64,000 bases of DNA from Rhizobiaceae bacterium (lineage in GTDB: Bacteria; Pseudomonadota; Alphaproteobacteria; Rhizobiales; Rhizobiaceae), in the NCBI GenBank assembly GCA_029233925.1, contig JARGOX010000002.1, positions 248,001-312,000 of the forward strand. Direction: 5' to 3'. Both the position numbers and the translations under genes were made by a program. This document shows positions 1 through 64,000 of this stretch, piece after piece (positions within the stretch are counted from its first letter, which is position 1; each line of letters opens with the position of its first letter). Below the pieces are notes generated by a model, which was given only the letters and a program-made list of their open reading frames with translations, was not told where the DNA came from and searched no databases.

Positions 1-1124
<1,124 letters not shown>

Positions 1125-1477
1125 ATGGAGAAGCCCGCCCCAGCGGGCTTCTCGTCACCCACTGCGTATCCGCCATGCAATGCCTGGCGAAAGAATGGAC
1201 CAGGCGTTTGACCTGTTGCAGACAAACAACACTGGTTTTCAATAGCGGACAATCAGGCATGCGGTTTCTTGCATTTGCCCCACTGGCGCGGTATCGGAGC
1301 TTCCGCTGGTGATCAGCGCCATTTTTTGAAAACGGGATACCGGACATGACGACCATGAACCGCGCGCCCATTGAGGCAGCAAACCCGCGCTAAGCCGTAA
1401 TTGCGGTGGGGCCGGATTGAACGGGACAAGGCGGCGCCTTGCTTCTCGACGCAAATCTGTTTTCAAAGGTATCCCCC
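1125..1477. other. Gap between the two RtcB genes, with a strong hairpin
   Basis: This 353-base gap holds a perfect 11-bp stem (1128-1138 with 1143-1153, loop CCCA) right after the rtcB-family stop codon. It is placed like a terminator but lacks the T tract of a classical intrinsic one. The rest should carry the promoter of rtcB2-prfH. I looked for a sigma-54 -24/-12 element, because rtcB operons of enterobacteria are RtcR/sigma-54 controlled, and found no match with correct spacing. No credible coding frame is present. Confidence 0.5.
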
Positions 1478-2671
1478 ATGGGCAATCCTCTTGTGGAGGT
1501 CGCTCCAGCACCTGCTGGCGCGGCTCCAATCAATCTGTTCTATTCACAAAACACCTGGATCGAAGGCGCGGCGATCGATCAACTTCATCAGGTTGCATGC
1601 CTTGCGGGTGTGCGCCGTGTCGCCGCTTTTCCAGACCTGCATCCGGGCAAATACGGACCGGTCGGCTGCGCTGTGCTTGCTGATCGCATCTACCCTCACC
1701 TGATCGGCAACGATATCGGGTGTGGCATGTCGCTTTTTACTCTCGACAAACCGACCAGAAAACTGCGCCTCGACAAGGTGGCGCAAAAGCTGCGGGCACT
1801 GGAAGGTCCGTGGACCGGAGATGCGAACCAATATCTGCGCAATGCGGGGCTCCTCACCGGCCTGGAGCGGCAATCCCTCGGAACGCTGGGCGGTGGTAAC
1901 CATTTTTGCGAGTTGCAAAGCGTTGGCGCTGTCTATGACGAAAAAAGCCTTGCTGCCATCGGGCTGTCAAAAGGCGACGCGCTGCTGCTGGTGCATTCCG
2001 GTTCGCGGTCGTTGGGAACAGATGTTTTCAACAGGGTGTTCGATCAACATCACGGCCTGGAGCCAACAACGCAACAGGCGCAGGCCTATATCCAGGACCA
2101 TGATCAGGCCGTCGCCTGGGCACGTGTGAACAGGCAGGTCATTGCCGTGCGGGCTGCCGATGCGCTGCGTGCAGATATTCGCCTTCTCGCCGATTCTCCG
2201 CATAATCTGATCGAACTCCGCGACGATGGTTATCTGCACCGCAAAGGTGCGGCCAAGGCGGAAGGCACGCTTGTCCCCATTGCCGGATCACGCGATGCAC
2301 CCAGCTTTCTGGTCAAGCCTTGCGGCAACGTGGCTGAAAGCCTTTCTTCGCTCGCCCACGGCTCGGGCAGACGGTATGACCGCGCCTCCATGACGGGACG
2401 CGCCGGCAAAATGAAGTCGGACCGTGAAAGACTGGAGCGTACATCTTTCGGTGGCCATGTCATTTGTGATGACCGACAACTTCTCATCGAAGAAGCACCC
2501 CTGGCCTACAAGGACTCCGAACAGGTGATGGCTGATCTGGTGGCTACGGGTCTGGCTGAAAAGCTGGCGGCGCTGCATCCGCTGATCACTTTCAAGAAAG
2601 CCAGAGACGAGGAAAGAACACAGCGACGGGAAAAACAAAGTCGCTTGCGTGACAGGAGGCGTGGTCGATGA
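1478..2671 (+). CDS. rtcB2: RtcB2-type RNA ligase of the PrfH-associated clade
   Basis: This 397-residue RtcB homologue shows PDLHPG (about 52-57), the metal-site motif GNDIGCGM (about 77-84), [17 protein letters not shown] and the nucleotidyl-acceptor motif AHGSGR. The C-terminus is very basic. I chose the ATG at 1478 because AAAGGT lies 8 bases upstream; an in-frame TTG at 1439 is less likely. It overlaps prfH by ATGA, so the two are translationally coupled. Established knowledge: rtcB2-prfH pairs act together in bacteria, PrfH releasing peptide from ribosomes damaged in the 16S decoding centre and RtcB2 resealing the cut rRNA. The role here is inferred from family and linkage. Confidence 0.9.
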
Positions 2672-3306
2672 AAAACCCCAATCAACTGCGTTTGCTTGTC
2701 AGCGGAGGCGATGGCCCGAGAGAATGTCGCCTGGCCGTCTCGCTGGTGCTTGCAAGGATGAAAGTGGAGGCCCGCAGCATGAACCTGTCATGGAGTGCAA
2801 CATTGGCGGAGCAGGACAGGCAAAAAGAACCGCCATCAGCTCTTGTCACAGTAACGGGTGCGGCTGCCGCCATATTCGCAAAGAACTGGATCGGCACCAT
2901 ACAATGGACGGCGCAAAGTCCCTTCAGGCCCCATCACAAGCGGCGCAACTGGTTCGTCGGTGTATTCGATCTTGGCATTGAAGACACATTGGCGAGCCGC
3001 TTCGACAAGAAGGACCTGCGGTTTGACACATTCCGCGCAGGTGGGCCGGGTGGACAACATCAAAATACCACCGACAGCGCTGTCCGGCTCACCCATTTGC
3101 CCAGCGGGATATCCGTGGCGTCGAAAGATGAGCGGTCTCAACATCGCAACAAACACATCGCCATGGAAAGACTGGTCGCCCGCATGGTTCTGCTGCAACA
3201 GCAAAAACAGGCCGATGCAGGTTCCGACCAGAACTGGCATCACAGGCAATTGGAGCGCGGCAACCCGATCCGGCGTTTTCGCGGCGCGGCCTTTGTCGAA
3301 AAATAG
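2668..3306 (+). CDS. prfH: Peptide chain release factor H homologue
   Basis: A 212-residue class-I-release-factor-like protein carrying the peptidyl-tRNA hydrolysis motif GGQ at about 128-130, in the context [18 protein letters not shown], followed by a basic C-terminal stretch. It is far shorter than RF1/RF2 (about 360) and lacks their codon-recognition domain, as expected of PrfH. It starts inside the stop codon of rtcB2 (ATGA). The family releases nascent peptides from stalled ribosomes and, paired with RtcB2, is tied to repair of decoding-centre cleavage. The start is fixed by the coupling. An inverted repeat begins 6 bases after the stop codon. Confidence 0.9.
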
Positions 3307-3312
3307 AAACCA

Positions 3313-3359
3313 CCCTGTCAAAACCTGCAAACACACGGTTTTTGCACGTTTTGGCAGGG
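3313..3359. repeat. Imperfect 47-bp inverted repeat after prfH
   Basis: The arms CCCTG, CAAAAC and GCAAA on the left pair with TTTTTGC, GTTTTG and CAGGG on the right, around a short centre, with small bulges. It lies between the convergent ends of prfH and the small membrane-protein frame, so a bidirectional terminator is the simplest role. A dispersed palindromic element is the alternative. Confidence 0.5.
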
Positions 3360-3429
3360 ATGTGAACGGACCGCCCGAATGAAGTCAGAGACGAGCAAAG
3401 AGATTGAAGCGCTTGCGGATGCCGCGCAA

Positions 3430-3675
3430 TCAAACCTGATTTTCGGGATCTCGTTCCGCTTCAACAGCTATGATGACGGTTTTCCACGTCGCCCAGATCG
3501 CTGCCGGCAGAATGAGGATGCCCAGGATGACATCAACCGCCAGGTTGGCTGACAGCCAACCATGCAATGCCCAGAGGGCGGCAATTGCCACAAGCCATAT
3601 TTCCGAGCCGATCAGGACGATCGCCCCCATGGCTGCCAGCATCGCTGGAAGCAGGGCCAATTTTTGTGGAGACAT
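3430..3675 (-). CDS. Small hydrophobic membrane protein, function unknown
   Basis: An 81-residue frame with two or three likely membrane segments (LALLPAMLAAMGAIVLIG, then WLVAIAALWALHGWL, then VILGILILPAAIWATW) and a charged end, AVEAERDPENQV. I prefer the ATG at 3675 because GGAG sits 5 bases upstream; an in-frame ATG at 3726 would add 17 residues but has a weak ribosome site. I do not recognise a family. The hydrophobic pattern with a charged tail resembles a real small membrane protein more than a chance frame. Confidence 0.5.
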   Translation of the reverse strand: MSPQKLALLPAMLAAMGAIVLIGSEIWLVAIAALWALHGWLSANLAVDVILGILILPAAIWATWKTVIIAVEAERDPENQV

Positions 3676-3713
3676 ATTTTCTCCGATGGGCGCTTCGACA
3701 GTGTGAGAATCAA

Positions 3714-3983
3714 TCAAATCCGACATGATCGTGTGTCCAAGGCGCTCACGACATGGAGCGCGGCTGATATCAGGTGATGATCGGCCCAGCCGAAATCAAG
3801 ATCGCCGATTGGCCGCATGAAAATATTTTTGAAGGCGGCCTGAGGCTCTCCACCTTGAATCGTCGTCGGAACAGTCAGATCCTCTTCCAATGTTGCAAAC
3901 AAAGACTCTGACGCGCCCGTTTTGAACCGCATTTCCGTGTGTACGTCCGGGGCATCCCCTGTCCAAAACAGGGCGTCGATCAA
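3714..3983 (-). CDS. Hypothetical frame of doubtful reality
   Basis: An open frame of about 89 residues begins at a TTG at 3983 with no convincing ribosome site. It reads as a soluble, acidic protein with no motif I recognise. The frame is open for ten further codons upstream, so it could be the end of a decayed longer gene. It lies on the same strand as the membrane protein downstream. No ATG supports it, and it may be non-coding. Confidence 0.25.
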   Translation of the reverse strand: MIDALFWTGDAPDVHTEMRFKTGASESLFATLEEDLTVPTTIQGGEPQAAFKNIFMRPIGDLDFGWADHHLISAALHVVSALDTRSCRI

Positions 3984-4086
3984 ATGCCGATCAAGAGCAA
4001 ATAAGGGCGTTCCTCAACCATGGTGAGGCTCGCGCCGCTGCACCAGTGATGTTTGTTTCTGTAGGCGTCTGGTTGGAGTGTCAGCC

Positions 4087-4107
4087 GTTTTGCAAAACCT
4101 GTTTTGC
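4087..4107. promoter_or_regulatory. Overlapping palindromes GTTTTGCAAAAC and GCAAAACCTGTTTTGC
   Basis: Two palindromes share an arm: a perfect 12-bp one at 4087-4098 and a 7+2+7 one at 4092-4107. They lie in the 250-base gap between the 3' end of betI and the small reverse-strand frames. The layout looks like an operator, but the regulator and target are unknown. The remainder of the gap (3984-4235) shows no convincing gene. Confidence 0.3.
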
Positions 4108-4235
4108 TTTATGGAGGTGGAAGCTCGTGATGGATCGCCCAGATGAAAGATGTCACGTGCGGCTTTTGGCGGGGCCGCGACCTTTGCCTGCTTTTCCTTT
4201 GCCGACCCGAACCGCCAAGCGGTAGCGCCTTGCCG

Positions 4236-4808
4236 CTACAAATGCTTCTCAACAAACGACATGACCAGATTGAAAGCATCTTCAGCAGTCAGAACGACAT
4301 TTCTCTGCGCCTTTTTAACCCAGAGCCCATCGACCATGGCAACCGTCTGGTGAACGAGAGACCTGGCTTCTTCCCGACCTTTCAGTTTCATGAACTCACA
4401 GGCCAAATTCTGCTCGAAACGCCGCCTGTTGACATGCTCCAGACGCGCCAATTCGCTCGTGTGTGGCGCTTGGGCCCAAAAATGCAGCCAGGTGATGCAA
4501 ATATCCGTTCTGAAAATATCGGGATGGAAATTGCTTCGCAGGATCGCGGCCAGTCTTTCGGAAGGTGAGTCCGCCTCATTGAGGCTGATGACCATCTTGC
4601 GGCGGATATCGCGCAGGAGACTGCGCATGGCTTCCTCAAGAAGGTTCTGTTTTCCGCCAAAGTAATAATGGATATTTCCGGTGGACAGCCCTGCGTCAGC
4701 GCAGATCCGGGCGACCGTCGTATCTTGATAACCGTATTTGTGAATGCAGTTCAATGTCGCATCCACTATTTTCTGCCTTCGGTCGGCGTCTATCGGTTTT
4801 CTGCCCAT
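4236..4808 (-). CDS. betI: TetR-family repressor BetI
   Basis: A 190-residue TetR-type regulator with the N-terminal helix-turn-helix (IVDATLNCIHKYG, then TVARICADAGLSTGNIHYYF) and a BetI-like ligand domain. BetI represses choline-to-betaine genes and is relieved by choline. I took the ATG at 4808 giving MGRKPID; the longer version from a TTG at 4853 exceeds the usual BetI length of about 190-197. It is the last gene of the reverse-strand choline operon, with 48 bases separating it from the permease gene. The paired palindromes upstream of betB are candidate binding sites. Confidence 0.9.
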   Translation of the reverse strand: MGRKPIDADRRQKIVDATLNCIHKYGYQDTTVARICADAGLSTGNIHYYFGGKQNLLEEAMRSLLRDIRRKMVISLNEADSPSERLAAILRSNFHPDIFRTDICITWLHFWAQAPHTSELARLEHVNRRRFEQNLACEFMKLKGREEARSLVHQTVAMVDGLWVKKAQRNVVLTAEDAFNLVMSFVEKHL

Positions 4809-4856
4809 CTGGTAATCGTTCCGCTTTTCCGTTGTCCAATATTGGCGCTGCAAATC

Positions 4857-6941
4857 CTAAAGGCCAAGCGCTTTCTTGCGACTCCGGCTCAGACCCTGGA
4901 GTATGCGATCCGTCGTAATCGCCACCAGCGCAATGGACAGGCCCGCGACCAGTCCAAGTCCGCTATCAGCCTTGCCCAGAGCGACATAGACCTGCTGACC
5001 GAGACCGCGCGTGCCCACCAGCGCGGCAATAACCAGCATGGACAGGGCGTAGATTACAGTCTGGTTCAAGCCTAGCATGATTTCCGGCACGGCCTGAGGC
5101 ATTTTCACCCACCACAAAAGCTGCCGTTTGGTGCAGCCCGCCGCATGGCCGGCTTCGATGCAGGCGACCGGAACCGACCGCAAGCCATGTTCCGTGTAGC
5201 GGATCGCCGGAACCAGCGCATAGGCGATCACGACAATCAGCGCGGTAAACTCGCCAACCTGAAACAACATCAGGAAAGGTATCAGATAAACGAATTGCGG
5301 CATGGTCTGGAGCGTGTCGTTGACCGGGCGGATCGCTTTCGAAACCCAATCGACCTGTGCAGCAATCGTTCCAATCGCCATGCCGAGAGGGAAAGCGATC
5401 AGGATAGCCGCACCACATAGCGCGGCCGAGAACATGGCTGGTTCCCACAGGCCGTTAAGGAGGATGAAGATCATTGTTGCGAAGGCGAGTCCAGCGATTG
5501 CGGAACCACCTGCGGCATAGGCGAGCATCGTTATCGTGCAGATGAACACCGGCCACGGAATGCCCGTCGTACCATAGTAGAAAAGGACCCCGCAAACAGC
5601 GATGAAGATGGCGCCGCTACGCGAGCCTGACAAACCGAGCGCCAGCATGGAACCTACTGCGATCGATCCCGCGTAGGCGATGCGCAATGCCGGCGTGAAC
5701 TCGATACCCCAACTGTACGGACTGACAGCCTGATCCAGTCCAATGCGAAACGGCAGAAGAAAAAAGAACAGTCCCGCACGCTTCACGCTTTCCAGCGCAC
5801 CCGATGTGCTGGCGATAAAGACATCAAGAGCCGCGGTAATATGCGCGGAGATGTCCCAAACCCACTCCCGCGGATAATAATGAAGGGACGCGACAAAAAA
5901 CGACATCGGCAGGATGCTGACGATCACTGCAAGAGCAGCCAATGCATATGGATACCGAAATATCCCGGCGTGCCTTTCCGGTTTTGGTTCTTTTTCCGTA
6001 TTTGCAAAACCCAGACTGATCCGATCGATCAGCATCGCCATCAGCGCGATCACCAGACCGGCGATCAGACTCGGTCCGAATTGTGCCTTCCGCATCGTGT
6101 TCAGAACCGCCCAGCCGACATCATCCGAGCCACCGATAATCGCCGCTATGATCACCATGGACAGCGCCGCCATTGTCGTCTGGTTCATGCCGATCTTCAT
6201 CTGCGGCAACGCGGCCGGGATCTGAACCCACCAAAGTAACTGACCCCGATTGCAACCGCTGATCAACCCCGCCTCCGAGATCTCAGGCGGGACCCTTTGG
6301 AGGCCGAGTATCGTGTTGCGAACCATCGGCGGTATTGAGAAGATCATGCTGGCGATAAGCCCCACAACAGGACCAAACCCAAACAACAGCAGTATGGGGA
6401 TCAGATAAGCAAAAGCCGGAAGCGCCTGCATCACGTCAAGCACCGGCTGGGTGAGCGCATTCAGCCATTTGTATCGATAGCCGAGGATACCGATCTGAAC
6501 GCCAAGAACAATCGAGAGCGGCACCGCCACGCCGACAAGCGCGAGCGTATTCATGGAACGATCCCAGTATCCGGTCACCAGGATATAGACGAGCGACATG
6601 GCCATAAACAGGGCCAGAGACAGCCCGCCGGCCTTGTGGGCGACAATTACGAACAAGCAGAACGCAACCGGCCACGGCGTCCAGGCCAGGGTGTCGCGTG
6701 TCACGTCAAGCAGGAAACCGAGGATCGCGCTGAGAGCGTGTAACGGACCGGACAGCAACGGGACAAGCCAATTCATGGCGACGTTGATGTGATCGGCGAC
6801 CCCGAAGGTCCATTCCTTAGGAAAACGACCGATCCACTCCCTGGTCTCGGCCTGTTGAAAGCAGATCACGGAGATGACGATGCAAACCGCCCAGAAAGCC
6901 ACCGTCCGATGGCGTGGCCAATCGGTCGGAGAATCGCTCAC
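4857..6941 (-). CDS. choW: Choline/quaternary-amine ABC permease, fused tandem duplicate
   Basis: A 694-residue inner-membrane protein made of two homologous ProW/ChoW-type permease halves. Each half carries the cytoplasmic coupling region: EAGLISGCNRGQLLWWVQIP in the first and EAGHAAGCTKRQLLWWVKMP in the second, each followed by an Asn-Gln-Thr segment (GMNQTT and GLNQTV). Ordinary ChoW/ProW is near 280-350 residues and works as a homodimer, so this fusion would supply both permease copies in one chain. It starts at GTG 6941, overlapping the choV stop as GTGA. It serves with choV and choX to import choline. Homology is certain; choline as substrate follows from operon context. Confidence 0.9.
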   Translation of the reverse strand: MSDSPTDWPRHRTVAFWAVCIVISVICFQQAETREWIGRFPKEWTFGVADHINVAMNWLVPLLSGPLHALSAILGFLLDVTRDTLAWTPWPVAFCLFVIVAHKAGGLSLALFMAMSLVYILVTGYWDRSMNTLALVGVAVPLSIVLGVQIGILGYRYKWLNALTQPVLDVMQALPAFAYLIPILLLFGFGPVVGLIASMIFSIPPMVRNTILGLQRVPPEISEAGLISGCNRGQLLWWVQIPAALPQMKIGMNQTTMAALSMVIIAAIIGGSDDVGWAVLNTMRKAQFGPSLIAGLVIALMAMLIDRISLGFANTEKEPKPERHAGIFRYPYALAALAVIVSILPMSFFVASLHYYPREWVWDISAHITAALDVFIASTSGALESVKRAGLFFFLLPFRIGLDQAVSPYSWGIEFTPALRIAYAGSIAVGSMLALGLSGSRSGAIFIAVCGVLFYYGTTGIPWPVFICTITMLAYAAGGSAIAGLAFATMIFILLNGLWEPAMFSAALCGAAILIAFPLGMAIGTIAAQVDWVSKAIRPVNDTLQTMPQFVYLIPFLMLFQVGEFTALIVVIAYALVPAIRYTEHGLRSVPVACIEAGHAAGCTKRQLLWWVKMPQAVPEIMLGLNQTVIYALSMLVIAALVGTRGLGQQVYVALGKADSGLGLVAGLSIALVAITTDRILQGLSRSRKKALGL

Positions 6942-7807
6942 TCGAGATCCGCCTTTGAGGCACCGCGGATCATCAAGCCCTCGCGAGCATCCTGCGTAAA
7001 CTCCTCGACATAATCATTGGCCGGATTTTCCAGGATTTCACGCGGCGCGCCGATTTGAACAATCTCGCCACCTTTCATGATCGCGATGCGGTCGGCCAGG
7101 CGCACGGCCTCGGAGATGTCATGCGTCACGAAGATGATCGTCTTGTGCAGTGTCGATTGCAGATGGAGGAACTCGTTCTGCATCTGCCGTCTGATCAGCG
7201 GGTCCAGAGCAGAAAAAGGCTCATCGAGGAACCAGATATCAGGATCGCCCGCCAATGAGCGCGCAATGCCGACCCGCTGCTGCTGCCCGCCGGAAAGCTG
7301 GCGTGGATAGGCGTTTTCCCGCCCGTCCAGTTCCACCAACCGCATCATGTCGCGCGCGCGCTCGTTGCGTTCGGCCAGATCGATGCCCTGTACCCTGAGC
7401 GGAAAAGCAATATTCTCGAGAACCGTAAGATGCGGCATCAGGCCGAAGTTCTGAAACACCATCCCCATTTTGTGCCGGCGAAAATCGATCAGTTCGCGGG
7501 GCGATTTTGCCGTAAAGTCTTCGCCGTCGATCAGTATCTCGCCCATGGTCGGCTCCACGAGACGCGACAGACAGCGTAGCGCCGTGGACTTTCCGGAGCC
7601 GGACAATCCCATGAGAATGAATATTTCGCCTCGCATCACGTCAAAGCTGATACCGGCGCATGCGGCCAACCCCTGCGCCTCCCGAATACGCTGCATCACG
7701 ACGGCCGCGTTGCCGGAACCGGCTGCGGACCGTGTCACCTCCACGGCTTCCTGAGGCCCGTAGGTCTTCCAAAGGTTCCGGCAAGACAATTTGACGTTGA
7801 CGCTCAT
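6938..7807 (-). CDS. choV: Choline ABC transporter ATP-binding protein
   Basis: A 289-residue ATPase of the glycine betaine/choline (QAT) class, with Walker A GLSGSGKST, Q-loop MVFQNFGLMPH, signature LSGGQQQRVGIARS and Walker B DIWFLDEPFSALDP. The residues between the beta strands (QRIREAQGLAACAGISFDV) are typical of ChoV/ProV. It ends soon after the ATPase core, so the CBS domains of ProV are absent. I chose ATG 7807; the frame extends upstream to 7909 but would overlap choX's end and add a non-homologous leader. It is coupled to choW by a 4-base overlap. Confidence 0.92.
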   Translation of the reverse strand: MSVNVKLSCRNLWKTYGPQEAVEVTRSAAGSGNAAVVMQRIREAQGLAACAGISFDVMRGEIFILMGLSGSGKSTALRCLSRLVEPTMGEILIDGEDFTAKSPRELIDFRRHKMGMVFQNFGLMPHLTVLENIAFPLRVQGIDLAERNERARDMMRLVELDGRENAYPRQLSGGQQQRVGIARSLAGDPDIWFLDEPFSALDPLIRRQMQNEFLHLQSTLHKTIIFVTHDISEAVRLADRIAIMKGGEIVQIGAPREILENPANDYVEEFTQDAREGLMIRGASKADLE

Positions 7808-7884
7808 GGTTTGCGTAACACTTTCTCGCAGACAGCACGACCAACCGCAGCTTGGGCCGCGGCTGGCCGGCAATTCTGACGTTA

Positions 7885-8850
7885 CTATTTCATCGCCGCG
7901 TCGATCCATCCCTGCCAGCGCGGCTGGTTGGCGACCATCCAGGCTGCAAGTACGCTGTCCATGTCCTTGCCATTGGAATCGATGTCGCGCATCCAGGCGA
8001 TCTCATCCTTGTTGGTGATCGTCATCTGCTCAAGCAGGCGATAGGCCGCCGGCCACTCTTTCTTCATTCCGACCCAGGCGAGTTTCATGATTTCACCACG
8101 CTGCCAGTCACAGTCATAAACCGCAAGCGGGTTGATGCCTACTTTCGGATCGTCATAACATCCCGCCTCATAGGGCGGCAGAGCGACAGGGGTGAGTTCG
8201 GCAACCGCATGCACCCAGTGCGGCGACCAGAACATAACGAGCAATGGACGGTCACTCTTCTCGGCGCTGGTGATCTCGGCAACCAATGCACCTTCGCTGC
8301 CTGCGGGAATGGAAACCATAGGCAATTCCAGCGCCTTGATGCGATCCGCATTGGTTGTGCCCCAATCGGCAGGATAGTCGAGCAGTCGCCCGGTCGGGAA
8401 CGTTTCGGCTACTGCCAACGCCTGGGCGCAATCCTTCAATGCCGTCCAGTTCGGCAATCCGGGACAGGCCTCACCCGCCGCCTTGTTGTAGTACCAGGTC
8501 TCGACCGGATCGAGGCCGAGCGCGCCGATCTTCTCTACATTGCCGGACGCCATCGCCTTGGGATAATGCTCACCGGTGTTGGAACTCCAGACTTCAAGCG
8601 AAGCGGTTATAGAGCCATCGGGAATGGCAAGGAACTGCGTGTATGTGCCAGAAGTGACAAATTCGACAGTGTAGCCCATCTTCTCCAGAAGCTTGCCCGC
8701 GATATTGGTCACGGCCTGCTGGCCGGTCCATTCCAGCATGGCCAGTTTGATCGGGCTGTGGCTTTCGGGCACGGCCGTTTCTGCCATGCCCGCTGTTGTC
8801 CCCAGCGCCATCGTCAACGCTGTCGCAAGTCCAATAATTCGGCATTTCAT
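7885..8850 (-). CDS. choX: Choline ABC transporter periplasmic binding protein
   Basis: A 321-residue substrate-binding protein with a Sec signal peptide (MKCRIIGLATALTMALGTTA, cleavage near GMAETA) and an OpuAC-type fold. Several Trp residues (VWSSN, ETWYYNK, WSPHW) are suitable for the aromatic box that holds quaternary ammonium groups in this family. AAAGGAA lies 7-13 bases before the ATG. It sits between betA and choV on the reverse strand. Binding of choline, with acetylcholine as a weaker option in ChoX homologues, is established for the family and inferred here. Confidence 0.92.
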   Translation of the reverse strand: MKCRIIGLATALTMALGTTAGMAETAVPESHSPIKLAMLEWTGQQAVTNIAGKLLEKMGYTVEFVTSGTYTQFLAIPDGSITASLEVWSSNTGEHYPKAMASGNVEKIGALGLDPVETWYYNKAAGEACPGLPNWTALKDCAQALAVAETFPTGRLLDYPADWGTTNADRIKALELPMVSIPAGSEGALVAEITSAEKSDRPLLVMFWSPHWVHAVAELTPVALPPYEAGCYDDPKVGINPLAVYDCDWQRGEIMKLAWVGMKKEWPAAYRLLEQMTITNKDEIAWMRDIDSNGKDMDSVLAAWMVANQPRWQGWIDAAMK

Positions 8851-8903
8851 CGCATTGTTCCTTTTTCCGTATCAGTTCGAATGGTTGTCCATATCTCGCA
8901 GTA

Positions 8904-10553
8904 TCAGTTCAATCGCCGCTCCGTTTCGGCTTCAGGGGAAAACACCGCCACATGTTCAGGCGGAAGCGGGCTCCTGCCTCGTATGGCATCGGCGATTTTC
9001 TCGGCAATCATGATGGTCGGCGCATTGGTGTTGCCGCTGACAATATCCGGCATGATCGAAGCATCGACCACGCGCAGCCCTGCGACCCCGCGCACCTGGC
9101 CGTGTTCGTCCACGACAGACTGCGCATCCATTCCCATTCGGCAGGTCCCTACCGGGTGATAGGCGCTTTCCACGCGGCGCCGGACGAAACCATCGATCTC
9201 CTCATCATTCACAATATCTTCGCCAGGTTGCAGTTCCGTGCCGCGATAGGGATCAAATGCCGACTGACCGATGATGGCGCGGGTCAGCCGGATACCTGCC
9301 TGGAATTCGATACGGTCTTCCTCCGCCTGCAGGTAGTTGAAGAGTATTCCGGGCACGGCAAGCGGGTCTGGGCTCTTGAGCCAAACGCGTCCGCGACTCT
9401 TTGGCCGCATCGGCCCGACATGTGCCTGGAAACCATGCGACTTGATCGGGTTCTTGCCGTCATAATCCACGGCAACCGGCAGAAAATGAAACTGCAGGTC
9501 CGGATGGAGGGACCGATCCGATATTCTCGCGAATCCGCCGGTCTCAAACTGGCAAGAGGCTCCAGGGCCGCTCCGTCGAAGCAGCCACTCAATTCCGACC
9601 CTGAGCTTGCCCAGGGGCCGGGTCAGCGGATAGATCGACACAGGCTGCGTGCATTCATGCTGCACATAGACCTCGAGGTGGTCCTGCAGATTTCGCCCGA
9701 CATCGGGTGAATCCACAAGCACATCGATCCCGGTCTCGCGCAGATGTTCCGCCGGCCCGATTCCGGACAGCATCAGCAGTTGGGGCGAATTTATCGTACC
9801 GCCACACAGGATGACCTCGCACCGAGCAGTCGCACGCCGCTTGTCACGCCCCACCAGAAAGTCGACACCACTGGCTCGACCCTCCTCGAACCGCAGACCG
9901 GTTGCCCGTGCACCCGTAACCACCTCAAGGTTTTGGCGCTTCATGGCCGGACGCAGGAAGGCGCGCGCAGTACTCTCGCGCACACCGCCTCGAATGGTCA
10001 TGTCCATTGGCCCGACGCCTTCCGACCGGAATCCGTTCTGGTCATCGCTATAACCAAGGCCCGCCTGCCGGCCGGCTGCAAGCCAGGCCTTGTGCAGAGG
10101 GTTGCTCATCGCCGCGCGATGAACGCCAAGTGGTCCACCCTCGGCATGGTAAGCATCCGCACCAAGTTCACGGTGCTCGGAATGCTTGAAATAGGGAAGT
10201 ACACTGGCATAGTCCCACCCGGTCAGCCCATAGGAGGCCCAGCGGTCGTAATCATGCGGATGTCCGCGAACATAGGCCATGCCGTTAATGGATGAACTGC
10301 CGCCTAAAACCCGACCGCGCGGGCAATACATCCGCCGCCCTTCGAGATAGGGTTCAGGCTCGCTCCAATAGGCCCAGTTGAAACGCGTACCGGAAAGAGG
10401 ATAGGCCAGCGCCGCTGGCATGGAAAGGAAGATGGAGCGATCCTTGCCGCCTGCTTCGAGCAGCAGAACGGTGAATTTCCCGTCTTCACTCAAGCGATTT
10501 GCAAGCACGCATCCGGCGGAACCGGCACCGACAATGATGTAGTCAAACTCCAT
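8904..10553 (-). CDS. betA: Choline dehydrogenase (GMC oxidoreductase)
   Basis: A 549-residue FAD enzyme oxidising choline to betaine aldehyde at the membrane. It shows the FAD dinucleotide motif VGAGSAGC at about 8-15, the GMC signature GGSSSINGM, the second GMC motif AGCEVILCGGTINSPQLLMLSG-type region (here SPQLLMLSGIGP) and the catalytic His in ESAYHPVGTCRMG. Length agrees with BetA (about 550). It follows betB by 35 bases and precedes choX by 53. Other GMC alcohol dehydrogenases look similar; the operon decides for choline. Confidence 0.93.
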   Translation of the reverse strand: MEFDYIIVGAGSAGCVLANRLSEDGKFTVLLLEAGGKDRSIFLSMPAALAYPLSGTRFNWAYWSEPEPYLEGRRMYCPRGRVLGGSSSINGMAYVRGHPHDYDRWASYGLTGWDYASVLPYFKHSEHRELGADAYHAEGGPLGVHRAAMSNPLHKAWLAAGRQAGLGYSDDQNGFRSEGVGPMDMTIRGGVRESTARAFLRPAMKRQNLEVVTGARATGLRFEEGRASGVDFLVGRDKRRATARCEVILCGGTINSPQLLMLSGIGPAEHLRETGIDVLVDSPDVGRNLQDHLEVYVQHECTQPVSIYPLTRPLGKLRVGIEWLLRRSGPGASCQFETGGFARISDRSLHPDLQFHFLPVAVDYDGKNPIKSHGFQAHVGPMRPKSRGRVWLKSPDPLAVPGILFNYLQAEEDRIEFQAGIRLTRAIIGQSAFDPYRGTELQPGEDIVNDEEIDGFVRRRVESAYHPVGTCRMGMDAQSVVDEHGQVRGVAGLRVVDASIMPDIVSGNTNAPTIMIAEKIADAIRGRSPLPPEHVAVFSPEAETERRLN

Positions 10554-10588
10554 CCGGTTCCGTTCCCTGTTTCATCCACGCCGCGGGT

Positions 10589-12055
10589 TCATGCAAAGGC
10601 ATCGGCGATATCTCCGGTGCGCACGAACACGCTTTTCAGCTGCGTATAATGATCAATGACGGCCTTGCCGTTTTCCCGGCCAAGCCCGGACGCCTTGTAG
10701 CCCCCGAACGGCATCGAAACAGGCAGATCGTGATAGGAGTTGATCCAGCAGGTTCCCACCTGAAGTCTTGCCACCACACGATGAGCGCGCGAGATGTCAC
10801 GCGTGAAGACACCGGCGGCAAGACCGTAGGGTGTCGCATTGGCGCGCGCGATCACCTCGTCTTCGGTGTCAAATGGGAGGACAGACATGACCGGGCCGAA
10901 AATCTCTTCCCTGACATGCGCCATTTCATCTTCCGAGTCGGCAAAGACCGTGGGCTCGACAAAATAGCCATCCGCCAGCGCGGGATCGGCAGGCCTGCCG
11001 CCGCCACAGATCAGCCGGGCGCCGGAGGCCTTCGCAGCATGAATGCAAGACATTACCTTTTCGAGATGCTCGGCGGAAATAAGGGCACCCACCCGGGTTT
11101 CGGGATCCATGGGCGCGCCGATTTGCAGCGCGCGCGTTCGAACAGCCAGTTGCTCCAGGAAAGGTTCGTAAAGGCTCCCTTGGACAAAGACGCGTGTCCC
11201 ATTCGCACAGATTTCTCCCTGGGTCAGGAAATTGGCCAACATCGCCACGCGAACAGCGATTTCCACACTGGTGTCATCGAATATGATCAGCGGCGATTTT
11301 CCGCCAAGTTCGAGCGTGACCTCCTTCAGGGAGGCTGCCGCGCCCGCCATAACCTTCTTGCCGGTCGAAGCCTCACCCGTGAGCGACACCTTGCCAATAC
11401 CCGGGTGTGCAGTGAGCATCGCTCCGACACGGCCATCGCCCTGAACCACGTTGAACACGCCGTCCGGGACACCTGCCTCGGTATAGATCTCCGCCAGTTT
11501 GAGTGTGCTCAACGGCGTCACTTCGGATGGCTTGAACACCATGGCGTTCCCGCAAGCGAGCGCCGGCGCCGACTTCCACATGGCGATCTGGATTGGATAG
11601 TTCCAAGCCCCTATACCGGCGCAAACCCCTATCGGCTCGCGCCGTGTATAGGCGAAATTTTCTCCATAGTTCAGGAACTCACCGCTGATCGCGGGAGACA
11701 CTCCGGCAAAATACTCGATGCAGTCAACACCGGTGACGATGTCGACGGTTTCGGCTTCCCGAATGGGCTTTCCAGTGTCCAGAACCTCGAGCTCCGCCAA
11801 CTCCCGATTGCGGCTGCGCAAAATAGCCGCAGCGCGCATCATTATACGGGCACGCTCCTCAGCCGCCATCGCGGCCCAAATCTTCTGTCCACGGCTGGCC
11901 GATGCCACGGCCTCGTCAACATCGGCCTGAGAAGCCGATTGAACTGAACAGATCGCCTTGCCGGTCGCCGGGTTCATCGTCTCGAATGATTCTCCTGAAG
12001 TGGCATCCGCATATCGTCCATCAATATACAGTTTTTGATCTGCCATTCCGCTCAT
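10589..12055 (-). CDS. betB: Betaine aldehyde dehydrogenase
   Basis: A 488-residue NAD(P)-dependent aldehyde dehydrogenase that converts betaine aldehyde to glycine betaine. Key parts are the ALDH glutamate motif LELGGKSPL, the NAD-site motif [13 protein letters not shown] and the catalytic Cys in [11 protein letters not shown] chose ATG 12055 ([13 protein letters not shown]), with AAGGGAAA about 6 bases upstream; the frame stays open to 12217 without homology. It is the first gene of the choline operon, and its promoter region holds the paired 16-bp inverted repeats shared with the divergent dehydrogenase gene. Confidence 0.93.
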
Positions 12056-12123
12056 TGTCGTTTCCCTTGACCATCGATTACAGGAGGCCCCAGGCCCATC
12101 CGTGATGATAGGGTATGCCATTC

Positions 12124-12163
12124 TTGCACGTTTATGCAAACTTTTTCTTGCACAAATGTGCAA
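12124..12163. promoter_or_regulatory. Two 16-bp inverted repeats, candidate operator for betB and the divergent gene
   Basis: The sites TTGCACGTTTATGCAA (12124-12139) and TTGCACAAATGTGCAA (12148-12163) have the same outer arms TTGCA/TGCAA. The second is a perfect 7+2+7 palindrome, and their centres are 24 bp apart. They lie 69 bases before betB and 77 before the divergent dehydrogenase start. BetI is the obvious candidate ligand, as it is encoded in the operon, but this is inference. Confidence 0.6.
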
Positions 12164-12239
12164 TTTCCATATCGTGCCCCAATCGCGCCTCCGGAAACAA
12201 ATCCGGACGCCCCACACTTACAAAAGGGAAACAGATCAC

Positions 12240-13151
12240 ATGCGTATCGGTTTTATCGGACTTGGAACCATGGGAGGGGCAGCATCCCTGAACCTGATCA
12301 GGGGCGGACATGAGTTGACAGTCTGCGATCTTGACCGGAAACGCGCAGAGGAGCAAATCGCGCTCGGGGCGAAATGGGCAGATACCCCGGCCGAGGCCGT
12401 CAGGGGCGCCAGTGTCATCTACACCATGGTTTTCGGCCCCAGGCAAATTGAAGCGGTCATTCGGGGCGAGAGCGGAATCCTGTCTGCTATCAGCCCGGGC
12501 CAGGTCTGGATCGATATGACCACCAACGATCCCGAACTCGCCAAGGCGCTGGCACTTGATATCGAAGCCAAAGGCGGCGAGGCCATCGATGCGCCGGTCA
12601 CCGGCGCCGTAGATGGTGCCCGCAATGGCAACATGACGCAATTTGCGGGCGGAGACGAAGCCACCGTTGAACGGCTGCGCCCGATGATGGAACTCATGGG
12701 GCCGGTCCACTACATGGGCTCGAACGGGACCGGCTGCATCACCAAACTCGCCAGCAATCAACTATGGGCCATTCATGCCACCGCGATGGGCGAAGCGCTC
12801 GTCATGGCGGCAAAATCGGGTGTTGACCTGTCAAGAGTATGGGAAGCCCTGAAGATCGGCGCGTCAAACAGCTGGTGCCTGCATCATGACGCGCCATCCG
12901 TGTTCCAGGGCCACTACGACCCCTCCTTCACGCTGGATCTTTGCATGAAAGACCTGGGGCTGATCGTTGGCGCCTGCGATGCAGCGCAAACCGAAGCCAG
13001 CGTCACACGGCTCGTCCATGACCGGTTCCAAAAGGCTCGCGAGACCTATGGCGGCGACAAGGGTGAACTGCATGTCGTCAAGCTTGAGGAAGATGCCGCC
13101 GGTCTGTCCCTGCGGATGGACGGCGACTGGGTTCCCCATTGGCAGAAGTAG
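12240..13151 (+). CDS. NAD(P)-dependent beta-hydroxyacid dehydrogenase (HIBADH family)
   Basis: A 303-residue protein of the 3-hydroxyisobutyrate/6-phosphogluconate dehydrogenase-like family. It has an N-terminal Rossmann motif GFIGLGTMGG (4-13), the substrate-site segment DAPVTGAVDGARNG (about 118-130) and the catalytic Lys in GCITKLASNQ (Lys169). AAGGG lies about 13 bases upstream of the ATG, and the leader-like residues further up are not homologous. It diverges from betB across the palindrome pair, which suggests shared control with choline genes. The exact hydroxyacid substrate cannot be read from the sequence. Confidence 0.85.
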   Translation: MRIGFIGLGTMGGAASLNLIRGGHELTVCDLDRKRAEEQIALGAKWADTPAEAVRGASVIYTMVFGPRQIEAVIRGESGILSAISPGQVWIDMTTNDPELAKALALDIEAKGGEAIDAPVTGAVDGARNGNMTQFAGGDEATVERLRPMMELMGPVHYMGSNGTGCITKLASNQLWAIHATAMGEALVMAAKSGVDLSRVWEALKIGASNSWCLHHDAPSVFQGHYDPSFTLDLCMKDLGLIVGACDAAQTEASVTRLVHDRFQKARETYGGDKGELHVVKLEEDAAGLSLRMDGDWVPHWQK

Positions 13152-13206
13152 ATGAGACCTGTTGGGCGGTGCCGATAACTCTTTGGCGATGTTGCACGAA
13201 TCGGAA

Positions 13207-13372
13207 CTGACAACCCTCAAAGTGCACAGTGTCGATTTCCCGGACCGTGATGGTGCGCCCGATCTCCTGAAATCCATCATGATCCGATGGCCATGGCTGT
13301 TTCATCTCTTTTGCAGATGGCGGCTATGCGCAAGACAATCTGAGGAGTGCGGCAAGAGCCGACATCGACACA
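13207..13372 (+). pseudogene. IS5-type transposase remnant, frameshifted
   Basis: Translation gives VHSVDFPDRDGAPDLLKSI, then RWPWLFHLF. After one extra T in the run at 13309-13312 it continues in another frame as FADGGYAQDNLRSA. These are the neighbouring blocks of the DDE domain of IS5-group (IS427/IS1031-like) transposases, normally DRDGA...WPWL.HLFADGGYAG.KL. Only about 50 codons remain, and no terminal inverted repeats are recognisable. It lies between the beta-hydroxyacid dehydrogenase and the end of the cytochrome peroxidase gene, so an old insertion here was mostly deleted. Confidence 0.7.
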
Positions 13373-13374
13373 CT

Positions 13375-14709
13375 TCAATCCACCGGCAAGCCACTTGGCA
13401 CGCTGTCAGGACGGCCAAGCGGTGGTCGCTCCGCGCCCCTGCCCTCGAGCGCATGAAGAAAGGCGATGAGATCGTCCACCTCTTCGTCCTGCAACGGCAC
13501 AGGCTGAATATCCACGCGGGATCGAAGGCGCGCCATTTCGCGTTTGTCGTCCAGGGCAACAAAATCCACCGGCTTCAGCCAGGGCGCTTCCGGCAGATGG
13601 GCCATCTCCCTTTGCCAGCGCTCCAGACCACCCGGGGCATCCAGATGATGCGTGATGATGCCGCGCAGATCCGGATAGGCGCCATTGTGGCCATAGGGGG
13701 CGGTCAGGGTGACGTTGCGCAGCGACGGCGTGCGAAAGCGATAGGCATCGTCAAGATCATCCGTTTCACCCATGCGCCCCACATCGCGGGCATAGGGGTC
13801 AAACAATCTGGTGCGGCCGGGACCAATCGGCGGCAATGCCAGGGCATGGAATTTCTGATCGCTGAGCAGCGGGCCCGAATGGCAGGTCGAACAGGCGGCC
13901 TTGCCATAGAACAGGTCGAGACCCTTTTTCTGGTCCGGCGCAAGGGCCGAGGCGTCACCGGCCAGATAGGCATCAAACGGCGAATCGCTGCTTTGCCACT
14001 CGGTGCCCATGAAGGCGGCAAGGGCCTCGGCAATTTCAATGATGGTGATGTCCGTCGCGGTTTCCACACGGTCGAAGGCGTCGGCGAACCGCTCCGCATA
14101 GGCGGGCAGGCTTCTGACGCGTTTGGCCAGGATCGGCCAGACCTTGTCGATCCGGTCATAGGCCGCTCCGGCCACCTCGTTTTCCTTCGGGTCTCCGGCC
14201 ATTTCAAACTGGCTGGTCATCGGCAACAGGGCCTGTGCGGCGAGCAGGTTCGGCAGACCTTTGGGCAACCATTCCTCGGCCGGCGAATTGAAGCCATTTT
14301 CATAGGCGTCGGACCGTTCGAGGCGCCCGTCGTGAAAAAGCGCGGTGATTTCCTTTGCCCCGAGATTCCACAGAGCTGTTGCGTTGCGGGGAATGCGTTT
14401 GGCAATACGGTCAGCACCAGTGCCGGCTGTTCTGTCGGGTCCAACGCCAATGCCGCCCTCACCGATGCCCAGCGACAGGCCATCCGCACTGCCATGATCA
14501 TGATGATGGCAGGTGCCGCAGGATATGTTGCGGTTGCCCGACAGGATCTTGTCGTAGAACAGTAATTGTCCCAGTTGCGCTTGCTTTGCATCAAAGGCGA
14601 TGAAATCATCGGGCTGAAGCGCGCGCGGCAGGTCATTGGCCAACAGGCTCACGGGCGATGCGGCGATCGTCCAAAACAGAACAATCAGAGATTTCAAATG
14701 CGTCATCAT
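13375..14709 (-). CDS. Di-haem cytochrome c peroxidase / MauG-family protein
   Basis: A 445-residue periplasmic protein with a signal peptide (MMTHLKSLIVLFWTIAASPV, cleavage near SLLAND) and two c-type haem sites, CGTCHHH (64-70) and CSTCHSG (273-279). This is the layout of bacterial di-haem peroxidases and MauG-like enzymes. Such enzymes reduce H2O2 with electrons from small cytochromes or oxidise protein substrates. The start is ATG 14709 or the adjacent ATG 14706; longer versions lose the signal peptide. Its first codons overlap the divergent Sel1 gene. The length is greater than classical CcpA (about 330), so peroxidase activity is not assured. Confidence 0.85.
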   Translation of the reverse strand: MMTHLKSLIVLFWTIAASPVSLLANDLPRALQPDDFIAFDAKQAQLGQLLFYDKILSGNRNISCGTCHHHDHGSADGLSLGIGEGGIGVGPDRTAGTGADRIAKRIPRNATALWNLGAKEITALFHDGRLERSDAYENGFNSPAEEWLPKGLPNLLAAQALLPMTSQFEMAGDPKENEVAGAAYDRIDKVWPILAKRVRSLPAYAERFADAFDRVETATDITIIEIAEALAAFMGTEWQSSDSPFDAYLAGDASALAPDQKKGLDLFYGKAACSTCHSGPLLSDQKFHALALPPIGPGRTRLFDPYARDVGRMGETDDLDDAYRFRTPSLRNVTLTAPYGHNGAYPDLRGIITHHLDAPGGLERWQREMAHLPEAPWLKPVDFVALDDKREMARLRSRVDIQPVPLQDEEVDDLIAFLHALEGRGAERPPLGRPDSVPSGLPVD

Positions 14710-15183
14710 CTCGTCATTCTTTGTTTTTCGCTTGCGGTTTTTCTGGCAGGCCCGGCCAGAGCCGATATTGAAGCAGCACGCGATCTGATGGAAGCAGGAA
14801 AATTCCAGCAGGCGCTGCAGGATCTGCTGCCGGCGGCCCGGTCGGGCAATGCGGATGCAGAGGAATTGATCGGTGTGATGTATGCCATGGGCCTGGGGGT
14901 GGAGCGCGATGATCGCCGCGCTTTCGAATGGTATCTGCGTGCTTCCATGAAAGGCCATCCCGGGGCGCAAAGCGGTATCGGCTGGTATTACGAGGTCGGG
15001 CGCGGCATGGAATCACCGGATCTTGTGCGCGCCTATATGTGGTATGTGCTTTCGGCCATTGGCGGCGATCCGGATGCGGCCATCAGCCAGGAGGAGGTCG
15101 TCAAGAAGATGACACCGCAGCAGATTGCCGATGCCCACCTGCTGATTGATGATTACAAGGCCTGGCTCTACCCGTTCCGTTAA
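14698..15183 (+). CDS. Secreted Sel1-repeat protein
   Basis: A 161-residue protein starting MRHHLVILCFSLAVFLAGPA, a clear Sec signal peptide with cleavage after ARA, followed by two Sel1-type helical repeats (AEELIGVMYAMGLGVERDDR, then AQSGIGWYYEVGRGMESPDL). Sel1 repeats are protein-interaction scaffolds, so a specific role cannot be assigned. The ATG at 14698 is required to keep the signal peptide, which places its start codon inside the divergent cytochrome peroxidase gene (12-base overlap). Expression of the two must therefore use promoters inside each other's coding sequence. Confidence 0.8.
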   Translation: MRHHLVILCFSLAVFLAGPARADIEAARDLMEAGKFQQALQDLLPAARSGNADAEELIGVMYAMGLGVERDDRRAFEWYLRASMKGHPGAQSGIGWYYEVGRGMESPDLVRAYMWYVLSAIGGDPDAAISQEEVVKKMTPQQIADAHLLIDDYKAWLYPFR

Positions 15184-15244
15184 AGGTAGATACCGCCCCG
15201 CCGTTTCGGGCAGGGCGATATGCTCAAGACAAGCTCTGCAAAGC

Positions 15245-16312
15245 CTAGTTCAGGTCTTTCATGTTGTCGGCCTGAATTTCCGCTTCTGCTTCAGCCACGG
15301 CGGTGGTCAATGCATCAAAGACTTCGGGACCGCCTTTGACGTTGGTCTTGAACCATTCATAGACGGGGGAAGCGGCTTCCTTGAAGGCGGCTTTTTCCTC
15401 AGGGGTCGGCACATAAAGATCACCACCGCCGGCAACAAAATCTTCATAGGCCTGGATCGACTTGCGCTTCGGCGAGGCAAAGGTTGCCTGCTGCAGGGCA
15501 GAGAATCCGTCGACGATCACCTGGCGCAGATCCTCCGGCATGGATTTGAAGGTATCATTGTTCATCCACCACAGGGCGCCCATATAGGCATGGCCATCAA
15601 GGGTCAGATATTGCAGGCCGGCATCGGGGAATTTCATGCCCATGATGTCGGTGATGCCGTTCTTGGAGCCTTCAACCACACCCGTCTGGAAAGAGGTGAA
15701 GAGTTCCGGCCATGGGATCGGAGTGGGCGATGCGCCGAGCGATTTCACCAGTTCCTGCGGCAGGTCGGCAACCACGGTGCGGATCTTCAGGCCTTCCATA
15801 TCGCCGGGGTTCTGCAACCGGCGCTTGGTGTTGGCAAAATTGCGCCAGCCACCCGTATTGCCGATGGTCATCAGCCGGATCTTGTCACCGGAATCTTTCA
15901 GCGCCATATCGCGCACGGTGCGGGTAAAGTCACCGGACAGGACATTTTCCGCAATGCGGTCGTTGGCCATCAGGTAGGGCAGATCAAGAACCTGAACATA
16001 GGGGAAGGCGCCGGCCGCGCCACCGGATGTCGAAATATAGATATCGATCGAACCGTCGGCCACGCCCTGCAGGCATTCAGCGCCCTTTGAGCAAAGCTGG
16101 GTCCCAATGAAGAGTTCGACGCCGATCTTGCCGTTGGATGCGGCTTCCACGTAGTTCTTGAAAACCACCAGACCATCATAGTCTTCATCGTTCTCGTTCG
16201 AGTTAGCCGTGGCCCTGATGTTATAGTCGGCGGCCATGGCGGCAAATGAACCGACCGTCATCAGCGCCGCGGTCACGGCGGCTATGCCAAGAGTTTTCAA
16301 ACAGGATTTCAT
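15245..16312 (-). CDS. dctP: TRAP transporter substrate-binding protein, DctP family
   Basis: A 355-residue periplasmic protein with a Sec signal peptide (MKSCLKTLGIAAVTAALMTV, cleavage near AMAADY). The DctP core motif GLKIRTVVADLPQ contains the Arg that salt-bridges the substrate's anionic group, followed by the SFQTGVVEGSKNGI segment. A strong GGAGGAG precedes the ATG. It is the last gene of the operon led by the sulfonate monooxygenase, separated from dctM by 94 bases containing two hairpins. TRAP systems import carboxylates and, in known cases, sulfonates such as taurine and isethionate. I infer a sulfonate or sulfosugar ligand. Confidence 0.9.
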   Translation of the reverse strand: MKSCLKTLGIAAVTAALMTVGSFAAMAADYNIRATANSNENDEDYDGLVVFKNYVEAASNGKIGVELFIGTQLCSKGAECLQGVADGSIDIYISTSGGAAGAFPYVQVLDLPYLMANDRIAENVLSGDFTRTVRDMALKDSGDKIRLMTIGNTGGWRNFANTKRRLQNPGDMEGLKIRTVVADLPQELVKSLGASPTPIPWPELFTSFQTGVVEGSKNGITDIMGMKFPDAGLQYLTLDGHAYMGALWWMNNDTFKSMPEDLRQVIVDGFSALQQATFASPKRKSIQAYEDFVAGGGDLYVPTPEEKAAFKEAASPVYEWFKTNVKGGPEVFDALTTAVAEAEAEIQADNMKDLN

Positions 16313-16333
16313 AGAGTATCTCCTCCAAGTTGC

Positions 16334-16386
16334 GGGCCAATTGATCTGGCCCTTGAATGGTAAAGTTTCACCGGAAGGTTTCCGGT
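16334..16386 (-). promoter_or_regulatory. Two stem-loops between dctM and dctP
   Basis: Perfect stems GGGCCA/TGGCCC (16334-16339 with 16347-16352) and ACCGGAA/TTCCGGT (16370-16376 with 16380-16386) fill the gap between the two cistrons, just before the dctP ribosome site. Neither has a T tract. In many importer operons such hairpins stabilise a processed transcript so that the binding protein is made in excess, and this is the likely role. Confidence 0.45.
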
Positions 16387-16406
16387 CGTAACGAGATCAA
16401 ACCTCC

Positions 16407-17933
16407 CTAGTTGAACATGTGCAGTACCGGCCCCATCAGGTCAGCCCCTTTGACAAGGCCGAGCCAGGAAGGAATGCCCAGCGAGATAATGGGGAAATAG
16501 GTGATCAGAAAAATCACCACGACCTCAACGGCCAGAAACGGCAATATGGCCCTGGAGATCGTTTCCACCTTCACCCCCGAAACGGATGAAGCGACAAAAA
16601 GCACAAGGCCCATGGGCGGGGTGGCCAATCCGACGGTCAGGTTGACCGACATGATCATGGCAAAGTGCACGGGGTGAATGCCCATATTGATGAAGATCGG
16701 CGCCAGGATCGGCCCCAGTATGATGATGGCCGGGCCAGCGTCCAGAAACATGCCGACAATGAACAGCAGCAGGTTGATCAGCAGCAGCAACAGCAGCGGA
16801 TCGCTGGTCAACGACAGGATCCATTGGGCGAGATTTTCCGCCGCATAGGAGAGGCTGACAACCGTCTTGAAGGCCATGGCGGCACCGACCAGCAGCAAAA
16901 CGACAGCCGAAGTAATCGATGCCTTGATCAGGATGCAGTGCATTTCTGACCATTTCAGCGTCCGCAGGATGAAAAGCCCGAGAAAGGCCGCATAGGCCAC
17001 AGCCAGCGCCGAAGCTTCGGTTGGCGTGGCCACGCCGCCTAGGATGCCGCCCAGAATGATGACCGGTGTGAGCAGCGGCAGCACGGCGCGTTTGGCGGTG
17101 ATGCGGAAGTTTTCTGAAACAAGGCGCCGCTGAATCTGGAAGACAATCTCCGACATGACCAGAGCACCGGCGAAATACATGGAAAACTGCCCCCAGGTCC
17201 GGTCACCCTCAAAACCCGCAAGCTTCAACAGCAGCGGATAAAAAACACCGGCGAGCATTATTCTGGCGATAATCCGGGCCGCGATGTTTTCCCCGGCGGA
17301 AATCGAAACACCTTCCTGGCTGACCCTTTTGGCTGGCGGATAATCGTAATGATTTGCCATCAGACGGGTAACGATCATCAGGCCGGCACCGACCAGAATA
17401 CCCGGAATGATCCCGCCGGCAAACAGGGCGGCGACGGAAACCTCCATGACATAGGCGTAGATGATCATGATGCCCGACGGCGGAATGATCGGGCCAATCA
17501 CCGATGAAGCAGCCGTAATGGCAGCGGCGAAACGGCGGGTATAGCCTTCCTTTTCCATGGCCGGTATCAGCATGGAACCCAGCGCTGACGTATCGGCCAC
17601 GGCAGAACCGGACATGCCTGCAAACAGCATGGAAGACAGAATGTTGACCTGCGCCAGACCGCCGCGCACCGAACCGATCAAAGCCTGACTGAAGTTGACA
17701 AGGCGCTCGGTGATGCCGCCGCGGTTCATCAATTCGCCGGCCAGCATGAAAAACGGGATGGCCAGCAGCACGCCATTGTCTATGCCGTTGAAGATATTGC
17801 GATACATCAGGGCGATGTCGCGTTCCTGGCCATTGAGATAGAGCAGGATGCCGGGCGCTGCGAGCATGGCGAAAAAGACCGGGACCCCAATCAGCAGCAT
17901 GACGAGAAAGAGTGGCAGAAACCATACAAGCAT
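16407..17933 (-). CDS. dctM: TRAP transporter large permease, DctM family
   Basis: A 508-residue polytopic membrane protein of the DctM/SiaM family, about 12 or more membrane segments, including typical stretches AIPFFMLAGELMNRGGI, GSAVADTSALGSMLIPAM and GPIIPPSGIMIIYAY. It forms the Na+-coupled transport channel with DctQ and receives substrate from DctP. It is somewhat longer than the usual 425-440 residues because of an extra loop near 205-285. The start ATG at 17933 lies 2 bases after the dctQ stop codon, so the two are coupled. Confidence 0.93.
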   Translation of the reverse strand: MLVWFLPLFLVMLLIGVPVFFAMLAAPGILLYLNGQERDIALMYRNIFNGIDNGVLLAIPFFMLAGELMNRGGITERLVNFSQALIGSVRGGLAQVNILSSMLFAGMSGSAVADTSALGSMLIPAMEKEGYTRRFAAAITAASSVIGPIIPPSGIMIIYAYVMEVSVAALFAGGIIPGILVGAGLMIVTRLMANHYDYPPAKRVSQEGVSISAGENIAARIIARIMLAGVFYPLLLKLAGFEGDRTWGQFSMYFAGALVMSEIVFQIQRRLVSENFRITAKRAVLPLLTPVIILGGILGGVATPTEASALAVAYAAFLGLFILRTLKWSEMHCILIKASITSAVVLLLVGAAMAFKTVVSLSYAAENLAQWILSLTSDPLLLLLLINLLLFIVGMFLDAGPAIIILGPILAPIFINMGIHPVHFAMIMSVNLTVGLATPPMGLVLFVASSVSGVKVETISRAILPFLAVEVVVIFLITYFPIISLGIPSWLGLVKGADLMGPVLHMFN

Positions 17934-17935
17934 GT

Positions 17936-18577
17936 TCAGTCCACCGCCATCGAGATAGGCGCAACGGGCGCCTGAAAATCGTCGTCCGTCCAGATCAACC
18001 GACCCAGCGTGCGCATGATGAGCTCAATACACACACTGAGCAGAAGAACCATCAGGACCGACATGGCAAGATAGATATAGGCGGTGCGAAATTGCAGTTT
18101 GGTGCCAAGCAGCTCATTGATGCCACTGTCCTGCAGCAGGCGGTTGAGGCCGGATGAATCAAACAGCAGGGGCGCGGAAAAATGCGCCCAGGCCTGCCCA
18201 AACATGACAATCATTGCGGCGAGTGACAGGGTGAGAATCGCAAGGGCGAGCAAAAGCCTTGGCCGGCGTGGCAGCATATCCGGCAGCATGTCGATCGAGA
18301 CAAAGCCCGCATAGCGGTAGGCGGAGGGCGCCACCAGGGCCATCATCCAGATCATCAGGGCGCGGGCGGCCTCTTCAGGCCACGGCAGGGCATTGTTGAG
18401 GACATAGCGGAAGAAGATCTGCAACAGCACAGCGGCGACCATCAGCCCCATGGCGGCGCCGCCAATGCCACGGCACACGCGCAACACAAAGGCATTGATG
18501 CCTCCGTGAACAGCGAGAACTGTCCGCAATCCTTCCAAATTCATCTCCTCCCGGGCATGCGCGGCTCTCCCTGCCAT
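17936..18577 (-). CDS. dctQ: TRAP transporter small permease, DctQ family
   Basis: A protein of about 213 residues with four predicted membrane segments and the DctQ hallmark FFRYVLNNALPWPEEAARAL, which contacts the large permease. The start is uncertain: ATG 18580/18577 has AAGGGG a few bases upstream, while ATG 18544 has GGGAGGAG but only 2 bases spacing. Longer and shorter forms differ only in a polar leader. It lies 22 bases downstream of the flavin reductase gene and directly before dctM, in one operon. Confidence 0.88.
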   Translation of the reverse strand: MAGRAAHAREEMNLEGLRTVLAVHGGINAFVLRVCRGIGGAAMGLMVAAVLLQIFFRYVLNNALPWPEEAARALMIWMMALVAPSAYRYAGFVSIDMLPDMLPRRPRLLLALAILTLSLAAMIVMFGQAWAHFSAPLLFDSSGLNRLLQDSGINELLGTKLQFRTAYIYLAMSVLMVLLLSVCIELIMRTLGRLIWTDDDFQAPVAPISMAVD

Positions 18578-18599
18578 CATCCCCTTTCATGCAAGCATA

Positions 18600-19169
18600 T
18601 CAGTCGTTGCGGCGAAAGCCTCCAAATGATCCCTTTGCAAAAATCAACGGTTCTGACTGCCGATGGACAAAATTCTCCACCTGTCCGACAATAATCAGAT
18701 GATCGCCAGCATCGTGAACAGCGTTTCTCGTGCAATCAAACCGGGCAATGGCGCCCTCGATCTGGGGAACCCCATGGCCATTCAACACCCAATCGCACGC
18801 ATGAAAAGCATTGCCATTGCGCGCAAAGGCCGATGCCAGATCCTGCTGATCGGCACACAGGACATGAATGGCATAGTTTTGCGCTTCGGCAAATGGCGCA
18901 AAGCGGCCTGATGATTTGGCAAGCGACCACAGAACCAGAGCCGGATCAAGCGAGACCGAGGCAAAGGAATTGACCGTCATGCCGACCGGACCTTCCGACC
19001 CCGTCGCGGTGATGATGGTGACACCGGTGCCGAAATTTCCCAACGCATCGCGATAGGCACGCTGGTTGAACGGCGTCACGCGAGGTGTCACGCTGACTGG
19101 GGGTTCGCTGCGCATCGCATCGTCAACGCGCTCGTCCATCGTCGAAATTGAGAAAGTACAACCTTCCAT
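18600..19169 (-). CDS. Flavin reductase of a two-component monooxygenase (SmoA-like)
   Basis: A 189-residue flavin reductase-domain protein (HpaC/SsuE-type partner role) with the family core NFGTGVTIITATG, MTVNSFASVSLDPALVLWSL and SFGGFRRND at the end. It supplies reduced FMN from NAD(P)H to the adjacent SsuD-like monooxygenase. The ATG at 19169 shares its A with the stop codon of the aldo/keto reductase (TGATG), with GGAGG about 8 bases upstream, which fixes the start. In the oxidative sulfoquinovose pathway SmoA is this kind of reductase; the equivalence is inferred from fold and synteny. Confidence 0.85.
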   Translation of the reverse strand: MEGCTFSISTMDERVDDAMRSEPPVSVTPRVTPFNQRAYRDALGNFGTGVTIITATGSEGPVGMTVNSFASVSLDPALVLWSLAKSSGRFAPFAEAQNYAIHVLCADQQDLASAFARNGNAFHACDWVLNGHGVPQIEGAIARFDCTRNAVHDAGDHLIIVGQVENFVHRQSEPLIFAKGSFGGFRRND

Positions 19170-20071
19170 CAGGCCACCTCCCGGCCAAGAGCCAAAGTGT
19201 AGATCTCGAACCATGTCTGGCGATCCAGCGTTGTTGATGTCGCCTCATGGAAGCGCTTGATACGATCAAGACTATTGGTGCCCATGACCGGTATGATGCC
19301 TGCCGGGTGAGCCAGCAACCAGGCAATGGCGAGACTGTCGACACCAATCCCGCGTTGCGCCGCGATGCGGCCCATGCCGTAGCGTATTTCCTGCGTGTGC
19401 TTGTTGCCCTGTTCGAACAAGGCGCCCCCACTCAAGGGCGACCACGCCATGGGTCTGACGCCCATTTGCTGGTGAAAGGCCAGATCGCCATTGGTAAAGG
19501 CCTCATGGGCCATGACGCTTATCTCGATCTGATTGGTCACAAGGGGCGTCTTTGTTGCCGATTGCAGCAAGCTCCAGTCATGGGGCTTGAAATTGGAAAC
19601 ACCGATTGCACCGACCTTGCCTGAGGTCACGGCCCGGTCGAGCGCGGCCCCGGTTTCGTGGTGATCCATGAATGGATCGGGCCGATGAATGAGCAGCAAA
19701 TCGATATGTTCGATCTTCATCAAGGCCAGCGAATGATTGATCGATGCCTCGATGTGGGCTGCAGAGGTGTCGTAATATTTGACGCGCGCATCGCTGTAGC
19801 GGCCAGCGGGCGCAACAATATCGCATTTGGTGATGATCTCGAGCTTGTCGCGCAATGCCGGCGCCTGGGCAAAACAGTCTCCCAAAAGGGCCTCTGCCTG
19901 ATAGCCACCATAGATATCGGCCTGGTCCATCGTCGTTACGCCCTGTTCAAGACAGGCTTCAATTTTTGCCTGGACCTGCGCGGGTGATGTATCGGCATCA
20001 TCGCCCAGCCGCCACATGCCATAGACGATGCGGCTCACGTCCAGATTGTCGTTGAGTTTTACACGGTCCAT
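19169..20071 (-). CDS. Aldo/keto reductase (SmoB-like candidate)
   Basis: A 300-residue NADPH-dependent aldo/keto reductase. The catalytic tetrad reads Asp49 and Tyr54 (MDQADIYGGY), Lys82 (ITKCD) and His129 (LLIHRPD), with the cofactor-binding region IGVSNFKPHDW and a C-terminal PVMGTNSLDRIKR. Such enzymes interconvert sugar aldehydes and alcohols. In the SmoABC pathway an AKR reduces 6-oxo-glucose, released by sulfoquinovose desulfonation, to glucose. Position between the monooxygenase and the flavin reductase, with TGATG overlaps at both ends, supports a direct downstream step. The closest annotated family is YdhF-like, so another carbonyl substrate is possible. Confidence 0.87.
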   Translation of the reverse strand: MDRVKLNDNLDVSRIVYGMWRLGDDADTSPAQVQAKIEACLEQGVTTMDQADIYGGYQAEALLGDCFAQAPALRDKLEIITKCDIVAPAGRYSDARVKYYDTSAAHIEASINHSLALMKIEHIDLLLIHRPDPFMDHHETGAALDRAVTSGKVGAIGVSNFKPHDWSLLQSATKTPLVTNQIEISVMAHEAFTNGDLAFHQQMGVRPMAWSPLSGGALFEQGNKHTQEIRYGMGRIAAQRGIGVDSLAIAWLLAHPAGIIPVMGTNSLDRIKRFHEATSTTLDRQTWFEIYTLALGREVA

Positions 20072-21249
20072 CAGCGTCTCGTTCCATTGCCCAGCGGTGT
20101 GGGCGGTGTGGTGTCCGGGATGCGGCCCTGAAGTTGTGGCAGCGAACAGGTTTCCAATTGTGGCAACACCCGTTTGCCGAAGCTTTCACACTCATCAAGA
20201 TGCGGGTAGCCGGAGAAAATAAAGGCCCTTATGCCCATCTTCTTGTAGTCTTCAATTTGCGAAAGAACCTGATCCGTGGAGCCGACAAGCGCTGCTCCAC
20301 AGCCGGAGCGGGCCCGGCCGATACCGGTCCACAGGTTGGGTTCGATATAGCCTTCCAGATTTGCCAGTTCACGGTTTTTCGCCTGATGGGAAACGCCGAG
20401 CGACGTGGCGTCGAGTGCCCGCTCGCGAATGATGCGTCCCTGCTCATCGTCCAGCCGGGAAACCAGCTCGCGAGCATATTCGCGTGCCTCGGCTTCCGTA
20501 TCGCGCACAATCATGTGGACCCGCAGGCCGTAGTCCAGAACCCGGCCATAATGGGCCGCGCGCTCATGCACGGCTTTCATGCGCTCGGCAAGTTCTTCCT
20601 TCTTTTCCGGCCACATCAGATAGACGTCACAATGTTCGCCGCACAGATCAAGCGCCGGCGGCGAATAGCCGCCGAAATACAAAAGAGGCCCGCCGTTCTG
20701 CTGATAGGGCCGCACCGGATCCGTGGTCAGCCCCTCGAACTGATAGACTTGCCCCTGGTAGTTGATTTCATCCTGAGTCCAGGCCTGCTTGAGGATTTCA
20801 ACCACCTCGCGTGAACGCTGGTAGCGATAGGCACTGTCTTCTTTCTGGCCGGGAAAATCCGAGGAAATGATATTGATCGTCAGCCGACCCTTCATCATAT
20901 GGTCGAGGGTGGCAATCGTGCGGGCCAGCATGATCGGCTGCATTTCACCGCAGCGCACCGCTGCCAGCATGTTGATGTTTTGCGTCAGCGGAGCGTTTCC
21001 CGCCACAAAGCTCAGGGTATCCTGGCCTACCTGATAGGAAGAAGGGCACAGAATATTGCGGTAACCCAGCCTGTCGGCGGTCTGGACGATATTCGACGTG
21101 TTTTGCCAGGAAGACCGCAGGTCTCCATCGGGCACCCCCAGATAGCGATAATCGTCCGAACACAATGGTGCAAACCATGCCACTTCGGCGGCTGTCGTAT
21201 CGGCAGATCGGATGGGAACAACTGACATGCGTGTTGCTGCTTTCATCAT
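20071..21249 (-). CDS. SsuD/SmoC-like FMNH2-dependent sulfonate monooxygenase
   Basis: A 392-residue LLM-class (bacterial luciferase-like) enzyme. Residues that in SsuD form the sulfonate and flavin site are present: Arg243 and His245 in GLRVHMIVRDT, Arg314 in GRARSGCG, Tyr348 in FIFSGYPHLDE and Cys68 in ILCPSSY. The family uses FMNH2 and O2 to split C-S bonds, releasing sulfite and an aldehyde. It is first in an operon with an aldo/keto reductase, flavin reductase and TRAP transporter, the order expected for a SmoC-SmoB-SmoA-like desulfonation route. ATG 21249 or 21246 is the start; the ribosome site is weak. Confidence 0.9.
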   Translation of the reverse strand: MMKAATRMSVVPIRSADTTAAEVAWFAPLCSDDYRYLGVPDGDLRSSWQNTSNIVQTADRLGYRNILCPSSYQVGQDTLSFVAGNAPLTQNINMLAAVRCGEMQPIMLARTIATLDHMMKGRLTINIISSDFPGQKEDSAYRYQRSREVVEILKQAWTQDEINYQGQVYQFEGLTTDPVRPYQQNGGPLLYFGGYSPPALDLCGEHCDVYLMWPEKKEELAERMKAVHERAAHYGRVLDYGLRVHMIVRDTEAEAREYARELVSRLDDEQGRIIRERALDATSLGVSHQAKNRELANLEGYIEPNLWTGIGRARSGCGAALVGSTDQVLSQIEDYKKMGIRAFIFSGYPHLDECESFGKRVLPQLETCSLPQLQGRIPDTTPPTPLGNGTRR

Positions 21250-21294
21250 TGCGAATTGCGTTCCGTTGCATCCTGTGTAACATAGAAAAATATA

Positions 21295-21314
21295 TGTATC
21301 AATCGTGTATCAAT
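21295..21314. promoter_or_regulatory. Direct repeats TGTATCAAT, candidate GntR operator
   Basis: Two perfect copies of TGTATCAAT (21295-21303 and 21306-21314) lie 11 bp apart, one helical turn, in the 73-base AT-rich gap between the divergent monooxygenase operon and the GntR gene. Their place suits an operator for the adjacent GntR/UTRA protein controlling both directions. The binding partner is inferred. Confidence 0.5.
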
Positions 21315-21322
21315 TTAAAGTC

Positions 21323-22078
21323 ATGACCCTGGAAAAAGACAAAAGCTCCGATCGTTCGCCCGCCTACAGCACCCATGGCGGCAGGTTGCCGCTGCACGTG
21401 CAGGTCAGCGAATTGCTGGCGCGCGAAATTCAGGCAGGCATCATACCGGACGGGGAGCGGCTGGCGCCGGAACGTCAAATGGCGGCACAAATGGGCATCG
21501 CGGTGGGCACCCTGCGCAAGGCTCTGGCCGACCTGACGGAAAAAGGCCTTCTGGAAAGGGTACAGGGCTCGGGAAATTATGCCCGCAACACCAAGGAAGC
21601 GCGCACAATCTACGGTTTCTTCCACCTCGAACTGATCGAGGGTGGCGGCCTGCCGACAGCTGAAATCCTCTCCGTGGACCGGATGGTCAAACCCGATGAC
21701 CTGCCGGACTTTGGCATATCACGCGAAGGTTTTCGCATCAAACGTCTGCGGCGGCTCAATGGCATTGATGCGGCGCTGGAGGAAATCTGGCTGGACGGAT
21801 CGCGCGCCGATAGCGTCCGGACGGAAGACCTGCGTGATTCCCTCTATGTCTTTTACCGCAAGAAACTCAACCTTTGGATTTTCCAGGCCACCGACTCGGT
21901 CAGCGTGGCGCCGGTACCCGAATGGCAACCCGACAATTTTGCAAGCCAGCCTTCCGGTTCAAATGCCCACTGGGGCTATATCGAACGCATGAGCTATGAC
22001 CAGAAAAATGTAAGCGCCGAATATTCGCGCACCTGGTTTGACCCGAAAACAACGCGCTTTGTCGCCCGGTGGAATTGA
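21323..22078 (+). CDS. GntR-family regulator with UTRA ligand domain
   Basis: A 251-residue regulator with an N-terminal winged helix (LPLHVQVSELLAREIQAG, then ERQMAAQMGIAVGTLRKAL, then KGLLERVQGSGNYA) and a C-terminal UTRA-type domain (IKRLRRLNGIDAALEEIWLD; YIERMSYDQKNVSAEYSRTW). HutC-type GntR proteins usually bind sugar phosphates or small organic acids and repress neighbouring catabolic genes. I took ATG 21323; a GTG at 21305 would put the direct repeats inside the coding region. It diverges from the monooxygenase-TRAP operon and precedes the Gfo/Idh/MocA gene by 13 bases. Confidence 0.85.
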   Translation: MTLEKDKSSDRSPAYSTHGGRLPLHVQVSELLAREIQAGIIPDGERLAPERQMAAQMGIAVGTLRKALADLTEKGLLERVQGSGNYARNTKEARTIYGFFHLELIEGGGLPTAEILSVDRMVKPDDLPDFGISREGFRIKRLRRLNGIDAALEEIWLDGSRADSVRTEDLRDSLYVFYRKKLNLWIFQATDSVSVAPVPEWQPDNFASQPSGSNAHWGYIERMSYDQKNVSAEYSRTWFDPKTTRFVARWN

Positions 22079-22091
22079 AGGATCCGGATAA

Positions 22092-23234
22092 ATGACACCA
22101 CTACGTTATGGCATGATCGGTTGCGGCATGATGGGCCAGGAGCACATCCGCAATATCAAGCTGCTTGAAAATGCTGCCGTGACTGCCATCGTTGAGCCTG
22201 ACGCGGGCATGCGGGCAGCGGCGCGCAATCTGGTGCCGGATGTTGCCTTTGAGGACAGTATCGAAACCCTGTTGCGCCGGCACGACGTCGACTGCCTTGT
22301 CATCGCCAGCCCCAATTATCAGCATGCGGACCAACTCCGGCGAATCGCTTCAATCTGTACGAAGCCAATTTTGTGTGAAAAGCCTTTGATCACCGATCCC
22401 GCCGATGAAGGCCTGATTGATGACTTGTCGGCAAACTATGCCGCACCCATCTGGGTCGCAATGGAATATCGTTACATGCCGCCCATTGCTGCGCTGCTTG
22501 AACAGGTGGAGCATGCCACCGGCGGCATCAAAATGCTGACCATTCGCGAGCACCGCTTTCCCTTTCTCAGCAAGGTCGGCAACTGGAATCGTTTCAACGC
22601 CAAATCCGGCGGCACATTGGTGGAAAAATGCTGTCACTTTTTCGACCTCATGCGGCTGATTCTCAAGTCTGAGCCGATCCGGGTCGTCGCCTCTGCCGGC
22701 CAGGCGGCAAACCATCTTGACGAGATCTATGATGAGCAACGCTCCGATGTCTGGGACCACGGCTATGTGATGGTGGATTTCCAATCCGGAGCCAGAGCCA
22801 TGCTGGAACTTTGCATGTTCGCGGAGGGATCACAGTATCAGGAAGAAATTTCCGCTGTTGGCCTCAACGGCAAGATCGAATGCCTGGTGCCGGGACCACG
22901 GCGCTTCTGGCCCGCCCATCTGGGCGAGGCGCCGCAGCCGAAACTGATCGTCAGCCCGCGCCACCCTGTGGGCGCGCGCGTGGTCCATATTTCCGTCGAC
23001 CCGGTTCTGCTGGAAGCCGGTGATCACAATGGCGCGACCTTCTACCAGCACAAGCGATTTCAGCAGGTCGTTCTTGGAAAGTACGCCCCTGAGGTCACCA
23101 TGCATGACGGCCTGTCTGCGGTGCTGATGGGTATGGCCGCCCAGGAATCGGCGAAAACGGGGAGGGTTGTCACGCTCGCAAACCATGACGTTAACGCCGC
23201 GGCCCATCAACAGCGCATGGCGCTGGAAGGCTGA
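22092..23234 (+). CDS. Gfo/Idh/MocA-family oxidoreductase
   Basis: A 380-residue NAD(P)-dependent dehydrogenase with the N-terminal dinucleotide motif MIGCGMMGQEH (8-18) and the catalytic EKP motif (96-98, in CEKPLITD). The C-terminal alpha/beta domain contains GGTLVEKCCHFFDLMR. This family oxidises or epimerises sugars, inositols and related polyols. It is co-directional with the GntR gene and probably co-transcribed. In the cluster it is a candidate for the first oxidation of a sulfosugar or for handling a sugar acid, but its substrate is not shown by the sequence. Confidence 0.87.
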   Translation: MTPLRYGMIGCGMMGQEHIRNIKLLENAAVTAIVEPDAGMRAAARNLVPDVAFEDSIETLLRRHDVDCLVIASPNYQHADQLRRIASICTKPILCEKPLITDPADEGLIDDLSANYAAPIWVAMEYRYMPPIAALLEQVEHATGGIKMLTIREHRFPFLSKVGNWNRFNAKSGGTLVEKCCHFFDLMRLILKSEPIRVVASAGQAANHLDEIYDEQRSDVWDHGYVMVDFQSGARAMLELCMFAEGSQYQEEISAVGLNGKIECLVPGPRRFWPAHLGEAPQPKLIVSPRHPVGARVVHISVDPVLLEAGDHNGATFYQHKRFQQVVLGKYAPEVTMHDGLSAVLMGMAAQESAKTGRVVTLANHDVNAAAHQQRMALEG

Positions 23235-23355
23235 CACAGAACGGCGATCCGGCTTTCAGGAGATCGCGTGCAACCGGCGGCGTCTGCATGCTACAGATTG
23301 TATATATTCTGGAAATACTGTTAAACTCATTTTTTCGATAGGTCAGGATCGAACA

Positions 23356-23760
23356 ATGGGTGATTTCAAGCTGAATGAAAGACTGGAAGCCGACAGTCAT
23401 CTCGTTTCCATATTGGGTCTTTGCCAGTTAAGACTGCTCAATGACAGCCGTTGGCCTTGGTTCATCTTGGTGCCGCAGCGCAACGACATTTCAGAGACGC
23501 ATCAACTCACACCGCTGGATCAAACCCTGCTGACCTTCGAAATGAATGAGACAGCACGCGCCCTGCAGCGGGTGACCCAATGCACAAAAATCAATATTGG
23601 CGCGCTCGGAAACATTGTGCGGCAATTGCATATGCATGTGATTGCCAGAAATGAGGGTGACGCGGCCTGGCCAGGGCCTGTCTGGGGGTTTGGCAAAGCC
23701 GAGCCATATGATACCAAGGGCGCGAAAGCGCTGATGTCAGCGATCGCCAAGGAACTTTAG
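23356..23760 (+). CDS. HIT-family (histidine triad) protein
   Basis: A 134-residue HIT-domain protein with the histidine triad in RQLHMHVIAR (H-x-H-x) following NIGALGN and the N-terminal RWPWFILVPQR typical of the family. These are nucleotide hydrolases or transferases. AGGA precedes ATG 23356; the frame is open further upstream without homology. It precedes nudC by 12 bases and its stop codon overlaps the nudC ribosome site, an arrangement common in rhizobia, so a shared nucleotide-metabolism role is plausible. Confidence 0.85.
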   Translation: MGDFKLNERLEADSHLVSILGLCQLRLLNDSRWPWFILVPQRNDISETHQLTPLDQTLLTFEMNETARALQRVTQCTKINIGALGNIVRQLHMHVIARNEGDAAWPGPVWGFGKAEPYDTKGAKALMSAIAKEL

Positions 23761-23772
23761 GAACCTGCAAAC

Positions 23773-24729
23773 GTGACAATTTTTGATGCCAATGGCCACG
23801 GCCATGAGCCGAGCAGCCGTGTGGCTTTTGCCGGAAACCGCCTGGACCGCAGGTCGGAACAGCGCCATGATGACAGCCTCACCGAGGCGCTGGCATCGCC
23901 AAAAATGCGGGCTTTTGCCATGCAGGGTGGACGGGCTTTGCTGAAAAAGCAGGGCGAAGAATTTGCCCCTTTGCACAGCGCCGAAGAGCTTGATCATCTC
24001 AAGCCCGACCTGGAAAATGCCATCCTGCTGGGCTTCTCCGATGACGAATCCCCGCGCATAGCCGTACCGGTCCATCTCGACCTGGAGACCTTGCCCGATA
24101 ACATCAAGGCCGTCGACCATCGATCCATCTACATGCAGGGTCTGTTGAAAGACAGTCTGCTGGGTGAGCTTGCACAGGGCGCCAGCCTGCTTGCCTGGGC
24201 CAGCTCACACCGCCATTGCGGACGATGCGGTGAAAAGACCATTGCCCGATCAGGTGGTTACCGCAGAGAATGCCCCGCCTGCAAGCAGCAGCTGTTTCCA
24301 CGCACCGATCCGGTCGTCATCATGCTCTCCATTGATCTGGAAAATGACCGGTGTCTTTTGGGGCGCAGTCCGCATTTTCCGCAAGGCATGTATTCCTGCC
24401 TTGCGGGATTTCTGGAGCCGGGTGAAACCATGGAAGATGCGGTGCGCCGCGAAACCCTGGAGGAATCAGCCATCCGCGTCGGTCGGGTGCGCTATCATGC
24501 CAGTCAGCCCTGGCCGATGCCGCATACATTGATGATCGGCTGTTATTGCGAAGCCACCAGCACGGACATCAAGATAGACACCAACGAATTGGAAGATTGC
24601 CGCTGGTTCACCCGGCCCGAGGCCGAGGCCATGCTGAACCGCAACGTCTGGGGCAATGGGCATTCGACGCCGCCGCCGGGCGCCATTGCCCATCATCTGA
24701 TTCGTGACTGGCTCGAAAGCACCGATTGA
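23773..24729 (+). CDS. nudC: NAD+ diphosphatase / NAD-capped RNA hydrolase NudC
   Basis: A 318-residue Nudix enzyme. It has a zinc ribbon Cys149, Cys152, Cys167, Cys170 (CGRCG, then CPAC), the Nudix box at 212-234 (GFLEPGETMEDAVRRETLEE) and the NADH-pyrophosphatase motif SQPWPMP at 244-250, which separates NudC from other Nudix proteins. It hydrolyses NAD(H) to NMN(H) and AMP and removes NAD caps from RNA. It starts with GTG 23773; AGGAA overlapping the HIT stop codon is the ribosome site. It is likely co-transcribed with the HIT gene. Confidence 0.93.
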   Translation: MTIFDANGHGHEPSSRVAFAGNRLDRRSEQRHDDSLTEALASPKMRAFAMQGGRALLKKQGEEFAPLHSAEELDHLKPDLENAILLGFSDDESPRIAVPVHLDLETLPDNIKAVDHRSIYMQGLLKDSLLGELAQGASLLAWASSHRHCGRCGEKTIARSGGYRRECPACKQQLFPRTDPVVIMLSIDLENDRCLLGRSPHFPQGMYSCLAGFLEPGETMEDAVRRETLEESAIRVGRVRYHASQPWPMPHTLMIGCYCEATSTDIKIDTNELEDCRWFTRPEAEAMLNRNVWGNGHSTPPPGAIAHHLIRDWLESTD

Positions 24730-24748
24730 GGTTCAGCGCGGCGGGGAA

Positions 24749-25702
24749 CTAAGTCCCCGACCGCTTATCCTCGATCGCATCCCACAGAAGCGCGGCAATG
24801 TCTGCTCCGCCAAATTTTTTGACTTCGCGAATGCCCGTCGGTGAGGTCACATTGATTTCGGTCATGTAATCGCCAATCACATCGATACCGACCAGCAGAA
24901 ATCCGCGCTCCTTGAGCGAAGGACCGATGCGCGCGCAGATGTCGCGCTCACGGTCCGTCAGGCCGACGGCTTCAGCCCGACCGCCCGCATGCATGTTTGA
25001 CCTGGCATCCGTTTCTGCAGGCACGCGATTGATCGCACCGACAGGTTCGCCGTCAACCAGTATGATGCGCTTGTCGCCGCTGCGCACCGCCGGCAGATAG
25101 CGTTGGGCGATCAGGGGCTCACGGAACATCTGCCCGAACATCTCCAGAAGGGAAGACAGGTTCTTGTCGTCACTGCGCAGATGAAAAACACCGGCGCCAC
25201 CGGCGCCATAAAGCGGCTTGAGGATGATATCGCCCATATCGGCGCGAAACGCCTTGATTTCCTCCGGATCAGAGGTGATCAGCGTGTCAGGCATCAGATC
25301 CGCAAATTCGGTGACAAATATTTTTTCCGGTGAATTGCGCACCCAGGCCGGATCGTTGACCACCAGCGTTTTGGGATGAATGCGTTCAAGCAAATGGGTC
25401 GAGGTGATATAGGCCATGTCGAATGGCGGGTCCTGACGCAGCAGAACGACATCCATCTGCTCCAGATTTATCCGCTCCTGAGGCCCCAGCGTATAGTGGT
25501 CACCCGCCACATCACGCAGGGTCATCGGCTCGACCCGAGCGATCACCTGACCATTGCGCAACGACAATTGCGACGGTGTGTAATGAAACAGCTGATGCCC
25601 GCGCCTTTGTGCCTCCAGGCACATGGCAAAGCTTGAATCACCTTCAATCTGAATTGTTGAGACATGGTCCATCTGGACCGCGACATTCATCTGTTTTGCC
25701 AT
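24749..25702 (-). CDS. gshB: Glutathione synthetase
   Basis: A 317-residue ATP-grasp ligase joining gamma-glutamylcysteine and glycine. Family marks are the N-terminal [40 protein letters not shown] in the glycine-rich loop, [17 protein letters not shown] and the C-terminal [19 protein letters not shown] with metal-binding residues. Length agrees with GshB. I chose ATG 25702; an extension to 25777 lacks homology. It converges with nudC, the two stop codons lying 19 bases apart. Confidence 0.93.
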
Positions 25703-25979
25703 ATCATTTTTCCATCTGCACAGGCCGCAGCCCGCTGGTTCGCCCTTCACACATAAAGTCGAAACACATAAATGCAACCATTGATGAGATCACACTCTGA
25801 TTCTGCTGCTTGATGACATAACAACACAGGCCGCAAAGCGACGATAAGGAGGTCGGTCTTGATCCGATCTCCAAGACGAAGCATGGGACGTTTCAGTCTT
25901 CGGCATTGACCGTTTGGATTTGACCGGATTTCCGTGATCAAATGGTTTCAAATGGTGGCGAAACGCACTAGATAGGTGC

Positions 25980-26585
25980 ATGTCAAAAAGTGTAGCCGGA
26001 CCCGAAATCGAGAAGCTGATCCAACTCCTGGCGCGTGTTCCGGGACTTGGACCGCGTTCTGCCCGCAGAGCAGCGCTGCAACTGATCAAAAAGAAGCAGC
26101 AATTGCTGGGTCCCCTGGCCGAAGCCATGTCTGTTGCTTTCGACAAGGTGCAGATATGCAGCCAATGCGGCAATGTGGATACGCTCAATCCCTGCACCAT
26201 CTGCACCGATCCACGCCGCGATAACGCGGTAATCATTGTCGTTGAAGATGTGGCGGATCTGTGGGCCCTGGAACGCGCAGCAGCGATGAACTGCGTCTAC
26301 CATGTCCTTGGCGGCACATTGTCGCCGCTTGACGGCGTTGGACCGGATGACCTGAACCTCAGGCCATTGGTCGACAGGGCATCAGCCGGCGACATCAAGG
26401 AAATCATCATTGCGGTCAATGCGACCGTGGAAGGGCAGACGACAGCCCATTACATCACCGACCAACTCGACGGCCTGGACATTTCGATTACCCGACTCGC
26501 CCACGGCGTGCCCGTCGGCGGTGAACTGGACTATCTGGATGAAGGCACGCTGACAGCCGCCCTGCGTTCGCGCACACGGCTGTAA
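25980..26585 (+). CDS. recR: Recombination mediator RecR
   Basis: A 201-residue RecR. It has the helix-hairpin-helix region ([20 protein letters not shown]), the zinc site [16 protein letters not shown] and a Toprim domain ([34 protein letters not shown]). It acts with RecF and RecO in loading RecA at gaps. In many rhizobia recR follows dnaX and a YbaB protein; here it stands alone with pheA and gshB as neighbours. It ends 10 bases before the convergent pheA stop. Confidence 0.95.
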
Positions 26586-26595
26586 AGCCTGGAGC

Positions 26596-27456
26596 CTATC
26601 GCTCCAGCCGCGAGCGAAAGGGATGGGCCTTGTAGGCACCCAATATGCTGACCTGCGTGGAAAAGAACCGCAGCTCCTCCAGCGCGAGGGCAACATTGGC
26701 ATCATCGGGATGGCCTTCGATATCGGCATAGAACTGGGTCGCCGTGAATTTGCCCCCGAGCTGATAGCTTTCCAACTTTGTCATATTGACTCCATTGGTC
26801 GCAAATCCGCCCATTGCCTTGTAGAGAGCGGCGGGCATGTTGCGCACATTGAAGACGAAGGTCGTGACGATCAGGTCATCGGGATTGTCCCGCACGGCCA
26901 ATTGTTCCCGGGGAGACAAGACGACAAAGCGGGTCACATTGGTTTCGGAATCCTCGACATTCTCCTCGATAATATCCAGTCCGTAGAGTTCGGCGGCAAG
27001 ACGCGGTGCAAAAGCGGCCATGCTGGAATCTGCCGTCTCGGCGACGAAACGCGCAGCACCTGCCGTATCGCCGGCAACGACTGGCTGCCAACCACGTTCC
27101 CGCACGATATTGCGGCACTGGCCAAGCGCATGGATGTGGCTGTGAACGGTCTTGATATCAGCCTCGGTGGCGCCGGGCACGACCATGAGCTGAAAATGGA
27201 TCGGCATGAAATATTCGCCGACAATATGCAGACGTGATTCGGGCAACAGGTGATGAATGTCGGCCACGCGTCCGGCAATGGTGTTTTCAATGGGTATCAT
27301 TGCCAGATCCGCTTCACCGCTTTGAACAGCATTGAATGCGTCCTCGAATGTGCGGCAGGGAAGCGGCTCCATCTGGGCAAACATGTCACGACAAGCCATA
27401 TCGGAATTTGCGCCGGTCTCGCCCTGAAAGGCGATCTTCTTTTTGTCATGTACCAT
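26596..27456 (-). CDS. pheA: Prephenate dehydratase
   Basis: A monofunctional enzyme of about 286 residues converting prephenate to phenylpyruvate for phenylalanine synthesis. It has the PDT domain (KIAFQGETGANSDMA at the start; the catalytic Thr-Arg-Phe in ETNVTRFVVL) followed by a C-terminal ACT domain (MPAALYKAMGGFATNGVNMT) where Phe would bind for feedback inhibition. The ACT ligand motif reads LESYQ rather than the common ESRP, so feedback behaviour may differ. I chose ATG 27456 over a TTG four codons upstream. It follows kdsB in the usual alphaproteobacterial order. Confidence 0.93.
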   Translation of the reverse strand: MVHDKKKIAFQGETGANSDMACRDMFAQMEPLPCRTFEDAFNAVQSGEADLAMIPIENTIAGRVADIHHLLPESRLHIVGEYFMPIHFQLMVVPGATEADIKTVHSHIHALGQCRNIVRERGWQPVVAGDTAGAARFVAETADSSMAAFAPRLAAELYGLDIIEENVEDSETNVTRFVVLSPREQLAVRDNPDDLIVTTFVFNVRNMPAALYKAMGGFATNGVNMTKLESYQLGGKFTATQFYADIEGHPDDANVALALEELRFFSTQVSILGAYKAHPFRSRLER

Positions 27457-27503
27457 GTCGGGATCCAATGTTACGGTCTTGCGGATTTCAGTGGAAATTG
27501 AAG

Positions 27504-28241
27504 TCAGGACGCCAGCATTTTGCGCGCCTGCTCCAGATCGGCGGGAGTATCAACACCCAGTGGTATTGAGTCAACGATGGCAACGTCAATGCGCATGCCT
27601 GCTTCCAAAGCGCGCAATTGCTCCAGCTTTTCCCTTTTTTCCAACGGCGATGGACCAAGGCCGACAAACCGAGACAAAGCGTCGCGGCGATAGGCATATA
27701 ATCCGATGTGGTGATACAGCGGTCCGTCTCCATAGGGTGCTGTGGCACGCGTAAAATAGAGCGCCCGCAAGCGATTTTCCGCCAGCGGCGAGCCGACAAC
27801 CTTGACTACATGAGGATTGGTTTTTTCTTCCTCATCGGTAATTTCGACCGCCAGAGTGGCAATATCGGTCTGCGGCATTTGCAAGGCATCCATAGCGGCG
27901 CGAACCGTTTTTGCCTCGATAGTTGGCAGATCACCCTGCACATTGACCACTATTTCCACTTTTCCCTGTGGGTCAAGCAATTGAAGTGCTTCATAAATTC
28001 GGTCTGAGCCCGATTGGTGGTCCGCGCCGGTCATGATGGCCTCGAAGCCATGGGCCTGCACGGCTTTGAGGACCTCATGGCTATCGGTTGCCACAACGAC
28101 CCTTCCAAGGTCAGCTTCCTGCGCGCGTTTTGCCACCTGCACCACCATCGGCAAACCGGCGATATCGGCAAGCACTTTTCCCGGCAGACGGGTGGATGCC
28201 ATGCGGGCAGGAATGAGAACCAGATTTGAACGAACGGCCAT
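27504..28241 (-). CDS. kdsB: 3-deoxy-manno-octulosonate cytidylyltransferase
   Basis: A 245-residue enzyme activating KDO to CMP-KDO for lipopolysaccharide core synthesis. Motifs are the nucleotide-binding start [40 protein letters not shown] and [15 protein letters not shown] 28241 has GGAA about 7 bases upstream; an in-frame TTG at 28253 is less likely. It diverges from cycM and precedes pheA by 47 bases, the conserved cycM/kdsB/pheA arrangement of rhizobia. Confidence 0.95.
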
Positions 28242-28395
28242 GGATGATTCCAAATGTGAGCCTGCGGAATCAAAGACTCTCTGGACTCGTTATAAACAGT
28301 GTTGCAACAGCCAAGCAAAAGACATAGGTTCCGCGCGAAATCAAGAACTATGACCGGTTCCGGGATGAACCGGCTGGACCAAGGAGCCCGTGAGA

Positions 28396-29064
28396 ATGAA
28401 CTCCTCGAACTTTAACGCAATGGCCGGTGCGCTTCTTGCCGTGGTTTTCGTTGTGATGACTGTTTCCATTGCGTCTGACGCAATCTTCCATTCGGCTGCG
28501 CCGGAAACGGAAGGCTATGCGCTCGAAGCCGGGGACGGCACTGCGCCAGCGGTAACGGCTGACAGTTCGGATGGCGTTGAACCGATTGCACCGCTGCTGG
28601 CCAGCGCCGACATCGACAATGGCATCAAGGCTTTCAAAAAATGTGCCGCCTGTCATACCGTAGAAGAGGGCGGTGCCAACAAGGTCGGCCCGAATCTCTG
28701 GAACATCGTCAACCGCACGGTCGCAACCGCACCTGACTTTGGATATTCCACAGCCATGACGGAATATGCCGATGGCGGCGCCAACAGCTGGACCTATGCC
28801 CATCTGAACGGATTTCTGGCAGCGCCGAAGAAATTCATCAAGGGAACGGCCATGGGTTTTGCCGGGTTGAAAAAGACCGAGGATCGCGCCGATATCATTG
28901 CCTATCTGCGCTCGCTGTCAGCCAGCCCTGCGCCATTGCCTGCTGACGAAGCGCCTGAAGCTGCGGCTGTAACGGATGCGACAGCCACTTCAGATACGGA
29001 CGCTGATACGGGCACAGATACGGGCGCCGAAGCAGAAACTGCGCCTGCCGCCACAACAGAATAA
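28396..29064 (+). CDS. cycM: Membrane-anchored cytochrome c (CycM-like)
   Basis: A 222-residue class I cytochrome c with an uncleaved N-terminal anchor (AGALLAVVFVVMTVSIAS), a haem site CAACH (about 83-87) and a Met axial ligand in GTAMGFAG. It carries electrons to terminal oxidases at the periplasmic face. AAGGAG lies 9 bases before ATG 28396, better than the GTG at 28390. Unusually, it ends in a low-complexity tail of some 45 residues rich in Ala, Asp, Thr and Glu, with TDTDADTGTDTG-type repeats. A perfect terminator follows. Confidence 0.92.
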   Translation: MNSSNFNAMAGALLAVVFVVMTVSIASDAIFHSAAPETEGYALEAGDGTAPAVTADSSDGVEPIAPLLASADIDNGIKAFKKCAACHTVEEGGANKVGPNLWNIVNRTVATAPDFGYSTAMTEYADGGANSWTYAHLNGFLAAPKKFIKGTAMGFAGLKKTEDRADIIAYLRSLSASPAPLPADEAPEAAAVTDATATSDTDADTGTDTGAEAETAPAATTE

Positions 29065-29085
29065 TCCCAACGGATTGCACTGTTC

Positions 29086-29113
29086 AAAAAGCCGGGCCTG
29101 TCCCGGCTTTTTT
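29086..29113 (+). terminator. Intrinsic terminator after cycM
   Basis: An 11-bp stem (AAAAAGCCGGG with CCCGGCTTTTT) around loop CCTGT is followed by a T run, 21 bases after the cycM stop codon. It is a textbook intrinsic terminator. Confidence 0.9.
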
Positions 29114-29249
29114 ATTGTTATGATTTTCTGTGGTCTTCCTGCCTGTTATTTGTCACATTTGCCCCTATTGTATTTCTCTGGGTGATCCATTGGTGATTTG
29201 CCCCACCCGGCACGCGGCAATGATGGCCCGAGCATTCAGGAGGAAATTT

Positions 29250-31130
29250 GTGACGATTCGTTCCGTGTTCAAATCCGATTCATCCAGGGCAATGCCCGTC
29301 ATCAGTTTGCTGGCCGCTATGGCCTTCTTTCTTGCGCCCCAGGTGTTGCTGTCCCAGGCATCGGCTGACGACGCCATGCATTGGAAAATCGGCGCATCAC
29401 TGATCGGCAGCCCGAAATACAAATCCGGATTTACCCGTTTCGACTACGTCAATGCGGATGCGCCCAAGGGCGGCCGAATCAATCTGTCGGCGGGGGGCTC
29501 ATTCGATACGCTTAACCCCGTCCTTGCAAAAGGCGAATTGGCCGAGGGCCTGGGGCTTGTCTTCGAAACATTGATGACGCCTGCACAGGACGAGATATCA
29601 ACCGAATACGGACTGCTTGCCGAAAGCATCAGTTATCCGGAAGATTATTCCTCGGTCAGCTACCGCCTGCGGCCGGAAGCGCGATGGCATGATGGACAGC
29701 CCGTCACCGTGGAAGATGTCATCTGGAGTTTTCAGCAGGCCGTGGCGCTCGATCCAAAGCGCCAGTTTTATTATCAGCACGTTACCGACGCAAAAAAGAC
29801 CGGCGAAAGAGAAGTGACGTTCAGCTTTGACCAGACCAACAATCGCGAGCTGCCGCAGATTGTCGGCCAGTTGATGATCCTGCCGAAACACTGGTGGGAA
29901 GCCAAGGACGAAAAGGGCAGGCAACGCTCCATCGATTCCACGGCCATAGAACCGCCGATGGGATCAGGCCCCTATCGCATCGACTCCGTTTCTCCGGGAT
30001 CTACCGTGCTCTTCAAACGCGTCGACACCTATTGGGGACAGGACATAGCGGTCAATGTCGGCAGTCATAATTTTGATGAGATCCACTATAGCTACTACGC
30101 AGACCGCAATGTCGAGTTCGAGGCGTTCAAGGCAGGAGAAACAGATTTCTGGATCGAAAACGCGGCGCGGCGCTGGGCAAAAGACTACGTCTTTCCCGCC
30201 GTGCGTGATGGCCGCGTGGTGCGCGAGGAACTGTCCAATCCCTATCGCTCCTCAGGTGTTCTTGTCGGATTCATTCCCAATCTGCGGCGCGACAAATTCC
30301 AGGATATGCGGGTGCGAAAGGCGCTCAATCTGGCATTTGATTTCGAGGAACTCAACCGCACCATCTTTTTCGACCAGTATCAACGCGTAGACAGTTTTTT
30401 CTACGGCAGTGAGTTGGCTTCCAGCGGATTGCCGCAAGGGCGGGTTCTGGAAATTCTGGAGGCCGTGCGGGACAAGATTCCGGCAGAGGTGTTTACAACA
30501 CCCTATCAGAACCCGGTCGGCGGGGATCCGCAGAAGCAGAGAAGCAATCTGGGCAAAGCCGTTCGCCTGTTCAAGGAGGCGGGCTACGAGATTCGCAAGG
30601 GCGTCATGGTCAATGCGCAGACCGGCGATCCGTTTACATTCGAAATATTGCTCAATGGTCCCACCATCGAGCGGGTCGCCCTGCCCTATGTGGAAAGCCT
30701 GAAGAAAATCGGCGTGGACGCGACAGTCCGCTCTGTTGACCAGGCCCAATATACCAACCGGGAACGCAACCGCGACTTTGATGTCATTTACGCCGGCTGG
30801 GCTCAGTCCATGTCACCGGGCAACGAGCAGTTTGAATATTGGGGCTCACAATCGGCGGCGCGCGAAGGCTCCGCCAATTACGGCGGTATCGCTGATGAGG
30901 CCGTGGATATGCTTGTCAAACAGGTGGTCTTTGCCAGCGACAGGGAAGAACTTGTTGCCGCCACAGAAGCCCTTGATCGTGTCTTGCTGGCCAACCAATT
31001 CGTCATTCCAAGTTATACAAGCCGGGTGGCGCGAATCGCCTATTCCAGCCGCCTGGTCCACCCCGATCCATTGCCGGAATACGGCATCGGCTTTCCGACA
31101 ATCTGGTGGTCAAAGGACGCGGCAAACTAG
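29250..31130 (+). CDS. yejA: Peptide ABC transporter binding protein, first YejA
   Basis: A 626-residue SBP family 5 (oligopeptide/microcin C type) periplasmic protein. It has a Sec-type signal (SLLAAMAFFLAPQVLLSQ, cleavage near ASADDA), then the YejA opening FTRFDYVNADAPKGGRINLS, EARWHDGQPVTVEDVIWSF and PYRIDSVSPG. I chose GTG 29250 because AGGAGG lies 6 bases upstream; ATGs at 29220 and 29223 lack a ribosome site. YejABEF imports microcin C-like and antimicrobial peptides. In Sinorhizobium two yejA genes head this operon, as here. Confidence 0.9.
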   Translation: MTIRSVFKSDSSRAMPVISLLAAMAFFLAPQVLLSQASADDAMHWKIGASLIGSPKYKSGFTRFDYVNADAPKGGRINLSAGGSFDTLNPVLAKGELAEGLGLVFETLMTPAQDEISTEYGLLAESISYPEDYSSVSYRLRPEARWHDGQPVTVEDVIWSFQQAVALDPKRQFYYQHVTDAKKTGEREVTFSFDQTNNRELPQIVGQLMILPKHWWEAKDEKGRQRSIDSTAIEPPMGSGPYRIDSVSPGSTVLFKRVDTYWGQDIAVNVGSHNFDEIHYSYYADRNVEFEAFKAGETDFWIENAARRWAKDYVFPAVRDGRVVREELSNPYRSSGVLVGFIPNLRRDKFQDMRVRKALNLAFDFEELNRTIFFDQYQRVDSFFYGSELASSGLPQGRVLEILEAVRDKIPAEVFTTPYQNPVGGDPQKQRSNLGKAVRLFKEAGYEIRKGVMVNAQTGDPFTFEILLNGPTIERVALPYVESLKKIGVDATVRSVDQAQYTNRERNRDFDVIYAGWAQSMSPGNEQFEYWGSQSAAREGSANYGGIADEAVDMLVKQVVFASDREELVAATEALDRVLLANQFVIPSYTSRVARIAYSSRLVHPDPLPEYGIGFPTIWWSKDAAN

Positions 31131-33029
31131 ATGGCAGTGCAGGGCAAAGCTGCAAAAGCGTCAAATTTGACGCGTCGCGGGTTTCTCGAAGCCGCCGCAA
31201 CCACTGCCATGCTGCTTGCCGTGCCGGCACGATTGGCCTTTGCCGGCAATCCCGCCAATGTCAAACGCCATGGGATTTCGGCATTCGGTGATCTGAAATA
31301 TGCCGCTGATTTCACCCACTTCGATTATGTCGATCCACAGGCGCCAAAGGGCGGCAGCTTTTCGTTTCAGCCGCCCAACTGGTTCTTCAATCAGAATGTG
31401 CAGACCTTCAACACGCTCAATACCTTCATATTGCGCGGCGATGCTCCGCCACGAATGGAATTGTGTTTTGACCGTCTGATGGTGCGCGCCATGGATGAAC
31501 CGGACGCCATCTATTGCCATCTGGCACAATGGGTTGAGATGTCACAGGATCACAATATCTGGCGTTTCGGACTGCGCCCCGAGGCCCGCTTCCATGATGG
31601 CTCGCCTGTCACCGCCCATGACGTGGTTTTCAGCTATCTGACGCTGAGAGACGAAGGTCATCCCAATCTCGCCACCACGCTCAATGAATTGAGCGATGCC
31701 GTGGTAATCGACGCGCAAACGGTTGAACTGCGGTTTTCGGGCAAACAATCTGCCCAGGCCGTTCTGGCTGCAGCCAATATTCCCGTGCTGTCGCGTGCCT
31801 ATTACAGCGAAAACCCCTTTGATGCGGGATCCCTGGATATTCCGCTGTCATCGGGTCCCTATCGGCCTGGCAAGCTGGAGCCGGGCAAATTCATCGATTT
31901 CCAGCGGGTGGAGACCTATTGGGGACGCGATCTGCCGACGGCGCGTGGCCTGTATAATTTTGACAGGATCCGGATCGAATTTTTTGCCGAACGCCAGGCG
32001 GGCTTTGAAGCCTTCAAGAAGGGTGATGTTCACTTCCGGCAGGAATTCACCTCCAAGACATGGGCCACGGAATATAATTTTCCCTCGATCAATGATGGAA
32101 GGGTTGTGAAGAGGACCTTTGCTTCGGAAAAGCGCCCGATATTGCAGGCCTGGGCGCTCAACCAGCGGCGAAAGAAATTCAAGAGTGCGCTTGTTCGCCG
32201 GGCCATCAACCTGTGTTTCGACTTCGACTGGACGAACAACAAGATCTTCTACAATGCCTATACAAGATCGCAATCGCTGTTCGAGACGTCGCAATTCGTG
32301 GCTACGGGAATGCCCGATGACCTGGAGCTGGCTTTGCTCGAACCGTTGCGCGACAGGATACCCGAGGCAGCCTTTGGCATGCCGGTCATGCAGCCCGTGT
32401 CCGACGGATCGGGCCGCGACCGGCGCCTGTTGCGCGAGGCGGTTGAATTGCTGGACGAGGCTGGCTGGACCCGCGAAGGCACAGTGCTGAAAAAGGATGG
32501 CGAACGGCTTTCCATCGAGATTCTGATTCGCTCACCGGTGTTTGAACGTGTTCTGTCGGGATTTGTCGAGAACATGCGCCGTATCGGCATTGATGCGTCC
32601 ATACGCCTTGTCGATCCGGCACAATTTCAATCCAGACTGGACGATTATGATTTTGACATGGTGGGATTTGCCCTGTCGCTGGCAGCAACACCGAATGCAG
32701 AAAGCCTGCAATCGGTATTTTCACCGCGTTACGCCAACCAACCCGGTTCCTATAATCTTTCAGGTGCGGACGCGCCGGTCTTTGACGACTTGCTCAATTA
32801 TGTGAAGCAGGCAACCAGCCGGGAGGACCTTGTCGTTGCCATGCGGGTTCTTGATCGTGTGGTACGCGCACGACAGGACTGGATACCCAACTGGTATTCG
32901 GCTAATCACAGGGCAGCCTATTGGGACATGTTCGGATTCGTTGAACCCAAGCCCGACTATGAATGGCCGGTGGAAACATTGTGGTGGTTTGATCCAGTGA
33001 AGGCGGAAAAAATTGGAAAGAGCCAATGA
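31131..33029 (+). CDS. yejA: Peptide ABC transporter binding protein, second YejA, Tat-exported
   Basis: A 632-residue paralogue of the preceding protein (FTHFDYVDPQAPKGGSFSFQ; EARFHDGSPVTAHDVVFSYL). Its leader carries a twin-arginine motif, NLTRRGFLEAAA, then a hydrophobic stretch ending AFAGNP, so it is probably exported folded by the Tat system while its neighbour uses Sec. The ATG directly follows the first gene's stop codon (TAGATG). Two binding proteins sharing one permease and ATPase implies a broader ligand range; the individual ligands are unknown. Confidence 0.9.
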   Translation: MAVQGKAAKASNLTRRGFLEAAATTAMLLAVPARLAFAGNPANVKRHGISAFGDLKYAADFTHFDYVDPQAPKGGSFSFQPPNWFFNQNVQTFNTLNTFILRGDAPPRMELCFDRLMVRAMDEPDAIYCHLAQWVEMSQDHNIWRFGLRPEARFHDGSPVTAHDVVFSYLTLRDEGHPNLATTLNELSDAVVIDAQTVELRFSGKQSAQAVLAAANIPVLSRAYYSENPFDAGSLDIPLSSGPYRPGKLEPGKFIDFQRVETYWGRDLPTARGLYNFDRIRIEFFAERQAGFEAFKKGDVHFRQEFTSKTWATEYNFPSINDGRVVKRTFASEKRPILQAWALNQRRKKFKSALVRRAINLCFDFDWTNNKIFYNAYTRSQSLFETSQFVATGMPDDLELALLEPLRDRIPEAAFGMPVMQPVSDGSGRDRRLLREAVELLDEAGWTREGTVLKKDGERLSIEILIRSPVFERVLSGFVENMRRIGIDASIRLVDPAQFQSRLDDYDFDMVGFALSLAATPNAESLQSVFSPRYANQPGSYNLSGADAPVFDDLLNYVKQATSREDLVVAMRVLDRVVRARQDWIPNWYSANHRAAYWDMFGFVEPKPDYEWPVETLWWFDPVKAEKIGKSQ

Positions 33030-33053
33030 GCGCTTGCAGGAGTACATGAACTA

Positions 33054-34148
33054 ATGGGCGCCTATATTCTCAGGCGGTTGCTTTTGATGATCCCGACCAT
33101 TGTCGGGATCATGGGCATATCCTTTCTGGTCATCCAGTTTGCCCCTGGCGGGCCGATCGAACAGGTGATCTCGGAACTCACCGGCCAGGGCAATTCGGCA
33201 ACAGAACGGATATCAGGCGGTGGTGATTTTCAAAGCCAGCCGGTGGGCAGCGATGATTTCTCGTCCAAATACCGCGGCGCACAGGGACTTGATCCGGAAT
33301 TTATTGCAAAGCTTGAAAAACAATTCGGCTTCGACAAACCGGCGACTGAGCGGTTCCTGCTGATGATGTGGAATTATATCCGTTTCGATTTTGGCGAGAG
33401 CTATTTCCGCGATGTTTCCGTGCTTGATCTGATCATCGAAAAAATGCCGGTTTCGATTTCCCTCGGCATCTGGATTCTGCTCATCTCCTACATCATTTCA
33501 GTACCGCTCGGCATCAAGAAGGCGGTCTCGGACGGCTCTCGATTTGATATCTGGACCTCGGGTGTCATCATCATCGCCTATGCTGTCCCGGGGTTTCTGT
33601 TTGGCATCATGCTGATTGTCATGTTCGCCGGTGGCTCGTTTTTCGACTGGTTTCCCTTGCGGGGCCTGGTCTCCGACAATTTTGCCGACCTGTCCTGGTG
33701 GGAGAAAATTCTGGACTATTTCTGGCACCTGACGCTGCCGTTGATCTCGCTTGCACTGGCCGCCTTTGCGACAACCACCTTGCTGACCAAGAATTCCTTC
33801 ATTGATGAAATCCGCAAACAATATGTGACGACGGCACGGGCCAAGGGACTGAACGAGCGACAGGTGCTCTACGGACACGTGTTTCGCAATGCCATGCTGA
33901 TCATCATTGCCGGTTTTCCCGCCGCTTTCATCACTGCATTCTTTTCGGGTTCACTGTTGATCGAAACCATCTTCTCGCTCGATGGATTGGGACGCCTTGG
34001 TTTCGAGTCGGTCGTAAAAAGGGATTATCCGGTCGTGTTCGGCACATTGTTCATTTTTTCGCTGATGGGGCTGGTCGTCAGCCTGATTTCAGACCTCGTC
34101 TACACCTGGGTTGATCCGCGCATCGACTTCGAGCGCCGGGATGTCTGA
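33054..34148 (+). CDS. yejB: Peptide ABC transporter permease YejB
   Basis: A 364-residue permease of the DppB/OppB class. An N-terminal membrane helix ([19 protein letters not shown]) is followed by a long periplasmic loop, then five helices, and the coupling segment [21 protein letters not shown] that docks on the ATPase. It forms the channel with YejE. It follows the second yejA by 24 bases and overlaps yejE by 8 bases if ATG 34141 is used. Confidence 0.93.
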
Positions 34149-35292
34149 GATGAAACCGGCAACAGATTCACCAGGCATGGCATCCGACGAGGCCCGCGGC
34201 TTTTTTTCACCGACGGCAAAGCGCCGCTGGCAAAACTTCAAGGCCAATCGCCGCGGGTATTGGTCCTTCTGGATCTTTCTGGTCATTTTCGGCCTCTCCC
34301 TGTGCGCCGAACTGGTGGCCAATGACCGCCCGATCATGGCTTTCTACAAGGGCGAATTGCTGGTGCCAGTCCTTGTCGATTATCCGGAAGAACAATTTGG
34401 CGGATTTCTGGCGCGCACCGACTATCGCGATCCCTTCATCTATGAGGAAATCGAGGCCAATGGCTGGATGCTCTGGCCACCCATCCGCTATTCCTACCGT
34501 ACTGCGAATTCCTATATTCCAACCTCGGCTCCGACAGCGCCCTTCTGGACCATGACGGTTGAGGAACGCTGTGCCGCCTATCCGCAAGGCGCCGACGATC
34601 CCAGTTGCATCATCGGAAACATGAATTGGCTGGGAACCGATGATCAGGCGCGCGATGTCATGGCGCGGATGATTTACGGGTTTCGAATTTCCGTGCTGTT
34701 CGGACTGGTGCTGACATCGCTGTCGGCTGTGGTCGGTGTTTCCATGGGTGCGGTGCAAGGCTATTTTGGGGGCTGGACCGACCTGTTGTTCCAGCGGATG
34801 ATCGAAATATGGTCGTCGATGCCCGTTCTCTACATTCTTCTGATCATTGCAGCCATTTTGCCGCCGGGCTTCTGGATCCTGCTGTCCATCATGTTGCTGT
34901 TTTCCTGGGTCTCCTTTGTCGGTATCGTCCGGGCTGAATTCCTGCGGGCCCGCAATTTTGAATATGTCAATGCGGCCCGGGCGCTGGGCGTCGGCAATGC
35001 AACCATTATTTACCGGCACCTGCTGCCCAACGCCATGGTGGCCACGCTGACCTTCCTGCCATTCATTCTCTCCGGTTCGATCACCACACTGACTTCCCTG
35101 GATTTTCTTGGCTTTGGCTTGCCTCCCGGCTCACCATCACTGGGAGAACTGATTGCCCAGGGCAAACGCAACCTGCAGGCCCCGTGGCTGGGAATGACCG
35201 CCTTTTTCGTCATTTCGATCATGCTGTCCCTGCTGATCTTTGTGGGTGAAGCAACCCGCGATGCCTTTGACCCGCGAAAGACGTTCCGATGA
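34141..35292 (+). CDS. yejE: Peptide ABC transporter permease YejE
   Basis: A 383-residue DppC/OppC-class permease. Basic N-terminus ([20 protein letters not shown]) before the first helix, a large periplasmic insert, then [20 protein letters not shown] and the coupling segment [20 protein letters not shown]. Start is ATG 34141 (MSEMKPA) or 34150, both inside the end of yejB; neither has a clear ribosome site, so coupling to yejB is likely. Its last four bases overlap yejF as ATGA. Confidence 0.92.
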
Positions 35293-36917
35293 CCGGCCCG
35301 CTGATTTCCATACGCGACCTGTCGGTTGCCTTTCATCAGGGCGGCCAGCAGACACTGGCTGTCAACAAGGCCTCCCTCGATATCAACCGGGGCGAGACCG
35401 TCGCACTTGTCGGCGAATCGGGCTCCGGCAAATCGGTGCTGGCGCTTTCGATACTGCAATTGTTGCCATATCCGGCAGCCAGCCATCCCAGCGGAACGAT
35501 CACCTTCAAGGGACAGGACCTGCTGAGCGCCAGTGATGGTGACTTGCGGCGGGTGCGCGGCAATGATGTGACGATGATCTTTCAGGAGCCGATGACATCG
35601 CTCAATCCGCTGCACTCGGTGGAAAAACAGATCAGCGAAATTCTGGGGTTGCATCAGGGATTGTTTGACCGCGTCGCCCGTCAACGGACAATTGAACTGC
35701 TTGATCAGGTCGGCATTCGCGACCCGGAAAAGCGCCTGGCCTCCTATCCGCACGAATTGTCCGGCGGCCAGCGCCAGCGTGTGATGATTGCCATGGCTCT
35801 GGCCAATCGGCCTGAGCTACTGATCGCCGATGAACCGACGACCGCACTGGATGTCACCATACAGGCGCAGATTCTCGAACTGCTGGAGACACTGAAATCC
35901 GACCACGGCATGTCCATGCTGTTCATCACCCATGATCTGGGCATCGTACGGCGGTTTGCCGATCGGGTCTGCGTGATGACCCATGGTCAAATCGTCGAAT
36001 CCGGCCCGACGAAGGAAATCTTTGAAAACCCGCAACACGACTATACAAAACACCTGCTGGCTGCCGAGCCGAGCGGCGAGCCTCCAAAATCCGACGATAC
36101 GGCCCCCGTTGTCATCGAGGGCAAACAGATCAAGGTCTGGTTTCCCGTCAAGACCGGATTTCTGCGCCGCACGACCGACTATATAAAGGCGGTCGACGGT
36201 ATCGACCTGACGCTGCGGGCCGGACAGACTTTGGGCATTGTCGGTGAATCAGGCTCCGGCAAGACCACGCTTGGTCTGGCTTTGACGCGGTTGATTGGCT
36301 CGAAGGGCAAGATTGCTTTTGTCGGCCGGGATATCGACACCTATTCCTTTTCCGCCATGAAGCCGCTGCGCAATGAAATGCAGGTGGTGTTTCAGGACCC
36401 CTTCGGTTCGCTTTCACCGCGCATGTCGATCGCCGAAATTGTCGCCGAGGGTTTGAAGATTCATGAACCGGGGCTCAGCCGGGCAGAGCGCGATCACAAG
36501 ATTTCAAGTGCCCTGGAAGAGGTCGGTCTGGATGCCGCGACACGCTGGCGTTATCCGCATGAATTCTCCGGTGGCCAACGCCAAAGGGTGGCGATCGCCC
36601 GGGCAATGGTTCTCAATCCGCGTTTTGTCATGTTGGACGAGCCCACATCGGCGCTCGACATGAGCGTGCAGGCCCAGGTTGTCGACCTGTTGCGCAAATT
36701 GCAACGCGATCACAATCTTGCCTATCTGTTCATCAGCCACGATCTCAAGGTCGTGCGTGCGCTGGCAAATGATGTCATTGTCATGCGCCTTGGCAAAGTC
36801 GTGGAAAAGGGTTCGGCCGAGCAGATATTCAACGCTCCAGAGCACGAATATACCAAGGCACTGATGGCCGCTGCCTTCGATCTCACCGTTGCACCGATGG
36901 GTGTGGTCAACCAATAG
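35289..36917 (+). CDS. yejF: Peptide ABC transporter ATPase YejF (two ATPase domains)
   Basis: A 542-residue fusion of DppD- and DppF-like ATPases. Domain 1 has Walker A GESGSGKS at about 42-49, signature [15 protein letters not shown] and Walker [14 protein letters not shown]. Domain 2 has [29 protein letters not shown] and [13 protein letters not shown]. All catalytic motifs are intact in both halves. It powers the YejBE channel. The gene overlaps yejE by ATGA, closing a tight five-gene operon. Confidence 0.94.
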
Positions 36918-36935
36918 AGCTGATTTGCTTGGGCT

Positions 36936-37820
36936 TCAGCCTTCGCCGGGTCGGCGCACACTGGTGGGCAATCCATAAAGATGTGCGATGCGTCCGATGG
37001 CCTCGGCCAGCGGCTCACGGGTGACCAGCATTGTGTGACCGTTTGCATGGAGGATTGTCTGCCGATCTTCAACGATCGCCACATGCCCCTGCCAGAAAAC
37101 CAGATCGCCGCGTTGCAGGCAGGTGAAGTCGGGGGTATTTGCCGGTCCCGTATCGACCGGACGGCCGAGTGAAGCCTCCTGCATGTTCGCATCACGCGGC
37201 GCCACCTGTCCGCACATCATCATGGAAAGCTGGACAAGGGCCGAACAGTCCAGGCCCAGGCCGGACCGCCCTCCCCACAGATAGGGCGTCTGCAGAAACA
37301 GCGCCGCCACATCGACGTAATCGGCGGCAAGCATCGATACCGGCTGCAGATGACCGGCGATGATGGCTGTACCGTCCGCAAGAAGAGAATAGTGCGTGCC
37401 TCTTGTCACTTGCGACCCGGTAATGGTCACCCGACTGCCCATTGAGCAGGCATAGCGCAACGGGCTGCGCAAATCGGCCTCACCATAGATGAAGCTGCGT
37501 GGCGCGGATACCACGTGGGTTGCAGCAGCGACTGGATCGGAAAGCTGATGCGTTGGAACATAGCCGACATAGTGGTCCGCATCCAGCTGCACCCAACTCC
37601 AGCCTTCGGCTTCATCAAACACACGCAGAGTCTCGCCCAGCAGGGCCTGGGTATCAATGGCCGCTGCTGCGGAGGGTTGTGCGTGCAGGTTGACGACAGG
37701 CCCGCAGACCACGGCTTTACGGCCTTCGACATAACGCTCCGCCGTGACCTGGTCGCGAAGCGCGCTGTTGGCCAGATCCGCCCTGTAGGCGTTGACCCTG
37801 CTGTCTGGTTTGCCTGTCAC
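36936..37820 (-). CDS. NlpC/P60 family cysteine peptidase with SH3-type domain
   Basis: A 294-residue protein. An N-terminal SH3b-like region (VVCGPVVNLHAQPSAAA to VGYVPTHQL) and a second SH3-like segment precede a C-terminal NlpC/P60 domain with catalytic Cys192 (GLGLDCSALVQ), His246 (QGHVAIV) and His258 (HANGH). Such enzymes cut peptide bonds in peptidoglycan stems. No signal peptide is visible, so it may act on recycled muropeptides in the cytoplasm. It is coupled by a 4-base overlap to the upstream MarR gene and lies downstream of an M17 aminopeptidase, a neighbourhood consistent with peptide recycling. Confidence 0.88.
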   Translation of the reverse strand: MTGKPDSRVNAYRADLANSALRDQVTAERYVEGRKAVVCGPVVNLHAQPSAAAAIDTQALLGETLRVFDEAEGWSWVQLDADHYVGYVPTHQLSDPVAAATHVVSAPRSFIYGEADLRSPLRYACSMGSRVTITGSQVTRGTHYSLLADGTAIIAGHLQPVSMLAADYVDVAALFLQTPYLWGGRSGLGLDCSALVQLSMMMCGQVAPRDANMQEASLGRPVDTGPANTPDFTCLQRGDLVFWQGHVAIVEDRQTILHANGHTMLVTREPLAEAIGRIAHLYGLPTSVRRPGEG

Positions 37821-38167
37821 AGCGCAAGCTCCCTGCCTTCTTTGATGATGATATCGCCCAGTTTTTCCAGGTAGAGCGCGCCACCAACCGTGCGCTGTAT
37901 GATGACATTGCGCCGATCCCGATCATCGCGTATCCGGCGCACCAGACCCAGGGCACCCATGGAATCAAGCGCTCGTGTGACAACCGGTTTTGTCACGCCA
38001 AGCGTCGCAGCAAGCCCACGCACCGTATGGGGTGGTGGCACCAGATAAATATGCAGCAAAAGGCTCAGCTGCCGCAATGTCAGGTCGGGTGCCTCTGATC
38101 GAACCAGCCCGAGCATGGCGCTGTGCCAAAGGTGCAAGGCTTCAGATGGCCTCAGATTTACCGTCAT
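37817..38167 (-). CDS. MarR-family transcriptional regulator
   Basis: A short (116-residue) winged-helix regulator of MarR type: LTLRQLSLLLHIYLVP, the recognition region VRGLAATLGVTKPVVTRALD and the wing LVRRIRDDRDRRNVIIQ. Typical MarR proteins are about 140-150 residues; the C-terminal dimerisation helix is shortened. It ends inside the start of the NlpC/P60 gene, so the two are coupled and may be functionally linked. Target and ligand are unknown. Confidence 0.8.
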   Translation of the reverse strand: MTVNLRPSEALHLWHSAMLGLVRSEAPDLTLRQLSLLLHIYLVPPPHTVRGLAATLGVTKPVVTRALDSMGALGLVRRIRDDRDRRNVIIQRTVGGALYLEKLGDIIIKEGRELAL

Positions 38168-38268
38168 CTTTACCCGCAGACCTGTTTAAACGCATGGATT
38201 GTTTCGCTACCGTATCATTACTATTGAAATAGGTCAAAACAGACCCATGCGTTCCCCAGGTCCTGTTA

Positions 38269-39657
38269 CTATGGGCGCGGGTAGCGATTGCACATAAGTT
38301 GATACAGGGCGCGAATGGCCTGCGCTTCACCGCCCACAGGCGATTCGGGTTTGTCCTTCGGGTTCCACCCAAAAATATCAAAATGCACCCATTCATCGGC
38401 CTTGCGGACAAAGCGGTTGAGGAAGAGGGCTGCAATAATCGATCCGGCCATGCCGCCTGCCGGTGCGTTGTTGATGTCGGCAATCGGCGAGTTCAGGTTT
38501 TTATCGTAGGGCCCGTAGAGCGGCATGCGCCATAGCGGATCGAAGGACTGCCGACCGACGGCCTCCAGATCTGCCGCAAGGGCATCAGCATGACAGTAAA
38601 AGGGCGAGATATCGGTTCCCAGTGCCACCCGCGCAGCCCCCGTGAGTGTTGCCATATCGATCAGAAATTGTGGTTCTTCTTCGTCTGCGTAGGAAAGCGC
38701 ATCCGCCAGAACCAGCCGCCCTTCGGCGTCGGTATTGCCGATTTCAACGGTCAGTCCCTTGCGACTTGTCAGGATGTCACCGGGCCTGAAGGCATTGCCG
38801 GCGATGGAATTCTCCACGGCAGGAATCAGAACCCGCAGGCGCACGCCAAGACCTGCGTCCATGATCATCAGGGCAAGGCCAAGCACATTGGCGGCGCCGC
38901 CCATGTCCTTTTTCATCAGCAACATATTGGCCGCCGGCTTGATGTCCAGGCCACCGGTGTCAAAACACACACCCTTGCCAACCAGCGTCACCTTCGGTGC
39001 ATCCTTTGGTCCCCATTGCATGTCGAGCAGACGCGGTGCTACGGCGCTGGCCCGTCCGACCGCATGGATCATCGGGAAATTGCTGGTCAGCAGGTCATCG
39101 CCCTCGATCGTCGTGACCGAGGCGGAATATCGGGTCGCAAGGGCCCGCATGGCCTGCTCCAGATCGTCCGGCCCCATATTGTTGACGGGCGTATTGATCA
39201 GATCCCGCGCCATAAAACAGCCATTGACCAGGCGCTCCAGTTCGTGCCTGTCAAGCTGTTCGGGACAGGCAAGTTTTGGCAGGGCTTTTTCGGATTTCCT
39301 GTAGCGATCAAACCGATAGCTGCCGAGACCAAACCCCAGAGCCATCAGCATTGCCTGATCTGCAGCATTCTCGAGGCGCCAATTGCCATGGGGAAGTTTC
39401 CTTGCCAGGGTTCCGGTAACAAATGGCATCTCCACACCATTCGAACCGGTTCCAAACACGGCACCGACAAGCGACCCATCTGCCCCCGGCAAAAGTTGCA
39501 ATTCTCCTGCTGCGGCCTTGAAACCTGTCTGCCTTATCCATCTTTCCACCTGAGGATTGTCATGGGGCTGCCCCAGGTCCGCCTTGCCCATCAGATAGAC
39601 AGGCAAAGGTGCGTTGGTTTCTTCGGCAGTTTTTTCAGCGAAACAGGAGGTTGTCAT
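38269..39657 (-). CDS. M17 leucyl aminopeptidase family protein
   Basis: A 462-residue cytosolic dinuclear-metal aminopeptidase of family M17. Core motifs are LVGKGVCFDTGGLDIKP, LMKKDMGGAANVLG, the signature NTDAEGRLVLADAL and DMATLTGAARVALG. The N-terminal domain is short and diverged. It releases N-terminal residues from short peptides, useful downstream of peptide import by the adjacent yej operon. In rhizobia this gene is often labelled PepB/PepA-like; the exact specificity is not readable. It is followed after 101 bases by the MarR-NlpC pair on the same strand. Confidence 0.9.
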   Translation of the reverse strand: MTTSCFAEKTAEETNAPLPVYLMGKADLGQPHDNPQVERWIRQTGFKAAAGELQLLPGADGSLVGAVFGTGSNGVEMPFVTGTLARKLPHGNWRLENAADQAMLMALGFGLGSYRFDRYRKSEKALPKLACPEQLDRHELERLVNGCFMARDLINTPVNNMGPDDLEQAMRALATRYSASVTTIEGDDLLTSNFPMIHAVGRASAVAPRLLDMQWGPKDAPKVTLVGKGVCFDTGGLDIKPAANMLLMKKDMGGAANVLGLALMIMDAGLGVRLRVLIPAVENSIAGNAFRPGDILTSRKGLTVEIGNTDAEGRLVLADALSYADEEEPQFLIDMATLTGAARVALGTDISPFYCHADALAADLEAVGRQSFDPLWRMPLYGPYDKNLNSPIADINNAPAGGMAGSIIAALFLNRFVRKADEWVHFDIFGWNPKDKPESPVGGEAQAIRALYQLMCNRYPRP

Positions 39658-39678
39658 GGGGCACCTTGGGCGTGTGCG

Positions 39679-39693
39679 TTAACGATCCGTTAG
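39679..39693. promoter_or_regulatory. CtrA-box-like site, one mismatch, upstream of tadD
   Basis: TTAA-N7-TTAG at 39679-39693 matches the CtrA consensus TTAA-N7-TTAA at 7 of 8 positions. It lies 151 bases before tadD and 22 bases before the divergent aminopeptidase start. One-mismatch sites occur by chance, so support is moderate only through the better site near cpaB. Confidence 0.3.
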
Positions 39694-39843
39694 GGTTAAC
39701 ACAATATTGATAAAAGGGCGGTTCACTTGAAACTAGAGCATTATGCACCGCAGTGGAATCACCCCACACAAGAATGTTCGCAGTTGCTGGCAAGCACCGC
39801 GCAAATTGAATTGATGTGGGCCAATTGAGACAGGATCGCCAGT

Positions 39844-40647
39844 ATGGGCAAATCAGATTTCAGATCCTCGCATAAAGCGCGGCTGTCCAGAACCGTTTTT
39901 ACCTTTGCGCTTATCACCCTGCTGGCAGGCTGCGCCAATGTCGGCAAGATGCAGACCGGATCCATTGCAAGAGATGGCAAAGCCGTCTCGGAAATGAATG
40001 CCTCGGAACTTTCAATGGCCGAGCGCAAATATGCCTCTGCCTACAAGGCCAACCCCAAGGACAAGGCCGTCGGCATCAATTTTGCCACCTTGCTGCGGAT
40101 GACGGGGCGTGATGATCAGGCTCTTGCCGTCATGCAGCAGGTCGCCATACACCATCCGACCGACCGCGATGTTCTGGCCAGTTATGGCAAGGCCCAGGCT
40201 GCCGCAGGCCAATTTGAAAATGCGCTGCAAACCGTTCAGCGGGCGCAAACACCAGACCAGCCGGATTGGAAACTTCTGTCCGCCGAAGGCGCCATCCTCG
40301 ACCAGCTTGGCCGTTCGAAAGAATCACGCCAGATGTATCGAAAGGCTCTGGATATCAATCCCAATGAGCCATCAATCCTTTCAAATCTGGGCATGTCCTA
40401 CGTGTTGAGCGGCGATTTGCGCACCGCTGAAACCTATTTGAAAAAAGCCGTTGCGATGCCGGGGGCAGATAGCCGTGTACGGCAGAACCTTGCGCTCGTT
40501 GTCGGCCTGCAGGGTCGTTTCGAAGAGGCCGAGCATATCGCCAAGGCCGAATTGTCCAAAGATCAGGCGGAGGCAAATGTCGCCTATCTGCGCTCCATGC
40601 TGGCGCAACAAAACGCCTGGGCCAAGCTCAATGACAAGAAGAGCTGA
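39844..40647 (+). CDS. tadD: TPR lipoprotein TadD of the tad pilus system
   Basis: A 267-residue protein with a lipobox signal (FALITLLAGCANVG, lipidated Cys near residue 30) and tandem tetratricopeptide repeats, e.g. KAVGINFATLLRMTGRDDQA and PSILSNLGMSYVLSGDLRTA. TadD-type lipoproteins help assemble the outer-membrane secretin of Flp pilus machines. It is on the opposite strand to, and convergent with, the main tad operon, whose tadC ends 274 bases beyond. ATG 39844 is supported by AGGATCG upstream. Confidence 0.85.
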   Translation: MGKSDFRSSHKARLSRTVFTFALITLLAGCANVGKMQTGSIARDGKAVSEMNASELSMAERKYASAYKANPKDKAVGINFATLLRMTGRDDQALAVMQQVAIHHPTDRDVLASYGKAQAAAGQFENALQTVQRAQTPDQPDWKLLSAEGAILDQLGRSKESRQMYRKALDINPNEPSILSNLGMSYVLSGDLRTAETYLKKAVAMPGADSRVRQNLALVVGLQGRFEEAEHIAKAELSKDQAEANVAYLRSMLAQQNAWAKLNDKKS

Positions 40648-40660
40648 AGCAACTTTCAGT

Positions 40661-40688
40661 ACCCAGTGACCGGCACCCAGTGACCGGC
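40661..40688. repeat. Perfect 14-bp tandem repeat after tadD
   Basis: ACCCAGTGACCGGC occurs twice head to tail (40661-40674, 40675-40688) just after the tadD stop codon. The rest of the gap to tadC (to 40920) shows a small stem CCTGC/GCAGG near 40695-40712 without a T tract, and no credible gene. Confidence 0.6.
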
Positions 40689-40920
40689 CAGACCTGCTGA
40701 AAACGGCAGGAACGCAATCGGTTGCATAATCCTCTGTAGAACTAGCGACGACCCTATCGGCTATGCAATATTTGCGTGGTTAGGATAGGCTATACGCGCA
40801 TATTGATTTTATTGCCCACTCTGCTGTTGCTCCAGTGAGCCGATCCGCCGGCAAAAGGTTCAAGAGCACCCCTTCCGCCACGCTCGAGACATCCACACTA
40901 CGATGATATACAGATTGGCT

Positions 40921-41896
40921 TTATGGCTGGTCCAGGAGAACCAGTGCTGCGGGTCCAAGAATAACACCGAAGATGACCGGCAGGAAGAACAGGATCATGG
41001 GAACTGTCAATTTCGGCGGAAGCGCTGCGGCTTTGGCTTCCGCCTCGTTCATGCGCGCGTCGCGACTTTCCTGCGCCAGCACCCGAAGCGCCTGGGCGAT
41101 GGGCGTGCCGTAACGTTCCGCCTGGTTCAATGCCTGGCAGACCGACTTCACGGTATCAAGACCGGTACGTTCACCTAAATTCTCAAACGCCTTGCGGCGC
41201 TCAGACAGATAGGAAAGCTCGGCATTTGTCAGTATCAGTTCTTCGGCAAGGGCCGTCGACTGACTGGCCACTTCGTCGGCAACGCGGCGGAATGCCGCTT
41301 CGATCGAAACACCGGACTCGACACAGATCAACATCAGATCAAGGGCATCTGGCCAGGCGGTTCTTATCGACGCCTGGCGTTTTTTGGCGCTGTTTGAAAC
41401 AAAAATATTCGGGGCGTAAAACCCAAGATAAGCCGCACCCAGGCACACCAGAACCCTCACCATCATCGGTTTGTCTTCCAGCACGCCAAGACCAAAGATA
41501 TAGAATATTGCTACGGCAAGAAACAGGAAAGGCAATGCAAAACGCGCCATCAGGAAGATGTTCAAGGCGTTTTGTGTCCGATAACCCCCGACACTCAGTT
41601 TGCTGATTGTTTTGCTGTCCACCAGGGCTTCGCGCAGATTCAGGCGCTCGACCACCTGTCGAATGGACGTGTTGTTTCCGTGGCGCAGGCTCCCGCGCGA
41701 GTTGGCTTCGGCATTCATCCGGGCGCGTTCACGGGTGCGGATCGCATCGCGCTCGATCGATCGACACGGATTTCATGCGGGCCTTCATGTTGTCCCGATC
41801 AAAGATCGGCATGATGAAGGTCACCATGGTGGCAAAGACGGCGATCGCGACCAGAGCCGCGACAATATTCTGTGGGTTTGTCAGTGTCTCTATCAT
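40921..41896 (-). pseudogene. tadC: Tad pilus inner-membrane protein TadC, frameshifted
   Basis: The N-terminus starts at ATG 41896 (MIETLTNPQNIVAALVAIAV) and reads to DNMKARMKSVSI. It then shifts frame at three tandem TCGA units (41753-41764) and stops at 41729-41731. With two TCGA units the frame would continue as SIERDAIRTRERARMNAEAN into the intact downstream part (from ATG 41718: REALVDSKTISKLSVGGYRT and the T2SSF core PDALDLMLICVESGVSIEAA). The restored protein would be about 324 residues, the usual TadC size. TadC partners TadB as platform protein for pilus extension. The defect could be a true mutation, an assembly error or a reversible slippage site; reinitiation at 41718 would give a protein lacking the first helix. 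Confidence 0.85.
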
Positions 41897-41940
41897 GATG
41901 TGTTCACTTCAGCATTCGACATCTGAGCAGGAAGGCCTGA

Positions 41941-42951
41941 TCAGATGTCGAAATTGACCATTTTTTTCATAACCAACACGCCCATGCCCATCCAGATCAG
42001 AGAGGCGCCGAGAATGATATTTCCACGCGGGTCGGTAAAGAGCGTGATGATATAATCAGGCGTTGTCAGGTAAACGAGAATCACAATGGCAAATGGCAAG
42101 GCTCCGATAATGGCTGCCGACGCTTTGGCTTCCATCGACATGGCCTTGATTTTGCCTTTCATCTTCCTTCGTTCCCTCAGCACACGCGACAGATTTCCCA
42201 ACGCTTCAGACAGGTTTCCCCCGGCTTGCGACTGAATGGTTATGACAATCGCAAAAAAGTTTGTTTCCGATACCGGAATATTCTGATGCAAACGCGTGCA
42301 GGCTTCGGGAATCGACAGCCCCATCTGCTGCGCCTCCACAATCCTGCGAAATTCCGAACGCAGAGGCTCCTGTGAATCGGTGGCAATCAGCCGGAGTGCA
42401 TCATTGACGGGCAATCCGGATTTGATCGACCTGACCATGACGTCCAGAGCATTGGGAAACTCCTCCATAAATGCCTTGAAACGCCTTTTGCGCGCAAAGG
42501 AAAGAATCCAGCGCGGAACGCCAAGACCCGCGATCACAACCATGCCCGCGGCAATGTAAATGGGTGCACCCATGACGAGACTGACCAGGCTAAAAAGCAG
42601 ACCCGCAACCAGGCTACCCATATAGAATTGTGGGACGCTGATGCTCCATCCCGCTTGCTGTAGCGCGATTTTGAGCGGTGGCGAGGAATGATTGGCTTTG
42701 CTTTTCTGCTTTGCATCCAGGTCTTTGAGCGATTCCTGGACCGACTTCTTTCGCTTCGTCGCCTCATTGACCCTGTCACGGGCTGCCTTGACGACATTTC
42801 CATCGGTTTCGGCGACCTTGACCCGGTTGAACCGGGCGTCGGTTTTTTTCTGAACCTCAATGGATGGAAACAACACGGCATAGGCCAGTGCACCTGCAGA
42901 AACCGCCGCTAGCAGGATAATCATCAGCACTGTCGTATCTATTCCAAACAT
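41941..42951 (-). CDS. tadB: Tad pilus inner-membrane platform protein TadB
   Basis: A 336-residue T2SSF-domain membrane protein: N-terminal helix (TTVLMIILLAAVSAGALAYA), a charged cytoplasmic segment, then the GspF-like core FPNALDVMVRSIKSGLPVNDALR and SQAGGNLSEALGNLSRVLRER. It ends with two helices. I preferred ATG 42951 (MFGIDTT), the usual TadB opening, to an ATG five codons upstream. It precedes tadC by 44 bases and follows cpaF by 42. With TadC it links the CpaF ATPase to pilin polymerisation. Confidence 0.92.
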   Translation of the reverse strand: MFGIDTTVLMIILLAAVSAGALAYAVLFPSIEVQKKTDARFNRVKVAETDGNVVKAARDRVNEATKRKKSVQESLKDLDAKQKSKANHSSPPLKIALQQAGWSISVPQFYMGSLVAGLLFSLVSLVMGAPIYIAAGMVVIAGLGVPRWILSFARKRRFKAFMEEFPNALDVMVRSIKSGLPVNDALRLIATDSQEPLRSEFRRIVEAQQMGLSIPEACTRLHQNIPVSETNFFAIVITIQSQAGGNLSEALGNLSRVLRERRKMKGKIKAMSMEAKASAAIIGALPFAIVILVYLTTPDYIITLFTDPRGNIILGASLIWMGMGVLVMKKMVNFDI

Positions 42952-42993
42952 TTTTACTGCTTCCATTCTCTCTTGGAGAAAACCTGCTGTCTA

Positions 42994-44463
42994 TCAGACG
43001 ACCGTACTTTCCAGGTTATCCAGTGCCTCGGCCAGGCGCTTTTCCTCGCCGAAATAACGGGCGCGATCCCAGAAGTGCGGTCTGCCAATGCCGGTCGAAC
43101 AATGGCGTCCGATTATCTTTCCATTTGCATCCTCGCCCTCATATTCAAAGGTCATAAGATCCTGCGTTATGATGATATCACCCTCCATGCCGATGACTTC
43201 TGTTATGTGGGTGATGCGCCGCGAGCCATCGCGCAAACGGGTTGCCTGGACAATGACGTCAACTGAGCCGCTGATGATTTCCCGTACCGTTTTTGCCGGC
43301 AGGGAAAATCCGCCCATGGCAATCATCGATTCCATACGGCTGAGACATTCGCGCGGAGAGTTGGAGTGGATCGTGCCCATTGAGCCGTCATGACCGGTAT
43401 TCATTGCCTGAAGCAGATCGAAAACTTCCGGCCCACGCACCTCACCGACAACAATACGTTCGGGGCGCATACGCAGGCAGTTCTTGACAAGCTCGCGCAT
43501 GGTGACTTCACCCTCGCCCTCAATATTGGGCGGCCGCGTTTCCAGTCGCACCACATGCGGCTGCTGCAGCTGCAGTTCGGCCGAATCTTCACAAGTGATG
43601 ATACGTTCATCTTCATCGATATAGCGTGTCAGACAATTGAGCAAAGTTGTCTTACCCGAGCCGGTACCGCCGGAAATGACGACATTGCAGCGAACGCGGC
43701 CGATGATCTGCAAAATGATTGCACCTGCCGCTGTGATCGAACCGAAATTGACAAGTTGATCGAGTGTCAGTTTGTCTTTCTTGAACTTTCTGATGGTCAG
43801 AACCGTACCGTCAATTGCCAGCGGCGGCGCAATCACATTGACGCGCGATCCGTCCGGCAGGCGGGCGTCGCATATCGGACTGGATTCATCAACACGCCTG
43901 CCAACCTGACTGACGATGCGCTGACAGATCGATATAAGCTGGGATTCATCACGGAATCGAATATCGGATTCCACCACCTTGCCATTCACTTCAATGAAGG
44001 TACTGCCCGCACCATTGATCATGATGTCGGAAATATCATCGCGGGCAAGCAGGGGTTCCAGCGGACCATAGCCCAGAACATCATTGCAAATGTCTTCAAG
44101 CAGTTCCTCCTGCTCGGATATCGACATGGCAAAGTTCTTGATCGTGATGATGTCATTGACAATATCACGGATTTCCTCACGAGCGCTCTCGATGTCCAGT
44201 TTCGACAACTGGGACAGGTCGATCGTGTCAATGAGTGCTGTAAACACCTGGCTCTTGGTGGTGTAATAGCTTTCAGACTTCTTCGAAGTGCGGCGTTTTT
44301 TCTCTGGTCGATCGCCCCCTGGAGCTATTGGAGTATTTGTGGAGACAGCCGGAGCCGCAGCCGCTTTTGCGGATTTTTCTTCCAACGCCGGCGCAAGGGG
44401 TGGCGTGGGCGCCAATGTGTTCCCCGCCTTGCCGAATCCGTGCTTTCCGCGATTGCCAAACAT
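42994..44463 (-). CDS. cpaF: Tad pilus ATPase CpaF/TadA
   Basis: A 489-residue secretion ATPase of the type II/IV family. A Pro/Ala-rich, basic N-terminal tail of about 70 residues precedes the N-terminal domain ([20 protein letters not shown]) and the ATPase core, with Walker [10 protein letters not shown] at 265-273, the Asp box [20 protein letters not shown], Walker B-like [14 protein letters not shown] and the His box [13 protein letters not shown]. All motifs are intact. It drives Flp pilus extension and probably retraction. AGAGGT precedes the ATG. Confidence 0.95.
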
Positions 44464-44522
44464 TTTCTACCTCTGAACCCTGCTGTAGAGATCCAATTTT
44501 AAAGCTTGCTTCAGCCAATTCC

Positions 44523-45803
44523 TCATTTGCGCGCCAGTAAGGACCGCAAACCGGAAAGGCCGGATTTTTTCCGTCCTTTGACCTCCACTCTGCCAGTCAG
44601 CACGTGGGCGAGTTGAGCAAATGTTTCCGCAACTGGAGCCTTTGCATCGGTCTCGGCAATCATGCGCCCGCTGTTTGATGCGGTGCCGAACAACAGAGCG
44701 TCAAAGGGAATGATTGCCGATGCTTCGATGCCGAGCGGTTCACAAAAATCGGCAACCGCAATCTCAGGACGCTTGGGCATACCAACCTGATTGAGCACGA
44801 GGCGTGCCATCTTGTCGTTGGGGCGCAATTTGGCCAATGTATCGATAAGGTTTTTTGTGTTGCGCAAATTCGCCAGATCAGGCGCTGCCACCACGACAAC
44901 ATCATCGACTTCACTGAGCACCGACTTCGTCCATTCGGTCCACATATGTGGCACATCAAGGACGGCAACAGGCGCGGTGCGCTGTACCGCCTCCAAAATG
45001 GGCTCGAAACTCGTACGGTTAAAATCGTACGTTCGGTCAAGCATCGAGGGCGCTGCCAGCATCGACAGGTGAGACGCGCATTTGGACAGCAGGCGCTCGA
45101 GGAATACATCATCCAGACGTTCGGGAGAAAACACCGCTTCGGCAATGCCCTGCGGCGGGTCCTGATCGAAATTGATGTTCGCCGTGCCGAACGCCAGATC
45201 AAGGTCGGCCAGAATAACCTCTGTCTCGAACAGGTTGGATATGCCCCAGGCACAATTATGCGCGATTGTCGATGAGCCAACGCCGCCCTTTGCACCGATG
45301 AATGCAACCGTGCGACCCAAAGGCTCTGAATCCGGGTCAACGAATATCGAAGCGATGACATTGATAATGTCGGACAGGGAGACGGGGCTGACAAGATATT
45401 CCGATACGCCGCGGCGTGTCAGATTCCTGTAGAGTTGCACATCATTGTCATAGCCGATGACGACCACTTTTGTCGTCGCGTCACAGACATCCGCCAGGTC
45501 ACCAAGCTGCTCAATCAACTGATCAGCCGACTTGGTATTTTCAAGAATGACAAGATTTGGTGTGGGAGACGATGCGAACATGGTGCAGGCGGTCTCTATA
45601 TCGCCGTTCACGACGCGAAGATGCGCACGAGTCATGCGTCGATCCTGCGCACAGCGATTGATCACCGCCAGCACTTCTTCTGATTCACAGAAAGCCTGAA
45701 TTGAAATGCGCGGCAGAGGGCGCATTGTCTCGAGGTCATCAGTTTTGCTGCCGTCATCAATCAGGCTCTGGTCGGTCGCGGCTTTTTCAGTTGCCTCATT
45801 CAT
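44523..45803 (-). CDS. cpaE: Tad pilus localisation protein CpaE/TadZ
   Basis: A 426-residue protein with an N-terminal receiver-like domain (about 60-165; VVVIGYDNDVQLYRNLTRRG) and a C-terminal MinD/ParA-type ATPase domain carrying a deviant Walker A (GAKGGVGSSTIAH, Ser-Ser in place of the usual Lys-Ser/Thr) and ADLDLAFGTANINFD. CpaE positions the pilus machine at the cell pole in Caulobacter. The changed P-loop is seen in some TadZ proteins and may mean no ATP hydrolysis. Confidence 0.92.
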   Translation of the reverse strand: MNEATEKAATDQSLIDDGSKTDDLETMRPLPRISIQAFCESEEVLAVINRCAQDRRMTRAHLRVVNGDIETACTMFASSPTPNLVILENTKSADQLIEQLGDLADVCDATTKVVVIGYDNDVQLYRNLTRRGVSEYLVSPVSLSDIINVIASIFVDPDSEPLGRTVAFIGAKGGVGSSTIAHNCAWGISNLFETEVILADLDLAFGTANINFDQDPPQGIAEAVFSPERLDDVFLERLLSKCASHLSMLAAPSMLDRTYDFNRTSFEPILEAVQRTAPVAVLDVPHMWTEWTKSVLSEVDDVVVVAAPDLANLRNTKNLIDTLAKLRPNDKMARLVLNQVGMPKRPEIAVADFCEPLGIEASAIIPFDALLFGTASNSGRMIAETDAKAPVAETFAQLAHVLTGRVEVKGRKKSGLSGLRSLLARK

Positions 45804-45856
45804 TATAAAATCCTGCCTTGCATTGTCCGAAACAGGTTTGCACCTGGCCCATCTGA

Positions 45857-46564
45857 CTATTCTTCAAGCGTTGAACCGTTTTTTCTGTACAGACCGATTA
45901 CCGTGTCTCGGCGCTGGGCATCAATCGGTGTCATGTCACGGGGCGCAATCAGATCGGCCGGATTGGCCAGTTGTGCCGCCAGATTGTTCTGCGTGGCACA
46001 GCCGAAATTCTTGTAATGCTTGTTTTCCATTGTATTGCTGACCAGATCTTCCGGCCACTGACCGCACTGATTGGTGTGGGCGGCAATTGCTCTGTAGCTC
46101 AACCTGATCGGTGCAGCGTCATTCTCAGCCGCAGCCTGATAGGCGTTCACGACGATGCGATGTGCCGGGATTCCCTCATCGACCAGCGTTTTGGTAATAT
46201 CGCCTGCAATGGCCGACGCCGCATGGGTGTTGGGGGATCCAACAGGCGCCAGGATTTGCACTGTTCCCGATGCCGTTTGCCTGTAGCGGGCTGCAAACCC
46301 ACGAACGATGCTTTTCGTGCCGTAATTCATGGTCTGATCGCCACTGGCCACCGGAACATCCATTGTCTGCTCTTTTTCCGAGATGACGATGGGATGATTG
46401 GTACGGTAGTCATCGGGGATGGAGCCGACCTCAATATCATGGACCTTGGCACAACCACCGAGCATGATGCCCACGGCCAGCATGATTGCTCCGGTCCGCC
46501 AGCTGTATCCGCGATGAGCGTGGGCCAGTTCAGTTCCCCGTATTGATGAGACAATATGTGTCAT
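45857..46564 (-). CDS. cpaD: Tad pilus assembly lipoprotein CpaD
   Basis: A 235-residue outer-membrane lipoprotein with lipobox MLGGCAKVHDIE (Cys near residue 38) and the CpaD-domain pattern: DYRTNHPIVISEKEQTMDVP, then SYRAIAAHTNQCGQWPEDL, then NFGCATQNNLAAQLANPADL and RDMTPIDAQRRD. CpaD supports the secretin CpaC. GGAG lies 7 bases upstream of ATG 46564; an in-frame GTG at 46588 overlapping cpaC is less likely. It starts 20 bases after the cpaC stop codon. Confidence 0.92.
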   Translation of the reverse strand: MTHIVSSIRGTELAHAHRGYSWRTGAIMLAVGIMLGGCAKVHDIEVGSIPDDYRTNHPIVISEKEQTMDVPVASGDQTMNYGTKSIVRGFAARYRQTASGTVQILAPVGSPNTHAASAIAGDITKTLVDEGIPAHRIVVNAYQAAAENDAAPIRLSYRAIAAHTNQCGQWPEDLVSNTMENKHYKNFGCATQNNLAAQLANPADLIAPRDMTPIDAQRRDTVIGLYRKNGSTLEE

Positions 46565-46584
46565 GATGTGACTCCAGCTCTTGA

Positions 46585-48120
46585 TCACTTGTAGATAAAG
46601 CCGACGACGCCGTGGTAACGGCCTTTAGGCAATTGGGTTTCCATTTGTCCGTAAACACGGTTGACGCGACCAAGAAAATTTCCGGCGCCATCACTGGCTG
46701 CATTGAAATTGTCATCCGGTCTGGCAAGCTGGTTTCTGGCCACTGGCCGCACGAGATAGGGTGTTGCAATGATCACCAGTTCGGTCTCATTGCGAACGAA
46801 ATCCCGGCTGCGAAACAGGGTGCCAAGCACAGGTATCTTTGAGGCCCCCGGAAAACCGCCCATCACCTGACGAATTTCATCGCGGACCAACCCGGCAATG
46901 ACAATCGATCCGCCGGATGGCAACTCGACAGCCGTATCGGCCTCCCGGCGCCTTATGCCATTGGCTGTAATGCCACCGACGCCCTGACCGCCGCTCAATG
47001 TCACGCTGCCCTCAAAGGTCGGTTCTGACACTTCAGTCTTGACCCTCAGGCTGATGCGGCCGGCCGACAGGACAACCGGTGTGAACTGCAGCCCGATGCC
47101 ATATTCCTTTTCCTCATATTCATAGGTGATCTGCCCGGTATCGGGATCAACACTCTGACCGGTAATGAGCTGAAACTCGCCACCGACAAAAAAGCTTGCC
47201 GGCTCTCCGGAGATCGCGGTCAATGTCGGCTCCGCCAGAGTTTTCATGACACCGGCCTGTTCCATGGCCCGCACATAGGAATCAATACTGACCGAACCGA
47301 CACTGCCAGATATAAGTCCGGCTGTGGCGCTCAGTGATTTTCCCAGAGCCACGGGGTTGATCGATTCAAAGACACTTTGACCGTTGTTTTTGAAATAATT
47401 GTTGAATCCGAGCTGTTTGAGAACCTGTCGGCTGACTTCAGCGACCGTAACCTTCAAAGTGACCTGATCTTCACCTTCGATATCCAGAAGGTTGATAATC
47501 TGCGACTCCTGACGGTCTTCCGCAAAGATGGCCGCATCGCCGCCCTCCCCGATCGCCGTTATGTTGCGAGTGGTTGCCTCGCCGCCCTTGAGAAATATGC
47601 CAGCCAGCTGCGCAGCGCGCGCGGCATGCTGCGGTGTACGCACGGTCCCGGTCAGGACGATGTTGTCGCTGATGATTTCCACTTCAATGTCAGCGTCTGG
47701 AATGAACCGACTGAGTTGACTCTGAAGCCCCGTAATATCACGTTCGATCGACAGGTTGAGACTGACGATGGATTTGCCGTTGGCACCAAAAACGAAGATA
47801 TTCGTCTGGCCGACTGACTTACCAAACAGATATATGCGCCTGGCAGTCCGGGTGACGGCATCTGCGACCTCTGGATTGGCCACTAGGATGTCATGGGCGT
47901 CCTCCGGCAGATCCACGACAACAGCCTTGTTCAGGCCAAGGGAAACATCCTGGCTGCTCGCAGGGCCTGATTTGCGGACCTTTATGATTTGCGACTCCGC
48001 AGAAGCAATGCCCGTCAATAGTGTCATGGACATCAATGCGGACACCATTACAGCCGCACCAGCCATCAATGCCATGCGGCAGACGGCTGGTCTACAGTTC
48101 GAATTTTCGGATCTGCGCAC
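46585..48120 (-). CDS. cpaC: Tad pilus outer-membrane secretin CpaC/RcpA
   Basis: A 511-residue secretin with signal peptide (MALMAGAAVMVSALMSMTLL, cleavage near IASAES), an N-terminal pilus-assembly domain (VVVDLPEDAHDILVANPEVA), a BON domain (ADIEVEIISDNIVLTGTVRT) and the C-terminal secretin core (MKTLAEPTLTAISGEPASFF; PSGGSIVIAGLVRDEIRQ). It forms the channel through which the Flp pilus emerges. It starts at GTG 48120, with GGAGG ideally placed. It lies 15 bases after cpaB. Confidence 0.94.
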   Translation of the reverse strand: MRRSENSNCRPAVCRMALMAGAAVMVSALMSMTLLTGIASAESQIIKVRKSGPASSQDVSLGLNKAVVVDLPEDAHDILVANPEVADAVTRTARRIYLFGKSVGQTNIFVFGANGKSIVSLNLSIERDITGLQSQLSRFIPDADIEVEIISDNIVLTGTVRTPQHAARAAQLAGIFLKGGEATTRNITAIGEGGDAAIFAEDRQESQIINLLDIEGEDQVTLKVTVAEVSRQVLKQLGFNNYFKNNGQSVFESINPVALGKSLSATAGLISGSVGSVSIDSYVRAMEQAGVMKTLAEPTLTAISGEPASFFVGGEFQLITGQSVDPDTGQITYEYEEKEYGIGLQFTPVVLSAGRISLRVKTEVSEPTFEGSVTLSGGQGVGGITANGIRRREADTAVELPSGGSIVIAGLVRDEIRQVMGGFPGASKIPVLGTLFRSRDFVRNETELVIIATPYLVRPVARNQLARPDDNFNAASDGAGNFLGRVNRVYGQMETQLPKGRYHGVVGFIYK

Positions 48121-48135
48121 TGGTTTTCCTCCGGC

Positions 48136-48933
48136 CTAATTTGATGTGCCGACATTGGTAATTTGACCCGAGCGGATCAGCTGAATATTTGCACCGTTAT
48201 CGCGGCTCAAAAGGTAGTCGGCACCACCTGTGTCCGATTCCTGGCCATCTGCAACGCTGCGGAGCGCCAGGGTCAGGCGAGAGGCCATTTGCTGGGCAAC
48301 CGCGATGATCTTTGTCTGCTGTGGCGTCAACTCCAACGTGGCGGTTGAGCCGACCGCCGTCTTGGTGCCGTCCTCATCTTCTTTAATGCGCTGGTCAATT
48401 GCCAGAACCCGGATGTTCGAAAGCACCGTTTCAGTGATAAAGCCCGCCCCGTCCTTGTTGCGGACCATGATGACATCGACGCGGTCATTGGGCAGAATGA
48501 ATCCACCTGCGCCGGTTTCGACGGTGATTTCCGTCGACACGGCGCGTTTTCCTGCTGGCAAAATCGACGACATGATGTTCGTGTGGGAATCGACGACTTT
48601 TTCAGTCCGCAACGGTTCCCCGTTAAAAACAGGCAGCCGGACGATTGAACCTGACAGTTCCGAGACCGCATCAGGACGGGTCGACTGGGTGATGAAACCA
48701 TCGGCAATGGCGCTTTCGGGCCATTCCTGCCAGTTCAAATTACCCTTGTTGAGGCGTGACCCAATCGGCAGGCTGCTGGATGCAACCAGTACCTTGTCCG
48801 TTGCAACCTCCTTGACCACGGTCTGGGCAACTGACTGCACCTTCTCGGTGCTTGAAAGGTTCAGCATCAGATAACCAGCTGCCACGGCTGCCACCAATGC
48901 AACGGTCATAACAATTATACGTGCAGGCTTCAT
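48136..48933 (-). CDS. cpaB: Tad pilus assembly protein CpaB/RcpC
   Basis: A 265-residue protein with one N-terminal membrane anchor (IIVMTVALVAAVAAGYLML) and a periplasmic SAF domain (VLVASSSLPIGSRLNKGNLN), then the RcpC region KRAVSTEITVETGAGGFILP. It is thought to gate or stabilise the secretin channel. GAGGAAA precedes the ATG. It heads the cpaB-cpaC-cpaD-cpaE-cpaF-tadB-tadC operon, and a perfect CtrA box lies 91-105 bases upstream. Confidence 0.93.
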   Translation of the reverse strand: MKPARIIVMTVALVAAVAAGYLMLNLSSTEKVQSVAQTVVKEVATDKVLVASSSLPIGSRLNKGNLNWQEWPESAIADGFITQSTRPDAVSELSGSIVRLPVFNGEPLRTEKVVDSHTNIMSSILPAGKRAVSTEITVETGAGGFILPNDRVDVIMVRNKDGAGFITETVLSNIRVLAIDQRIKEDEDGTKTAVGSTATLELTPQQTKIIAVAQQMASRLTLALRSVADGQESDTGGADYLLSRDNGANIQLIRSGQITNVGTSN

Positions 48934-49283
48934 GCTGTTTCCTCAGGAACCAATCTTGTTTGATTTCCCGACATTGCCGCATAAATCGTATACTTATGGT
49001 TAATATATTCCTGCGATTCCTACTTAACGGCACATTAATGCCAAAGATTTCCCTATTGAGCCTCTTTGCAGGCAATACTCCAAGCGCAGAGAGCCCTATT
49101 GGTCAAACGGCCTAATAGCCTGGCTTTGCCGAAAATACGCATTGGAAAAAAATATTTGTGCCAAATATCAACAAAACAACGGATCGAAACCGAAGTTTTT
49201 AATGTGGACTCAAGTAAAAGCCGATCGTTACGGCGTTGCATTGCGCTTGTTTACAGGTCCAGAAGACAGCCAATGCTGTCTGA
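48934..49283. other. Gap between cpaA and cpaB holding the operon promoter region
   Basis: This AT-rich gap of 350 bases separates cpaA from cpaB. It should contain the promoter of the seven-gene cpaB-tadC operon and includes the CtrA-type box listed separately. I see no convincing coding frame and no clear terminator after cpaA, so read-through from cpaA is possible. Confidence 0.5.
49024..49038. promoter_or_regulatory. Perfect CtrA-type box upstream of cpaB
   Basis: TTAA-CGGCACA-TTAA is an exact TTAA-N7-TTAA match, the full CtrA site of alphaproteobacteria, 91 bases before the cpaB start. CtrA directly activates pilA and cpa genes in Caulobacter, so cell-cycle control of this pilus operon is a reasonable inference. 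Confidence 0.55.
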
Positions 49284-49799
49284 TCAAACCATACGGCTGA
49301 TGGCGTATTGCATCAAAGCAGTTGCCGGAAAGCAGACGAAGCCTGCACAGGCGATGGCGATGCCATAGGGTACGCCGAGCTTGGGGTTTGTAAGGTATCC
49401 GATCAGGCCGATACGACCGATATAGCAGGCAAATTTGTCAGAACGCATTGTCAGTACGACCAGCGTCAGCAGCCCACCAAAAACGGAAACAAGAATTGCA
49501 AATTCCAGCAATTGCATGTTCAAACCAAGCCATAATGAGGTCGCGGACAGGAGTTTGGCATCCCCTCCACCCATTACCCCAATTCCGAACAGCCCAAACC
49601 CAACAACGAATACGATGAGGGCAGCGAGAAAATGTTGCCCGTATTGCGGCCATGCCATGCCGGTCATCGGGGCGATCACTACAAATGAAAGAACCAGAAT
49701 GACCGAGACGCGATTGGGGATCGTCATGGTGAACATGTCGGTGAAAGCCGCATAGGCCAGGCACAACGGGAAAACCACCACTATAGCTGCTACCAGCAT
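49284..49799 (-). CDS. cpaA: Prepilin peptidase CpaA/TadV
   Basis: A 171-residue integral-membrane aspartic peptidase (A24 family) with the two catalytic Asp residues in AAFTDMFTMTIPNRVS and GVMGGGDAKLLSATSL. It removes the leader of the Flp prepilin and of the TadE-like pseudopilins. The short form, lacking a methylase domain, is normal for CpaA. I chose ATG 49799 with GGAG upstream; an extension to 49832 adds a polar leader. It sits downstream of the pilin gene on the same strand behind a terminator. Confidence 0.92.
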   Translation of the reverse strand: MLVAAIVVVFPLCLAYAAFTDMFTMTIPNRVSVILVLSFVVIAPMTGMAWPQYGQHFLAALIVFVVGFGLFGIGVMGGGDAKLLSATSLWLGLNMQLLEFAILVSVFGGLLTLVVLTMRSDKFACYIGRIGLIGYLTNPKLGVPYGIAIACAGFVCFPATALMQYAISRMV

Positions 49800-49942
49800 G
49801 GGAACCTGCTCCTCGAGCGTTGCACAAAACACCTGGTGTCTTCAGCCTGAAATTCGACGTTGCAATCCGTCTATTTTATACGAACTTCAGTTTCCAGACA
49901 CTGGACTATCCAATTTGGTCAGCATGAAACATCGTTATGGTT

Positions 49943-49978
49943 AAAAAAGAATAACCGCCCGAATATTATTCAGGCGGC
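49943..49978 (-). terminator. Intrinsic terminator after the pilin gene
   Basis: Read on the reverse strand, GCCGCCTGAAT and ATTCGGGCGG form a stem of about 10 bp around a 3-base loop, followed by TTATTCTTTTTT. It lies 60 bases after the pilin stop codon and would let pilin be made in excess over cpaA. Confidence 0.75.
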
Positions 49979-50037
49979 ATTCAAACTTCAGCAATGACTG
50001 CGCTCAGGCAGTGAAAGCATCAAACAGATACTGGTGA

Positions 50038-50217
50038 TTATTCACCAACTGCTGTATCAAGCGTTCCGGAAACCGATGTGAATGTGTCGCCGATTGATCC
50101 ACCAAGCGCTGTAGCGCCAGCAATAATAGCGATCGAAATCAGAGCGGCAATCAGGCCATACTCGATTGCAGTTGCACCAGACTCATCTTTCATGAAACGT
50201 GCGAAAATCTTTGTCAT
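50038..50217 (-). CDS. flp: Flp-type type IVb pilin
   Basis: A 59-residue prepilin. The short leader MTKIFARFMKDESG is cut after Gly14 before ATAIEYGLIAALISIAIIAG, which carries the Glu-Tyr pair at the +5/+6 positions required by Flp pilins and a hydrophobic helix. The polar end is SIGDTFTSVSGTLDTAVGE. AGGAG stands 6 bases before the ATG. It is the structural subunit of the pilus built by the surrounding cpa/tad genes and processed by CpaA. Flp pilins in rhizobia are often duplicated, but I see only one copy here. Confidence 0.95.
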   Translation of the reverse strand: MTKIFARFMKDESGATAIEYGLIAALISIAIIAGATALGGSIGDTFTSVSGTLDTAVGE

Positions 50218-50627
50218 TGTATTCTCCTAGGTCCAATTGTTGTTCAGCACATCCGTCAACTTGTTTTCCGTTGATCGAATAACTGCAACTTACGCAACAG
50301 GACTTGAAAACTACTTAAAAAATACGGTTACCAAAACATAAACATTTATTTGGCTGAATCATGGTGAACAATAATTTAAATTCATTGGGGAGGTTGAGCC
50401 CACTTTATTGCCAATGGCATGATGTCCTGAACAACAGCGTCCTGTATATATAGGCCCCGCGTGGCGCCATGAAGCGTTTCTTTAACGGCGCTGCCCATTC
50501 AAAGGTATGTACTCCGGCCTTTTTACGGCCTTTTTCCTACTCAGGTGGCGGCTGTTAAACCTTCGTTCACCATTAAGAGCGACTTTCAGGACCGGAATAT
50601 ATTATTGTGCGGCTTAAGGAGCTCATC
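50218..50627. other. Divergent promoter region between pilin and pilus N-terminal-domain gene
   Basis: This 410-base gap is AT-rich near 50300-50400 and must contain promoters for the pilin (reverse) and for the forward tadE-type genes. A CtrA-like site with one mismatch, TTAA-N7-TTCA, lies at 50555-50569. GGCCTTTTT-like direct repeats occur near 50517-50537. No coding frame is convincing. Confidence 0.45.
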
Positions 50628-51023
50628 ATGTTCAACCGGTTCAGCACGCGATCGATACTGAAATCAGCAGCGATACTGATAAGCATTCTTGCCACTATAC
50701 CGGTTGCCGCATCTGCTGACGGCACCATCAAGGTCGAACTTGATTATGTGCGCGTGATCAAACTCGACCGGCCTGTCAGTCGGGTCATCATCGGCAATGC
50801 GGAAATTGCTGATGCGACGGTCAGTGATCCGCAAACCATCATCATAACAGGAAAAAGATTCGGCACCACCAATCTGGTCATCCTGGACCAGGACGGCACT
50901 GCAATTGTCGACGAACGCATTCTGGTCTCTATGGAAGATCACAATACGATGATGGTCTATCGACAGGCTGACCGTGAAATCATGTCCTGCACGCCCACTT
51001 GCGAGCCTATTGAACTGAAATGA
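50628..51023 (+). CDS. Stand-alone pilus assembly N-terminal-domain protein
   Basis: A 131-residue secreted protein with a Sec signal (LKSAAILISILATIPVAASA) followed by the same domain that opens the secretin CpaC: LDRPVSRVIIGNAEIADATV, then IIITGKRFGTTNLVILDQDG. It ends with two Cys (MSCTPTCEP). It is therefore a secretin-N-domain protein without the channel-forming part. ATG 50628 has AAGGAG upstream. Its position with TadE-like genes points to a part in Tad pilus assembly; its exact role is unknown. Confidence 0.85.
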   Translation: MFNRFSTRSILKSAAILISILATIPVAASADGTIKVELDYVRVIKLDRPVSRVIIGNAEIADATVSDPQTIIITGKRFGTTNLVILDQDGTAIVDERILVSMEDHNTMMVYRQADREIMSCTPTCEPIELK

Positions 51024-51104
51024 TCAATTCCGATTGAATTCAGACACAAATTGTAAACCCATCTGCGTTAATCTCAACCGACGTACTTCCAAATCGGGGT
51101 TTTG

Positions 51105-51716
51105 ATGCGTTTATTTCGGCACAATGAAAGCAAGGAGCGGCATGGCAAGGCCAAGCGCCGGTCGCTGATGCGTTTTGGTCGTGATGAAAATGGTGCCGCA
51201 GCCATCGAATTCGCGATTTTGGCGATACCCTTTTTCCTGCTTGTCTTTGCAATCATCGAAACCTGCGTAGCATTCGCAGCGGAGCAGACAGTCAACAATG
51301 TTGTCAATGAACTCGGTCGGGAATTGCGTACCGGTCGCATTACGTTCAACACCGGGGCAGCGACGGATCTCACCGAGAAACAGTTTCAGGACCGTTTTTG
51401 TGACAAAATGTCTGTCATGATCAATTGCGGCACCGACGTTGACAAAAAACTGTTTCTTGATCTGCGTTCGTTTGACACGTTTGCCGACATCCCAACAGGT
51501 GTACCGAGGAAAAACGGCGCGATAGACACAACGGGTTTTGACTTCAAACCAGGTGGCGCTTCCACCATAAATGTATTGCGGGCCTATTACCTTTGGAGAG
51601 TAACGATCGACCTGATGCGCCCCTATATCTCGAATATAACGGCAGCAGGCGATTCCATGCCCCATCACTATCTGATTGTGGGAACAACGGCCTATCGCAA
51701 CGAAAGTTATGAATAA
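51105..51716 (+). CDS. TadE-like pseudopilin, first copy
   Basis: A 203-residue protein: basic N-terminus, then the prepilin-like segment RDENGAAAIEFAILAIPFFL with a Gly-Ala cleavage site and Glu at +5, a single membrane helix, and a periplasmic domain with Cys residues near FCDKMSVMINCGTD. Such minor pseudopilins (TadE/TadF) are processed by the prepilin peptidase and assist pilus assembly. ATG 51105 has GGGG upstream. The next gene begins about 50 bases later. Confidence 0.87.
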   Translation: MRLFRHNESKERHGKAKRRSLMRFGRDENGAAAIEFAILAIPFFLLVFAIIETCVAFAAEQTVNNVVNELGRELRTGRITFNTGAATDLTEKQFQDRFCDKMSVMINCGTDVDKKLFLDLRSFDTFADIPTGVPRKNGAIDTTGFDFKPGGASTINVLRAYYLWRVTIDLMRPYISNITAAGDSMPHHYLIVGTTAYRNESYE

Positions 51717-51765
51717 TGCCCAGCAGACAGAACCGTCACATGGCCTGCATCGCGGGGACATCATC

Positions 51766-52356
51766 ATGATTTCGATGAAAACTCTGGAACGGTTGATGAC
51801 ATCCTGCAAGAGGCGGATGCACAGGCTGTTGGGTGACCGCAGCGGCCTTGGCGCAGTGGAGTTTGCCCTGCTGGCCCCGGTTCTCATCATGCTCTACATG
51901 GGTGCAGTGGAGATCACCGTGGCCCTGTCTGTGGACACGCGTGTATCGCGTGCCGGAAACATTACACTCGACCTGATAACTCAGGGGGCCACGACATCAA
52001 AGGCCGACCTCGACATGATGGAGGATGTGGCTGCAAGCGTCATGGCGCCCTATACCGCTGATCACATCGAACTGAGATATACCGGAATAAGGGTCGATTC
52101 GTCTGGCAAGCCCAAGGTGGCGTGGTCCTGGGGCAATGAAGTCAAAAAACCATATGCCACAGGGTCGACTGTGGATATACCGGACGGTCTCAAGATGGCG
52201 AATTCGTTCTACGTGCGCGGCGAGATCTTCAATCCCCATACATTCATCAGTACGTACCCTTTCATGGGCAGCAATCAGGTTGGCGCATTGAAGCTTGGTG
52301 AAACCTATTACATGAGGCCGCGACTGGGTGCCGAAATCAATTGCACCGACTGCTGA
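51766..52356 (+). CDS. TadE/TadF-like pseudopilin, second copy
   Basis: A 196-residue relative of the preceding protein with the prepilin-type segment RSGLGAVEFALLAPVLIMLY (Glu at +5 after Gly), a membrane helix, then a periplasmic domain ending LGAEINCTDC. I chose ATG 51766, with GGGGA about 8 bases upstream; ATG 51709, overlapping the previous stop codon, is possible. A TadG-type partner with a von Willebrand domain, often found beside these genes, is not in the window. Confidence 0.85.
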   Translation: MISMKTLERLMTSCKRRMHRLLGDRSGLGAVEFALLAPVLIMLYMGAVEITVALSVDTRVSRAGNITLDLITQGATTSKADLDMMEDVAASVMAPYTADHIELRYTGIRVDSSGKPKVAWSWGNEVKKPYATGSTVDIPDGLKMANSFYVRGEIFNPHTFISTYPFMGSNQVGALKLGETYYMRPRLGAEINCTDC

Positions 52357-52578
52357 GACCGGCACAGGATCGGGTGCCAATTCACCGGTAGCCGCATGTT
52401 ATTGACGAGATTCCAATGTCAAACCTGATTTCCCATTGTGTCTGACTGCGTGATGTTTTTTCCTCATTGGAAAATTTTACAATAACTCTGTGTATTCCCC
52501 GCAAATTTGCCTATTGTGACCTGCCCAGATGCCCAATACCCTGAGTGTGTCGGCTAAACGAAATCAACTGGAAGATTC

Positions 52579-53799
52579 ATGGCACGCGCAATCATATTGC
52601 TTCTCGATTCATTTGGCATTGGCGGCGCGCCGGATGCGGAAAAATATGGCGATACGGGCGCCGACACCCTGGGGCATATCGCAGAATATTGCGCTGCGGG
52701 TCTGGGTGATCGCGACGGCTTGCGCAAAGGCAAGTTGTCTCTGCCCAACATGACATCACTCGGACTTGTTCAGGCCGCACGTCTGGCAACAGGCCTCACG
52801 CCGGTCGGAATGAATGACACAGTCAAGCCCATTGGGCTTTACGGCTGTGCCAGTGAGGTTTCGCTTGGCAAGGACACACCTTCAGGGCATTGGGAGATTG
52901 CCGGTGTGCCGGTGTCTTTCCAGTGGGGATATTTCCCCAAAGGCATTTCAGCCTTTCCACCGGCACTGCTTGAAACCATATTCGAAGAGGCAGACCTGCC
53001 GGGCAGCCTGGCAAATTGCCATGCATCGGGAACCGAGGTCATCGAGAAATTCGGGGAAGAACACATACGCACCGGCAGACCGATCTTCTATACCTCTGCT
53101 GACAGCGTTTTCCAGATCGCCGCCCATGAGGAGCATTTTGGTCTCGAACGTTTGTATGAACTTTGCGCAATCGTCCGCAAACTCCTGGACCCGCTGAACA
53201 TCGGCCGGGTCATCGCCCGGCCATTCGTCGGTGAAACCGCGGCCACATTTGAACGCACCGGCAATCGGCGCGACTATTCCGTATTGCCGCCCGCACCAAC
53301 ATTGCTTGACCGTGCCTGCAAGGCAGGGCGCATGGTTCTTGCGGTTGGCAAGATCAGCGACATTTATGCCCATCAGGGCATCAGCGAAATGCGCAAGGCC
53401 AATGGCAATGAGGCCCTTTTCAACGCGACTTTGGCAGCACTTGATGACGCCGATGATGGCGATATCGTCTTTACCAATTTTGTTGATTTCGACATGCTTT
53501 ACGGGCATCGCAGAGATGTGCCTGGCTATGCCGCCGCGCTTGAAGCCTTCGACAGGCGATTGCCGGAAATCGCCCGAAAACTCAAGCGCAATGATCTGGT
53601 CATCATCACCGCAGACCATGGATGTGATCCCACCTGGCGGGGCAATGACCATACGCGCGAACGCGTGCCCATCCTTTGCTTCGGTTCGGCAGTGAGCGCT
53701 GGTTCAACCGGCGTACGAAGCACATTTGCCGATATGGGCGAAAGCATCGCCGCCCATCTCGGACTGCCTCCCGGCCCCCATGGAAAGAGTTTTCTTTGA
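52579..53799 (+). CDS. deoB: Phosphopentomutase
   Basis: A 406-residue alkaline-phosphatase-superfamily mutase interconverting (deoxy)ribose 1- and 5-phosphates. It shows the metal site near Asp10 ([19 protein letters not shown]), GADTLGHIA, the phosphopentomutase-specific PSGHWEIAG, and the C-terminal metal motifs [14 protein letters not shown] and [12 protein letters not shown]...NDHTRE. It channels sugar from nucleoside phosphorolysis (punA, deoA nearby) into central metabolism. GGAAG precedes the ATG. It overlaps the adenosine deaminase start by 4 bases. Confidence 0.95.
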
Positions 53800-54764
53800 G
53801 CACCAATATCCCAAAAGCCGAACTGCATTGCCACATCGAAGGCGCCGCACCAACCGACCTGGTTCAGGAGCAAGCGTTGAAATATGGGGTTGATATTGAT
53901 CACCTCATTGAGGGAAAACGGTTTGTCTGGAATGACTTCACCAGTTTTCTCACCGCCTATGACGCCGCTGCTGCCCTGTTTCGCTCGCAGGAGGATTACG
54001 CTTTGCTTGCGGAGCGCTACCTGGAATCAATTGCACGCCAGGGCGCCATTTACAGCGAGATTTTCATATCGCCGGATCATGCAAGGCTTGCCGGCCTTGA
54101 GCCGCAGGCCTATGTGGACGGACTTGGAGAAGGCATTCGCCGTGCTACTCAAAAACACGGCATAGAAGGCCGGATGATCATCACCTGTGTGCGCCATTTC
54201 AGTCCGGATGCCGCCATTGATGTGGCACGCTTCGCGGCAGGCAGGCCGCATCCTCTGGTCACCGGCTTTGGCATGGGTGGCGATGAGCGCATCGGCTCGC
54301 ACGCCGATTTTGCCAGAGCTTTCGATATTGCGCGGGACGCAGGCCTGGGCATTACCACGCATGCCGGTGAGATTGTCGGGCCTGAAAGCGTTCTGGATGC
54401 ACTAGACCATGTCCGCCCGTCGCGCATCGGTCACGGTGTTCGCGCCATTGAAGACAGGGCCGTTGTCGAGCGCCTCGTCAGGGACGGCATAGTCCTGGAG
54501 GTATGTCCCGGTTCAAATGTGTCTCTTGCCGTTTATGACAGCCTTGAAAATCATCCCTTTCCAGCCCTGCGTGAAGCCGGCGTCCAGGTGACGCTCAATT
54601 CAGATGATCCGCCTTTTTTCGATACCAGTCTGGGTGAGGAATATGAAACGGCTCAAAAAATATTCGGCCTGAGTGACCAGGAATTGAGGGATATCACCCG
54701 CACAGCGCTCAAATCGGCCTTCGTTGACGAAGACACGCGCGCCGCATTGCTGGCAAAGCTGTGA
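53796..54764 (+). CDS. add: Adenosine deaminase family protein
   Basis: A 322-residue metal-dependent deaminase with zinc ligands in AELHCHIEG (His11, His13), the catalytic [17 protein letters not shown] and the metal Asp in [10 protein letters not shown]. It converts (deoxy)adenosine to (deoxy)inosine, feeding purine nucleoside phosphorylase. The start is TTG 53796, overlapping the deoB stop as TTGA with GGAAAGAG upstream; longer frames lack homology. Adenine deaminases of the same superfamily share these motifs and similar length, so adenine is an alternative substrate. Confidence 0.88.
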
Positions 54765-54862
54765 TAAACGGCCTTTCCAGGCCCAATTAGTCATGACCGA
54801 CCTTGCGGCACATGCATGGGAAATGCAAAGTTGCAATATCACATTGTAAAGGAATGATTGCC

Positions 54863-55492
54863 ATGGACGGCGTTACCGTTATCGACCACCCGCTGATCCA
54901 GCACAAATTGACAATCATGCGCAAGAAAGACACATCCACAGCCGGATTCCGGCGGCTGTTGCGCGAGATTTCCACGCTGCTTTGTTATGAGGTTACCCGC
55001 GACCTGGAGATGACACACGAAAGAATCGAAACGCCCATCACTCAAATGGATGCGCCGGTTCTGGCAGGCAAGAAATTGGTCTTCGTTTCGATATTGCGCG
55101 CTGGCAACGGTCTTCTTGAAGGTATGCTTGAACTGGTCCCTTCTGCACGCGTGGCGCATATCGGATTGTACCGTAATCACGACACGCTTGAGGCCATCGA
55201 GTATTATTTCAAAGCGCCCGAAGACATTACAAACCGCGTTGTCATTGTTGTCGATCCGATGCTGGCGACCGGCAATTCATCCATTGCGGCCATCGACAAG
55301 CTGAAAGAACGCGGAGCGCAGAACATTCGTTTCGTCTGCCTGCTGGCGGCTCCCGAGGGGATCAAGGCATTTCGAACCGCTCATCCGGATGTTCCAGTGT
55401 TTACAGCGGCCATCGACAGTCATCTGAACGAATTGGGCTATATCGTACCCGGCCTCGGCGATGCGGGCGACCGCATGTATGGCACCAAGTAA
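54863..55492 (+). CDS. upp: Uracil phosphoribosyltransferase
   Basis: A 209-residue enzyme converting uracil and PRPP to UMP. The PRPP loop is [17 protein letters not shown], with the family motifs [15 protein letters not shown] and the C-terminal [16 protein letters not shown] that binds uracil. I chose ATG 54863 ([10 protein letters not shown]), giving the standard length, with AAAGGA upstream; frames further up are non-homologous. It recovers the uracil released from uridine by the pyrimidine branch of this cluster. Confidence 0.95.
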
Positions 55493-55570
55493 TGCAAACC
55501 TCTATAAAGATTACGGCCCGTTAGGACTCTTCTGTTTTACTGCCCGGGTGAAACAGCAAGGTCAGGACAA

Positions 55571-56095
55571 ATGCAGCGTATTTTATTGTTCGTGGCCGTC
55601 ATTGCCGGCATTGCCGTAGCTGTTCCCCGTCTTATGGACAGCCATCTCGACGCTGTCCCCGAACAACCGGTAGAACCTGTTGCGACGACCAACCAAACCC
55701 GAAGCAATGCCGGATATTCCGGCGGGCGGGATGTCGTTCTCAAGGCCGACCAGAACGGCCATTTCAGTGGCACCTTCAAAATCAACGGTCGCAAGCTGGA
55801 AGGCATGATCGATACCGGCGCGACCACCATCGCAATCAACCGCAGCACAGCGCGCCGTGTCGGGATTTCGCTGACCTCCGGCATGTTCAAACACAAGGTC
55901 GGCACCGCCAATGGCACCGTTCTGGCTGCGCGCGTCACCCTCAAGAGCGTCGGATTGCAGTCCATCAGGGTGCGTGACGTGGATGCCTATGTACTTGAGG
56001 ACGAATCCCTGTCGGAGACGCTGATCGGCATGAGTTTTCTCAGCCGGCTGAAATCCTACCGCGCCATTGACGGCCAATTGGTTCTGGAACGATAG
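55571..56095 (+). CDS. Membrane-anchored retropepsin-like aspartic protease (TIGR02281-type)
   Basis: A 174-residue protein with an N-terminal membrane anchor (ILLFVAVIAGIAVAVP) and a clan AA aspartic protease domain: catalytic Asp81 in MIDTGATTIAINRSTARRVG, then GMSFLSRLKSYRAIDGQLVL, the typical C-terminal psi loop. The family, widespread in alphaproteobacteria, is thought to work as a dimer like retroviral proteases. It lies between upp and the convergent deoA (3-base gap) and has no evident link to nucleoside salvage. Confidence 0.85.
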   Translation: MQRILLFVAVIAGIAVAVPRLMDSHLDAVPEQPVEPVATTNQTRSNAGYSGGRDVVLKADQNGHFSGTFKINGRKLEGMIDTGATTIAINRSTARRVGISLTSGMFKHKVGTANGTVLAARVTLKSVGLQSIRVRDVDAYVLEDESLSETLIGMSFLSRLKSYRAIDGQLVLER

Positions 56096-56098
56096 CGC

Positions 56099-57436
56099 CT
56101 ATCCCGCGTCGATTTGCGAAATGACCACATCGCCTGTCACCGGTTTGACCTCCGACAGAAAATAGGATTGCAGAACAGCCCTGCTGGCTTCATCGGCAGC
56201 TGCGTCATCGCGTGCATGCACCCGCGCGATCATGTCACCGGCGGCGATATAGGAGCCACGTGTGGCAAGATCGCTCAGGCCAACGGCCGGATCCACATCA
56301 TCCTGCGGTCGTGTCCGCCCGCCACCTAGGGAAACCACGGCGAGGCCGATACCGCGTGTATCGATCACATCGACATAACCGGAATCACCTGCGACGATAT
56401 CGCGGATGACCGGCGCTTTGGGCAAGTGGGAACCATAGCGCTCGACAAAATCCACAGGTCCTCCCAGAGAGGCAACCATTTGTCCGAAGCGCTCCGCCGC
56501 CTGGCCCGATTCCAATGCACCACGCGCCATTTCCAGCGCTGTCTGCATGTCGTTTGCCAAGCCGGACGATAAAAGCATCTGGCCCGCAAGCGCCATTGTC
56601 ACGTCTTCCAGACGTCTGTCGCGATGGACGCCGGTGAGGAATTCCACGGCATTTGTGACCTCAACCGCATTGCCGGCGGCGCTGGCAAGGGGCTCATTCA
56701 TATCGGTGATGATGGCCGAGGTGGACAGCCCGGCGCCATTGGCCACGGCCACGAGGCTTTCGGCCAGTTCAATGGCCGCATCGGGCTCGGCCATGAAAGC
56801 GCCGTTTCCCGTCTTGACGTCCAGAACCAGCGCCTGCAAGCCCGCTGCCAGTTTTTTCGAGAGGATTGAGGCGGTGATCAGGGGAACGGATTCAACCGTC
56901 GCCGTGACATCGCGAATGGCATAGAATCGTTTGTCAGCCGGTGCGAGCGAACCGGTCTGGCCAATGATGGCACAACCAACCTGGCTGACCGTTTTTCGAA
57001 ACAACGCATTTGACGGAACAACCTGATAGCCCGGTATGGCCTCCATCTTGTCCAGGGTGCCGCCAGTATGGCCAAGTCCACGCCCCGAAATCATCGGAAC
57101 TGCGGCGCCACAGGCAGCAACAATCGGCGCAAGCATCAGGGACACATTATCACCGACACCGCCCGTTGAATGTTTGTCGACCACCGGCTTGTCGTGTTGC
57201 ATCGGTCCGAGTTCGGGCCAGGAAAGCACCTCACCAGAATCACGCATGGCCCGTGTCAGCGCCACGGCTTCGGCACGTGACATGCCATTGAAATAGACCG
57301 CCATGGCCAGAGCTGCGACCTGACCCTCACTGACGCTATCGTCCGTCATGCCGCGAATGAAATCGGAAATTTCGCCGTCAGACAGCGGATTTCCATCTCT
57401 TTTCTTGCGAATGATTTCCTGGGGTAACAGACCCAT
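56099..57436 (-). CDS. deoA: Thymidine phosphorylase
   Basis: A 445-residue enzyme splitting thymidine (and deoxyuridine) to base and deoxyribose 1-phosphate. Motifs are the opening [20 protein letters not shown], the phosphate-site signature [40 protein letters not shown] and [21 protein letters not shown] chose ATG 57436 with GGAG upstream over a TTG five codons earlier. It is the last gene of the transporter-cdd-punA-deoA operon, 11 bases after punA, and converges with the aspartic protease gene. Confidence 0.95.
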
Positions 57437-57447
57437 CGACTGTCTCC

Positions 57448-58239
57448 TCAACCCGCAAGCATTTGCCGAAGGACGGCCGCCAGACGCTGGCCACCAATGG
57501 GTGCCATATCCTTGGTTTCCTGATGGGAGAGTTCACCGCCACTCATGCCGGCTGCCAGATTGGTCACCACCGAGGCTGCAGCAACCCGCAGACCCAGAAA
57601 GCGCGCAAGAATCACTTCAGGAACAGTCGACATGCCCACCGCATCGGCTCCGAAAACGCGGGCCATCCTGATTTCTGCCGGTGTTTCAAAACTCGGGCCG
57701 GAAAACCACATGTAAACACCGCTGTGGAGCGCTACACCGGCCTTTTGCGCTGCTGCGCGCATCTGTGCAGCCATTTCTTCATCATAGGCGTTGGTCATAC
57801 CAACAAACCGCCTGTCGCTGGGTTCACCAAAAAGCGGGTTGGAGCCGGAAAAATTGATGTGATCACTGATCTGCATGACGGATCCAGGAGGCATATCCTC
57901 GCGCAGTGAACCGGCTGCATTGGTCAGGATCAACTGTTTGATACCCAGACCATGCAAGGCTTCAAGCGGTGCACGCATGACAGAGGCATCGCCGTTTTCA
58001 TAATAATGCGCACGCCCCGACAGCATCAGTATCGGTGTCTTGTCCCAGGTGCCGGCAACAACCTTGGCCGCATGTCCCGAAACACCACTGTGGGGAAAGC
58101 CCTCAAGCTCCTCGTAGGGAATATGCACCGCATCGTGCAATTCATCGACCAGTAAGCCGAGGCCAGATCCCAGGACAATGGCTGTTTGCGGCAACAGCCC
58201 ATTGAGCCGCTCAACAAGAACTGATGTGGCAGGATTCAT
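57448..58239 (-). CDS. punA: Purine nucleoside phosphorylase (trimeric PNP type)
   Basis: A 263-residue enzyme cleaving inosine and guanosine to base and (deoxy)ribose 1-phosphate. It shows the phosphate-binding [48 protein letters not shown] and the purine site [12 protein letters not shown] with [10 protein letters not shown]. It belongs to the trimeric, mammalian-like class rather than the hexameric DeoD class. Its start overlaps the end of cdd by 4 bases. Confidence 0.94.
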
Positions 58240-58628
58240 TTCAGGGCCGCCGATTCAAATGCATAGGGAAGAAGTTCACCGATCGTCACGGTTTTGACCA
58301 CGCCCTGCATGTCGCACAGATGAACTTTTACATCAGCATCGGCGAATTCCGCCAGCCGTTGACGGCATCCACCACAGGGTGTGCAGGCAACCATTTTTTC
58401 CGCAATGACGGCCACCTCCAGTATGCGCGAACCGCCAGCCATGATCATATGACCGATCGCCGTGGTTTCCGCACACCAGCCTTCCGGGTAGGAGGCTATT
58501 TCGATGTTGGCGCCGGCATGGATGCGACCGTCGTCGCCGCGTATGGCCGCGCCGACGGGAAATTTTGAATAGGGCGCATGGCAACGAGCCATTGCATCGC
58601 GCGCCGCTTCGAAAAGTTCGTGAGACAT
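58236..58628 (-). CDS. cdd: Cytidine deaminase
   Basis: A 130-residue homotetrameric-type deaminase converting (deoxy)cytidine to (deoxy)uridine. Zinc ligands Cys52, Cys85 and Cys88 (WCAETTAIG; CTPCGGCRQ) and catalytic Glu54 are present, with substrate motif SKFPVGAAI. It lies 9 bases after the second permease gene and is coupled to punA by a 4-base overlap. Together with deoA it feeds imported pyrimidine nucleosides to catabolism and to upp. Confidence 0.94.
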   Translation of the reverse strand: MSHELFEAARDAMARCHAPYSKFPVGAAIRGDDGRIHAGANIEIASYPEGWCAETTAIGHMIMAGGSRILEVAVIAEKMVACTPCGGCRQRLAEFADADVKVHLCDMQGVVKTVTIGELLPYAFESAALK

Positions 58629-58637
58629 AGCTTCGTC

Positions 58638-59609
58638 CTATCGCTCTTTCACATAAGGCACACCGCCGGCCTTTGGCGGGATCGCCTTGCCGATAAATCC
58701 GGCAAGCAGGATAACGGTCAGTATGTAGGGAAGAGCCTGCATGAACTGGACCGGGACTTCGCCAATCAGCGGCAACGGCCTTCCCTGCATCAGGATGGCC
58801 AGGGCATCAAGAAACCCGAACAGCAAACAGGCCAGCATGACATTTACGGGTTTCCACTTGGCAAAAATAAGCGCGGCCAAAGCAATGAAGCCCTTGCCGG
58901 CGGTCATGCCTTTGACAAATCCGGCTGCAACAGCCATCGACAGATAAGCCCCGGCAAAACCACACAGGATGCCGCAGCAGATAACCGCCAGATAACGCAT
59001 ACGGGTCACAGATATGCCGGCTGTATCGACGGCACCGGGATTTTCACCGACCGCACGCAAGCGCAAACCAAAGCGGGTCCGATAGAGCACCCACCAGCTG
59101 AACGGCACCATGGCAAAAGCAAAATAGGTGAGGAGAAAATGCCCCGAAATCAGGTTGGCGTAGATGTCACCGAGATAGGGAATATCCGCCAATGTATCGA
59201 CAAAGGGCAACGTCACCGCCTCGAATCGGCTGTCCCCGCCCAATTGTGGTGTTCGCCCACCCTGACGGAACCAGGCCTGGCCAAGAATGACCGTCGCGCC
59301 GATCGCAATGAAATTGATTGCCACGCCGGAAACAATCTGGTTTCCGCGCTGGGTAATGGACGCATAACCGTGCACAAGTGCCAGGCATACGGACACTGCA
59401 ATGGCGGCAAGAAGACCCAGAAATGCCGAATCATAAACGGCCGCTGCGGCGCCGCCGGCAAAGGCGGCTGCCAGCATCTTGCCTTCCAGACCGATGTCAA
59501 AAATGCCGGCCCGCTCTGAAAAGAGACCCGCCAGGGCCGCCAGAACCAGCGGAACGGAGAGGCGAATCGTGGCTTCGAGCGTCACCAGTGCAATCTGAAA
59601 ATAATCCAT
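58638..59609 (-). CDS. Nucleoside ABC transporter permease 2 (BmpDEFG/NupQ type)
   Basis: A 323-residue permease of the branched-chain/sugar (BPD_transp_2) fold: LVLAALAGLFSERAGIFDIG near the start, EGKMLAAAFAGGAAAAVYDS, RYRTRFGLRLRAVGENPGAV-type segment (here RFGLRLRAVGENPGAVDTAG) with the coupling region, and AGAYLSMAVAAGFVKGMTAG. This family imports nucleosides with BMP-type lipoproteins (Bacillus NupNOPQ, Streptococcus BmpABCD). Salvage genes cdd, punA and deoA follow directly, which supports nucleoside transport. Confidence 0.9.
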   Translation of the reverse strand: MDYFQIALVTLEATIRLSVPLVLAALAGLFSERAGIFDIGLEGKMLAAAFAGGAAAAVYDSAFLGLLAAIAVSVCLALVHGYASITQRGNQIVSGVAINFIAIGATVILGQAWFRQGGRTPQLGGDSRFEAVTLPFVDTLADIPYLGDIYANLISGHFLLTYFAFAMVPFSWWVLYRTRFGLRLRAVGENPGAVDTAGISVTRMRYLAVICCGILCGFAGAYLSMAVAAGFVKGMTAGKGFIALAALIFAKWKPVNVMLACLLFGFLDALAILMQGRPLPLIGEVPVQFMQALPYILTVILLAGFIGKAIPPKAGGVPYVKER

Positions 59610-59612
59610 GAT

Positions 59613-60749
59613 CTACTCTCCCGGCGTCGAAACTTCGGAGGGATTGCCCGCCCCGCGCAGGGTAGCAAAAAAGGCAACAAGGGCGGGCCGGAACATATTC
59701 TCCAGCGCACCGGCAAACAGAATGACAAGACCCTGAATAATAGTGATCATGTCACGGGATATCTCCGGCATTTCGAACGAAATCTCGGCGCCGCCCTGGT
59801 AGAGGACGCCGAACAGGATGGCCGCGGGAATGATGCCAACAGGATGTGAGCGCCCCATCAGCGCAACCGCAATGCCGACAAAGCCGGCGCCGGCGACAAA
59901 ATCCAGTTGCAGACGATGCTGATCACCCATGATCGGGTTGAGGGCCATCATGCCCGCCAAGCCGCCTGAAATCAGCATCGTGATGATGATGATACGGGCA
60001 TCCTTGATACCGGCATAGCGCGCGGCTTTCGGACTGGCCCCCATGGTGCGAATTTCATAACCCAGACGGGTACGCCATATGAGCAGCCAGACAAAAAAGG
60101 CAGCAACCAGTGCAACAAGGAACGAAAGGTTGAAGGGCGCGCCGCCGATATCAAATCCAAATATGGCCAGCAGCCAGTCCAGCCGCGGGAGCTGCCCTCC
60201 CTCCAGGAAAGTCCGGGTTTGCGGCGCCATGGAGCCCAAAGGTTTGATCACTTCCACCAGCATGTAGACCATCAGGCTGGAGGCGATGAAATTGAACATG
60301 ATCGTGGTGATCACAACGTGGCTGCCGCGTTTGGCCTGCAGGAATCCCGGAATAAGGGCCCAGGCTGCTCCAAACAGCGCAGAGGCCATGACCGCGACCA
60401 TAAAGGTCATGTACCAGGGAAAGATGCCGTCCAGCCACAGACAGACCAGGGCTACGCCCAGACCGCCGACATAGGCTTGGCCCTCGCCGCCAATATTGAA
60501 GAGGCCGCAATGAAAAGCAACGGAGACAGCCAGTCCGGTAAAGATGAAATTGGTGGCATAATACAGCGTGAATCCCAGGCCCTCGCCATAACCGAAAGCG
60601 CCCTGGACCAGCAACGACGCGGCCTTGATCGGACTCTGACCGACAATAAGCACCACGAGGCCAGCAACAAGAAACGCGACGACCAGATTGATCAGCGGGA
60701 TCAGCACATATTCCACCCACCCCGGTAGTTTTTCGTAGGGACTGCTCAT
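59613..60749 (-). CDS. Nucleoside ABC transporter permease 1 (BmpDEFG/NupP type)
   Basis: A 378-residue permease paired with the next gene product: N-terminal helix (VLIPLINLVVAFLVAGLVVL), FHCGLFNIGGEGQAYVGGLG, the coupling motif RTRLGYEIRTMGASPKAARY and DFVAGAGFVGIAVALMGRSH. The two unequal permeases form the heterodimeric channel of BMP-type nucleoside importers. Its start overlaps the end of the ATPase gene by 4 bases, and 3 bases separate it from the second permease gene. Confidence 0.9.
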   Translation of the reverse strand: MSSPYEKLPGWVEYVLIPLINLVVAFLVAGLVVLIVGQSPIKAASLLVQGAFGYGEGLGFTLYYATNFIFTGLAVSVAFHCGLFNIGGEGQAYVGGLGVALVCLWLDGIFPWYMTFMVAVMASALFGAAWALIPGFLQAKRGSHVVITTIMFNFIASSLMVYMLVEVIKPLGSMAPQTRTFLEGGQLPRLDWLLAIFGFDIGGAPFNLSFLVALVAAFFVWLLIWRTRLGYEIRTMGASPKAARYAGIKDARIIIITMLISGGLAGMMALNPIMGDQHRLQLDFVAGAGFVGIAVALMGRSHPVGIIPAAILFGVLYQGGAEISFEMPEISRDMITIIQGLVILFAGALENMFRPALVAFFATLRGAGNPSEVSTPGE

Positions 60750-62281
60750 TGCGCCGCCTCCTGGTCTTCCTCAACACCTGCCATCAGAAGACCCAATTCA
60801 CCCTCGGTCGCTTCCGGTGTGCGCTCCCCGACAACACGTCCGGCAAACATCACCAATATGCGGTCCGACAAAGACCTGATCTCGTCGAGTTCCACCGACA
60901 CCAGCAGGATGGCCTTTCCGGCATCGCGCATCTCGATGATGCGCTTGTGGATGAATTCAATGGCGCCGACATCAACACCGCGCGTTGGCTGACCGATGAT
61001 CAGCACAATCGGGTCGCGCTCCATTTCCCTTGCCAGCACAATCTTCTGCTGGTTTCCACCAGAGAAATTTGCTGTTTTCAGCCGCACATCCGGCGGGCGA
61101 ATGTCATATTTTTCAACACTTTCTTGTGCAGAATTGCGAATGTTCTCCAGATTGAGCATCGGTCCGTTGAGATATTCGGGATCATCGTGATAGCCCAGAA
61201 TGGCATTTTCATTTTCTTCAAAGCTGAGAACCAGGCCCATATGGTGGCGGTCTTCGGGAACATGGGCGAGACCACGTTTGCGCAGCAGCGCAGGATCGGC
61301 CTCACCCGTCGCGCCGATGGCTTCGCCATCCAGCAGGACGGTCCCGGATTCGGCGCGCCGAATACCGGTGATGGCCTCCAGCAGTTCCGACTGGCCATTT
61401 CCGGCCACACCGGCAATGCCGACGATCTCGCCGGCCCGCACGTCGAGCGAAACATTGTCCACCATGACCACGCCCCGTCCGTCGCGCACCGTCAGATTGG
61501 TCACGGCAAGCTTGACATCGGTCGGACTTGCATCACCCTTTTCCACCTGCAGCAGCACCCGGCGTCCCACCATCAGTTCTGCCAGCTCTTCAACGGAGGT
61601 CGTGGCGGTTTCCCGTGTGGCGACGATTTCGCCACGCCGCATCACTGAAACCTCGTCGGTAATGGCCATGATCTCGCGCAGTTTGTGGGTGATCAGGATG
61701 ATTGTCTTTCCCTGGTCGCGCAATTGCCGAAGGATGCGAAACAGGTGATCGGCTTCCGGCGGGGTCAGCACACCGGTCGGTTCATCGAGAATCAGGATTT
61801 CAGCGCTGCGATAAAGCGCCTTGAGAATTTCAACACGCTGCTGCAGGCCAACCGGCAGTTCTTCAATCACTGCATCGGCGTTGACGTCCAGCGCATATTC
61901 CCTTTCCAGTCGTTTCAGTTCCGCCCGGGCCTTGGTGATCCCCCGGTTCAAAATGGCGTTTTCCTCGGCGCCGAGCATGACATTTTCCAGAACGGTGAAA
62001 TTGTCGACAAGCATGAAATGCTGGTGCACCATGCCGATGCCTGAGGCGATGGCCACATTGGGGTCTCGGATGATCACCTTGCTGCCATTGACCATGATAT
62101 CGCCGCGATCGGCCTGATAAAATCCATAGAGGATCGACATCATCGTGGATTTTCCGGCACCGTTTTCCCCGATAATGCCGTGAATCGTGCCTTTTCGGAC
62201 AGCCAGGTTGATGTTCTTGTTGGCATGAACAGCACCGAAACTCTTGTCGATGCCCTTTAATTCGATAGCCAGGTCGTCCAT
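60746..62281 (-). CDS. Nucleoside ABC transporter ATPase with two ATP-binding domains
   Basis: A 511-residue RbsA/NupO-like duplicated ATPase. Domain 1 has Walker A GENGAGKST (38-46) and Walker B ILILDEPTGVLTP but a degenerate signature (LPVGLQQRVEIL). Domain 2 has a degenerate P-loop (GVAGNGQSEL) but an intact signature FSGGNQQKIVLARE. This asymmetry is usual in the family. It starts the reverse-strand operon, and the matching BMP-family binding lipoprotein gene, normally adjacent, is missing from the 325 bases upstream. Confidence 0.92.
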   Translation of the reverse strand: MDDLAIELKGIDKSFGAVHANKNINLAVRKGTIHGIIGENGAGKSTMMSILYGFYQADRGDIMVNGSKVIIRDPNVAIASGIGMVHQHFMLVDNFTVLENVMLGAEENAILNRGITKARAELKRLEREYALDVNADAVIEELPVGLQQRVEILKALYRSAEILILDEPTGVLTPPEADHLFRILRQLRDQGKTIILITHKLREIMAITDEVSVMRRGEIVATRETATTSVEELAELMVGRRVLLQVEKGDASPTDVKLAVTNLTVRDGRGVVMVDNVSLDVRAGEIVGIAGVAGNGQSELLEAITGIRRAESGTVLLDGEAIGATGEADPALLRKRGLAHVPEDRHHMGLVLSFEENENAILGYHDDPEYLNGPMLNLENIRNSAQESVEKYDIRPPDVRLKTANFSGGNQQKIVLAREMERDPIVLIIGQPTRGVDVGAIEFIHKRIIEMRDAGKAILLVSVELDEIRSLSDRILVMFAGRVVGERTPEATEGELGLLMAGVEEDQEAAQ

Positions 62282-62606
62282 GCGCCATCCATTTTGATCA
62301 ATTGGTCAAGGCATGACCTTATTCATCTGATTGGCGCGATACCAGCCCAAACCGGCTGTTTTTTCAAAAGCCCATTGTTTCTGCGCCTGTTCCATGTTGA
62401 TAAGAATGAATTGTGCGTTGCCGGAGCAAGACATGAGCGCCGTTTCCTTTCTCTCCAAAGTTCCTGTTCCTGTCAGGTCAGAGGCCGCCGATGATCGTGT
62501 CGAGCGTATCCGATATGTTGTCGGCACTGGGCCCATTGCAATGCACACAATAATCGCCTGCCAAAAATGGCCTGCGACGTCCTGAAACAACCCGCATGGT
62601 GATACA
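62282..62606. other. Divergent gap upstream of the nucleoside transporter operon
   Basis: This 325-base gap separates the ATPase gene from the thioesterase gene and should hold both promoters. I find no BMP lipoprotein sequence in it. The only coding candidate is the 42-codon frame listed separately. No clear operator or terminator is visible. Confidence 0.4.
62306..62434 (-). CDS. Candidate 42-residue small protein before the transporter ATPase
   Basis: A short frame starts at ATG 62434 with AAAGGAAA about 10 bases upstream and ends 24 bases before the ATPase start codon, on the same strand. The product begins MSCSGNAQFILINMEQAQKQ and ends WYRANQMNKVMP; no homology is recognised. It could be a leader peptide of the transporter operon or a chance frame. 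Confidence 0.2.
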   Translation of the reverse strand: MSCSGNAQFILINMEQAQKQWAFEKTAGLGWYRANQMNKVMP

Positions 62607-63041
62607 ATGACCCGGCCTACACCCAATCAGCGTGACAGCTACAAGCTGTTTCGGCCCTTGCAGACCCGCTGGGCCGACAATGACATCTATGGCCATATGA
62701 ACAATGTGGTCCACTACGCGCTGTTCGACACAGCGATCAATGGCTGGCTGGTCGATGCCGGCCTTCTGGACCTGCATCAGGGTGCGACGATCGGTCTGGT
62801 GGTGGAAACCGGGTGCCACTATTTCGCTGAGTTGGCCTTCCCCGACACAATAGAGGCTGGTATCGGTGTTGAACGGATCGGCACGTCATCCGTGGTTTAT
62901 CAGATTGCCCTGTTTCGCGGCGATGATGAACAGGCGGCGGCACAGGGTCGTTTCGTGCATGTCTATGTGGATCGCCAGACCCGGCGCCCGCAACCGCTGG
63001 GAGCAAACTGGCGCGCAGTCCTGGAAGGCCAATTGTCATGA
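62607..63041 (+). CDS. Acyl-CoA thioesterase, 4HBT hotdog family
   Basis: A 144-residue hotdog-fold protein with the YbgC/4HBT active-site region LQTRWADNDIYGHMNNVVHY (Asp24/Asp26) and LVVETGCHYFAELAFPDTIE. Such enzymes hydrolyse acyl-CoA thioesters; chain-length preference cannot be told. It overlaps slyX by 4 bases (ATGA), so the two are co-expressed. The ribosome site before ATG 62607 is weak. Confidence 0.87.
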   Translation: MTRPTPNQRDSYKLFRPLQTRWADNDIYGHMNNVVHYALFDTAINGWLVDAGLLDLHQGATIGLVVETGCHYFAELAFPDTIEAGIGVERIGTSSVVYQIALFRGDDEQAAAQGRFVHVYVDRQTRRPQPLGANWRAVLEGQLS

Positions 63042-63259
63042 CAAACACCGCAGAGGAATCCGAAGAACGGATCGCCAGGCTCGAAGAGCATGTGGCGCAC
63101 CAGGCCCAGACGATCGAGGAACTGTCGGATCAATTGAGCGAACAATGGAAACAGGTCAGCAACCTGCAGAACAAATACGAGCAATTGGTCCAGCGGCTTC
63201 TGGCATTTGAAGAACAGAGCCATGATGCACCGGCCGATACACGACCACCCCATTATTGA
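63038..63259 (+). CDS. slyX: SlyX-family coiled-coil protein
   Basis: A 73-residue SlyX homologue: heptad-rich helix from EERIARLEEHVAHQAQTIEE to EQLVQRLLAFEEQS, then a Pro-rich end APADTRPPHY. SlyX proteins are short coiled coils of unknown function. It starts inside the thioesterase stop codon. The stop region lies in an imperfect 16-bp tandem duplication, CCACCCCA(T/C)TAT(T/C)GAG, at 63245-63276. Confidence 0.88.
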   Translation: MTNTAEESEERIARLEEHVAHQAQTIEELSDQLSEQWKQVSNLQNKYEQLVQRLLAFEEQSHDAPADTRPPHY

Positions 63260-63298
63260 GCCACCCCACTATCGAGCGATGCCATTCAGAGAACCAAA

Positions 63299-64000
63299 AT
63301 GACAGAATTTTCCGGATTCACCCCACTCGTTCAATCCCTTCCTGCCTCCATTCCCTTTGTCGGACCGGAAACACAGGAACGTGCATCCGGCAAGGTCTTT
63401 CGGGCTCGCATCGGGGCCAATGAAAGTGGCTTTGGCCCTGCACCCTCGGTCAAGCAGGCGATGCGCGAAGGCGCAGAGGATGTGTGGAAATATTGCGATC
63501 CGGAAAATCATGATCTGCGCCAGGCGCTGGCAAACCATCTTGCACTGGCGCCTGATCAGATTGTCGTGGGAGAGGGTATTGATGGGCTGTTGGGGCTCAT
63601 TGTTCGTCAGATCGTCACCCATAATACGCCCGTCGTGACATCGCTGGGCGCCTATCCGACATTCAATTATCATGTCGCCGGCTTCGGCGGTCGCCTGGTT
63701 ACCGTGCCCTATCGCGACGACAGGGAAGATCTCGATGCGCTGCTTGCAGCCGTGCAGCGCGAGGGCGCGCCGCTGGTCTATCTTGCCAATCCGGACAATC
63801 CGATGGGCACATGGAACACCAGCGCGGACATTGTCTCCTTTGCAAAGGCCTTGCCGGAACAGACGCTTCTGGTGCTGGATGAAGCCTACGGCGAAATGGC
63901 TCCAGACGGGATTATTCCAGCCTCAAACGCATTGCTGGACAATTCCAATATCCTGCGCATGCGGACATTTTCCAAGGCTTACGGGCTGGCGGGCCTGCGT
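63299..64000 (+). CDS. PLP-dependent aminotransferase (HisC-like), cut by the window edge
   Basis: The first 234 codons of a fold-type I aminotransferase. Visible marks are ARIGANESGFGPAPSV, the cofactor loop GEGIDGLLGL, the Asn of YLANPDNPMGTW, the Asp/Tyr pair LVLDEAYGEMAP, and the PLP lysine in FSKAYGLAGLR at the right edge. It resembles HisC and related aromatic or histidinol-phosphate aminotransferases. No frame break is visible before base 64000. Substrate cannot be assigned; position after slyX gives no clue. Confidence 0.88.
   Translation, partial: MTEFSGFTPLVQSLPASIPFVGPETQERASGKVFRARIGANESGFGPAPSVKQAMREGAEDVWKYCDPENHDLRQALANHLALAPDQIVVGEGIDGLLGLIVRQIVTHNTPVVTSLGAYPTFNYHVAGFGGRLVTVPYRDDREDLDALLAAVQREGAPLVYLANPDNPMGTWNTSADIVSFAKALPEQTLLVLDEAYGEMAPDGIIPASNALLDNSNILRMRTFSKAYGLAGLR

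Follow-up and report, generated by a model that had tools for sequence, protein, structure and literature searches.

Which sulfonate does this locus degrade, and how does that compound enter the cell? The window (the whole 64-kb stretch of Rhizobiaceae DNA that was analyzed) carries the genes of a desulfonation pathway, and the initial annotation described them as a variant SmoCBA-like cluster whose TRAP transporter, and whose lack of an ABC importer and a glycosidase, pointed to a different entry route or to another sulfosugar. A close known relative is the sulfo-SMO pathway (sulfo-ASMO; SmoA, SmoB, SmoC) of Agrobacterium tumefaciens, which uses an ABC importer and a GH31 glycosidase. The window shares its flavin reductase, aldo/keto reductase and sulfoquinovose (SQ) monooxygenase, but has a TRAP instead of an ABC importer, a GH188 instead of a GH31 enzyme, and in addition two neighbors, a Sel1-repeat and a di-haem protein. 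Our reading of these sequences, to which we give a probability of roughly 0.86, is that the locus encodes a sulfolytic SQ pathway whose substrate enters through a TRAP importer and in which the glycoside is cleaved by the GH188 enzyme SqgA. SQ, a sulfur sugar of plants and algae, is produced at about 10 billion tons per year (PMC10755693, available text).

Eight genes are confirmed at their coordinates among the open reading frames of the 64-kb window. On the minus strand lie smoC (20071..21249, likely start 21228), smoB (19169..20071), smoA (18600..19169), dctQ (17936..18580), dctM (16407..17933) and dctP (15245..16312); a GntR/UTRA regulator (21305..22078) and a Gfo/Idh/MocA gene (22092..23234) diverge from them on the plus strand. 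The corresponding Pfam domains are Bac_luciferase, Aldo_ket_red, Flavin_Reduct, DctQ, DctM, DctP, GntR with UTRA, and GFO_IDH_MocA. When the minus strand is read, TGATG is found at both the SmoC/SmoB junction (20073-20069) and the SmoB/SmoA junction (19171-19167), so that the gene set and the two overlaps are as first annotated, and the second overlap sets the SmoA start at 19169 rather than at 19214, where the longer ORF begins. The remaining gaps are 19 bases from SmoA to the DctQ start, 2 from DctQ to DctM and 94 from DctM to DctP. SmoB and SmoC both fall within a short gene window, which is the mark of sulfo-SMO in the available text of PMC13372026.

This layout is common and not a rare variant. 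We surveyed the nearest 80 of at least 582 confirmed SmoC loci, which is not a random sample. All three TRAP genes lie downstream of smoC in 43 of these 80 loci, 42 of them have smoC and TRAP together with smoB, smoA, gntR and GH188, and a GH188 gene is near smoC in 69. The arrangement is far beyond chance, and the gene order is identical in Ruegeria sp. THAF33, Ruegeria sp. TM1040 and Rhizobium sp. SL42. One point against our reading is that the TRAP genes do not adjoin in 28 of 70 well-flanked smo loci. The Roseobacter sulfo-SMO clusters of Kaur et al. 2023 (PMC10755693) also combine GH188, near-universal there, with smo genes, and the available main text does not discuss the TRAP genes; in contrast to those clusters, the window's closest SmoC relatives that carry a name, among the matches listed, are Rhizobiaceae-group MAGs.

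The SQ uptake systems named in the available text of PMC12421959 are ABC importers; a further SQ transporter, by annotation, is the putative YihO of E. coli. Here DctP, DctQ and DctM all score above the Pfam gathering thresholds, which confirms that a TRAP transporter takes the place of the ABC importer, and therefore a different entry route is probably right. DctM is a long form (508 aa) that reaches 391 bits against TIGR00786 (cut-off 268), and DctP is above the cut-off of NF037995 and below that of TIGR00787 (136 vs. 175). PDB solute-binding proteins and a fold match mark DctP as a TRAP solute-binding protein, and the tree and the genomic context suggest that it is a receptor for SQ or its glycoside. 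As an example, the isethionate-binding TRAP protein IseP (8t9t; PMC11668362) is second in the Foldseek list for the DctP model; it shares with DctP the fold of TRAP solute-binding proteins and the Arg, Arg and Asn motifs, yet the two are only about 25% identical. R157, R178 and N218 of DctP fall at the motifs of IseP Arg156, Arg177 and Asn217, which hold the sulfonate (PMC11668362, available text). These three residues are found in 35/35 SQ-linked DctP rows, but also in 12, 20 and 18, respectively, of 20 control DctPs, so the anion clamp is general. On the other hand, C74, C80, D118, E122, N152, W156 and D222 are each present in 35/35 rows of the clade and in 0/20 controls. The predicted model is weak (pLDDT <50) at 154-161 and 205-243, that is, around the pocket.

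Does this TRAP follow SQ, or does it merely neighbor the smo genes? We used two samples that overlap, one with 289 genomes from the class to which the window belongs and one with 398 from its phylum. A close DctP occurs in 9 of the former and 17 of the latter, 4 of them in both, which makes 22 genomes. It is linked to SQ genes in 21 of the 22 (the window and 20/20 further loci); the remaining genome (G233) has smoC on another contig and is counted as not linked. The pathways at the 21 linked loci are SMO (12, including the window), EMP2-like (4), and one each of SDO, ED-like, GH31, GH31 with SDO, and EMP with SDO. Among the neighbors are proteins related to E. coli YihQ (53-54%) and YihS (69%). 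As controls we scored the local neighborhoods of 20 out of 49 non-clade DctP rows, mostly the best scoring, from 13 genomes, and no SQ marker was found within 19.5 kb around any of the 20. In the DctP tree all 35 SQ-linked rows fall into a single group (support 100/100), with a long-branch warning between L135-L137 and the controls. The ED-like call (L133) depends on family composition and on a GH188 relative that reaches only 34%, with no lactonase identified, and the EMP2 isomerase scores 252 bits, below the NCBIfam cut-off of 700. The markers for Edd (L133), the isomerase (L118) and SqoD (L137) were drawn from those loci themselves.

That the TRAP imports something else, be it a carboxylate or a sulfonate of the C2/C3 type (for example sulfolactate or DHPS), we regard as improbable. 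It is true that in a sialic acid TRAP an Arg restricts the substrates to carboxylates (PMC4646407, available text), and that a known sulfonate TRAP takes up the small sulfonate isethionate (PMC11668362, available text). But members of this one DctP clade are neighbors of SMO, SDO, EMP/EMP2 and ED-like clusters alike, and the controls are devoid of SQ markers. The products of SMO and SDO are glucose and sulfite, and not a C3 sulfonate (PMC12890257, available text); thus SQ itself is the compound common to the clusters of the clade. Given the several pathways beside the clade and the empty controls, the TRAP seems to follow the substrate rather than the chemistry. The core of the pathway is already known; the behavior of the importer across genomes is what is new. 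The literature searched describes no SQ TRAP; Liu et al. 2023 (PMC9938184) and Sharma et al. 2022, which lie outside its coverage, may report one. If the TRAP clade does follow SQ genes, it would serve as a pathway-independent marker by which SQ use could be recognized in genomes and metagenomes, and it would provide an uptake route, driven by sodium, that suits seawater.

The glycosidase that was reported as missing is present: it is the MocA-type gene. Its 380-aa product matches the GH188 NAD+-dependent sulfoquinovosidases (PDB 8zn9, 8qc3, 8qc2), with 63% identity to 8zn9 and 48% to Arthrobacter ArSqgA (8qc3), and the GH188 matches and kept active-site residues lead us to reject an ordinary sugar dehydrogenase. 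Like the SqgA proteins of Arthrobacter and Flavobacterium (8qc3, 8qc2), it carries the published catalytic and sulfonate residues, and unlike ArSqgA it would serve a sulfolytic and not a sulfo-EMP pathway. The conserved residues are K97, Y126, E153, R155, L159, K161, E178, H182 and H312, each the same in 69/69 relatives, except H312 (68 and one gap). They retain the ArSqgA active site (K107, Y136, Glu163, E189, H193 and H321 in the published numbering), and R155, L159 and K161 correspond to its sulfonate site R166, L170 and K172, which sets this protein apart from the Tyr variants of PMC11465081 (available text). With R166 fixed, the alignment puts the published Glu163 at 164; at 163 ArSqgA has Val and the window Arg. 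A classical GH31 entry finds no support: the GH31 profile PF01055 has no match in the genome of the window; as a control, the same profile is positive in 6/14 genomes. A search of that genome with E. coli YihQ, run without a positive control, was also empty.

Could the substrate be another sulfosugar, such as sulfofucose, degraded by SmoC-like chemistry? Paracoccus is known to degrade sulfofucose (PMC12421959), but the sulfofucose clusters described in the available text of that source rely on ABC importers together with enzymes of the ED type, the contacts to SQ reported for ArSqgA are conserved in SqgA, and clade DctPs adjoin the YihQ and YihS relatives. We find no support for the earlier suggestion of another sulfosugar, and consider it very unlikely; both the residues of the enzymes and the genomic surroundings point to SQ.

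The desulfonation enzymes fit the known sulfo-SMO pathway, as first annotated. SmoC is 74% identical to 7olf and 7oh2, and a phylogeny against SmoC and SsuD, proposed earlier as a check, groups it with these two chains and apart from SsuD. SmoB has its best PDB matches in 7bby and 7bbz (415 bits vs. 213 for the next). SmoA, a flavin reductase by Pfam, reaches 204 bits against NCBIfam FerA, below the cut-off of 260. We take 7olf/7oh2 to be SmoC chains and 7bby/7bbz SmoB chains, although the PDB names of these entries differ; for the PDB codes of SmoC and SmoB, the literature gave only unrelated codes among the matches listed. W213, R243, H245, Y348 and H350 of SmoC, presumably the sulfonate-site positions of the SmoC literature, are identical in 83/83 relatives. 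The Arg, His and Tyr positions noted initially are thus present, but they are the same in E. coli SsuD, so they do not by themselves point to SmoC and we reject them as proof; identity and tree do point there. An SsuD-type alkanesulfonate monooxygenase for sulfur scavenging, for which those shared residues and TIGR03565 as best NCBIfam match could be cited, is hardly credible, given the 34% identity to E. coli SsuD, the separate tree groups, the 258 bits against a TIGR03565 cut-off of 518, and a SmoB and a GH188 that would be useless for plain alkanesulfonates.

Under the TRAP-fed SQ pathway, DctP would be the periplasmic receptor, with R157, R178 and N218 gripping the sulfonate of its ligand; this ligand may be SQ itself, but is more likely one of its glycosides, for instance sulfoquinovosyl glycerol, and DctQM would carry it in. 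SqgA would then split the glycoside through the transient NAD+-dependent C3 oxidation established for its family, as its residues suggest. By homology with the established pathway, SmoA would supply reduced flavin, SmoC would release the sulfonate as sulfite, leaving 6-dehydroglucose, and SmoB would reduce the latter to glucose.

Beyond dctP there are a small Sel1-repeat protein with a signal-peptide-like start (14698..15183, plus strand; Pfam Sel1) and a di-haem protein of the cytochrome c peroxidase/MauG family (13375..14709, minus strand), with a CCP_MauG match, two CxxCH motifs and a predicted model of mean pLDDT 70; its H345 does not vary among the 17 sequences compared. Both are co-conserved with dctP, which they adjoin in 12/22 of the close-DctP genomes. 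The pair is absent near dctP in 8/42 well-flanked TRAP smo loci and in 10/13 new loci of the phylum sample (in L132 the di-haem match is only 28%), and we reject it as a part of every SQ TRAP. A genome-wide search of 35 genomes finds a close orthologue of the di-haem protein (62-74%) at another site in 2 of the 8 pair-less genomes (G329, with L002, and G333, with L050), and likewise in one (G338) of the 27 genomes whose smoC has no TRAP next to it; eleven others have only 44-48% matches, which we read as paralogues. Because the pair also adjoins three EMP2-like clusters, a role in flavin or sulfite chemistry is weakened. It is probably a periplasmic accessory attached to the importer, and suggests that periplasmic redox chemistry may be tied to SQ uptake, a link for which no test was found in the literature searched. 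More tentatively, and with the odds somewhat against it, the DctP clade may be an undescribed TRAP family that is dedicated to SQ or its glycosides and has been passed among four or more catabolic routes, one branch being equipped with this Sel1 and MauG-like pair acting on the receptor or on a sulfolipid-derived ligand before import.

Finally, between the divergent genes ATTGATACA, as read on the minus strand, occurs twice as a direct repeat (21295..21315), which we predict to be an operator. Since the GTG at 21305 sits inside this conserved repeat, we read the regulator as starting at the ATG at 21323. Through these repeats the GntR/UTRA protein would probably repress both arms. The 7-mers ATTGATA, TGATACA and TTGATAC are found by 7-mer counting in 66-70 of the 80 gntR-smoC regions from the nearest 80 of at least 582 loci, regions that reach as much as about 60 bases into gntR.

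The window cluster most probably encodes a sulfo-SMO pathway for sulfoquinovose (SQ) with a GH188 glycosidase and a TRAP importer, a kind that is already known, in an arrangement that is common. On the reverse strand, the genes for the SQ monooxygenase, smoC (20071-21249), for the aldo/keto reductase, smoB (19169-20071), and for SmoA, which is a flavin reductase (18600-19169), are followed by the TRAP genes dctQ (17936-18580), dctM (16407-17933) and dctP (15245-16312); a GntR/UTRA gene (21305-22078) and a Gfo/Idh/MocA gene (22092-23234) lie on the forward strand. The initial annotation had claimed these genes and both TGATG junctions, and they are borne out. Downstream of dctP, outside the range of that annotation, are genes for a Sel1-repeat protein (14698-15183, forward strand) and a di-haem cytochrome c peroxidase/MauG-like protein (13375-14709, reverse strand). 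In the gntR-smoC interval, ATTGATACA repeats at 21295-21315 are conserved in most relatives and are a candidate regulator site.

Over 384 residues, the window SmoC shares 74% identity with PDB 7olf and 7oh2, which we take to be SmoC structures (their PDB names are methanesulfonate sulfonatase and alkanesulfonate monooxygenase); its identity to E. coli SsuD is 34%. The phylogeny agrees with a SmoC-like monooxygenase: in a 30-protein tree (rooted just for display, with several long branches that are uncertain), it is placed among the SmoC rows together with 7olf and 7oh2, apart from a group of 10 (support 98/99) formed by E. coli SsuD and LLM proteins of related genomes; one Sphingomonas and one Spirosoma protein (52-54%) are intermediate. 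The Arg, His and Tyr positions of a sulfonate site, on which the first reading had leaned, are present (W213, R243, H245, Y348 and H350, presumably, are the site) and identical in 83 of 83 relatives, but they do not discriminate SmoC, because E. coli SsuD has the same residues. For SmoB, the top PDB matches are 7bby and 7bbz, both presumably SmoB. Eight Mesorhizobium smo loci (L019, L020, L049, L054, L056, L060, L068, L080) have smoC, smoA and GH188, and an adjoining smoB match was not found there; another enzyme may reduce 6-dehydroglucose in these loci. Beside the Granulosicoccus smoC genes (L005, L006, L007; 81-83% identical), smoB, GH188 and a close TRAP were not found in the available flank, and L009 resembles them, but its contig stops 1.4 kb upstream.

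The glycosidase thought to be missing is there in another form. The MocA-type protein shares 63% identity with 8zn9, which the PDB calls just 'Oxidoreductase, putative', and 48% with ArSqgA (8qc3). PMC10755693 founds GH188 on ArSqgA and FlSqgA, NAD+-dependent sulfoquinovosidases, and describes the family as near-universal in Roseobacter sulfo-SMO clusters. By alignment, the SqgA residues given there correspond to window K97, Y126, E153, R155, L159, K161, E178, H182 and H312 (its Glu163 is position 164 in our alignment), each identical in 69 of 69 relatives except H312, with 68 and one gap. The classical GH31 family (PF01055) is absent from the window's own genome, in a search whose control was positive in 6 of 14 genomes.

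Among the 80 loci nearest by SmoC (the best 80 of at least 582 confirmed, some shortened by contig ends), GH188 lies near smoC in 69, a GntR gene is present in 77, smoB in 68 and smoA in 72. dctQ, dctM and dctP are found downstream of smoC in 43/80, and TRAP, GH188, GntR, smoB and smoA occur all together in 42/80; when only the 70 loci with enough flank are counted, the TRAP genes are present in 42 and lacking in 28. The same gene order is annotated in Rhizobium sp. SL42, Ruegeria sp. THAF33 and Ruegeria sp. TM1040. Among Roseobacter-type bacteria, the TRAP-bearing variant is nothing unusual.

What is new beyond the known sulfo-SMO pathway is cross-pathway support for this TRAP clade as an importer of SQ or its glycosides, and an unexplained Sel1/di-haem pair beside the importer. 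We found no description of a TRAP transporter for SQ in the literature searched, and the available main text of a 2026 review (PMC12890257) does not contain the word 'TRAP'; an earlier report is possible (Liu 2023, marine Roseobacter; Sharma 2022, Agrobacterium).

We sampled 289 genomes evenly from the window's class (presumably Alphaproteobacteria), with cut-offs of E <= 1e-120 for SmoC, 1e-90 for DctP, 1e-40 for Sel1 and 1e-100 for the di-haem protein. SmoC is found in 6 genomes and a close DctP in 9, which include all 6; such an overlap would arise by chance with a probability of about 1e-10 were the genomes independent, which they are not. The Sel1 protein is found in exactly those 9 genomes, and the di-haem protein in the 9 (62-100% identity) plus G119 (45%) and G260 (51%). 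In all 9, the dctP, Sel1 and di-haem genes adjoin one another. In the three without SmoC (L118-L120), the neighbours of the dctQMP-Sel1-di-haem block are genes for a GH188 relative (50%), a mutarotase and an aldehyde dehydrogenase as well as for a kinase, an aldolase and an isomerase. At L118, the kinase is PfkB, the aldolase LacD-type, and the isomerase has as its sole NCBIfam match sulfoquinovose isomerase (252 bits, below the cut-off of 700); by its gene content, L118 is an EMP2-like SQ cluster.

Among 398 sampled genomes from the phylum, 17 have DctP at E <= 1e-80, 13 of them new, and SQ-type genes lie at all 13 new dctP loci. Seven are SMO loci (L125-L131). The others are SDO at L132, with GH188 (54%), a TauD dioxygenase and an aldo/keto reductase; EMP2-like with GH188 (52%) at L134; a YihQ relative (53%) with Dak kinase, Fe-ADH and TauE genes at L135; a YihS relative (69%) at L136 and a YihQ relative (54%) at L137, both with TauD and an aldo/keto reductase; and, the least certain assignment, ED-like L133, with an SDR, an Edd-type dehydratase, an HpcH/HpaI aldolase, an aldehyde dehydrogenase, TauE and a weak GH188 relative (34%), where a lactonase was not found. 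At L135 (4369-9309), Dak1/Dak2 and Fe-ADH genes adjoin the GH31 sulfoquinovosidase relative, with the TRAP dctP alongside; this suggests use of the glycerol from sulfoquinovosyl glycerol. In both samples together, the clade dctP is linked to SQ genes in 21 of 22 genomes; in the remaining one, G233, smoC is on a different contig.

Some markers came from clade loci: L118 supplied the isomerase, L137 SqoD and a GH31, L136 a YihS relative and L133 Edd. The match of each to its own locus is trivial. As controls we used 20 of the 49 DctP rows outside the clade (25-35% identity, 13 genomes). Within 19.5 kb each, none of the 20 has a match above 60 bits to SmoC, GH188, GH31, SQ isomerase, SqoD, YihS, Edd, Sel1 or di-haem; in one, an aldo/keto reductase matches at 60 bits. 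The DctP tree gathers the 35 SQ-linked rows into a single group (support 100/100, with a long-branch warning). Because the clade dctP is SQ-linked across pathways and the controls are not, the importer seems to follow SQ as the substrate rather than one degradation chemistry, and we infer that this clade imports SQ or its glycosides.

The DctP model, built from 24 sequences (pLDDT 75, with weak stretches at 154-161 and 205-243), resembles TRAP binding proteins, with the isethionate receptor IseP second among the matches. IseP holds the sulfonate with Arg156, Arg177 and Asn217 among others (PMC11668362), and window DctP is like it in fold and in having R157, R178 and N218 at the corresponding motifs, as judged through an alignment to 4p47 and not to IseP directly. 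These three are in 35/35 clade rows and in 12/20, 20/20 and 18/20 controls; because controls share them, they would mark a site for anions rather than specificity for SQ. Candidates for specificity are D118, E122, N152, W156, D222, C74 and C80, present in 35/35 clade rows and 0/20 controls, with C74 and C80 possibly a disulfide typical of the SQ-linked clade. DctM comes in two lengths among 46 relatives, 429 aa in 34 and 488-511 aa in 12 (508 aa in the window).

The Sel1/di-haem pair is downstream of dctP in 34 of the 42 well-flanked smo loci with TRAP and in none of the 28 without, and its conservation alongside dctP extends over SMO and EMP2-like clusters. Only one branch of the DctP clade has the pair, since it adjoins dctP in just 12 of the 22 sampled genomes (9/9 in the class, 3/13 of the new phylum genomes). 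That the pair is also found with EMP2-like clusters makes a part in flavin or sulfite chemistry improbable. CxxCH occurs twice in the di-haem protein, at 55 and 264 of a 435-residue piece, and signal-peptide-like starts point to a periplasmic location of the pair; a periplasmic redox role tied to uptake is our guess. In the window the two genes are divergent, with overlapping starts (14698 for Sel1, 14706-14709 for di-haem). Beyond them, 10589-13151 holds a betaine-aldehyde-dehydrogenase-like gene, read from its translation, and a 3-hydroxyisobutyrate-dehydrogenase-like gene, the latter with 30-35% matches only, in 4 of the 80 smo loci.
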